DNA from: Lautropia sp.
Lineage (GTDB): Bacteria > Pseudomonadota > Gammaproteobacteria > Burkholderiales > Burkholderiaceae_E
DNA length: 36,104 bases
Reading direction: 5' to 3'
Assembly (NCBI GenBank): GCA_030532425.1
Contig: JAUNLD010000003.1
Coordinates: 80,262 to 116,365 of the forward strand
Shown: one piece after another, positions 1 to 36,104 of the stretch
Position numbering within the stretch: the stretch's first letter is position 1
Layout of the letters: each line of letters opens with the position of its first letter
Notes under the pieces: model-generated
What the model was told of the DNA's origin: nothing
Seen by the model: the letters and a program-made list of their open reading frames with translations, nothing else
Databases searched by the model: none
Position numbers and translations under genes: made by a program

Positions 1-493
1 ACGCCGTGTAGCCGTTGGTGGGGTCGAACAGGTTCCAGTAACCCGACGAAATCTTGTTGAAAAAGGACAGCACCGCATTGCCCAGCAGGCGTACCGTCGG
101 CATCTGACGGATCTTCTCCAGATCGAAGAAACGGTTGCCCTTGGTGTAATCGGCCTCACCCGCAAGAATGGGCGCCACGAAATCGGGCACCAGCCCTGGG
201 TCCATCTGCCCATCACCGTCGATCTTGACCATGATCTCGACGCCATCAGCCAGACCGGCCTGATAGCCTGTCATCACCGCGGCCCCCACGCCCCCGTTTT
301 CCTGGTGACGCAACACCTTCACCCGCGGGTCGTCGCAGGCCTGCTCGACCAGGTCGCCGGTCTGCTGCGGGCAGCAGTCATCCACCACATAAATCCGCGA
401 CACTTCTGGACCGATGCGTGCCAGCACATCCAGAATATGTGCCCTGACCTTGTAGCAAGGAATGATGACTGCAATCTGCCCGACCGGATTCAT
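1..493 (-). CDS. Family 2 glycosyltransferase (DPM1/GtrB-like), N-terminal part
   Basis: The visible 164 codons form the N-terminal catalytic part of a GT-A fold family 2 glycosyltransferase; the rest lies beyond the left edge. The protein opens with a strand-forming IAVIIPCYK segment (residues 7-15), has VVDDCCP (about 38-44) where such enzymes bind the nucleotide, the NGGVGAAVMTGYQAG block (about 69-83), and the DXD-type metal-binding motif KIDGDGQMDP (about 93-102). This order is that of polyprenyl-phosphate sugar transferases (dolichyl-phosphate mannose synthase, GtrB, ArnC type), which move a sugar from a nucleotide donor onto undecaprenyl phosphate at the cytoplasmic membrane. The later NPTNGYTA-like end also fits that family. 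Donor and acceptor cannot be told, and the C-terminal membrane segments that would help are missing. ATG at 493; no strong Shine-Dalgarno was seen. It lies 141 bp downstream of recD on the same strand and is probably transcribed separately. Confidence 0.85.
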   Translation of the reverse strand, partial: MNPVGQIAVIIPCYKVRAHILDVLARIGPEVSRIYVVDDCCPQQTGDLVEQACDDPRVKVLRHQENGGVGAAVMTGYQAGLADGVEIMVKIDGDGQMDPGLVPDFVAPILAGEADYTKGNRFFDLEKIRQMPTVRLLGNAVLSFFNKISSGYWNLFDPTNGYTA

Positions 494-634
494 GAAGGAA
501 TAGCCCCCGTCTGTGTCAGCGGAGCGGCGCCGGCACACTCCGCGCAGGACGCCTCCCCATGGCCCCATTGACCGGGCTACAGTTTAACCGAAGCCGTCTG
601 GTGACCCTGCCACCAGCCCTTCAGCCTGCTTCCA

Positions 635-3166
635 TCAGTTTGCCATCCGCCCCATCCCCGCCACCAGCCCGCTGGCCCGCAACACCCGACGGCGGATGGC
701 TGCCTCGAACACCGCCTCCAGGCTGCCAGGACCGCACAGCGTGAAGAAGCGCCGCGCCCGGGTGATGGCGGTGTACACCAGTTCGCGCGTCAGCACCGGT
801 GACAGCTCCGCCGGCACCGCCAGGGCCGCATGGTCGAATTCCGACCCCTGCGCCTTGTGCACCGTCATCGCAAACACCGTCTCCACCGCCTGCAAACGGC
901 TGGGCAACACCCAGCGGATCGGAGCGGCCCCCGGTTCACCGGCAAAGGCCACCCGCAAGCCCAGACCGGGGCGCATCAGGGCGATCCCCACATCGCCATT
1001 CATCAGCTGCAACTCGTAGTCGTTCTGCGTCACCATCACCGGCCGCCCCTCGTACCAGCCCTCGCTGGACTCGATCAGCCCCTGCTGCTGCAACCACTGT
1101 GCCATCTGCCGGTTGAGCTGCTCGACCCCCCAGGGCCCCTGGCGCAGTGCCGCCAGCAGCTGGAAGCGCCCATGCGCAGCCAGCACCTGCTGTGCCCACG
1201 CATCCAGCGCCGCATCCACCGCCGGCGCCTCCAGGCCGCTCACCTCCGGGCGCGCCCGCCGCAGCACCTGCAGATAATGGGCGTAGCCCATCGCCGCACC
1301 GGCACCGTGATCCTGATGATCGGCAGTCTCTGCGCTCCGGCTGGTGTCGACAGCGTCATCGGCTCCGCCCGCCGTATCAGGGTTGCCGCGCCGGCCGGCA
1401 TCAGGCCACGCACGGGCCGGCGACACCGCCTGCCCCCACCCGGCGATCACCAGCTGCCGCAAGCCCCGGCGTGCCTCGTCCGCCACGATGATGCGGCGGA
1501 TGTCGGCCTGCGCCCCGGGTTGCTGCCACAACCCGCGCACCGCCTCGGCCTCTCCGGCATTGACGTGCGCCGCCAGCCGGCCGATGCCGCTGTCCGCCCG
1601 AAAGCGATGACTGTGGCGCAACATGGCAATGCCCTGGTCCAGCAGGCGCCCGTCCGCATCCTGCAGGCCGGCATCGATCTGTTCCCCCGTCACCTGCGTC
1701 ACCCAGGCGGCCGTCTCCGGCCAGTAATGGCCCTCCTGGGCCTGCGCGCACAACTCGCCCAGAATGGCACCCGCTTCCACCGAGGCCAGCTGGTCCTTGT
1801 CCCCCAGCAGCACCAGCCGCGCATCGGCGGGCAGCGCCTGCACCACCGCCGCCATCATGTCCAGGTCCACCATCGACGCCTCATCGATCACCAGCACATC
1901 GAGTGGCAGCGGATGACGTGCATCATGGCGAAAATGCCGTGTGCCACGGCGGCTGCGCAACAGGCGGTGCAGGGTCAGCACCGTTGACGGAATCGCCTGG
2001 CGGATGGCCTCGCCCCCCGGCAGCCCCGCCAGCGAGAGTTTTTCGATGGCCCCGCTGATCGAACTGTTGAGCCGCGCCGCCGCCTTGCCCGTTGGCGCTG
2101 CCAGACCGATCTGCAGGAAACGCCCCTGCGCCTCTTTGGCCAGCATCTGCAACAACGCCAGCAAACGCACCACCGTGGTGGTCTTGCCGGTGCCCGGGCC
2201 GCCGGTAATCAGCCCGAAGCGGTGACGGGCCACCAGCGCACAGGCCATCTTCTGCCAGTCGGCACGTGCCGGCTGCCCACCCGCCGGCGGAAACAGTACC
2301 CCCAGCCCCGCGGTCAGCACCGGCATCAGCCGCGTCTGCGCCCCGGCATCCATCCCGTCTCCCAGCCCCGGCAGACGCAGCCGCGCCTGAATGGCTGCCT
2401 TCACCTGCTGCTCGTAGCGCCAGTAACGGTGCAGGTACAACCGCGGCCCCTGCAAGACCAGCGGGCAGACCCCGGCGGACGACGACGGCGCCCCCCCTTC
2501 AGGCCCGTCACGATGCACCAGGCCCGGCCACGCGGCGCAGGCACGCTGCCAGTCGCCCAGCCGCATCGCCCCCCCCACCTGCCCCACCTCGGCAGGCAAC
2601 GACAACACTTCTGCTGCGTCCGCGTGCAGCGCCACCAGATCCAGGCACGCATGGCCACGCCCCAGCTGCCAGCTGCACAACGCCGCGGCCAGCAACACCT
2701 GCCCCAGCGCCGCATCGGCAGCCTCAGCCGCAACAGCGGCAGCCACCGTACCGGTGATTTCACCCGTTTCAGCCGTGTCAGGCCCTGCAGCAGCCCCGAC
2801 GGCTTCGGCAGCTTCAGCGGCTTCTACGGCTTCGACAGCTGCAACGGTGGTGGCCGTCGCAGCGGTGTCACCATGCTGCAGGGCCATGTCTGCCCGCGCC
2901 GTGCCCGTCCCCGCCTGCCCCGCCAGAAAGCGCGCAAACTCCAGATCGATGCGACGCAACCAGCCCTGCTGCTGCCATCGCGCCAGCAGCGCCAGCATGG
3001 CCCCGGCTCCCCGCCTCGGTACCCCGGCATCGGCAAGCGCCATCTCGCCCGGGCAGGACACGTCGTTCACCACGCCCCGATCCCCGGCCGCTGGCCGGGC
3101 ATGGCGGGCGGCCGGCGCCGGTGGTTCCGGATCGACACCGAACAGATCCAGCTGCCTGTCCTTCAT
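635..3166 (-). CDS. recD: RecBCD exonuclease V, RecD (5'-3' helicase) subunit
   Basis: RecD is the 5'-3' SF1B motor of the RecBCD helicase-nuclease, which unwinds and degrades DNA ends until Chi. The 843-residue product carries Walker A GGPGTGKT (322-329), motif Ia APTGKAAARL (358-367), motif II VIDEAS (426-431), motif III LLGDKDQLASVEAGAILGEL (453-472) and the C-terminal UvrD_C_2 motifs VHKAQGSEFD (769-778) and ELVYTAITRARR (795-806). It is far longer than E. coli RecD (about 608 residues). The excess includes an Ala/Glu/Val/Thr-rich run at about 98-155 and a Gly/Asp/Ala-rich run at about 590-625, both inside the fold. Its ATG overlaps the recB stop by 4 bp (ATGA), implying translational coupling as the last gene of the recC-recB-recD run. 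The early residues DLFG and the overlap support this start. Confidence 0.97.
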   Translation of the reverse strand: MKDRQLDLFGVDPEPPAPAARHARPAAGDRGVVNDVSCPGEMALADAGVPRRGAGAMLALLARWQQQGWLRRIDLEFARFLAGQAGTGTARADMALQHGDTAATATTVAAVEAVEAAEAAEAVGAAAGPDTAETGEITGTVAAAVAAEAADAALGQVLLAAALCSWQLGRGHACLDLVALHADAAEVLSLPAEVGQVGGAMRLGDWQRACAAWPGLVHRDGPEGGAPSSSAGVCPLVLQGPRLYLHRYWRYEQQVKAAIQARLRLPGLGDGMDAGAQTRLMPVLTAGLGVLFPPAGGQPARADWQKMACALVARHRFGLITGGPGTGKTTTVVRLLALLQMLAKEAQGRFLQIGLAAPTGKAAARLNSSISGAIEKLSLAGLPGGEAIRQAIPSTVLTLHRLLRSRRGTRHFRHDARHPLPLDVLVIDEASMVDLDMMAAVVQALPADARLVLLGDKDQLASVEAGAILGELCAQAQEGHYWPETAAWVTQVTGEQIDAGLQDADGRLLDQGIAMLRHSHRFRADSGIGRLAAHVNAGEAEAVRGLWQQPGAQADIRRIIVADEARRGLRQLVIAGWGQAVSPARAWPDAGRRGNPDTAGGADDAVDTSRSAETADHQDHGAGAAMGYAHYLQVLRRARPEVSGLEAPAVDAALDAWAQQVLAAHGRFQLLAALRQGPWGVEQLNRQMAQWLQQQGLIESSEGWYEGRPVMVTQNDYELQLMNGDVGIALMRPGLGLRVAFAGEPGAAPIRWVLPSRLQAVETVFAMTVHKAQGSEFDHAALAVPAELSPVLTRELVYTAITRARRFFTLCGPGSLEAVFEAAIRRRVLRASGLVAGMGRMAN

Positions 3167-6100
3167 CGTGCACCCTCCCTGCCCGCCTGCGATGCAGGCC
3201 GTCCCTCATCCGTGATCGTCGTGTGCAGCATGGCGGCATCTCCGGCAAAGGCCGCATCCAGCGCCTCGATCACCGCCCGCGCTGGCCGCGCATGAAATAC
3301 ACCGCCCGACGCCGCATCCACCCCGCGCAGGAACAGATACAGCGCACCGCCCACATGGCGGTCATAGTCATAATCCGGCAGGCGTGCACGCAGCAGCCGG
3401 TGCAAAGCCAGCAGATAGAAAAGGTATTGCAGCTCGTAGCGATGCGACAGCACGGCGGCCTGCATGCCAGGCTGCTGATAGGCGGCATCATCCGCGCCCA
3501 GCCAGTTCGACTTGTAATCCAGTACGTAATAACGCCCCTCGTGCTCGAACACCAGATCGATGAAGCCCTTGAGCATGCCATTGAGCTGCCCCGGTTGCAG
3601 CGCTGGCCGTACCGCGCCGCCCAGCGTGTGCCTGCACACCCAGCCATCCAGCGCCGCCACATCCAGCTGGCCCACCGCCAGCAGGAAGCTCATCTCCACC
3701 TGATACTGCACCAGTGTGCCCAACCGTGGTGCCGCTGTCAGGCCCGTGTCCAGCCCGTGCAGGGGCTGCGTCAGCAGGCGCTGCAACCAGTGGCCCAACA
3801 CATGACGCCAGGGCTGCCACTGGGGCTGATGATGCAGGCGGCGCGCAATCTCGGTGCCCAGCAGCGCCGGCTCGGCCGCCAGCTGCGCAAAGCCCTGTCG
3901 CCCGGCCCACTCCAGCAGGCCGTGCAGAAAGGTTCCCGGTCGCGGCCCCCGCGGAAAATCATGGATCGACGCCGCCGCCCCCACGGCCGGGGCATCGGCC
4001 TGCGGCTCATCCGCCGGTGGCCCGTCGGCAAGATATTCGCGCCAGTCGTCCTCGCGCGCTGATTCGGCCAGCCGCTGGCGGTTCAGGTCATGCCCCGGCC
4101 CGGCCTGCGCACGCGATGACGCGTGTGTGCCCACCATCCGGCCAGCACCATCCACCTCCAGTGCCGAATAGCTGGCAATCCACCACGCCGGCCAGCGCTC
4201 GGCCGGCAGGGCCGGTGGGGTCTTCCAGCGCACGGCACGGCGCTGGGGCTGCCAATGCAGGCCCGGATCCGGCAGCGGAGGCGTGCGCAACACCATCTGC
4301 CCGGGCGGCGCCTGCGCCACCCGCTCCTGCAGGGCTGCCCACAACTGCCGGCGTGCCTCACGCACTTTCTCGTCGGCCTCGGCCTTCCTGTCGGCATCGC
4401 CCTGCCCGCCCTTCTTTCCTGCCCGCTTGCTGCCGGACGCCCTGGAAAGCAGGCCATCGCTGCCGGCCGCTGCGGCGGCGCCGACATCCGTGACCCCCAG
4501 CAGATGGCCCGCGGCACTCTGCCCCAGGCCCTTCACGGCATCCATGCCCACCCAGGTGGCATGGCGTGCGCGCGTCAGCGCCACATACAGCTTGCGCAGG
4601 TCTTCGGCCAGCCGCTCTTCGTCGGCAGCCTTCACCGCCTCGGCCAGCGCCTCAGCGCTGGCGCCCGCGGCAATCATGTGCCGGGGCTGGCCATCCGCAT
4701 CATGCCAGCTCAACACCTGCGCGCTGTCCCGGACCACCCGGGCATCGCAGAAGAAGGGCAGGAAGACCAGCGGATACTCCAGCCCCTTGGACTTGTGCAC
4801 CGTCACCACCCGCACCCGCGCCTCGTCGCTTTCCAGGCGCTGCTTGCGGCTGGCGGCATCCCCCTCGGGGCGCTCGCGCTGTTCACGCAGAAAGCGGATC
4901 AGCGCCTGCTCGCCATCCAGCAGCCCCGAAGCCTGCTGCAACAGCTCGGACAGGTGCAGCACATCGGCCAGATCACGCTCGTTGCCCTGGGCCAGCAGCC
5001 GCTCGGCCACCCCGAAATCCTGCAACACCTGCCGGATCATCGGCAGCACACCGCGGCGGCGCCACACCTGCCGATAGCCCTGAAAACGCGCCAGCTGTGC
5101 TTCCCAGGCCCGCTCATCCTGCTGCAACTGCAACAGCCCGGCCATCGACAACCCGGCCAGCGCACTGCCCAGTGCCGCCCGCAGCAGCTGGCCACGCTCC
5201 GGCTCGGCACAGGCAGCCAGAAAACGCAGCACATCATCAGCCAGCCCGCTCTCGAAAACCGATGCCTTGTCCGAAAGATAAACGCTGGGGATGCCATGCC
5301 GTCGCAGGGCACGCCGCACCTGGCTGGCCTGATGGCCGGTGTTGACGAGCACGGCGATGTCCGCCGGCTTCGCCACCATCACCTGCCCATCCCCGCTACC
5401 GGCCCCGATGCCGGAAGGGTCTTCACCCCGGTGTCCTGCCGGGTGACCCGCGCCCAGCAGGCGGGCGATTTCCTGCGCACAGGCTGCGGCAAAGCGTCTC
5501 ACATAGGCGCCTGACGACAGATCGAGATCGGCATCATCATCCGAGGGCATCCAGATCGTCAGCGCCGGCGTCTGACCCACAGGCTGCGCCGGGTCCTGCC
5601 ACACCTCGCGGCCTCGCCCCCTGGCCTCCACCGGCACGAAGGGCACCGGGTTGTGGCCTTCGCGCGCAAAACGGAAGGCGCCACCGGCACTGGCACGGGC
5701 TTCGGCCGCAGCAAACAGCGTGTTGACGGCCCCCACCATCGCCTGCGACGAGCGGTAATTCATCGCCAGCGTATGGTGCCGCCCACGGGTGGCCTCACGC
5801 GCCTTCAGGTAGGTGTAGATGTCGGCATCGCGAAAAGCGTAGATGGCCTGCTTCGGGTCGCCAATCAGCACCAGCGCCGTCTGCGCATCATTGGCCGCCA
5901 CCTGGTAGATGCTGTCAAAGATCCGGTACTGGAGCGGGTCGGTATCCTGAAACTCGTCGATCAGCGCTGCCGGAAACTGCTGACGGATGCGCCGTGCCAA
6001 TGCCGGGCCACCTTCTCCCTGCAGGGCCTCGTCCAGCTGTTGCAGCAGATCATCAAAATTCAGTTCGCCCCGCTGCTCGCGTGCCTGCCGGTGTCGTGCC

Positions 6101-7233
6101 GCAATCCAGCGCGCCGCATGGCGGCACACCGCAGCCTTCTCTGCCGCGCCGCTGCCCCTTTCCTGCAAGGCCAGCGCCAGCGCTTCGGCCTTTTCCATCA
6201 GCTCAGGCCGGGCCTTGTCGGGCTTCTTCCATACCTTGGGGTTGGCTTGTGCCTCGGCGCCCGCCCATTTCAGCACCCAGTCTGTCCCCGAATCATGTTT
6301 GCCGCTGCTTCGCTTCAGCCAGTGCTCGCCCCGGTCATTGACGGGCAGCAATGCCGCCTCATCCGCCAGCCAGGCACGCAACTGCGCCATCCGGTTCGTC
6401 ACCGAAACAGCCTTGATGCTGACGCCATTGAGCGCCTTCTCCTCCAGCAGTACCTGCAGATGCTGCTCCAGCTCATCAAGCACGCCACCCTGCCAGCCCG
6501 CTTTCAGCGTGCGCACCGCGCTCTGCGTCTGTTGCACCGCGGCCAGCGGCAGCAATGCCTCGCCCGCCACCGCCCTCAGCCTGTGCTGGTCGCGCGCCAT
6601 CTCTTCGGCAAACGTATCGAAACCTTTCCACCACTGCGAAAACACCTGGGCCTGTGTGGCATCCAGCTGCTGCACGAAGCTGCGCCAGTAATCGCGGATG
6701 GCCTCGGTGAGCAGCGCCGCATCGTCTTCCACCTGCTTTTGCAGAAACGATGCGCCGCTGTCAAAGGCATGCTCGCGCAGCATCCGGCTGCACCAGCCAT
6801 GAATGGTCGACACCGCCGCCTCGTCCATCCATTCGGCCGCCAGTTGCAGGCGACCCGCCGCATCGGCCCAACGCCCGGGCGGATAGCTGTCCCGCAGCTG
6901 CTGCAAGAACTCATCGCCTCTCGCCGCCTCCGCTTCGCCAGCCCTGAAGAAGCGGGCCGCCTCGGCCAGGCGGGCACGGATGCGGTCGCGCAGCTCCAGC
7001 GTCGCGGCCTCGGTGAACGTCACCACCAGGATTTCGGGCGGATCCAGCGGGCGCCCCTGTGGCGCCCCGAAAGCGTTGTCGGCGCCATGCCCCAGCACCA
7101 GCCGCACGTACAGGGCCGCAATCGTGAAGGTCTTGCCGGTACCGGCACTGGCCTCGATCAGCTGACTGCCGTGCAGCGGAAAATCCAGCGCCCGCACCGG
7201 GCGTGCTGTGCCGTCGTTACCCATCTCACTCAT
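3163..7233 (-). CDS. recB: RecBCD exonuclease V, RecB helicase-nuclease subunit
   Basis: RecB is the 3'-5' SF1A helicase and the only nuclease of RecBCD. The 1356-residue product has Walker A EASAGTGKTFT near residues 27-37, the UvrD-type motif II LIDEFQDTDPLQYRIFD, a motif IV/V region with VVTVHKSKGLEYPLVFLPFF and motif VI ALTRARHATW. The C-terminal nuclease domain holds GTFLHGLLEW and the metal-ligand pair GFIDLVFEH...YYVLDYKSN at about 1220-1242 (Asp, Asp and Lys, as in E. coli D1067/D1080/K1082), so it should be catalytically competent. The frame is open upstream to an ATG at 7284. I chose 7233 because an AGGAG sits 6 nt before that ATG, giving an 8-bp overlap with recC instead of 59 bp. 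Longer than E. coli RecB (1180), with extra Ala/Arg-rich segments between the helicase and nuclease parts. Confidence 0.95.
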   Translation of the reverse strand: MSEMGNDGTARPVRALDFPLHGSQLIEASAGTGKTFTIAALYVRLVLGHGADNAFGAPQGRPLDPPEILVVTFTEAATLELRDRIRARLAEAARFFRAGEAEAARGDEFLQQLRDSYPPGRWADAAGRLQLAAEWMDEAAVSTIHGWCSRMLREHAFDSGASFLQKQVEDDAALLTEAIRDYWRSFVQQLDATQAQVFSQWWKGFDTFAEEMARDQHRLRAVAGEALLPLAAVQQTQSAVRTLKAGWQGGVLDELEQHLQVLLEEKALNGVSIKAVSVTNRMAQLRAWLADEAALLPVNDRGEHWLKRSSGKHDSGTDWVLKWAGAEAQANPKVWKKPDKARPELMEKAEALALALQERGSGAAEKAAVCRHAARWIAARHRQAREQRGELNFDDLLQQLDEALQGEGGPALARRIRQQFPAALIDEFQDTDPLQYRIFDSIYQVAANDAQTALVLIGDPKQAIYAFRDADIYTYLKAREATRGRHHTLAMNYRSSQAMVGAVNTLFAAAEARASAGGAFRFAREGHNPVPFVPVEARGRGREVWQDPAQPVGQTPALTIWMPSDDDADLDLSSGAYVRRFAAACAQEIARLLGAGHPAGHRGEDPSGIGAGSGDGQVMVAKPADIAVLVNTGHQASQVRRALRRHGIPSVYLSDKASVFESGLADDVLRFLAACAEPERGQLLRAALGSALAGLSMAGLLQLQQDERAWEAQLARFQGYRQVWRRRGVLPMIRQVLQDFGVAERLLAQGNERDLADVLHLSELLQQASGLLDGEQALIRFLREQRERPEGDAASRKQRLESDEARVRVVTVHKSKGLEYPLVFLPFFCDARVVRDSAQVLSWHDADGQPRHMIAAGASAEALAEAVKAADEERLAEDLRKLYVALTRARHATWVGMDAVKGLGQSAAGHLLGVTDVGAAAAAGSDGLLSRASGSKRAGKKGGQGDADRKAEADEKVREARRQLWAALQERVAQAPPGQMVLRTPPLPDPGLHWQPQRRAVRWKTPPALPAERWPAWWIASYSALEVDGAGRMVGTHASSRAQAGPGHDLNRQRLAESAREDDWREYLADGPPADEPQADAPAVGAAASIHDFPRGPRPGTFLHGLLEWAGRQGFAQLAAEPALLGTEIARRLHHQPQWQPWRHVLGHWLQRLLTQPLHGLDTGLTAAPRLGTLVQYQVEMSFLLAVGQLDVAALDGWVCRHTLGGAVRPALQPGQLNGMLKGFIDLVFEHEGRYYVLDYKSNWLGADDAAYQQPGMQAAVLSHRYELQYLFYLLALHRLLRARLPDYDYDRHVGGALYLFLRGVDAASGGVFHARPARAVIEALDAAFAGDAAMLHTTITDEGRPASQAGREGAR

Positions 7234-10200
7234 CACCCGCTCCTCGGCCCCCGGCACCTGCATTACCCCCTTGTCTGGCCTCATTCAGGTTGTCGATCAG
7301 CGGCTCCAGCAACCGCCCGGCCCAGACGGCAAAGGCCCCCCCGCTCCACAACGCCTCAAAGTCCGCAAAGGCACGCTTCAGGTGCGGGTCACTGTCCCGC
7401 TCCGCCTTCAGGTGCTGGTTGCCCTCCTCCCCTTCGTAGGCAGCTTGCGCCTTGCTCGCGCCCGGCGCTTCGGTGCCTGCGTCCGGACTCATGCCGGCCC
7501 CCGGTGTTTCGGCGGCCCGGCTTTCAAAGACCCATGCCGCTGCCGTGCAGGGCGCAAAGGGCAGCGGTCGGCACATGCCCTCGTGCCAGGCCTGCAACAG
7601 GGTCTGCCAGTGCGCCCGCGCCTGCGCCTGGGGCACCGGTACCAGCACCACCTTGCCCTTCGGGCTGATGACGAGGGTCGTCAGCGCCGTCCCCTCCAGC
7701 TGGGCAGCCAGATGAACCACCCAGTACGGCAGCAGCCTGTCGTGGCGCCAGGCCTTGCCGCCCGCTTTGCTGCCTTCACCCACCAGGCTGGATGCACTGA
7801 ACAGCAGGCGGCAGCGTGCTCCATCGGCATCGGCACGCAAGGACGAGATGCGGCCATTCACTGCGGGCAGAAGCCTTCCGTCCCCGGTCTGCATGGCAGG
7901 CCATTGCAGGGGCTGATCGGGCAGCGCATGCGGGTAGGTTTGCAACGCCTGCCGATAATCGCTGACCGGCTGGCGCAAGGCCTCATGAACCCTGTCGGCC
8001 AGCAGGGCGCCAAAGCCGCCCACCGGCAACTCGCCACTGCGCAGCCGCCGCTGCAATTGCGCCTCCAGCACCGGCCCGGCCTCGTGTCCTTCCCGCAGGG
8101 CATGTTCTGCTTCGGTCAGCAGCAACTCGCTCAGCTGCCAGCGCTGGAGGCCATCCAGCGCAAAAGGCTCGATATCAAGATTTTTCTCTTCCTCATTGCC
8201 CAGATGGACGTCAAGCCGCTGGTTGAAGAAACGCCGCACCGGTCTGGCCACGAACGCTGCCAGCTCGTCCAGTTCGATGGCCTCGGGCAGCGAGCGGGCC
8301 TCCAGCCGCCCGCCCGGCGGTCCCCCATGGGGTCCGTCCCGCCCGATCCGGTCCACCCGCTCAAGGGCCAGGCGCCATTCGTGCGCATAACTGAACAGGC
8401 CATCGTCGCCGGCTACCGCCTCATCCGGCTGCATGAAGTAGGCGTGTGCAAAGGGGTGCAGCCGATGCGAGGTCGTCAGTGCCCTGAGCAGCTCCTCTCC
8501 CCGTTCGTCCCGGTGCCGTTCGTCCCTGCCCTGCGCGTCCGCTTCCGCCATGCCATCGGCCAGCTGCCAGCCCGCCGCCAGATGATCGCGCAGCTGCGCC
8601 ACCAGCACCGAGGGCGGCTGCTCGGCATCATCCAGCGCACTGCGCCCCTGCCAGCTTACATACAGGCGCTCTCGCGCCGACAGCAGTGCCTCCAGAAAAA
8701 GATAACGGTCATCCTCGCGACGCGAGCGGTCGCCTGGCCGGTAGTCTCCCGCCATCAGGTCAAAATCGGCCGGCTGACGCTGGCGCGGAAACTCCCTGTC
8801 GCTCATGCCCAGCAGGCACACCTGACGGAAAGGAATCGCCCGCATCGGCATCAGCGTGGCAAAGGTGACGGCCCCGGCAAAGAAACGCCGGTTCAGGCTG
8901 TCATCGTCCAGCCCCGCCAGCCAGTGCTCGCGCACCACGGCCAGCGGCAGCGGCAGATCCATGCCGGCTTCCACGCATTCGTCCAGCCACTGTTGCAGGC
9001 CATCTTCCAGCCGCATCAGGATCAGGGCCTCGCGTTCGTCGGTGGCCACGAAGAAACGTGCCAGCAACGCCCGCAGACGCTCGCCCCAGACGGCGGGGGG
9101 AAGCGGCTGGCTGCATTCCCGCCAGGTCTGCGCCAGCGCATCCACCAGCGCCATCAGCTGCCCCAGCAACCCGGCCGCCAGCCCGCTCACCTCGTCCAGC
9201 GGCTCGATGCCGGCCCAGCTGCCACTGCTGCCCACCGCATAGCCCAGCAGCATCCGTTGCAGGCCAAAGTGCCAGCTGTTGCGGTCCACCGGCTCGCCCA
9301 CGTCCAGACTGGCGCGCTGCGTCTGGTCCAGCCCCCAGCGGATGCCGCTCTGCTCGATCCACAGCCGGATCTGCGCCAGCGCCGATGCCTCGATCCCGAA
9401 ACACTGGCGCAGCGCCGACACATCCAGCAGATCCAGCACCTCCGAGGCTGTCAGCCGTGCCTGCGGCAGCCCCAGCAGAAACTCGATGGCCCGCAACAGT
9501 GGATCGTGGTTGCGCTGCGTCTGGTCAGCAATAGAGAAGGGAATGAAGCGTGGGTCGTCGGGGGGATACAGGCCAAACACCGCCTCGATGTGCGGCGCAA
9601 AGGCCTGGACATCGGGCACCATCACGATCACGTCGCGCGGACGCAGGCTGGCATCGTCGGCAAAGGCACGCAACAGCTGGTCGTGCAGCACCTCGACCTC
9701 ACGCTGCAGACTGTGGCAGACATGGAAGCGGATCGAGTCATCCCGCCTCACGTCCACGGCCGGCCAGCGGTCACGGGTCCCCGTCAGCGGTTCCAGATCA
9801 AGGATGTCCTGTTGCAGCTGACGCAGCAGGGTGTCGTCTCCCGGATCGACGAAAACATCGGCACTGCGGCGGATGGCGTGCATCTGCTGCTCGGCCGCCT
9901 CGGGATTGTCATGCTCGGCCAGCAGCCCGATCAGGTCACGTCCCTGCCGCCCCCACGAAGCCAGCAGCGCGTGGCCGTGGTCGATGCCGGTCTGGCGGGG
10001 CAGCCCCTCAGCGCCTGCTCCGGCCAGCGTGCGTGGCCGGTGGCGGAAACGCCGGGCCGAGAGCAGATCACGCTCGGGGACGATGTCGGCCCAGAAATGG
10101 CGGCACGGATTCTGCACACAGATCAGCACCTGGCTCCACCGCCCCAACGCCGCCAGCACATCCAGCGCCTGCCGCGGCAGGGCCGAGACGCCAAAGACCA

Positions 10201-10912
10201 GGACACGGCGCGGCAGCGCCGCCGGGCGCTCACGCTGCGGGTCGGCCGCCGCCTCGATGAAGCGCTGATGGATGGCGGCCCGGGTGCTGGCAGCGGCCTG
10301 GTTGCCGGCATCGGCCAGCAGGCGGCGCCAGAGCAGCGGTTGCCAGCGCGCCTCGTCCGGCACCGGCAGCGTCCCCTGACGCTGGGTCTGCAACACATCA
10401 TGACCCCGCGCCCAGTCGGTCAGCCAGTCGGCGCGATACACCTGGTACTGGTCGAAGAGGTCGGCAATGCGCCCGGACAGCTGATGCCGGCGGCGCAGCT
10501 GCGGATCATCCCGCAGAAAACGCGCCAGCGCCTCGAAGCCGGGTTCGGCCACCACCTCGGGCAGCAGCCGCATCAGCCGCCACAGCATCAGCCCCTTGCC
10601 GAAGGGTTCGTACACCGGTACCGCTTCTTCACCCAGCACCTGCCGGTAGGCCTGCCAGATGAAGCGCGAAGGCAGCTGCAGATCGAGCGCTGCGGCAATG
10701 CCCAGACCACCGCCCGCCTCAGCATCGGCCGCCGGATCGGCCGCCAGCGACAGCGACAGCCACTGCGCCACGCCGTTGCTCTGCACCAGGATGATCTCGT
10801 TTTCCAGCGGGGCCAGCGGGTGCGCGCGCACCCAGTCGCGCAGCAGATCGCGCAGGGTTTCGGACTGATTGCCGTGGATGAGGATGAAGCCGGGGCGGAT
10901 GGAATCGCTCAC
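7226..10912 (-). CDS. recC: RecBCD exonuclease V, RecC (Chi-recognition) subunit
   Basis: RecC is the helicase-like but ATPase-dead subunit that splits the strands and scans for Chi. The 1228-residue product begins MSDSIRPGFILIHGNQSETLRDLL, the usual RecC opening, then ENEIILVQSNGVAQWL and GIAAALDLQLPSRFIW (about 50-90). The middle has RDVIVMVPDVQAFAPHIEAVFG, and the C-terminal half has FCLLGMSDREFPR-like and DDRYLFLEALLSARERLYVSW blocks, all typical of Gammabundle RecC. No Walker A is present, as expected. Translation starts at a GTG that overlaps the stop of the upstream hydrolase by 4 bp (GTGA), so a weak start is probably coupled to that gene. E. coli RecC is 1122 residues. No ptrA-type protease gene lies between recC and recB, unlike E. 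coli. Confidence 0.96.
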   Translation of the reverse strand: MSDSIRPGFILIHGNQSETLRDLLRDWVRAHPLAPLENEIILVQSNGVAQWLSLSLAADPAADAEAGGGLGIAAALDLQLPSRFIWQAYRQVLGEEAVPVYEPFGKGLMLWRLMRLLPEVVAEPGFEALARFLRDDPQLRRRHQLSGRIADLFDQYQVYRADWLTDWARGHDVLQTQRQGTLPVPDEARWQPLLWRRLLADAGNQAAASTRAAIHQRFIEAAADPQRERPAALPRRVLVFGVSALPRQALDVLAALGRWSQVLICVQNPCRHFWADIVPERDLLSARRFRHRPRTLAGAGAEGLPRQTGIDHGHALLASWGRQGRDLIGLLAEHDNPEAAEQQMHAIRRSADVFVDPGDDTLLRQLQQDILDLEPLTGTRDRWPAVDVRRDDSIRFHVCHSLQREVEVLHDQLLRAFADDASLRPRDVIVMVPDVQAFAPHIEAVFGLYPPDDPRFIPFSIADQTQRNHDPLLRAIEFLLGLPQARLTASEVLDLLDVSALRQCFGIEASALAQIRLWIEQSGIRWGLDQTQRASLDVGEPVDRNSWHFGLQRMLLGYAVGSSGSWAGIEPLDEVSGLAAGLLGQLMALVDALAQTWRECSQPLPPAVWGERLRALLARFFVATDEREALILMRLEDGLQQWLDECVEAGMDLPLPLAVVREHWLAGLDDDSLNRRFFAGAVTFATLMPMRAIPFRQVCLLGMSDREFPRQRQPADFDLMAGDYRPGDRSRREDDRYLFLEALLSARERLYVSWQGRSALDDAEQPPSVLVAQLRDHLAAGWQLADGMAEADAQGRDERHRDERGEELLRALTTSHRLHPFAHAYFMQPDEAVAGDDGLFSYAHEWRLALERVDRIGRDGPHGGPPGGRLEARSLPEAIELDELAAFVARPVRRFFNQRLDVHLGNEEEKNLDIEPFALDGLQRWQLSELLLTEAEHALREGHEAGPVLEAQLQRRLRSGELPVGGFGALLADRVHEALRQPVSDYRQALQTYPHALPDQPLQWPAMQTGDGRLLPAVNGRISSLRADADGARCRLLFSASSLVGEGSKAGGKAWRHDRLLPYWVVHLAAQLEGTALTTLVISPKGKVVLVPVPQAQARAHWQTLLQAWHEGMCRPLPFAPCTAAAWVFESRAAETPGAGMSPDAGTEAPGASKAQAAYEGEEGNQHLKAERDSDPHLKRAFADFEALWSGGAFAVWAGRLLEPLIDNLNEARQGGNAGAGGRGAGDE

Positions 10913-11646
10913 GATGCGTGCTCGGCAGCCATAGGGGGCACGGCCGCCGCATCCAGCCAGCGGGCCAGTACCTCGTTGAAGGAATCGGGGGTTTCCAGCG
11001 TGGGCAGATGGCCGGCGTCGGGCAGGATCACCAGTTCGGCATGGGGAATGCCCTCGGCAATTTCCTGCAACAGCACTGGCGGCGTCAGCGGATCATGGGC
11101 GCCGCCGATCACCAGCGTGCGGCAGGCGATGGCCGCCAGCCCGGGACGCGAATCGGGGCGGCTCTGCACCACCTTCTGCTGGCGGATGAAGGCGGCACGC
11201 CCCACCTCGCGGGCCATCGCGTTGCAGCGTGCATGCAAGGTCGCATCATCGGCAAGGGCCGGCGCCACCAGGGCCGGATCGAAGTGCGGCACAAAGCCGC
11301 GCAGCTCGGCCAGCCGCAACAGCCGCTGGCGCTGGCGTGCCTTGTCAGGGGTGTCGGCGCGCGCACTGGTATTACACAGCACCAGGCCCTGCACCCGCTG
11401 CGGTGCCTGACGATACATCTCGAAAGCAAGGTAGCCTCCCATCGACAGGCCCAGCAGCCGGAACACGGGTGGCGCCTGCGCCAGCACCTGCGCGGCCAGC
11501 GTGCGGATGTCGTCGGCGCGGGTGGTGTCGGCCACCATCACCGCTCCGTATTTCCAGAGCAGTGGCAGTTGCGCGGCAAACAGCAGCGGCGTGCACTGCA
11601 TGGCCGGCAGCAGCAGGGTCGGCAGCACCGTGTCGACGGGGGTCAT
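10909..11646 (-). CDS. Alpha/beta-hydrolase fold protein, first gene overlapping recC
   Basis: The 245-residue product has the alpha/beta-hydrolase triad in the right order: nucleophile elbow GLSMGG with Ser68, acid Asp185 in GGAHDPLTPP, and His213 in DAGHLPTLE. The spacing and the MGGYLAFEMYRQAPQRVQGLVLCNT block match small carboxylesterase/3-oxoadipate-enol-lactonase-like enzymes. The N-terminal strand is short (LLLPAMQCTPLLF), without the classic HGxPG oxyanion motif, so the substrate is unknown. ATG at 11646 is preceded by AAGG at about 8 nt. It lies 12 bp after the rhlE-type stop and its own stop overlaps the recC GTG start by 4 bp. Its role next to recCBD is unknown; position alone does not make it a repair enzyme, but it probably sets recC translation. 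Confidence 0.85.
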   Translation of the reverse strand: MTPVDTVLPTLLLPAMQCTPLLFAAQLPLLWKYGAVMVADTTRADDIRTLAAQVLAQAPPVFRLLGLSMGGYLAFEMYRQAPQRVQGLVLCNTSARADTPDKARQRQRLLRLAELRGFVPHFDPALVAPALADDATLHARCNAMAREVGRAAFIRQQKVVQSRPDSRPGLAAIACRTLVIGGAHDPLTPPVLLQEIAEGIPHAELVILPDAGHLPTLETPDSFNEVLARWLDAAAVPPMAAEHAS

Positions 11647-11658
11647 GCCCGGCCTTTG

Positions 11659-13563
11659 TCAGGGCTTGAAGCCGGCCGGCCTGCCCGGTCGGCCCGCAAA
11701 GGCAGCACCGGGGCGGCGGGCATCGGCGCCCCGCGCATCCGCAAAGCGGCGCGGCCGGCGTTCACCGCCCTCGCGGCCCGGGCGCCCGCCAGGACGCCGC
11801 TCCCCATCCCGCGCAAAACGCCCGCCAGGCCGCTCGTCGAAACGGCTTTCGCGGCGGGGTGATTCCCCCGGCCCGTCACGCCGGGCACGGTAGGGACGCC
11901 CGCCAAAGCGCTCCACAGGCCCACCCGCACCGAAGGCCCGCTGCTTTCCATCACGGTTCCTGTCACGGGGCTTGTCGTCGGAACGGCTGCGGGAACCACG
12001 TTCCCCCCCCCCCTCGGCCTCGAAGGACGGGCCGCCGTGGTGTCCATGACGGGTACCGGCCCATGAACGATGGGCGCCCTCACGGGCTTTCGGGTGACTG
12101 CCTTCGGCGTCCGGCGGGCCGGCATGCCAGCCATGCCCCCTGGCACGGGTGCCGGTGGGCTGACTGGCGTGGTGCTTGCGGGCCCCCGCTGCACTGCGCG
12201 CGCCGCGCGCCGCCGGCTTGCCGTGCCCGGCAGCCCCCTTCTTCTTGGGACGCTTGCGCGGCATCGGCCTGAATTCGGCCTCCAGCCCCGGAAACTCGCT
12301 GACCTGGATGTGACGGCCGATGAAATGTTCGATCTTGTGCAGCGGAATCACGTCTTCACGACCCACGAAAGAGACGGCCTGACCACTGGCGCCCGCCCGG
12401 CCGGTCCGGCCGATGCGGTGCACGTAGTCTTCGGCCACGCGCGGCAGCTCGTGATTGATGACGTGGGTGATGGTCGAGACATCGATGCCGCGTGCCGCCA
12501 CATCGGTGGCCACCAGCACCTTGCATTCGCCATGCCGCAGCCGGTTCAGCGCCCGCGTGCGGTCACGCTGGCTCATGTCACCATGCAGCGCCTCGACGGC
12601 AAAGCCCTCTCCCAGCAGTTCTTCGGTCAGCGCTTCGGCATGACGCTTGGTGGCAGTGAAGACAATGGCCTGACCCAGGCCGGTGTCGTTCAGGCAGGCC
12701 ATCAGCAGCTGATGGCGGTGGCCGGGGTTGTCGACATAGACGATGTGATCGTCGATCGGCACCAGATTCTCGCGGCTGCGCTCGATGGTGAGCCACTGCG
12801 GGTCTTTCAGCAATTTGCCAGCCAGATTGCGCACGTCGTGCGAGATGGTGGCGGTGAAGCACACGGTCTGGCGCTCGGCGGGCAGTGCCTCGGCAATGCC
12901 GATCACGTCATCGGCAAAGCCCATGTCCAGCATCCGGTCGGCTTCGTCCAGCACCAGCAGACGCACGCGTGACAGATCGATGCGCCCACCTTCGAGCTGG
13001 TCGATCAGACGGCCCGGTGTGGCCACCAGGATCTCGTAAGGCACCGACAGCGCCTTGTTCTGCTGAAAATACGAGGCCCCGCCGGTGATGCAGACCGTGC
13101 TGGTGCGCGGCAGCAGCCGCGACAGCGACTGACTGGTCTTCGTGACCTGCTGGGCCAGTTCGCGCGTGGGCGTCAGCACCAGCACCTGCGGGCCATGCAC
13201 GACGCGGGGACGACCCCGTCCCGCGCCCCGCCGGCCGTCACGCGCGGCTGCGGCCGGAGCCGGGCGCTCGCTGGCCTGTGTGGCAATCCATTGCAGCGCC
13301 GGCAGCAGAAAGGCGGCGGTCTTGCCGGTACCGGTCGGTGCCGAGGCGATCACGTCGCGCCCGGCCAGCAGCAGCGGGATGGTCTGCTGCTGCACCGGGG
13401 TCGGTTGCTGGATGTCGAGCCGCTTCAGTGCCTCGACCAGCGCCGGCACCAATCCCAGCTGTGCAAAGGCATTGTCGTCGTCGGGCTGGGGCGTGGCACT
13501 GCACTGCGCAGGCGAGGTGGGGAGTGTCGATTCCTGGATGAGGCAATTCTCTTGGGTCATCAT
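11659..13563 (-). CDS. rhlE: DEAD-box ATP-dependent RNA helicase, RhlE type with long Arg/Gly tail
   Basis: ATP-dependent RNA remodelling enzyme of ribosome assembly or RNA decay. With the ATG at 13563 (634 residues) it shows the Q motif (about 33-62), motif I APTGTGKT (75-82), Ia PTRELA (132-137), GG (161-162), Ib TPGR (182-185), DEAD (206-209), motif III as TAT (238-240) in place of the usual SAT, motif V ATDVAARGID (352-361) and VI HRIGRTGR (382-389). Two oddities: an Arg/Gly/Ala insertion at about 103-120 between motifs I and Ia, and a 200-residue tail from about 435, basic and rich in Arg, Gly, Asp and Pro, of the RNA-binding RGG kind. The frame stays open upstream to 13929, but that stretch looks non-coding (Cys/His/Trp-rich); AGGTGG 11 nt before 13563 supports the chosen start. 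RhlE is the best family fit, though the symbol is a judgement. Confidence 0.88.
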   Translation of the reverse strand: MMTQENCLIQESTLPTSPAQCSATPQPDDDNAFAQLGLVPALVEALKRLDIQQPTPVQQQTIPLLLAGRDVIASAPTGTGKTAAFLLPALQWIATQASERPAPAAAARDGRRGAGRGRPRVVHGPQVLVLTPTRELAQQVTKTSQSLSRLLPRTSTVCITGGASYFQQNKALSVPYEILVATPGRLIDQLEGGRIDLSRVRLLVLDEADRMLDMGFADDVIGIAEALPAERQTVCFTATISHDVRNLAGKLLKDPQWLTIERSRENLVPIDDHIVYVDNPGHRHQLLMACLNDTGLGQAIVFTATKRHAEALTEELLGEGFAVEALHGDMSQRDRTRALNRLRHGECKVLVATDVAARGIDVSTITHVINHELPRVAEDYVHRIGRTGRAGASGQAVSFVGREDVIPLHKIEHFIGRHIQVSEFPGLEAEFRPMPRKRPKKKGAAGHGKPAARGARSAAGARKHHASQPTGTRARGHGWHAGPPDAEGSHPKAREGAHRSWAGTRHGHHGGPSFEAEGGGERGSRSRSDDKPRDRNRDGKQRAFGAGGPVERFGGRPYRARRDGPGESPRRESRFDERPGGRFARDGERRPGGRPGREGGERRPRRFADARGADARRPGAAFAGRPGRPAGFKP

Positions 13564-14384
13564 GATGTCCGGCGCCACCTGCCCGCGCGGCCGCCCCTGC
13601 GATGACGAGGGCGTGGCATGCCACCGACGCAGACATGCCATCCCGTCCGCAAGGACGATGGACAGGCCTGCCGCAGGGGCATCCCGGTGCAATGGGCAGA
13701 TGGCAGAAACGGGCCGGCGCTGGCGGCCCGACAGGGTTGACGGATTGCATCGCAAGCATCGACGCCAACCAGAATGCCAGGAGCGTGGACAGCAGGACAT
13801 TCCTGTCGTCCAGGTTCCGGGGGCATGCCACAGCATGCACGACGGGGCCAGAAATCGATGTCGACCCACCGGAGACGGCGGGTGTGGGCCGGTCGGGTTC
13901 CGCATGATCGACCGGCATGTTGGCAGCACGGACCCTGACGGGGATGCTCACGGGCTGCCCTGTTGTTGCCGGCCGATGATAGCAGAAGCAGGCCAGGATG
14001 CCCGCACGACATTTTTTGTCGGGCCTCCTGGCAACGTGGCTTTCTGACAACAATGCAGCCGCCCCATGGCTGGATGGCCGCGATGAATGGCGTGCCGCGC
14101 GCGAAGCGCTTTCCGGAGCCCGCCCGGCCTCCCTGAGCCCCCTCCTCCCTTCATTAATGGAAACAAGACGCAACGCGCGAAGCATCCCGTTTATACTCGC
14201 TCCCACACGTATCTGTGGCCATGCTGCAACACCTGTCCACGTATTGTTGCCGTCTGTCCCGCGGCCGATGCCCCTGCTCTGTCGGGGTGTCGGCCAGCAA
14301 TGTCCTGCTGATGGACGACGGCCCGAAGCCGCCTCGCCTGCGCAAGGCTGCGGCACCTTATCATTCCTGCACTTTCCACCATCC
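13564..14384. other. 820-bp divergent intergenic region between rhlE-type gene and TonB-dependent receptor
   Basis: No convincing gene is seen here on either strand. Reading frames are open because of the GC content, but their translations are rich in Arg, Cys, His and Trp and lack a Shine-Dalgarno. A TATACT at 14192-14197 (+) is the best -10-like hexamer but has no good -35. A TTATCATT (14358-14365), 20 bp before the receptor start, resembles half of a Fur box, which would suit an iron receptor; one half-site is weak evidence. A separate hairpin is listed at 14263-14295. Confidence 0.4.
14263..14295 (+). promoter_or_regulatory. Hairpin in the leader of the TonB-dependent receptor
   Basis: GGCCGATGCCCC (14263-14274) can pair with GGGGTGTCGGCC (14284-14295), ten Watson-Crick pairs and two G-U pairs around a 9-nt loop. 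It lies about 90 nt before the receptor ATG. There is no following T tract, and I could not match the region to a known riboswitch (no cobalamin-type conserved boxes seen). Function unknown. Confidence 0.35.
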
Positions 14385-16619
14385 ATGAACACCCAGCAAA
14401 CTCCGGCCTTTCGGCCGCTGAAGACGGCTCTAGCCGTTGCCGCCGTCTTCGGCCTGCCCCTGGCCCACGCCCAGCAGGCCGATGAGGCCACCGATCTTGG
14501 CACCATCACCGTCAATGCCAGTGCCGACGCCTCGGCCAGTGGTCTGAGCAAACCCCTGGCCGGCGGCCAGACCGCGCGTGGCGGCCGCATCGGCATCCTG
14601 GGCACCCGTGACCAGATGGAGGTACCCATCTCGGTCACCGCCTATACCCAGCAGCTGATCCGTGACCAGCAGGCCAAGGGCGTGGCCGACGTGCTGCTGA
14701 ACGACCCGTCGGTGCGTCCGGCACGCGGCTTCGGCAATTTCCAGGAAACCTATTATGTGCGGGGCTTCCTGCTGTATTCCGATGACATCGCCTACAACGG
14801 CCTCTACGGGCTGTTGCCCCGCCAGTACATCTCGCCCGAGCTGTTCGAGCGCGTGGAAGTGCTGCGTGGTGCCAGCGCCTTCCTGACCGGCGCCACCCCC
14901 AGCGGCAACGGTCTGGGCGGCACGGTCAACCTGCTGCCCAAGCGTGCTCCCAACGAGCCGCTCAACCGTGTCGACGTGGGCATCGTCGAGAACAGGCAGT
15001 TCAACGTGGCGGCCGACGTGGCCCGCCGCTTCGGCCCCGATGGCAACACCGGCCTGCGCATCAACGCCAACCACCGCCAGGGCGGCACGGCTGTCGATGA
15101 CGAGGACACCCGGCTCGACCTGCTGTCGGTGGGGGCAGACTGGCGCAACGACCGGGCCCGCCTCTCGGCCGACCTGGGCTACCAGAACCACCGTCTGGAG
15201 CAGACCCGCACCAACGTGACACTGGGCACCGGCGTGACCGTGGTGCCCAACGCGCCCAAGGGCAGCGTCAACTGGGCCCAGCCCTGGTCCTATTCGCGCA
15301 GCAAGGATACCTTCGGCAGCCTGCGGGGCGAATACGACATCAGCCGTGACGTGACCGGCTGGTTTGCGCTGGGCCTGCGCCAGGGCGACGAAAAGACACA
15401 GGTGGCCAACCTGACGGTCAGCGCCAACAATGGCGATGGCACCACCTACCGCTTCCAGAACGACCGCAAGGACCGGGTGCTGACCGGAGAAGTCGGCGTG
15501 CGTGCCAGACTGCGCACCGGTACGGTCGGCCACGAGCTGGTGGCCTCGGCCTCCACCTACGATGTCGAGATCAAGAACGCCTACGCCTTCGACTTTGGCA
15601 CCCAGCTGAACACCAACCTCTATCGCCCGGTCAGCCACGCACTGCCGGCCTACGGTGCCGGCACCGTCTACGGCAACTGGCCCAGCGGCCCGCGCCTGTC
15701 CGAAAAGAGCCGCCTGACCAGCCTGGCGCTGGGCGACACGCTGGCACTGCTGGACGACCGGCTGCTGGCCACCGTGGGTGTGCGCTATCAGCAGCTGAAG
15801 ACCGACACCCACCCCGCCAGCAGTGGCCTGGACGGCACCCCCTCGACCTTCGCCGGCACGCATTACGACCAGAACCACGTCAGCCCGATGCTGGGTGTGG
15901 TGTACCGTCTTCAGGACAGGCTTTCGGTCTATGGCAATTACCTGGAAGGCCTGAGCAAGGGCGAAACCGCCGGTGGCACGGGTGCCAACGGTGCTCCGGT
16001 GGTCAACCAGGGCGAGCAGCTGAAGCCCTATGTGGCCAAACAGACCGAAGTGGGCATCAAGTACGATGCCGGCAAGACCGTGCTGGCCGCCGCGCTGTTC
16101 AACACCATCCGTCCGCGCAGTCTGGTCACGGATGACAACCGCTTCGTCAGTGACGGCAAGGACCGCCATCGCGGTCTGGAACTGACCGCCCAGGGTGAGC
16201 CGATGCGCGGCCTGCGGGTGCTGGGCGGCATCACCTTCCTGGATGCGAAGCAGATCAGGACCGGATCGGCCACCACCGACGGCAAGCGCGTGCTGGGGGT
16301 TCCCAGGCAGCAGCTGACGATGGCACTGGACTGGGATACCCCATGGGTGGAAGGCCTCTCGGCCGATGCCCGCGTCATCAGCACCGGCGCCCGTTACACC
16401 AACAGCGAAAACACGCTGAAAGCCCCGTCCTGGACGCGCCTGGATCTGGGCGTGCGCTACCTGATGGACGTGCAGGGCAAGCTGGTGACGCTGCGCGCAC
16501 GCGTCGACAACGTGACCGACCGGGCCTACTGGACCTCGACCGGCGGCTACCCCAACGCCGGTTACCTGGTGGCCGGTTCACCGCGCACCTTCAGCATCAG
16601 TGCCTCGCTGGAGTTCTGA
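14385..16619 (+). CDS. TonB-dependent outer-membrane receptor, siderophore type
   Basis: Outer-membrane gated beta-barrel that imports iron chelates (or a similar ligand) using TonB energy. The 744-residue product has a Sec signal peptide with basic start, hydrophobic core TALAVAAVFGLPL and cleavage after AHA (about residue 29). A TonB-box-like DLGTITVNA follows (38-46), then the plug domain (about 75-190) with QMEVPISVTAYTQQLI, DVLLNDPSVRPA, YYVRGF, and FERVEVLRGASAFLTG...GLGGTVNLLPKRA, typical of FhuA/FhuE/FpvA-like receptors. The barrel ends in SISASLEF with the terminal Phe required for BAM assembly. The frame is open to 13998, but only the ATG at 14385 gives a signal peptide at the N terminus; the Shine-Dalgarno is weak. 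No TonB, ExbBD or siderophore-synthesis genes lie nearby, so the ligand is unknown; it may be a stand-alone xenosiderophore receptor. Confidence 0.93.
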   Translation: MNTQQTPAFRPLKTALAVAAVFGLPLAHAQQADEATDLGTITVNASADASASGLSKPLAGGQTARGGRIGILGTRDQMEVPISVTAYTQQLIRDQQAKGVADVLLNDPSVRPARGFGNFQETYYVRGFLLYSDDIAYNGLYGLLPRQYISPELFERVEVLRGASAFLTGATPSGNGLGGTVNLLPKRAPNEPLNRVDVGIVENRQFNVAADVARRFGPDGNTGLRINANHRQGGTAVDDEDTRLDLLSVGADWRNDRARLSADLGYQNHRLEQTRTNVTLGTGVTVVPNAPKGSVNWAQPWSYSRSKDTFGSLRGEYDISRDVTGWFALGLRQGDEKTQVANLTVSANNGDGTTYRFQNDRKDRVLTGEVGVRARLRTGTVGHELVASASTYDVEIKNAYAFDFGTQLNTNLYRPVSHALPAYGAGTVYGNWPSGPRLSEKSRLTSLALGDTLALLDDRLLATVGVRYQQLKTDTHPASSGLDGTPSTFAGTHYDQNHVSPMLGVVYRLQDRLSVYGNYLEGLSKGETAGGTGANGAPVVNQGEQLKPYVAKQTEVGIKYDAGKTVLAAALFNTIRPRSLVTDDNRFVSDGKDRHRGLELTAQGEPMRGLRVLGGITFLDAKQIRTGSATTDGKRVLGVPRQQLTMALDWDTPWVEGLSADARVISTGARYTNSENTLKAPSWTRLDLGVRYLMDVQGKLVTLRARVDNVTDRAYWTSTGGYPNAGYLVAGSPRTFSISASLEF

Positions 16620-16628
16620 GCACCCACG

Positions 16629-16662
16629 CACAAGAAACCCGCCTGATGGCGGGTTTCTTGTG
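16629..16662. terminator. Bidirectional terminator between TonB-dependent receptor and creA
   Basis: A perfect 15-bp inverted repeat with a 4-nt TGAT loop: CACAAGAAACCCGCC (16629-16643) and GGCGGGTTTCTTGTG (16648-16662). The AAGAAA/TTTCTT stretches act as the U-rich side in either direction. It lies between two convergent stop codons (16619 and 16674). Confidence 0.9.
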
Positions 16663-16673
16663 GCCAAACCGGA

Positions 16674-17186
16674 TCACTTCACCGGAATCGGCGTGGCATT
16701 GTCGATGGGCACGGCCGCGACACTGTTCTTGGGCGAGCCGTCGATCACCTTGTCCGAATAGGTCAGGTACACCAGCGTGTTGCGCTCCCGGTCGACCATG
16801 CGCACCACGTGCAGGCGCTTGAAGACCAGCGACAGCCGCTCGGAAAATACCGAAGTCTGCTTGGGCAGCGGCCTGGAAAACGTCACCGGCCCCACCTGGT
16901 GGCATGAAATCGAGGCTTCGGACTTGTCTTCGGCCACACCCAGCGACCCCTTGATGCCGCCGGTACGGGCACGCGACACGTAGCAGGTCACGCCCTGCAC
17001 GTCCGGGTCGTCATAGGCTTCGACGATGATGTCATCATCGCGGGTGAACATCTTGAACACGGTATCCACCGTGCCGATGACGCGCTCCTTGGCCAGCACG
17101 GGTGCAGCAGGCAGGGAGGCCATCGTCATCAGGCCCAGTGACAGCACCCATGCACGGGTGCCAGAGCTGACAGCAAACATGGTCAT
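16674..17186 (-). CDS. creA: CreA family periplasmic protein
   Basis: A 170-residue exported protein of the CreA family, of unknown molecular function, found widely in Proteobacteria. A signal peptide covers about residues 1-32 (cleavage near VLA|KE). The mature part begins [14 protein letters not shown] and continues with [27 protein letters not shown] in two adjacent strands, [20 protein letters not shown] and [23 protein letters not shown], which is the standard CreA order; two Cys (about 68 and 95) could form a disulfide. The first ATG (17186) has GGAG 10 nt upstream; a second in-frame ATG at 17180 is an alternative. It follows serA by 102 bp; a small CCCTGC/GCAGGG hairpin (17257-17274) lies in the gap, so it may have its own transcript. 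Confidence 0.9.
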
Positions 17187-17288
17187 GAGAGACTTTCTCC
17201 AGTAAGGCGGCCCTGCCGAACGGACGTGGCCGCACGCAGACCGGCGTGGCAGGCGCCCCTGCCGGGCCGCAGGGTATTCAGCACGTCC

Positions 17289-18515
17289 TCAGTAGAGGAT
17301 GCGGGCACGGATGGTCCCCTCGATCGACAGCAGTGCATTGAGGGCTTCCGAGCTGGCTTCGGTCTCGGCATCGACCACCACGTACCCCACATGCTGGTTG
17401 GTTTGCAGGTACTGGCCGCTGATGTTGATGTTGGCCTGCGACAGCCCCTCGTTGATGCGCGCCAGCATGCCGGGGATATTGTGGTGGATGTGCAGCAGGC
17501 GGCACTGACCGGGGTGCGCCGGCAGCGACACTTCGGGGAAATTGACCGCCGACAGCGTGGAGCCGTTGTTGCTGTAGCGGATCAGCTTGGACGCAACCTC
17601 ACGGCCGATGTTCTCCTGCGCCTCGGCGGTGGAACCGCCGATGTGCGGGGTGAGCAGCACGTTGTCGAATTCGGTCAGCGGCGACTCGAAGGCATCGTCG
17701 TTGCTCTTGGGTTCGACCGGGAAGACATCGATGGCCGCCCCCAGCAGGTGCTCGCGGCGCAGTGCATCGGCCAGCGCATCGATGTCGACGACCGTGCCAC
17801 GCGAGGCATTGATGAGGTGGCTGCCGGGTTTCATCCGCGCCAGCTGCTCGGCACCGATCATGTTCCGGGTGGCAGGCGTTTCGGGGACGTGCAGGCTGAC
17901 GACATCGGCTTCGGCCAGCAGCTCGTCGAGCGAGCGCAGCTGCCGGCTGTTGCCCAGGGGCAGGCGGGTTTCGATATCGTAGAAGACGACGCGCATGCCG
18001 AGGGTTTCGGCCAGCATGCCCAGCTGGGTGCCGATATGGCCATAGCCGACGATGCCCAGGGTCTTGCCACGCACCTCCCACGAATTGGCGGCGCTCTTGA
18101 TCCAGCCGCCCCGATGCTGCCGGGCGTTCTTCTCGGGGATGCCGCGCATCAGCATGATGATCTCGGCCAGCACCAGTTCGGCCACGCTGCGGGTGTTGGA
18201 AAACGGCGCATTGAAGACGGGCACGCCCCGCTGTGCGGCGGCATCGAGCGCAATCTGGTTGGTCCCGATCGAAAAGGCACCGATGGCCACCAGCTTGCCG
18301 GCCTGGGCCAGCACCTCGGGGGTCAGCATCGTGCGTGAGCGGATGCCCACGAAATGCGCGTCATGGATGGCATCGATCAGTGCCTGGCCCTCCAGCGCCT
18401 TGGGATAGGTCGTCACCTGGGTGTAGCCGTCGGCGATGAAGGTGTCGACCGCCGACTGGTGAATGCCTTCAAACAGGACAACCTTCAGTTTGTTCTTGTC
18501 ATGAGATAGACGCAC
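17289..18515 (-). CDS. serA: D-3-phosphoglycerate dehydrogenase, ACT-domain form
   Basis: First committed step of serine synthesis: oxidises 3-phosphoglycerate to 3-phosphohydroxypyruvate with NAD+, in the cytosol. The 408-residue product matches the length of E. coli SerA. It has the substrate-binding GIRSRT (57-62), Rossmann loop GYGHIGTQ (157-164) with acidic Asp180 after the second strand, and catalytic Arg239 (NASRGTVVD), Glu268 (FPVEP) and His291 (TPHIGGSTAEAQENI). A C-terminal ACT domain starts at about 336 (HHNIPGMLARINEGLS), which in E. coli binds serine for feedback inhibition. The start is a GTG at 18515: AGGA lies 7 nt upstream and the length fits. The frame remains open to 18650, but that extension is not SerA-like. 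Confidence 0.97.
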   Translation of the reverse strand: MRLSHDKNKLKVVLFEGIHQSAVDTFIADGYTQVTTYPKALEGQALIDAIHDAHFVGIRSRTMLTPEVLAQAGKLVAIGAFSIGTNQIALDAAAQRGVPVFNAPFSNTRSVAELVLAEIIMLMRGIPEKNARQHRGGWIKSAANSWEVRGKTLGIVGYGHIGTQLGMLAETLGMRVVFYDIETRLPLGNSRQLRSLDELLAEADVVSLHVPETPATRNMIGAEQLARMKPGSHLINASRGTVVDIDALADALRREHLLGAAIDVFPVEPKSNDDAFESPLTEFDNVLLTPHIGGSTAEAQENIGREVASKLIRYSNNGSTLSAVNFPEVSLPAHPGQCRLLHIHHNIPGMLARINEGLSQANINISGQYLQTNQHVGYVVVDAETEASSEALNALLSIEGTIRARILY

Positions 18516-18761
18516 GTTTCGATCCTTTGCTGGGGCACAATGACACGGGGCGCGCACGGACGGCCGGGCACAGGGTCCTGGAAAACCCGCTTCCCGGCCC
18601 CTCGGCCGCGAACGGACACAGGCCCGATGCAGCCTGAAAGGCACGAACACCCCTCTCGACAGCGGTTATGGTAGCGCTCATGCCCGGACTTCCCTACCCG
18701 GCGGGCACTTCTGTAGCACAATCCGTGCACCTGGATACCTTTTTCCGTCTAAGCACCTGCT

Positions 18762-20534
18762 GTGAACAACGAAGACACTCCCCCGGTCCGCGCGGCGGAC
18801 GCCAGCACAGCGCCTGCCCCGCAGGCCCCTTCTCCCACCGCAACAGGTGCTCCTGCCGAGGGTGCGGCTGCACCACCGGCCGACGCAGGCTCCGCTCCCG
18901 GCAGCTCCCCTCAGGCCGTCAGCGGACCAGAACCTGCCAGCACTGCGGCCACAGAGGCAGGCACAGAAGCGGGCACGGCGCGACCGGCCCCACCCGCCGC
19001 ACCAGACGCGGCGGGCACAACGGACATGCCAGCCAGCCCGGATGCAACGGGCACGGCGCCCGCCCCCATCGTGCTGCCCGCCGAGATCGAGGCCATCGAT
19101 GTACAGGTGCAGGCAGCCCTGGTGATGGTCGCACGTGGCATCCATCGCCTGTCACGGCTGGCCGGCAACATCCGCTTTGCCTTCCTGCAACGCGACGAAT
19201 CGCGCCTGGCCAACGAGCGCAAGGCACTCAAGGACGCCTTTGGCAGGCAGGAAAAGACCGAAGCCGAGCTGAAATTCGGCCTTCAGACCGTATTGCAGAA
19301 AGCCGAACGCATGGCCGGCAGCCTGCTGTATGTACCCACGGCACAGGTGGCCGGCACGGCGACGCCTGTCATGGCCGATGCCCCCACCGAGGCCGCCAGC
19401 CCTGCACCAGAAGCCGCGCCAGCCCCGGCAGCAGAGGCGCCCGGCCGCATTGCTGCGGCCACACCGGCAGTGCAGGCCGATGCCGGCGACACCGGCCAGA
19501 GCAGCGACAACGCTGCCCCTGCCGACACGACCAGGCCGGCCGTCCCTGCGGCCGATGCCGGGCCCGCCACGCCCGGCGGCGACGCTGCCGCGGCAGGGAC
19601 GCCTGTCGACGCAACGGCTGCCCAGCCCGCAGCCCACGCCACAGAGGCAGCGCCCGCCACGCAGCCGGCCCCGGCCACATCGGCACTGCCGATGGCCCGC
19701 AGCAACCAGATCCGGCAGTCGGTGCGCAAGGCAATGATGGCGCTGGCACCGGCTGCCCCGCTGCACCTGCAGATCGAACTGGCCGCAGACTTTGGCGAGA
19801 CCGATCCCGACATCATGGGCATGGCCGCCCGCATTCACGCCCTGCACCGGCAGGTGCTGGGCAGCCTGAAGTCGATCCACTGGCATTCCGCCGTGCGCTG
19901 CACACTGGGTTTCGACGATGGCCGGACACTGGTGGTGGAGTTTGGCGAACAGGGCCTGAAGGCGTTGCCGGCCGCTTTCCGGCAGAACAGGTCTGCGGAC
20001 CAGGGCGCCGGCAAAGGTGGACAAACCGCCAGGGAGGCCCGCAATGGCCAGGCTCGGGCGCAGAGCGCCCGCTCGGGCCAGCGTGGTGTACAGCCGCCGG
20101 GCGCCGATGGCCGCAAGGAAGGCAGCAAGGGTCGCCGGGATGGCGAACGCCGCCGCCGCGGGGGAGATGGCAACCGGGGGGAACAGGGCGGCCAGGCCCG
20201 CCGCGCCGAAACAAGGCGCCAGCCCCCTGACAGCGCCCAGCAGCAGACCTTAGGCCCGCAGGCCCCGGGCAAACCCCATGCTCAGGGTCCGCGCCCCGAA
20301 CGACGCAGGACGGATGGCGACAGCCCTGGCCTGCGCCATGCCGGACGCCGTGAGGGCGGGGCCGGACGCCGTCCGCCACGGCGGGAAGGCGAACGCCACG
20401 AACGGAGCGGCCAGGGGCAGCAGGCACGCGGCGGCAGGCACTTTCCCGGCAACTCGGCCATGGCCGACAAGCTGCGCGAGGCGCTGGGCGGTGCCCTGAA
20501 GCTGCCCGGCTCCAACAAGGAAGGCACCAAATGA
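18762..20534 (+). CDS. Unrecognised modular low-complexity protein with Arg/Gly-rich tail
   Basis: I do not recognise this 590-residue protein. It has no signal peptide or membrane segment. It reads as modules: an Ala/Pro/Thr-rich stretch (1-104); a helical segment with charged-hydrophobic pattern (about 105-190, VQVQAALVMVARGIHRLSRL, RLANERKALKDAF); a second Ala/Pro/Thr-rich linker (195-310); a folded-looking domain (about 313-407, including LHLQIELAADFGETDPD and IHWHSAVRCTLGFDDGRTLVVEFG); a basic Arg/Gly/Gln/Ala tail (410-560); and a conserved-looking amphipathic end (FPGNSAMADKLREALGGALK). The basic tail suggests nucleic-acid binding, by composition only. The start is a GTG without a clear Shine-Dalgarno, so the N terminus may be wrong; an ATG at 19026 is an alternative. 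Divergent from serA. Confidence 0.75.
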   Translation: MNNEDTPPVRAADASTAPAPQAPSPTATGAPAEGAAAPPADAGSAPGSSPQAVSGPEPASTAATEAGTEAGTARPAPPAAPDAAGTTDMPASPDATGTAPAPIVLPAEIEAIDVQVQAALVMVARGIHRLSRLAGNIRFAFLQRDESRLANERKALKDAFGRQEKTEAELKFGLQTVLQKAERMAGSLLYVPTAQVAGTATPVMADAPTEAASPAPEAAPAPAAEAPGRIAAATPAVQADAGDTGQSSDNAAPADTTRPAVPAADAGPATPGGDAAAAGTPVDATAAQPAAHATEAAPATQPAPATSALPMARSNQIRQSVRKAMMALAPAAPLHLQIELAADFGETDPDIMGMAARIHALHRQVLGSLKSIHWHSAVRCTLGFDDGRTLVVEFGEQGLKALPAAFRQNRSADQGAGKGGQTAREARNGQARAQSARSGQRGVQPPGADGRKEGSKGRRDGERRRRGGDGNRGEQGGQARRAETRRQPPDSAQQQTLGPQAPGKPHAQGPRPERRRTDGDSPGLRHAGRREGGAGRRPPRREGERHERSGQGQQARGGRHFPGNSAMADKLREALGGALKLPGSNKEGTK

Positions 20535-20540
20535 AGTGCC

Positions 20541-20572
20541 GGTCCCGCCCCTTGCTGACAAGGGGCGGGGCC
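20541..20572 (+). terminator. GC-rich stem-loop after the modular protein gene
   Basis: CCCGCCCCTTG (20544-20554) and CAAGGGGCGGG (20559-20569) form a perfect 11-bp stem with a CTGA loop, extendable to 14 bp with one G-T pair. It starts 6 bp after the stop codon. No T tract follows, so it is either an imperfect terminator or a 3'-end stabiliser. Confidence 0.55.
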
Positions 20573-20587
20573 TCCCCTCGCCTGTCG

Positions 20588-20665
20588 AAACACTGGTTTT
20601 CATGGGGTGAGCGTGTTCACAAAAGCAACAAAGCGATGGAATAGGCGTGATTTCCAGTGTTTTTT
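20588..20665 (+). other. Spaced inverted repeat ending in a T6 tract
   Basis: AAACACTGG (20588-20596) is repeated inverted as CCAGTGTTT (20654-20662), and the second arm runs into TTTTTT (20660-20665). A smaller TGGAA/TTCCA hairpin lies just before the T tract. This could be a second, intrinsic terminator for the upstream transcript or the end of a small 3'-UTR RNA. No promoter was identified for an independent RNA. Confidence 0.3.
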
Positions 20666-20705
20666 CGACCCTCATGCGGTAACAAAGCGTAGAAAATGCT
20701 GCCAA

Positions 20706-20783
20706 CAACCAACGGATTGGTTGATGCAGTGCCCACAGCAATCCCGCGATTGCTAAGATTCCCGATATCCGCCCGCGGGCGGA
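20706..20783 (+). promoter_or_regulatory. Cluster of inverted repeats upstream of the HU gene
   Basis: Three palindromic elements lie in 78 bp just before the HU-family gene: CAACCA/TGGTTG (20706-20711, 20718-20723), GCAATC/GATTGC (20738-20743, 20748-20753) and a perfect 16-bp palindrome TCCGCCCGCGGGCGGA (20768-20783). TAAGAT at 20754-20759 could be a -10 hexamer, placing the 16-bp palindrome in the transcribed leader. The pattern suggests operators or a leader hairpin; the binding protein is unknown. Confidence 0.4.
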
Positions 20784-20823
20784 CTTTCCTTTGACCGCAA
20801 CAGAACTCTTGCTCTGACAGATC

Positions 20824-21243
20824 ATGGCAACCGCTAAAAAGCCTTCGCGCGCCGCAGCCACCCCGGCCAAGAAAACCCCTGCCAAACCCGCAGCCGCCAA
20901 GTCGAAAGCCGCCGCCGGCACCACGCTGAAACCCGTGAAGGAAACCTTCACCAAGGCAGGCCTGGCCCAGCACCTGGCTGACCAGACCGGTCTTGAGACC
21001 AAGGCGGTCAAGGCCGTGATGGCCGCGCTGGAACTGACGATCCTGGCCTCGGTGCACAAGAAGGGTGCCCGCGAATTCACGCTGCCCGGACTGCTGAAGA
21101 TCGGTGTGGTCGATGTGCCCGCCAAGAAGAAGCGTCGTGGCATCGACCCCTTCACCGGCCAGGAACGCGAGTTTGCCGCCAAGCCGGCCACCGTGCGCAT
21201 CAAGGTCCGCGCCCTGAAGAAGATCAAGGACGCCGCCCTGTAA
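20824..21243 (+). CDS. HU/IHF-family DNA-binding protein with Lys/Ala/Pro-rich N-terminal tail
   Basis: Nucleoid-associated protein that bends and compacts DNA. The 139-residue product starts with a histone-H1-like tail (1-38, rich in Lys, Ala and Pro, with AKKTPAKPAAAKSK). The HU fold follows: helices FTKAGLAQHLADQTGLETKAVKAVM split between about 42 and 66, the GAREFTLPGLLKIGV strand pair (about 81-95), and the DNA-binding arm with FTGQEREFAAKPATVRIKVRALKKIKD. The arm carries the usual RGIDPFTGQ (about 103-112) and the ATVRIK strand. Tailed HU proteins of this type are known in Betaproteobacteria beside normal-sized HU; the tail should add non-specific DNA binding. Standing alone, with its own upstream repeats. 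The Shine-Dalgarno is weak, but the ATG gives the expected tail. Confidence 0.93.
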   Translation: MATAKKPSRAAATPAKKTPAKPAAAKSKAAAGTTLKPVKETFTKAGLAQHLADQTGLETKAVKAVMAALELTILASVHKKGAREFTLPGLLKIGVVDVPAKKKRRGIDPFTGQEREFAAKPATVRIKVRALKKIKDAAL

Positions 21244-21261
21244 TCCGGAATGCTGTTGCCC

Positions 21262-21292
21262 GGCGCCCCTCGCCTTCGGGCGGGCGGGCGCC
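21262..21292. terminator. UUCG-loop hairpin between HU gene and ABC operon
   Basis: A stem of 13 pairs with one bulge closes on CGCC-TTCG-GGCG: left arm GGCGCCCCTCGCC (21262-21274), loop TTCG, and right arm to 21292. It lies between two convergent stop codons (21243 and 21321). There is no T tract, but it is the only strong structure in the gap. Confidence 0.6.
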
Positions 21293-21320
21293 TCGCTGCA
21301 TTTCGGATCAGGGTCTTCGC

Positions 21321-22340
21321 TCAGGGCTTGCCGAAGACTTCCCTGGCTTCGGCGCGCAGGGCTTCGGAGAGCGTTGCGCCCTGTTTGCGGGCCGCATCGA
21401 GATTCAGCGTCAGGTCGAGACGGTCGGTGGTCTCGCTGGGCATCTCGCCGGGCTTTTCGCCCTTGAGGATGCGCAGCACCATCCGCCCGGTCTGCCGGCC
21501 CATCGCGTAGTAATCGATGGCCAGCGCCGCCGTGGCCCCCCGCTGCACGCTCGACCGGTCGGCAGCGATCAGCGGAATCTTCGCGTCATTGCCCACCTTG
21601 ATGAGTGCCTCGTAGGCAGCGATGACATTGTTGTCGTTGCCACTGTAGATGACGTCGACCTTGCCGACCAGCCGCCTGGCCGCCTGACCCACATCCACCG
21701 AACGGGGAGCCGATGCCTCGATCAGACGGATACCGTGCCTGTCGAGCGCGGCCTTCAGGTCGCGCATCGCGCTGACCGAATTGGCCTCGGCCGGGCTGTA
21801 GACCATGCCCACCGCCTTGACATCAGGCACCACCTTGCGGATCAGTTCGACCTGGCGATCGGCATCCAGACGGTCGGATACGCCCGTGACATTGGTGCCC
21901 GACGGCCCCATCGACTTGACCAGCTGGGCGGCCACCGGATCGGTGATGGCATTGTAGACCACCGGGATATCGCGGGTGGCCGACACCACCGCCTGAGCCG
22001 CCGGCGTCGTGATCGGCACGATCACATCGGGCCGGTCGCCCACAAACTTGCGAGCGATCTGGGCCGCTGTGCCGGGGTTGCCCTGGGCGCTCTGGAAAAC
22101 CCACTTCAGGTTCTTGCCATCCTGATAACCGGCTGCATTCAGCTCGTCGTGCAGGCCGTCACGCAGTGCGTCCAGCGACGGATGATCGACAATGGTGACG
22201 ACCGACACGGCCGAGACCTGATTCTGGGCCACAGCTGCCGATGGCATCAGGCCCTGGCCCGTCAGCAAGCCCGCTGCCAATACCAGCGCCATCAAGGAAC
22301 GTCGGCCACGTTGCACGACCAGGGTTTGGGTGATCTTCAT
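21321..22340 (-). CDS. ABC transporter substrate-binding protein (TrpX/ABC_sub_bind family), distal copy
   Basis: Periplasmic binding protein of a small-molecule importer. The 339-residue product has a Sec signal peptide (cleavage near AVA|QN, residue 38) with no lipobox. It then shows the family blocks VSVVTIVDHPSLDALRDG, VFQSAQGNPGTAAQIARKFV, ITTPAAQAVVSATRDIPVVYNAITDPVAAQLV (split over two lobes), GTNVTGVSDRLD, VYSPAEANSV and IYSGNDNNVIAAYEAL. This is the ABC_sub_bind family, whose best-known member, TrpX, is linked to tryptophan uptake in Firmicutes; the ligand here is not known. ATG at 22340 has GGAGAG about 8 nt upstream. It is the last gene of the operon, 68 bp after the ATPase, and is a paralogue of the first gene (24109-25107). 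Confidence 0.92.
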   Translation of the reverse strand: MKITQTLVVQRGRRSLMALVLAAGLLTGQGLMPSAAVAQNQVSAVSVVTIVDHPSLDALRDGLHDELNAAGYQDGKNLKWVFQSAQGNPGTAAQIARKFVGDRPDVIVPITTPAAQAVVSATRDIPVVYNAITDPVAAQLVKSMGPSGTNVTGVSDRLDADRQVELIRKVVPDVKAVGMVYSPAEANSVSAMRDLKAALDRHGIRLIEASAPRSVDVGQAARRLVGKVDVIYSGNDNNVIAAYEALIKVGNDAKIPLIAADRSSVQRGATAALAIDYYAMGRQTGRMVLRILKGEKPGEMPSETTDRLDLTLNLDAARKQGATLSEALRAEAREVFGKP

Positions 22341-22408
22341 CGGTTCAACTCTCCCGGTGCGGCCCTGACGAGCCGCAATAAAGATTCAGGAACACTGTTG
22401 CCAACGGC

Positions 22409-23203
22409 TCAGTCGAGCAACAGCGAGTCATCGGCAATTTCTTCTCCACGGGTGCGCTCGAACAGGCCCAACAGATCGGCGACCCCCATGCCATCGCGCT
22501 CGCGCCCCGACACATCAAGCATGACCTTCCCCTGGTGCAGCATGACGGTACGACTGCCGTGATCGAGCGCCTGACGCATGCTGTGCGTCACCATCAGGGT
22601 GGTCAGCCGGTTTTCGAGCACGATGCGATTGGTGAGTTCGAGCACGAAGGCCGCGGTCTTCGGATCGAGTGCTGCCGTGTGCTCATCGAGCAGCAGGATG
22701 CTGGAAGGCTGCAACGAGGCCATCAGCAGGCTGATGGCCTGACGCTGCCCCCCCGACAGCAAGCCGATGCGGTCGCCCAGACGGTTTTCAAGGCCCAGGC
22801 GCAGCATCGACAGCTTCTCGCGAAACAGTTCGCGTGCCGCGCGGTCGATCGCACGCCCCAGGCGCCTGGGCCTGCCACGTGCCAGGGCCAGGGCCATGTT
22901 TTCTTCGATGGTCAACGCTTCGCAGGTACCTGCCATCGGGTCCTGGAAGACTCGGGCAACATTGACGGCCCGCGTCCAGGTGGGCTGGTGGGTGACATCG
23001 ACCCCGTCGATCTCGATGCGGCCGCCATCGACACGCTGATCGCCGGAGATGGCGTTGAGCAAGGTCGACTTGCCCGCGCCGTTGGAGCCGATCACCGACA
23101 CGAACTCGCCGGCAGGGATCTCGAGCGAGAGGCCACGCAACGCCGGGTTTTCAATGGGCGTGCCGGGGTTGAAGGTGAGAAACAGACGTTCGACCTTCAG
23201 CAT
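22409..23203 (-). CDS. ABC transporter ATP-binding protein (TrpZ/YtgB-type)
   Basis: Cytoplasmic ATPase driving the importer. The 264-residue product has Walker A GSNGAGKST (39-47), Q-loop Gln87 (VFQDPMAGT), signature LSGGQRQ (149-155), Walker B ILLLDE (169-174) and H-loop His207 (MVTHSM). The Walker B continuation DEHTAALDP, in place of the common DEPTxxLD, is characteristic of the ATPases that pair with ABC_sub_bind proteins. All catalytic residues are intact. It starts 4 bp after the permease stop, indicating co-translation. The C-terminal 40 residues (SGRERDGMGVADLLGLFERTR, interrupted) follow the usual family end. Confidence 0.93.
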   Translation of the reverse strand: MLKVERLFLTFNPGTPIENPALRGLSLEIPAGEFVSVIGSNGAGKSTLLNAISGDQRVDGGRIEIDGVDVTHQPTWTRAVNVARVFQDPMAGTCEALTIEENMALALARGRPRRLGRAIDRAARELFREKLSMLRLGLENRLGDRIGLLSGGQRQAISLLMASLQPSSILLLDEHTAALDPKTAAFVLELTNRIVLENRLTTLMVTHSMRQALDHGSRTVMLHQGKVMLDVSGRERDGMGVADLLGLFERTRGEEIADDSLLLD

Positions 23204-23207
23204 TGCA

Positions 23208-24107
23208 TCACCCTGCCCCCGCCACGCGGCGATCTGTCTTGCGCCTGCCCAGCAGACGTGGGAGCACCAGGGCCACCGCCACCAGGATGGCAGTCACCAG
23301 GTTCAGGTCCTGCGCCTGCAGGCCGATGAAATCGCTGTTGAGCGCCACGGCGATCACCAGCCGGTACAACACGGCGCCCAGCACCACGGCCAGTGTCGTC
23401 AACACGATGTGACGTGCCGGCAGGATGCTCTCACCGACGATGACCGCCGCCAGACCGATGACGATGGTGCCGATCCCCATGGAAATGTCGGCCCCGCCCT
23501 GGCTCTGTGCAAACAGCGCCCCCGCCAGTCCGACCAGCCCGTTGGAAATCGCCACCCCCAGCAGCACGGCACGCTCCGTATTGACGCCCTGTGCCCGTGC
23601 CATGCGCGGATTGGCCCCGGTGGCACGCAAGGCCAACCCCAGGTGCGCGCCAAAAAAGCGGTCGAGGCCAAACTTGAGCACCAGCACCAGCACCAGCAGC
23701 GCCAGCGGCCGCTCGACGTAGTCGGCTGCCCAGCCCGGCAGGACCGAGAACACCGTGGGCTCGGTGATGAGGGGCACATTGGGCCCTCCCATCACGCGCA
23801 GGTTGATCGAATAGAGCGCAATCATCACCAGGATGCCGGCCAGCAGATCCATGATGCGCAGACGGACATTGATGAAGCCGGTGAGCAGCCCGGCCAGCGC
23901 ACCAGCTGCCGTGGCAGCCAGCGTGGCCAGAAAGGGATCGTGACCGGTGGAGATGAGGATCGCGGCCGTGGCTGCCCCCAGCGGAAAGCTGCCGTCCACC
24001 GTCAGATCGGGAAAGTTCAGCACCCGGAAGGTGATGAACACACCAAGCGCCACCAGACAGAAGACCAGACCGATCTCCAGTGCGCCCCATAGGGTATAAA
24101 GAGACAC
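23208..24107 (-). CDS. ABC transporter permease (TrpY-type, BPD_transp_2 family)
   Basis: Inner-membrane channel subunit. The 299-residue product has about eight to nine hydrophobic segments (for example ALEIGLVFCLVALGVFITF, ATLAATAAGALAGLL, LALLVLVLVLKFGL, and VLTTLAVVLGAVLYRLVI), with the family signatures FPDLTVDGSFPLGAA (about 32-46) and GANPRMARAQGVNTERAVLLG near residue 165-185, the loop that contacts the ATPase. It belongs to the branched-chain amino-acid/sugar permease superfamily. It starts at a GTG at 24107, one base after the stop of the upstream binding protein, so its translation is probably coupled. Only one permease is encoded, so the transporter is likely a permease homodimer. 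Confidence 0.93.
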   Translation of the reverse strand: MSLYTLWGALEIGLVFCLVALGVFITFRVLNFPDLTVDGSFPLGAATAAILISTGHDPFLATLAATAAGALAGLLTGFINVRLRIMDLLAGILVMIALYSINLRVMGGPNVPLITEPTVFSVLPGWAADYVERPLALLVLVLVLKFGLDRFFGAHLGLALRATGANPRMARAQGVNTERAVLLGVAISNGLVGLAGALFAQSQGGADISMGIGTIVIGLAAVIVGESILPARHIVLTTLAVVLGAVLYRLVIAVALNSDFIGLQAQDLNLVTAILVAVALVLPRLLGRRKTDRRVAGAG

Positions 24108-24108
24108 G

Positions 24109-25107
24109 TCACTGCCCCACGATCTCGGCTGCCTCGGCCTTCAGGGCATCAGAGAACATCACCCCCTGCTTTCTGGCGGCATCAAGGTTGAGGATCAGCA
24201 CCTGACGCTCACTGGTCTCGCTAGGCATCTCGCCCGGCTTGCTGCCCTTCAGGATCGAGACCACCTGACGCCCTGCCTGCTTGCCGAGCAGCGTGTAGTC
24301 GACACTGAGCACGGCCACCGCCCCCCGGCGGATGCTGCCGGTATCGGCAGCCACCAGCGGGATCTTCGCATCGTTGCCGACCCTGGCCAGGGCCTCGTAG
24401 GCCGACGCGACGTTGTTGTCGGTGCCCGTGTAGATGAGGTCGACCTTGCCGACCAGCCGGCGGGCAGCCTGCCCCACATCGACCGAGCGCGGCGCGGCAG
24501 CCTCGACCAGCTCGATGCCCTGGGCCTGGAGCGCCGCCTTCATCTCGCGCACGGCCACCACAGAATTGGCTTCGGCCGGGTTGTAGACCATGCCCACCCG
24601 CTTCACGTCGGGGCGCACCTTGCGGATCAGCGCGACCTGCGGCTCGGGTACCAGACGGTCGGAGACACCGGTGACGTTGCTGCCCGAGGCGTCCATCGTC
24701 CTGACCAGCTGGGCGGCCACCGGATCGGTGACGGCGCCATAGACCACGGGGATGTCACGGGTGGCCGCCACCACGGCCTGGGCAGCCGGCGTGCTGATGG
24801 CAACGATGGCCGACGGGCGCTCGCCGACGAACTTGCGGGCGATCTGGGCCACGGTGGCGGTGTTGCCCTGTGCGCTCTGGAAGGTCCATTTCAGGTTGCT
24901 GCCCGGCTGATAGCCGGCTTCCTTCAGCGCCTCGGACACCCCATCGCGGAAGGCATCCAGTGCGGGATGGTCGACGATGGTGACCACCGACACGGCGGGC
25001 GTTGCCGCCACGGCAGAAAGCGGTGCAGCAGACAGGCCTGACATCAGGACGGCAGCGGCAGCCGTCTTGAGCAGGAACGGACGACGGGCGACAGATCCCT
25101 TATGCAT
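24109..25107 (-). CDS. ABC transporter substrate-binding protein (TrpX/ABC_sub_bind family), proximal copy
   Basis: First gene of the importer operon and paralogue of 21321-22340. The 332-residue product has a signal peptide (RRPFLLKTAAAAVLMSGL, cleavage near AVA|AT at about 34) and then the same blocks as its sister: SVVTIVDHPALDAFRDGV, TFQSAQGNTATVAQIARKFV, STPAAQAVVAATRDIPVVY, GSNVTGVSDRL, VYNPAEANSVVAV, IYTGTDNNVASAYEAL. Residues at the lobe interface differ in places (for example GTDNN here versus GNDNN, and DTGSIRRGA versus DRSSVQRGA), so the two may bind different ligands or differ in affinity. The ATG at 25107 has AAGGAA 6-7 nt upstream; the frame extends to 25293 but the upstream part is not signal-peptide-like. 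Confidence 0.92.
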   Translation of the reverse strand: MHKGSVARRPFLLKTAAAAVLMSGLSAAPLSAVAATPAVSVVTIVDHPALDAFRDGVSEALKEAGYQPGSNLKWTFQSAQGNTATVAQIARKFVGERPSAIVAISTPAAQAVVAATRDIPVVYGAVTDPVAAQLVRTMDASGSNVTGVSDRLVPEPQVALIRKVRPDVKRVGMVYNPAEANSVVAVREMKAALQAQGIELVEAAAPRSVDVGQAARRLVGKVDLIYTGTDNNVASAYEALARVGNDAKIPLVAADTGSIRRGAVAVLSVDYTLLGKQAGRQVVSILKGSKPGEMPSETSERQVLILNLDAARKQGVMFSDALKAEAAEIVGQ

Positions 25108-25296
25108 GGGGAATTCCTTGGTGGGAGACGCGAAGCACGTTGGTCGGATGAGGCCCGGCCGTGTTCTGCCATCCGCCAGGGCGGGCAGGCAAAAACCGGT
25201 CTCGTGTGTCGGGGCGATTATACGGGCAGCGGCCAGGGTGTGTTGGCAGCGCCTCACACCCCCATCGCCGGCGCCCTCCTGCCAGCACGACAAGGG

Positions 25297-25316
25297 CTTG
25301 CATCATCATCTGCAAG
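25297..25316. promoter_or_regulatory. Inverted repeat in the divergent ABC-operon/TSUP intergenic region
   Basis: CTTGCA (25297-25302) and TGCAAG (25311-25316) form a perfect 6-bp inverted repeat with an 8-nt ATC-rich spacer, in the 247-bp region between divergent genes. It lies 38 bp before the TSUP permease ATG. It may be an operator for either gene; no regulator is nearby. Confidence 0.3.
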
Positions 25317-25354
25317 TTCATCGATAATGGCGCCTTTGCCCGCCCGGATACTGC

Positions 25355-26125
25355 ATGGACACGCTGATCGTCACCCTCGCTTCCTTTCTTGCCGGAATGA
25401 TCGACGCCATCGCCGGCGGGGGTGGGCTGATTACGGTGCCTGCACTGTTTGCGGTCTTTCCGGACAGTGCGCCCGCCAGCCTGCTGGGCACCAACAAGGG
25501 CAGCGCGATCTGGGGCACGACCTTTGCTGCCCGCCAGTATGCGCGCCGGGTACGGCTGCGCCGTGCGGTGCTGCTGCCGGCCATCGGCATGGCGCTGCTC
25601 GGCAGCCTGCTGGGGGCCTGGACGGTGACGCTGATCGATCCGGGATTCCTGCGTCAGCTGCTGCCCCTGGTGCTGCTGGCACTGCTGGTCTACACGCTGG
25701 CGAAGAAGGATCTGGGCCGCCACGCACAGACGGCGCTGCCCCAGCGCACCGAAACCCTGCTGATGGGCGCGATGGCACTGGTGATCGGTTTTTATGATGG
25801 CTTCTTTGGCCCCGGTACCGGCAGCTTTCTGGTGTTCCTGTTCGTGCGCTTTCTGGGCCACGACTTCCTGCAGGCCACCGCCAACGCCAAGTTCATCAAC
25901 ATCGCCACCAACTTCTCGGCCCTGCTGCTGTTTGCCGCCAAGGGACACGTCTGGTGGCAGGTGGCCCTCTACATGGCCGTGGCCAACGTCGCCGGCAGCC
26001 TGCTGGGCACCCGGCTGGCATTGCGGCACGGCACCGGTTTCGTGCGCGTGGTCTTCATCCTGGTGGTGGCAACCCTGATCGTCAAGACCGGCTGGGACGC
26101 CCTGGCGATCACGCAGCGCCCCTGA
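25355..26125 (+). CDS. TSUP family (TauE/SafE) anion permease, YfcA-like
   Basis: Inner-membrane protein of the sulfite/organosulfonate-type exporter family. The 256-residue product has the duplicated family motif: first copy AGMIDAIAGGGGLITVPAL (about 13-31), followed by TNKGSAIWGTTFAA, and second copy IGFYDGFFGPGTGSFLVF (about 144-161), followed by NAKFINIATNFSAL. Seven to eight hydrophobic segments are visible. The closest named relative by these motifs is E. coli YfcA, of unknown substrate; TSUP members move sulfite, sulfoacetate, taurine-related and other anions. The ATG at 25355 has no good Shine-Dalgarno, but the first membrane segment begins at once, so no other start fits. Confidence 0.9.
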   Translation: MDTLIVTLASFLAGMIDAIAGGGGLITVPALFAVFPDSAPASLLGTNKGSAIWGTTFAARQYARRVRLRRAVLLPAIGMALLGSLLGAWTVTLIDPGFLRQLLPLVLLALLVYTLAKKDLGRHAQTALPQRTETLLMGAMALVIGFYDGFFGPGTGSFLVFLFVRFLGHDFLQATANAKFINIATNFSALLLFAAKGHVWWQVALYMAVANVAGSLLGTRLALRHGTGFVRVVFILVVATLIVKTGWDALAITQRP

Positions 26126-26127
26126 GC

Positions 26128-26160
26128 GAGCCCCCGGGCGCTTCCCGGGCCGAGTGGCTC
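26128..26160. terminator. Hairpin between convergent TSUP and spermidine-synthase-like genes
   Basis: GAGCC (26128-26132)/GGCTC (26156-26160) and CCCGGG (26133-26138)/CCCGGG (26144-26149) form an interrupted stem between the stop codons at 26125 and 26159. No clear T tract is present. It could end both transcripts, with Rho help. Confidence 0.45.
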
Positions 26161-26917
26161 AGTCCACGCCCAGCTGGCGTGCCACCGCACCGGCCCAGCG
26201 GCGGGCCGGCAGGCGGTAGTACTGTTCCAGCACGGCCGCGCGCGCATCGAGCTGGGCACGGCTGACCGCCAGCGGCGGCCCCTTCAGCGCCAGCAGCACC
26301 AGGTTGCCCTCCTCCTGCGGATCGAGCAGGAAGACCTGGGGAAAGATCGCGCGGATGCGTTCCTCGCTGCGCGCAAACGAGGCGTGACGGCCAAAGAGGT
26401 TGACGACCATGATGCCCGGTTCGGCCAGCGCCTGCCAGCAGCTGCGATAGAAACGGCTGCTGTCGTGCACCGGCCCGGCTGCATCCTGATCGTACAGGTC
26501 CACCTGGATCACGCCAAAGCGGCCGCGCTGAACCGGATCGCCGACGAAGCGGGCGGCATCGTCCTCGACGATGGCCAGGCGCTCATCGGCGGGCGGCAGC
26601 GCAAACCACTGCCCGGCCACCGCCACCACCTGCGGGCTGATCTCGACCACCGTCAGCGCCGTGCCGGGCAGACGCCGGTGACACCAGCGCGTCAGCGACG
26701 CCGCCCCCAGCCCCAGTTGCAGGATGCGGGCAGGCGGCCGCATGAACAGCAGCCAGGCCATCATGTCGCGGATGTAGGCCAGCACCAGCGTCTCGGGCTT
26801 GCGGATCGACATCGCCCCCTGCACCCAGGGCGAACCGAAGTGCAGGTAGCGGATGCCGTCCAGCTCGGAAAAGCTGATGACTGGTGCTGGCGGCCGGCGC
26901 CGGCGGCGATCAACCAC
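26159..26917 (-). CDS. Spermidine-synthase-like methyltransferase-fold protein
   Basis: The 252-residue product has the Rossmann fold of the spermidine/spermine synthase superfamily: [14 protein letters not shown] (65-78, SAM/dcSAM loop), VVEISP (90-95) with Glu92 in the ribose-binding place, EDDAARFV (118-125), and [14 protein letters not shown] (136-149). It lacks the full N-terminal strand domain of true SpeE, keeping only [16 protein letters not shown] (21-36). Many Betaproteobacteria carry such SpeE-like proteins whose reaction is not established, so I do not call it SpeE. It starts at a GTG inside the end of htpG, overlapping by 8 bp. No Shine-Dalgarno is visible, so translation probably depends on ribosomes finishing htpG. 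No speA/speB/speD partner lies nearby. Confidence 0.8.
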
Positions 26918-28979
26918 CGGAGGCCAGCAGCAGCGCGTTCATGCGGCGCACAAAGCCGGCCGGGTCGTCCAGCTTGCCACCATCGGCCAGCGTGGCCTGA
27001 TCCAGCAGCAGGCTCGACCAGTCGTCGAAGCGGCTGTCCTCGGCCTTCAGCCGCTGCACCAACGGGTGATCCGGGTTGATCTCCAGGATCGGCTGGCGGG
27101 TGGGCACGGGCTGACCGGCCTGCTTGAGCAGGCGCTCCAGCGTGCCGCTCATGTCGCCCTCGCCCGCCACCAGGCAGGCGGCCGAATCGGTCAGGCGGTT
27201 GCTGACGCGTACATCCTTGACGCGCTCGCCCAGCGTGCGCTTGAGCTTCTCGGTGAGGTCCTTCAGGCCTGCCGCCACTTCTTCGGCCGCCTTCTTCTCG
27301 GCCTCGTCGGCCAGCTCGCCCAGATCCAGCCCGCCACGGGCCACCGACGTCAGCGGCGTGCCGTCGAACTCGTGGAGGTGGCTCAGCATCCACTCGTCCA
27401 CACGATCCCACAGCAGCAACACCTCGATGCCCTTCTTGCGGAAGATCTCGAGCTGCGGGCTGTTGCGGGCCCCGGCTTCGGTGTCGGAGGTGATGTAATA
27501 GATGGCCTTCTGGCCATCCTTCATCCGTGCCTTGTACTGGGCCAGCGAGATCAGGCCGTCGCCGGCAGCGCCAGCCTCGGCGCCCTGAGATTCTTTGGCC
27601 TTCTTCGCTGCGCCATCACCCGCAGCGCCCTCCTCGCCCACGACGACGGCATCCACGACATCATCGTCCGAAGCCTGCGCCACCTCGGCATCAGCGGCCT
27701 TGCTCACCACCGGCCCGCCGGTCGAGGCAAAGCGCAGCAAGCCGGCGATTTTCTCGCGGTTCTTGTAGTCTTCACCCACGCCTTCCTTCAGCACCTGGCC
27801 GAACTGCGCCCAGAAGGTCTCGTAGTCGGCCTGCCGGTTCTCGGCCATGTCCTCCAGCAGCGACAACACACGGCGGATGTTGCCCTCGCGGATCAGCTTG
27901 ACGTCACGGCTTTCCTGCAGGATCTCGCGCGAGACGTTCAGCGGCAGGTCGCTGGAATCGACCACACCCTTCACGAAGCGCAGATAGGCCGGGATCAGCT
28001 GCTCGGCGTCGTCCATGATGAAGACACGACGCACGTAGAGCCGGATGCCATGACGCTGCTGACGGTCCCACAGATCGAAGGGTGCATGCTTCGGGATGTA
28101 GAGCAGCTGCGTGTATTCGGTGCGCCCTTCGACCCGGTTGTGCGTGTGGGCGAGCGGGCCCTCGAAATCATGCGAGATGTGCTTGTAGAACTCATCGTAT
28201 TCGTTCTCGGTGATCTCGCTCTTCGGACGCAGCCACAGCGCCTTCGCCTGGTTGACGACCTCCCACTCGCCGGTCTCGACCATCGCCTGCTTCTCGGCAT
28301 CCCACTTCGTGGCCTTCATCCGCACCGGCAGCGCGATGTGATCGGAATAATTGCGCACGAGCGAACGGAGCTTGCCTTCGTCCAGCAGCGAATCGTATTC
28401 GTGACCGTCCTCGGTATCGGTGTCGTTCGGGCGGATGTGCAACATCACCGTGGTGCCCCGCTGCTCGCGCTCGATGGTCTCGATCGTGAACTCGCCATCA
28501 CCGGCCGACACCCAGCGGATGCCTGCGGAGGCCGGATCGCCGGCGTGACGGCTCTCGACCGTGACGCGGTCGGCCACGATGAAGGAGGAATAGAAGCCGA
28601 CACCGAACTGGCCGATCAGGTTCGAATCACGGGCACGGTCACCGGTCAGCTGGCTGAAAAATTCCTTCGTGCCGGAACGGGCGATCGTGCCCAGGTTCCG
28701 GATGGCCTCGTCACGGTTCATGCCGATGCCGTTGTCGCGGATGCTGATCGTGCGGGCACTGCGATCGACCTCGATCCAGATGCCCAGCTCGCTGTCGCCG
28801 CCATAGAGGGCATCGTTGTCGAGCGCCTCAAAGCGCAGCTTGTCGCAGGCGTCGGAGGCATTGGAGATCAGCTCGCGCAGGAAGATGTCGCGGTTGCTGT
28901 AGAGGGAGTGGATCATCAGATCGAGCAGCTGCTTGATCTCGGTCTGGAATCCCAGGGTTTCTTTCTTCGTATCGCTCAT
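26910..28979 (-). CDS. htpG: Hsp90-family chaperone HtpG, with acidic/Ala-rich middle-domain insertion
   Basis: Cytosolic ATP-dependent chaperone. The N-terminal GHKL ATPase domain shows [16 protein letters not shown] (34-49), DNGIGM (82-87), [12 protein letters not shown] (96-107) and [12 protein letters not shown] (122-133). The middle domain has [25 protein letters not shown] within 314-338 and [19 protein letters not shown] around 345-363. The C-terminal dimerisation end follows FIRRMN-type [10 protein letters not shown]. At 689 residues it is about 65 longer than E. coli HtpG (624). Most of the excess is a single run at about 421-475, acidic and Ala/Gly-rich, between GLLRFAST and [14 protein letters not shown]. 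The ATG at 28979 has only a weak Shine-Dalgarno (GAAGAG 11 nt away); conserved start [21 protein letters not shown] confirms the N terminus. A sigma-32-like promoter lies 45 bp upstream. Confidence 0.97.
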
Positions 28980-29023
28980 GGAAAAGACAGCTCTTCTGGC
29001 AATGTCTGCAATGATATCCGCTG

Positions 29024-29053
29024 GAGGTGGGTACGGTGTCGGCGGGTTTCAAG
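29024..29053 (-). promoter_or_regulatory. Heat-shock (sigma-32-type) promoter of htpG
   Basis: On the minus strand, CTTGAAA (29053-29047) is followed after 15 nt by CCCACCTC (29031-29024). The sigma-32 consensus is CTTGAAA, a spacer of about 13-16 nt, and CCCCATNT, so the -35 matches fully and the -10 partly. The predicted leader to the htpG ATG is about 40 nt. htpG is a standard sigma-32 target. Confidence 0.65.
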
Positions 29054-29165
29054 AGGCTCGACCGGTCAAGAGACGATGGCGATGTCAGGAGATGGCACAG
29101 ATGAACAGTAAAGCGGTCGAACCGATACGCGGGCTGATGAGGGAGCAGCCGACCCAGTGCACACG

Positions 29166-29200
29166 AAAACGGGGCGGCACCAGACGTCTGGTGCCGCCCC
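29166..29200 (-). terminator. Terminator of the first lipoprotein gene
   Basis: A perfect 30-bp palindrome (29171-29200; arms GGGGCGGCACCAG and CTGGTGCCGCCCC around ACGT) lies 29 bp downstream of the stop codon at 29230. On the minus strand it is followed by GTTTTC (T4 at 29169-29166). It insulates htpG from this gene. Confidence 0.85.
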
Positions 29201-29229
29201 TGGGCCTGGCTGCCGTGACAGCCCGTGGC

Positions 29230-31074
29230 TTACTGGTTCACACGAGTATTCCAGTGCGCGCTGCCCCAATCATTGGCAGTGGCAGCATAGTAGCTCTGAG
29301 GCTTCAACGCCTGACCCGGCGCCCAGCCCTCGGGCACATTCCAGGTGGTGCAGTTCTTGTAGGCTCTGCCAATCAACATGGCGCTGGTCCAGCACAGATC
29401 GACACTTCTCTCGTCGTCGAGGCTCTTCTCAACGGAAAGGGTGAGCAGCACTCGGCCCTTGCTGCCGGTGCCCGGTTGATCCGATGAGTACTTCTCAGGA
29501 TCGTGCCAGTACTGCACCGTACTGCCGAAGAGGATCAGATCGTTCGGCGCGATGGTTCTGGATGCCGCCCCGCCGGCGAGCTGTTCCCCCTGATACAGCC
29601 AGTACTGCTTGCCCTTGAGATCCTCCGAATACTGGTGAATCCCGGCCCAGCGAGGCAGGGTAAGACCCTTGACCGGGTCATGAGCGACGTGCATGGCCAT
29701 CGTGATCTGATTGAAGGCCCAGACGGTGCCCCGGGGATCGTTGGCGCCTTTCCAGACACCGCTACGGAAAGCATGAAGGTAGCTGCCGATGGCCGGGGAA
29801 TGGGTGCCCGCATCGTTGCCCCCATCAGCATAGGAACTGGCCCTGCTTTCGTAGTACACCGATATGCGGTCAGGATCATCGCTCTCGGGCTTTTTCTCCC
29901 CGGGTTCCGTATCCTGCGGGCCTTTGGCCAGGCTGGCAAACGGCGGGAGCCCTGCCATGCCGCGCGCTCTCGGTGTCCAGGCATCGAACATGGCGGCCAG
30001 CAAGGCGCCGCTGACGCCATGGGCGTTGACAGGTGTGGCCGTGGTTTTCAGGCCTCCTTCGGCAACGGGTGCCGTGCCTTTCCGGTCATTCCAGTTATAG
30101 GTGAAGGAGGTTTCCCCCACCTCGGCGTTGTACCTGTCACGCAGCTCCTGCCCGAGGTGAACGAGGGGCTGGCCCGAGCGCCAGTCCGAAGGCAGCTCCC
30201 ACTGATCACACACCTTCTGAAAATCGTTGGACGCCTTGCTGAACGTGATGCAGGTCGAGAAGCGCCTGTCGTTCTGCTCGTCATGAGCAACATCCAGCTC
30301 CACGCTGCCAAAATCCCTGGCATCCTCGAAACGGGTGTTCCAGGCATGCTTCCAGCCCGTGTAGTACTCGTTGGGCTGAATCGTCGACACCTTCTCACTG
30401 GTCAGTGTCAGCGCCAGCGCTTCTCTTGGCTCGTACTGCCTGAAGTCCGGTGCCTCTTGATACTGCATGCTCAGTGTCTGGCCGATTTCCAGCGGTGCAT
30501 TCACCGGCGGCTGGTTTGCACTCCCCTTCTTCTGCATGCCAGGGAGCGAGACACCAAACTTGACCGCAGGCAGGTCAGGCCGTTTGACCGATGACAGGTG
30601 GGAAGCCTCCCGCAATGGTCCCTCCATGAGGGCAACTTCATAGACATGCCGGCCCAACCCGGTATTGCCGGTATCGGGACTCACATCTTCCTTCAGCAGA
30701 ACCACAGGGCCCTTCAGATCGGTGACCTCCTCCTTGATATTCATGGCGGAAGATGCGTAGGATCGGAACACTTTCCTGTCTGCATCGAGCCAGTTCCACA
30801 GGGGCTGGCCGCTCTCATCCCGCTCGCCGAGCCGCGACAGCAAAGCCTGGATCAGCAGATCACCACGGACATGCATCGCACCGCTGGCAGCATCCTTGTA
30901 AATGGGACCCGAAGCACCGGCTGGTGCCTTGGTGCCGAGTTTGCTCGTGTTGCCGACAGTATCGGTGCCGGCTGCACGGTTGCCTTGATTCGTGGCGTCA
31001 CTGCCGCAGGCAGTGAGGGCCATGCCAAGGGCAATGACGAGCGCATGGTGGGCATGATGAGGACGAAGTGTCAT
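29230..31074 (-). CDS. Large exported lipoprotein of unrecognised family, copy A
   Basis: I do not recognise this family. The 614-residue product has a lipoprotein signal (hydrophobic HALVIALGMALTAC, lipidated Cys23). The rest is soluble and appears to be two homologous halves. Each half has a helical block (RGDLLIQALLSRLGERD, 70-86; HGVSGALLAAMFDAWTPRA, 352-370) and a later domain that starts TIxPN (231, 507) and ends in C-x13-C-x2-W-x2-P-x2-W-x2-G: Cys275/Cys289/Trp292/Pro295/Trp298 and Cys561/Cys575/Trp578/Pro581/Trp584. The Cys pairs may be disulfides. Copy B (31886-33772) is a paralogue along its full length. GGAGG lies 7 nt before the ATG at 31074; the frame upstream to 31128 is not signal-like. 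No catalytic motif is evident. Residues after Cys23 are GSD; an Asp at position +3, not +2, gives no inner-membrane retention signal, so outer-membrane sorting is likely. Confidence 0.85.
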   Translation of the reverse strand: MTLRPHHAHHALVIALGMALTACGSDATNQGNRAAGTDTVGNTSKLGTKAPAGASGPIYKDAASGAMHVRGDLLIQALLSRLGERDESGQPLWNWLDADRKVFRSYASSAMNIKEEVTDLKGPVVLLKEDVSPDTGNTGLGRHVYEVALMEGPLREASHLSSVKRPDLPAVKFGVSLPGMQKKGSANQPPVNAPLEIGQTLSMQYQEAPDFRQYEPREALALTLTSEKVSTIQPNEYYTGWKHAWNTRFEDARDFGSVELDVAHDEQNDRRFSTCITFSKASNDFQKVCDQWELPSDWRSGQPLVHLGQELRDRYNAEVGETSFTYNWNDRKGTAPVAEGGLKTTATPVNAHGVSGALLAAMFDAWTPRARGMAGLPPFASLAKGPQDTEPGEKKPESDDPDRISVYYESRASSYADGGNDAGTHSPAIGSYLHAFRSGVWKGANDPRGTVWAFNQITMAMHVAHDPVKGLTLPRWAGIHQYSEDLKGKQYWLYQGEQLAGGAASRTIAPNDLILFGSTVQYWHDPEKYSSDQPGTGSKGRVLLTLSVEKSLDDERSVDLCWTSAMLIGRAYKNCTTWNVPEGWAPGQALKPQSYYAATANDWGSAHWNTRVNQ

Positions 31075-31419
31075 GTGACGACCTCCAGGATCGATGGCGT
31101 GAAAACACGGGAGAATGCTCAGCACCACCTGATGCGGATGTCTGACCGGCAGGCTCTCCTCTGTCGGTCAGGTCTCCACCAGATCAGTTCTGCTTGCGCA
31201 AGTGTCTGCCACCCATGCCCAGCGACGCGCTTGACAGACAGACAGGTTGTGCTTAGAACAGTATGCGTGCAATTTTGTAACTTAGTATTAATATCCGACA
31301 GTCAACGACCCAGAATTCCGGCTCGAAACGTAAAAAATGTTCATGACATTTCACACATAGACGCTCAACATCATCCGCTCCGAATGCCTTGAACCTAGAG
31401 CGTGTTGTCGGGCGCACGG
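31075..31419 (-). promoter_or_regulatory. 5' region of lipoprotein copy A
   Basis: This 345-bp stretch holds no gene that I can support. It is A+T-rich at 31255-31350, where the promoter should be, with several AT-rich hexamers but no pair close to sigma-70 consensus. CTGACCG (31142-31148) and CGGTCAG (31165-31171) form a 7-bp inverted repeat with a 16-nt spacer in the leader. It resembles the palindrome in front of copy B (33838-33853), so the two leaders may share a regulator or be part of the duplication. A GCGCTTGACAG-like stretch also occurs in both. Confidence 0.4.
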
Positions 31420-31454
31420 AAAAAGGGCCGTATCAGCCTGTACCAATACGGCCC
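31420..31454 (-). terminator. Rho-independent terminator after the lipoprotein remnant
   Basis: On the minus strand GGGCCGTAT (31454-31446) and ATACGGCCC (31433-31425) form a perfect 9-bp stem with a 12-nt loop, followed by TTTTT (31424-31420). It follows the remnant stop codon (31485) by 31 bp. It now ends the transcript of copy B and separates it from the promoter of copy A. Confidence 0.85.
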
Positions 31455-31484
31455 CCACAGACATGGCATCCCCAGGGCCTGTGC

Positions 31485-31852
31485 CTATCGGGCCGCCCGG
31501 GTACGCCAATGAACGATTTTGCCCCCCACACGGGCTACCACATAGCAACTCTGCGGCTTCAGCACCTGGCCCGGCGTCCAGCCCTCTGGCACGACCCAGC
31601 TCGTGCAGTGCCTGGCCGGGTTGAAGCCGGCCCCGTCAAGCTCGTCCAGCACATGTCGACGCATCAGGCATCCGTACTGCTCTTTTCGATCGTCAGCCGA
31701 AGCAGCGCCAGCCGTTTTGGCTCACCGTAGCGCACGGGGTCATGCCAGTATTGGACGGCGCTGCCGAACAGGATCAGGTCATTGGACACGATCACCTTGC
31801 CGCCACCGTCACGGCTCAGCTGTTCTCCCTGATACAGCCAGACCTGATACCC
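31485..31852 (-). pseudogene. C-terminal remnant of a third lipoprotein paralogue
   Basis: The reverse strand encodes about 120 residues matching the last domain of copies A and B: VWLYQGEQLS, VSNDLILFGSAVQYWHD, then LTIEKSSTDA, then CVDMCWTS, and after a frame change GFNPARHCTSWVVPEGWTPGQVLKPQ and a final WRTRAAR-stop (TAG at 31485-31487), the first and last shown in pieces. Two lesions are visible: a TGA exactly where copy B has an Arg (DAR), as expected from CGA to TGA, and a frameshift after CWTS. Nothing homologous to the first 500 residues is present: homology starts some 34 bp after the stop codon of copy B. This fits a tandem duplicate that lost most of its length and then decayed. 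Confidence 0.85.
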
Positions 31853-31885
31853 TCGTGATCAATAATCAGCACACAGGCAACCGTC

Positions 31886-33772
31886 TTACCGGGCTGTGCG
31901 GGTACTCCAGTAAAACGGAGGCTCCCAGTTTCTATTACGGGCGTGCGTCATGAGCTGGTAACCCTGCGGCTTCAGAATCTGGCCTGGCACCCACCCCTCC
32001 GGGATGACCCAGGTCGTGCAATTCTTGCTCCATTGGTACCCATTCACGGTGTAGATCGTCCAGCACAGGTCGGCGCTTCGAGCGTCGCTCGCACTCTTTT
32101 CCACGCTCAAAGTGACGGCTGCCGTACTCTTGGGGTTGCTGTAAAGCTCGTCGTCGATCCAGTACTGCACGATGCTGCCGAAGAGAAGCAGGTCGTTCGG
32201 GGCGATGACCTTGACCTTCCTGTCAAGACTGAGCTGTTCACCCTGATAAAGCCAGATCTGATGGCCACCGTTTTTTTCATCGAGGCCCAGTTCATGCAGG
32301 CCAGCCCAGCGCGGCAAGGTCAGCCCCTTCACCGGGTCGTGGTTCAGATGCATGGCCATCGTCAGCTGCTCGAACGACGCGGAAGCAGCGCGAGGCTCTC
32401 CCGGGCGTTTCCAGGTGCCGCTGCGAAAAGCGTAGAGATAACTGCCCACGGCAGGCGAATGCGTGTCCGCATGAGCCGTGCCATCGGCATAGGTGGTGGC
32501 CCGGCTTTCGTGGTACACCGACACACGGGCAGGGGGATCACCGAAAGGCACGAGCGTGCCAGGTGTGGGGTCCAGCGCGCCTTTGACAAGACTGGCGAAA
32601 CCGGGCAGCGCACGCATGCCGGCAGCACGGGGCGTCCATGCATCGAACATGGCAGCCAGCACCGCTCCGCTGATGCCATGCTGATTGACAGGCTCCGTGG
32701 TGGTTTTCAGGCTATCGGCCGAAACCTGTGGCGTGCCTTTGCGGTCATTCCACCGCCAGAACGTGCGGTCATCAAGGGAAAGGGTCTCTACCAGATATTG
32801 GGACAGATGGGTCAGCGGCTCTCCTGAAGACCAGCCATCAGGAACCTGCCACCGATCACACAACCAGTGGTTCTCATAATACTGGCCCTCGTAATGCACG
32901 CAAGCCTTGACATGCCTTTTTTCGAGATCCACGACCTCAACTTCCAGCTGCACATGGGTGATGATATTGCTTTTCCCCCACCAGCCATGGTGCCATAGCA
33001 CTCCTCGATCTACATAGGGATTTTGACCATCATTCCAATAATAGGCATTCGGATGAATGGTCTTGGCAGTCCCGGCTGTAAACGTATATTCCTCGCCCAG
33101 CCCACCGTAATACAGGTTTGTGCTGATAAAGGCGTTATGCCTCATGGCCCGAAGCTTCATCGTGTCGCCGACTACCAGCGGCGTTGTCACCGGCGCCTGA
33201 ATCCCTCCCCCCTTCCTGCTCATGCCAGGCATCGACAAGCCAAACTGGATGGAAGACTCGTCAAAACGCCTGGTGCGCCAATCTCCTTCCCGCTTGTGAA
33301 TATGCGGTGGATAAAGGAGCGGGCCATGCTTGAGGTCGATCGTCGCCACATAGGGACCCAATCCCGTCCGGGCCGTGTCAGGCTTGATGTCTTCCGCCAC
33401 CAACGCCGCCGGCCCCAGTAGCGGCAACTCTTCATCTCCGGTATAAAAATTAACATATTTATAGGTGTCTGCATCGAGCCAGCTGATCAGCGGCTGACCT
33501 TTCGCATCACGCTCATTCAGCCTCGACAGCAAAAGCTGTATCAACAGATCTCCACGAATATGGATCTTGCGAGTGTCAGGATCCTCGTATATGGGCCCCT
33601 TGTCATCCACCGATGTGGGCGCCTTGGTGCTGAACACGCCCTTCCCGACACGACTGTCGGTACCGGTTGAACCACCGCCGTCAGGGCTGACAGATTCGCC
33701 GCCACAGGCGGCCAACGCCACCCCAAGGGCGATGGCAAGCACAGTCTTGCCGTGTTGAAAACGGAATGTCAT
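31886..33772 (-). CDS. Large exported lipoprotein of unrecognised family, copy B
   Basis: Paralogue of 29230-31074. The 628-residue product has a lipoprotein signal (TVLAIALGVALAAC, Cys23) and a Gly/Ser/Thr-rich linker to about 55. Shared blocks are GPIYEDPDTRKIHIRGDLLI (59-78), the LLSRLNERD helix, KTTTEPVNQHGISGAVLAAM (356-375), ATTYADGTAHADTHSPAVGS (425-444), and DPVKGLTLPRWAGLHE (479-494). The Cys/Trp motif occurs twice: Cys291/Cys305/Trp308 and Cys570/Cys585/Trp588, with 13 and 14 residues between the Cys. A strong AGGAGG lies 7 nt before the ATG at 33772. Codon use is more A/T-tolerant than the neighbours (for example around 33440-33470), suggesting a different history from the backbone. 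Function unknown; a secreted binding or structural role at the cell surface is a guess. Confidence 0.85.
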   Translation of the reverse strand: MTFRFQHGKTVLAIALGVALAACGGESVSPDGGGSTGTDSRVGKGVFSTKAPTSVDDKGPIYEDPDTRKIHIRGDLLIQLLLSRLNERDAKGQPLISWLDADTYKYVNFYTGDEELPLLGPAALVAEDIKPDTARTGLGPYVATIDLKHGPLLYPPHIHKREGDWRTRRFDESSIQFGLSMPGMSRKGGGIQAPVTTPLVVGDTMKLRAMRHNAFISTNLYYGGLGEEYTFTAGTAKTIHPNAYYWNDGQNPYVDRGVLWHHGWWGKSNIITHVQLEVEVVDLEKRHVKACVHYEGQYYENHWLCDRWQVPDGWSSGEPLTHLSQYLVETLSLDDRTFWRWNDRKGTPQVSADSLKTTTEPVNQHGISGAVLAAMFDAWTPRAAGMRALPGFASLVKGALDPTPGTLVPFGDPPARVSVYHESRATTYADGTAHADTHSPAVGSYLYAFRSGTWKRPGEPRAASASFEQLTMAMHLNHDPVKGLTLPRWAGLHELGLDEKNGGHQIWLYQGEQLSLDRKVKVIAPNDLLLFGSIVQYWIDDELYSNPKSTAAVTLSVEKSASDARSADLCWTIYTVNGYQWSKNCTTWVIPEGWVPGQILKPQGYQLMTHARNRNWEPPFYWSTRTAR

Positions 33773-33837
33773 GTCACATCCTCCTGGATCGATACATCAA
33801 ATACGAGAGATGCTTGCGCCCGACGCTGGAAGGGGAT

Positions 33838-33853
33838 GCCTGACCGGTCAGGC
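33838..33853. promoter_or_regulatory. 16-bp palindrome in the leader of lipoprotein copy B
   Basis: GCCTGACCGGTCAGGC is a perfect palindrome, 66 bp before the ATG of copy B. Copy A has a similar but more widely spaced CTGACCG...CGGTCAG in its leader. It may be an operator or a leader hairpin. Confidence 0.45.
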
Positions 33854-33940
33854 AAGCGCTTGACAGTATGAATGTAACAATTTGACATCAGGGCAAGCGC
33901 TGATGCTCGATGACTACAATGTTTCGATTACTGAATAAAA

Positions 33941-34978
33941 TTACTTTTCGATACAAATATCGGGTGAGCCTGATGGCGTGAGCCCCAGCACGAACACGTC
34001 CCCGTCCGCTGCCATGAACGCACGGCCACGGTAATGCACCCGCACTTCAGCCAGCAGGCCGGCCTGCTCCTCCGGCGAGTGGTGCCGGGGGCTGAAATGC
34101 GTGAGGATCAGGTTCGGCAGCCCCGCCTCTTCGGCAAAGCACGCGACCTCCCGGGCGCTGCTGTGCCCACGCCCGGCCCCGATGCGATCCTGCACCGCCT
34201 GCGAATAGGTGGCTTCGTGCACCAGCAGCTGGGCGCCCCGGCAGGCCCCGGCCAGCACCGAAGGCGCTTCATTGTCCCCGCCGATGACGGCCGCGATCGC
34301 CTGATGACGGATGCTGAGCACCGCCGCGCTCTTCAGCGTGCACCCCTGCCAGACGACATCCTGCCCCTCACGCAACCGTCCCCACAGCGGCCCTGGCGGA
34401 AGACCCTGGGCCTCGAGCGCGGCCGCATCGAGCTTCACGATGCGCTGCCTCAGCTCGAATCGAAACGCATGGCTCGGCACCCGATGCTGCTGCGCGTGCG
34501 TGCTGAGCCACAGCTCGGCATCCCGCCCCACCATCAGCCGCCGAGCTTCGTCCTGGAAGGTCTCGACATCGGTGAAGCGGATCTCGAAGGGCAGATGCAG
34601 ATCCGTCAGCTGCCAGGTGGCCTGCAACCACTGCCACAATGGCGCCGGTGCGATCAGCTGCAACGGATGCTGCCGGCCATTGAGCCCCATCGTCGCCAGC
34701 AGCCCGGGCAGCCCATAGCAATGATCGCCATGCACATGACTGATGCAGATGCCCGCCAGATCGTGCAGCGACAGCGGTTGCACCAGCAACTGATGCTGCG
34801 TGGCCTCCGCGCAGTCGATCAGCCACCAGCCCCGCCCCGTGGCCGGGCTCTGCAACGCCATCGCCGACATGTGACGATGGCGGGTGGGCACACCGGATGA
34901 AGTGCCGAGGATGGTGAGTTTCAGCATGGGGAAAAAAACCTGCTCATCCACCCGTCTGTCAGGGCGGCTGCTCAGCAT
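33941..34978 (-). CDS. rnz: Ribonuclease Z (tRNA 3' processing endonuclease)
   Basis: Metallo-beta-lactamase-fold endonuclease that cuts pre-tRNA 3' trailers. The 345-residue product shows LTILGTSSGVPTRHRHMSA (21-39), the zinc motif HVHGDH (81-86, with SHVHGDHCYGLPGLL around it), IGGDNEAPS, LLVHEATY, GHSSAREVACFAEEAG and LILTHFSPRHH, the full RNase Z series. It starts at 34978 if the TGATG overlap with the toxin gene is used; GGAGG lies 7 nt upstream of that ATG. A second ATG at 34927 (MLKLTILG) gives the usual family N terminus but has a poorer Shine-Dalgarno. E. coli RNase BN/Z is 305 residues, so the extra 17 residues are not needed for the fold. Confidence 0.92.
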   Translation of the reverse strand: MLSSRPDRRVDEQVFFPMLKLTILGTSSGVPTRHRHMSAMALQSPATGRGWWLIDCAEATQHQLLVQPLSLHDLAGICISHVHGDHCYGLPGLLATMGLNGRQHPLQLIAPAPLWQWLQATWQLTDLHLPFEIRFTDVETFQDEARRLMVGRDAELWLSTHAQQHRVPSHAFRFELRQRIVKLDAAALEAQGLPPGPLWGRLREGQDVVWQGCTLKSAAVLSIRHQAIAAVIGGDNEAPSVLAGACRGAQLLVHEATYSQAVQDRIGAGRGHSSAREVACFAEEAGLPNLILTHFSPRHHSPEEQAGLLAEVRVHYRGRAFMAADGDVFVLGLTPSGSPDICIEK

Positions 34979-35469
34979 CAGAAAACCTCCGCAAGCATCT
35001 GGACCCGGTCTTCGCCTCTTGCAGCAGAACGGGACCAGTCATCCGGCGGGTGGCCGTTCTCCAGCATCCTGCGAAACACCCGATAGGCATTATCGTCACT
35101 CTCGTAGGCCCGTTTGGTGTCCTCGTCATTGACCCATGCAAAAACGATCACCCGACTGGAAGCGTGATAACGAAAGAACAGCCGGTATTGCTGAAAGAAC
35201 TTAGCTCGAAACCAGTGCTTGTGATCCTTGCCCAGCGTCCCACCCTGGCGATACTCGGGACGGGAAGGGTCTTGTGGAACAATGTCGAAAACGAGCCTCG
35301 TGATCGCCGCCAGCCTTTTGGTCACGTTTTTCTTCACATAGCCCGTCGGATCTTTCTGCTTCAGCGCCTCAACCTGCTGTGCCAGTGCCTCGAGCTGCAT
35401 GAGAAACAACGGATGAGCAAAAACCGTCCAGCCGTTAATGACCAGAGGCTTCGGATTGCCCGTGCTCAT
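34978..35469 (-). CDS. yhaV: Type II toxin, YhaV family ribonuclease
   Basis: Ribosome-dependent mRNA-cleaving toxin of the RelE superfamily. The 163-residue product follows E. coli YhaV (154) along its length: VINGWTVFAHPLFLMQLEAL (9-28), a KDPTGYVKKNVTKRLAAI block, HKHWFRAKFFQQYRLFFRYH, VIVFAWVNDEDTKRAYESDD, and RRMLENGHPPDDW near the end. The basic and aromatic residues of the YRLFFRY strand are kept, so it looks active. Its ATG overlaps the antitoxin stop by 4 bp (ATGA). Its TGA shares one base with the rnz start (TGATG), which links toxin translation to rnz; the last codons contain the rnz Shine-Dalgarno. Confidence 0.93.
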   Translation of the reverse strand: MSTGNPKPLVINGWTVFAHPLFLMQLEALAQQVEALKQKDPTGYVKKNVTKRLAAITRLVFDIVPQDPSRPEYRQGGTLGKDHKHWFRAKFFQQYRLFFRYHASSRVIVFAWVNDEDTKRAYESDDNAYRVFRRMLENGHPPDDWSRSAARGEDRVQMLAEVF

Positions 35470-35795
35470 TCATCATCTGCCCGCAAGGGAGCATCCAGAT
35501 CGACCTCCACACCAGCAACCAGCCTCTGAAGGCGTCGAGCCATGCCCGAATCGAGCACTTGCAGATACTCGGGATGATTGCGCATGTCCGGAGCCAGAAA
35601 ATCCGGAAACCGCCCCAACACCGGATCATCCCCTTCAGCACTCTCGGCGCGCGTCATCACCACCTCGCCATCCAGGCAGATGCTGTAACGGATCTTGTCA
35701 CGCTTGCCGAGCCCAAGCGCACGGCGCACCGTTTCTAGCACTGTGGTCTGGTAACGGTCCGTCAGCGTGGATTCGGCATCGAGCGAGACAGGCAT
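35466..35795 (-). CDS. prlF: Type II antitoxin, PrlF (SohA) family
   Basis: AbrB-fold antitoxin that binds YhaV and represses the operon. From the ATG at 35795 the 109-residue product is close to E. coli PrlF (111). It has AESTLTDRYQTTVLETVRRAL (split around residue 6-26), KIRYSICLDGEVVMTR, DDPVLGRFPDFLAPDMRNHP, and VDLDAPLRADDE, matching the E. coli VTIRGQTTIPAPVREAL, IHYEILPGGQVFM, FLRFLDADIQNNP, and NIDDEIGDDE blocks. Alternative ATGs at 35855 and 35849 would add 18-20 residues, but these codons overlap two palindromes that fit an operator better. The start is therefore moderately certain; the family is well supported. Confidence 0.85.
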   Translation of the reverse strand: MPVSLDAESTLTDRYQTTVLETVRRALGLGKRDKIRYSICLDGEVVMTRAESAEGDDPVLGRFPDFLAPDMRNHPEYLQVLDSGMARRLQRLVAGVEVDLDAPLRADDE

Positions 35796-35810
35796 GGAAG
35801 GCAATTTCCA

Positions 35811-35850
35811 GACTGGCGTTGAGCGCCAGTCATGGTAATGCAATTGCATT
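35811..35850. promoter_or_regulatory. Probable operator of the prlF-yhaV-rnz operon
   Basis: Two palindromes lie just before the chosen prlF start: GACTGGCG/CGCCAGTC with a 5-nt spacer (35811-35818, 35824-35831) and a perfect 14-bp AATGCAATTGCATT (35837-35850). On the minus strand TTGACC at 35862-35857 followed after 17 nt by TTACCA gives a weak -35/-10 pair overlapping the second palindrome. Autoregulation at such sites is usual for PrlF-YhaV. Confidence 0.5.
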
Positions 35851-35983
35851 GACATGGTCAAAGATGACTTCCCATCGAAGACGGGATCAAGGCGAGGCGC
35901 ACCGTATTTGCCCTGTCAAATCTGCACAATTGTAATGACCCACTAAAAACCTGCTCAGGTGTTATCGTTCGAGGAGAACACTG

Positions 35984-36025
35984 ATGAGCATGTTGATGAA
36001 CGAAGAAATCAAGCGCTGGACCTGA
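35984..36025 (+). pseudogene. 5' stub of an IS transposase-like ORF
   Basis: An ATG with GAGGAG 7 nt upstream (35971-35976) opens a 13-codon ORF containing MNEEIKRWT and then a stop. This peptide resembles, from memory, the N terminus of small OrfA-type transposase proteins (MNEEIKRWTAKRK) of IS3-like elements. The coding match stops at CTGGACC (36016-36022), where the next element begins. The upstream AT-rich stretch from about 35934 may be its left end. Identification rests on a short match. Confidence 0.45.
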
Positions 36026-36104
36026 CCTCCTCCCTATAAGTTGGCCCATCCAGAAGTGGAAGAATCGGCGACACTAGGACAGGAGGTCCGTCGCCATGAA
36101 GAAG
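36023..36104 (+). mobile_element. Left end of an IS3-type insertion sequence, cut by the window edge
   Basis: From TGACCTCCTCCC (36023-36034) the sequence switches to a short non-coding leader with a strong AGGAGG (36081-36086) and an ATG-AAG-AAG start (36096). TG-starting, GA/CC-rich ends and a leader of about 70 bp before an MKK start are typical of IS3-family (IS407-like) elements. Only the left end is visible, so the family and inverted repeats cannot be confirmed. Confidence 0.5.
36096..36104 (+). CDS. First three codons of a probable IS transposase OrfA
   Basis: Only ATG AAG AAG is in the window. The AGGAGG 9 nt upstream and the IS-like context make it a likely OrfA start. Nothing else can be said. 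Confidence 0.4.

Follow-up and report, generated by a model that had tools for sequence, protein, structure and literature searches.

The locus

The window, i.e. the whole stretch of 36,104 nucleotides that was analysed, comes from a Lautropia sp. genome (G000) and harbors two lipoprotein genes, here named A and B, in the same orientation (Table 1). Their open frames extend over 29230-31128(-) and 31886-33772(-), with the ATG of A at 31074 and that of B at 33772, each downstream of an AGGAGG-like ribosome-binding site. Both products carry a signal peptidase II lipobox at Cys23 (LTAC in A, LAAC in B). The remaining cysteines belong to a repeated motif, C-x13-C-x2-W-x2-P-x2-W-x2-G-x2-L, which begins at residues 275 and 561 in A, and at residues 291 (x13) and 570 (x14) in B. 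The complete set of cysteines is thus 23, 275, 289, 561 and 575 in A and 23, 291, 305, 570 and 585 in B, which bears out the spacing described for the two proteins in a preceding sequence-only reading. The upstream neighbor is presumably ribonuclease Z-like and the downstream neighbor is taken by us to be of the HtpG/Hsp90 type; they are called rnz-like and htpG-like below. Simple-sequence repeats of the expression-switching kind were not found in 26001-36104, and switching by such repeats near A and B was discarded as a candidate.

Table 1. Features of the lipoprotein locus (positions in the window).
Feature	Position	Strand	Remark
Flank, HtpG/Hsp90-type chaperone gene (presumed)	26910..28979	-	by sequence
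Terminator-like hairpin 3' of gene A	29171..29200	-	13 pairs; consensus scan only
Lipoprotein gene A	29230..31074	-	614 aa, lipobox LTAC (Cys23), two units
A, C-terminal unit	29239..30030	-	profile envelope
A, Cys/Trp motif 2	29305..29394	-	residues 561-590
A, N-terminal unit	30079..30882	-	profile envelope
A, Cys/Trp motif 1	30163..30252	-	residues 275-304
Decayed 3' remnant of third (middle) copy	31506..31852	-	broken frame
Lipoprotein gene B	31886..33772	-	628 aa, lipobox LAAC (Cys23), two units
B, C-terminal unit	31895..32689	-	profile envelope
B, Cys/Trp motif 2	31973..32065	-	residues 570-600
B, N-terminal unit	32738..33571	-	profile envelope
B, Cys/Trp motif 1	32813..32902	-	residues 291-320
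Flank, metallo-beta-lactamase-superfamily gene	33941..34978	-

Duplication of a whole unit

The two-unit proteins originated by duplication of one unit. A profile built exclusively from 85 one-unit proteins, after removal of 4 of 89 rows that represented split or cut ORFs, scored 38.0 and 85.9 bits on the two halves of A and 35.0 and 80.2 bits on those of B, compared to 3.3 bits for the best of 1000 shuffles, which makes all four halves members of the same family. With a smaller profile of 18 sequences, one of them from a two-unit protein, the scores were 36.6 and 90.3 bits for A and 33.2 and 86.0 bits for B at a shuffle maximum of 11.2. In the first halves of A and B the match to the one-unit profile spans only model positions 121-247, i.e. 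its second half; hence, the claim of a full-length repeat is based on the comparison of all 37 N-terminal with all 37 C-terminal units, which align with 99.95% probability over 244 columns. Furthermore, the one-unit profile found 37/37 N-terminal and 37/37 C-terminal units at E < 1e-3, and for 10 of 13 two-unit proteins direct blastp of the first against the second half gave a match at E <= 0.01. The three proteins without such a match include A and B, which would suit the assumption of a chance or compositional pattern in non-homologous halves, but the profile scores far above the shuffles, the complete recovery of both unit types and the direct matches in the other proteins refute it, and we give it practically no credence. 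Two homologous halves had already been proposed from the sequence; the repeated element is, however, not a domain of 90 residues but the entire unit of about 250-270 residues.

The unit remained unnamed until now and is missing from every domain library searched. Pfam and NCBIfam, searched with A, B and 54 units, gave only scattered single-member noise, and only scattered single-member matches were obtained from PHROGs (20 units) and from PDB sequences (profile A1). Its initial description as an unrecognised family is consistent with these searches, which returned no match to a characterised family.

Paired cysteines and lipoprotein signals

The seed units were originally chosen by a pattern demanding both motif cysteines, and the pair was recounted on 109 units outside the seeds. 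Both cysteines occur in 105 of them, neither in four and a single one in none. The four units without the pair comprise one gapped fragment and three N-terminal units of one subgroup, in which the loss was perhaps a single event. Because the two residues are either both present or both absent, they probably form a disulfide, as suspected initially. Moreover, 106 of the 109 units contain 0, 2 or 4 cysteines, and an optional second pair is complete in 39, absent in 41 and single in 5 of the 85 one-unit members. The distance between the motif cysteines is identical in both halves of A, but ranges from x11 to x26 over 159 units (x12 in 105), so that the fixed spacing noted before holds for this copy and not for the family. 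Likewise, the TIxPN/VIAPN opening is readable in A and B but does not appear among the columns that are at least 60% conserved in 163 family units, and should hence be regarded as a subgroup feature. The body of the unit is probably beta-rich, a hint from a crude propensity count.

A lipobox, scored by pattern and not by a trained predictor, was found in 112 of the 126 family ORFs read, in agreement with the expectation of exported lipoproteins; among the other 14 some are cut or split and some apparently have another signal sequence or none. Outer-membrane sorting requires that Asp is not at position +2. This position is Gly in 102 and Asp in only one of the 112 ORFs, which, by this sequence rule, suggests placement in the outer membrane. 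Gly runs of up to seven residues and low-complexity linkers follow, with a median linker of 90 residues ahead of one unit (n=79) and 47 ahead of two (n=33).

A large family in Lautropia

The two genes had been regarded as a two-copy family, which is ruled out by further members in this genome, where the unit profile has 34 matches and 20 family ORFs were read. All nine Lautropia genomes searched contain matches, 2 to 34 apiece and 203 in total. The proposed profile search for other architectures and organisms, performed with the whole unit instead of the 90-residue domain, revealed one-unit and two-unit proteins in the nine Lautropia genomes and relatives in one other genus. In the stretches fetched, 69 of 126 family ORFs are located less than 1.5 kb from another member.

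Outside Lautropia just two weaker relatives were found, L106:1445-2296 (284 aa) and L107:3662-4912 (417 aa), both in genome G011, which belongs to a different genus in the same bacterial family. The one-unit profile detected L106 at E 6.9e-9 (for 5000 proteins) and L107 at just 0.024, while, within the set searched, phmmer with the L107 domain found L106 at E 4.5e-7. They resemble minimal forms of the Lautropia family with lipobox, Gly run, Pro-rich linker and a single unit ending in a CW...P...R..C core, but differ in having no W-x2-P-x2-W-x2-G-x2-L tail. When the G011 relative was used together with its linker in tblastn, 38 of 74 genomes gave matches, mostly via the Pro/Ala-rich linker; just two further matches, in G004 and G011, fell within the domain itself and the others were discarded as compositional. 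In the order and phylum searches no more than six candidates per genome were scored, so weak relatives may be missed; plasmids (one query) and viral contigs yielded no relative.

Turnover of the array

Between A and B, positions 31129-31864 share 83% DNA identity with the region where genome G006 has an intact middle copy. In this nearest relative the same flanks enclose three copies, of which the A copy is split, compared to two genes and a remnant here, and in genome G005 the flanks adjoin with no array between them, an htpG-like gene of 90% identity being next to the rnz-like gene. The decayed middle copy together with the three copies in the nearest relative suggests that the A/B pair is the remainder of a three-gene array.

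The dN/dS of B (0.53) is higher than that of the htpG-like (0.13) and rnz-like (0.17) genes. However, this partly results from the low dS of B (0.14, compared to 0.41 for htpG-like), its dN (0.075) only modestly exceeds that of htpG-like (0.053), and two readable pieces of A have ordinary ratios of 0.26 and 0.14; hence, the ratio does not establish diversifying selection. A fixed partner gene of the family was ruled out in the fetched flanks (approximately 1.5-2 kb), where none of the 25 largest neighbor clusters occurs at more than two loci per genome.

Possible function and alternatives

The explanation that we favor, with about even confidence, is that these proteins are outer-membrane lipoproteins with one or two disulfide-stapled lobes, which by gene birth and death form a ligand-binding or adhesive repertoire. 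The lipobox cysteine would anchor the protein in the membrane, and the Gly- and Ala/Ser/Thr/Pro-rich linker would act as tether for one or two units of about 250 residues. Each unit would open with a G-x2-G-x-V-x-L-x2-M-L element, continue with a probably beta-rich body and close with a near-invariant Trp, the disulfide (C-x11-26-C) and the W-x2-P-x2-W-x2-G-x2-L tail. Two-unit proteins would be two-lobed products of unit duplication, and the genes would have been copied in tandem as well as to scattered sites and have afterwards diverged or decayed. We propose that the lobes face outward and bind varied ligands such as host, salivary or partner-bacterium molecules, and that the whole set may thereby act as a diversifying adhesin/receptor repertoire.

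Alternatively, the lobes could point into the periplasm and have a role in the envelope itself, by binding peptidoglycan or envelope proteins or by protection from toxins entering the periplasm, in which case an arms race or redundancy, and not the binding of outside ligands, would underlie the expansion. Many Gram-negative lipoproteins are placed in this way by default, tandem copies and divergence would fit immunity genes too, and we could not tie a dedicated surface exporter to the family. Nevertheless, we consider this possibility rather unlikely. Toxins or other partners do not recur in the neighbor clusters mentioned above, and the family has long flexible linkers, which are commoner in exposed lipoproteins. 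T6SS immunity lipoproteins were rejected as candidates, since VipA (PF05591) had no match in the nine Lautropia genomes at E <= 1e-5 and one in 14 controls (E. coli), although toxins from other species are conceivable.

It appears quite improbable that the proteins are TbpB-like cargo of Slam/type 11 secretion, with each unit made of a handle and a barrel lobe. TbpB is two-lobed, and a lipoprotein of about 600 aa with two homologous halves and one-unit relatives would fit such cargo. Furthermore, SlipAM (PF04575) gave matches in seven of nine Lautropia genomes, four of them over the cut-off, and in none of 14 controls. However, none of the 54 units gave a TbpBBD or lipoprotein-C barrel match at E <= 1, so membership in TbpB by sequence was rejected. 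The four loci read among the seven SlipAM matches (8-14 kb each) have FecR-domain genes close by and contain no family member, and G001 (L. dentalis) has 31 family matches and no SlipAM match. The barrel and handle domains of Slam cargo are described in PMC12282271.

Returning to an outward-facing repertoire, we tentatively propose in addition that the unit is a new extracellular domain, which developed from a minimal lipoprotein domain, as in the one other genus, into the main, diversifying set of surface proteins in oral Lautropia. One-lobed and two-lobed forms would have come about by repeated duplication of the unit, with turnover through tandem birth and death, and each species would bear its own set of ligand-binding heads.

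Significance and relation to known systems

Lautropia is part of the oral flora of humans, and the literature on the genus, as far as surveyed, consists mostly of abundance surveys. With up to 34 matches per genome, the family may be among the largest exported families of Lautropia and is a natural starting place for studies on its adherence, coaggregation or feeding. A single structure would make the entire family accessible, since the units align over the greater part of their length. The comparison of this genome with G006 and G005 represents a natural case of turnover in a tandem lipoprotein array.

With the Slam/T11SS lipoproteins of the TbpB, HpuA and fHbp type the family shares the flexible-linker lipoprotein design and the existence of one- and two-lobed forms, but it differs by the missing Pfam match and by its absence from the SlipAM loci read. 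Borrelia and Leptospira possess lineage-specific paralogous lipoproteins, and staphylococci have tandem lipoproteins. The Lautropia family resembles these groups in its many divergent copies, tandem arrays, decay and genus restriction, whereas it has no library link to them, and its two-unit architecture and Cys/Trp motif were found only here in our searches.

Family size and distribution

The neighbouring lipoprotein genes A and B belong to a family that is large and almost restricted to Lautropia. The sequence-only reading had described a two-copy family, which proved far too small: a profile built from 54 units (A1) matches all nine Lautropia genomes. The 203 matches in total, some of them partial or stop-carrying, comprise 34 in the window's own genome (G000; genus Lautropia, a 3.1 Mb draft assembly with 125 contigs and 88.8% completeness), 31 in L. 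dentalis (G001), 9 in G002, 27 in G003, 2 in G004, both of them weak pieces, 34 in G005, 30 in G006, 26 in G007 and 10 in G008. The eight loci from the genome scan were likewise all from Lautropia (L. dentalis KCOM 2505 and Lautropia sp. MAGs). As regards other organisms, one of 65 genomes of the taxonomic family matched beyond the genus (G011, another genus), but the order and phylum sets gave no match outside Lautropia. There the wider profile A6, with at most six candidates per genome scored, found 5 of 399 order genomes, all Lautropia, and 1 of 398 genomes of the phylum set, the window's own.

The family is real and unrecognised in the libraries searched. Pfam, NCBIfam and the PDB sequences returned no family match apart from scattered noise, which bears out the initial impression that no known family carries this signature. 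Among the titles listed for Lautropia (genome, lipoprotein, adhesin, comparative genomics/paralog) and for expanded lipoprotein families in general, none concerned the family, subscription journals being outside the scope.

Anatomy of the unit

Features of the window
Feature	Position	Strand	Description
A	29230-31074	minus	614 aa; ATG behind good ribosome-binding site; signal peptide, lipobox LTAC at Cys23
Middle copy	~31506-31852		broken 3' remnant only
B	31886-33772	minus	628 aa; signal peptide, lipobox LAAC at Cys23
PrlF antitoxin / YhaV toxin pair	34978-35861	minus	Pfam matches; immediately past the rnz-like gene

A and B share 46% identity across almost their entire length. That each consists of two homologous halves could be confirmed with a profile of 85 one-unit proteins, which scored 38.0 and 85.9 bits on the halves of A and 35.0 and 80.2 bits on those of B, compared to a top score of 3.3 bits among 1000 shuffles; in the first halves it aligned along its second half only (model positions 121-247). 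Among the two-unit proteins, the same profile matches 37/37 first (N) and 37/37 second (C) units at E < 1e-3; when the profile of the N units is aligned to that of the C units, the probability is 99.95% over 244 columns. Therefore, the repeat is a unit of approximately 250-270 residues and not the 90-residue domain assumed earlier. When the first half was compared with the second by blastp, 10 of 13 two-unit proteins gave a match at E <= 0.01; for A and for B none was found at this threshold, hence their halves lie far apart.

The stretches analysed cover part of the 203 matches and yielded 126 family ORFs, comprising 163 units. One unit is present in 89 ORFs (some cut or split), two in 37 and three in none. 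A lipobox was found by pattern in 112 of the 126, with Gly at +2 in 102. One-unit proteins have linkers rich in Ala, Gly, Ser, Thr and Pro. Two one-unit members (L145:1743-3608 and L167:4233-6476) have linkers of approximately 320-480 residues, and that of L145, which is Ala/Glu/Lys-rich and coiled-coil-like, suggests a long stalk.

The most conserved columns of the 163 units are a Trp (99%), two Cys (98% each) and the tail W, P and W (93% each). The Cys/Trp motif positions stated in the sequence-only reading are exact, and the only cysteines of A and of B are the lipid Cys and four motif Cys. Both cysteines of the pair occur in 159 of the 163 units and neither in 4. Since having both cysteines was a condition for selecting the seed units, a fair count has to rest on the remaining 109, where both are present in 105, neither in 4 and a single one in none; 106 of these 109 have 0, 2 or 4 Cys in total. 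This pairing is good evidence for a predicted disulfide between the two motif cysteines, as initially proposed, but their spacing varies more than copy A implies: the gap is x12 in 105 of 159 units and ranges from x11 to x26, and the strict C..W..P..W..G..L pattern holds in 113 of 159. The four units lacking the pair are one gapped fragment and three N units from one subgroup, perhaps a single loss event. A second, optional Cys pair near unit start and middle occurs in 39 of 85 one-unit members, is absent in 41 and single in 5.

In G011 the relatives carry a single unit with the core CW...P...R..C, preceded by a lipobox, a Gly run and a Pro-rich linker. Against the one-unit profile, L106 reaches E 6.9e-9 and L107 a weak 0.024, both for 5000 proteins. 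Because these relatives have this core without the W-x2-P-x2-W tail, the tail was probably added in Lautropia onto an older core.

History and turnover

When the 163 units were placed in a FastTree tree, a single clade with support 0.995 contained 26 of the 37 C units along with two one-unit rows, and N units lay elsewhere. In four proteins (G000, G001, G003, G007) N and C clades are sisters with support 0.587. More than one origin of the two-unit forms is therefore possible, though weakly supported.

Family neighbours lie within 1.5 kb of 69 of the 126 ORFs. The htpG-like and rnz-like genes that flank the array in the window enclose three tandem copies in G006, the nearest relative; DNA around the window's middle remnant is 83% identical to the region of the intact middle copy in G006. 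In G005 the flank genes are neighbours with a gap of ~200 bases and no array (G005:C24:9373-9574), in G008 they lie 73 kb apart, and the rnz-like gene was not found at E <= 1e-20 in the other five genomes. From this arrangement, gain of the array in the G000/G006 line is likely, loss in G005 being the alternative. The dN/dS of B is 0.53 compared to 0.13 and 0.17 for the flanks, owed partly to low dS; A's two readable pieces gave 0.26 and 0.14. The G006 copy of A (L195:2370-4414) is split across two overlapping frames, which may reflect real decay or an assembly error.

Proposed function and comparison with known systems

The A/B family is most likely an expanded family of outer-membrane lipoproteins with a new unit. 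The lipobox, the long linker and the rarity of Asp at position +2 suggest outer-membrane lipoproteins bearing tethered lobes, which would face either outward or the periplasm. Together, the family proteins could represent a repertoire of binding heads. Such a repertoire fits better than a housekeeping part or a single subunit of a fixed machine because of the expansion, divergence and array turnover, and because no recurrent partner gene was found in the flanks read. A role in T6SS immunity is disfavoured, VipA being matched in 0 of 9 genomes.

SlipAM-like proteins matched in 7 of 9 Lautropia genomes and not in L. dentalis. At the four SlipAM-like loci read (L138-L141, four genomes), FecR-domain genes and no family members lie nearby, possibly a separate exporter-cargo pair. 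The SlipAM-like gene of these loci is TPR-containing and of outer-membrane type; the Pfam scan of L139 gave TPR_Slam, not SlipAM. The main text of two T11SS papers (PMC12282271, PMC8406197) mentions Lautropia 0 times.

Genus-specific lipoprotein expansion is a familiar kind of thing, and the unit as a domain is new to the libraries searched. The two-lobed plan of A and B would resemble that of TbpB-type surface lipoproteins, whereas by sequence none of 54 family units gave a TbpB or lipoprotein-C match at E <= 1.
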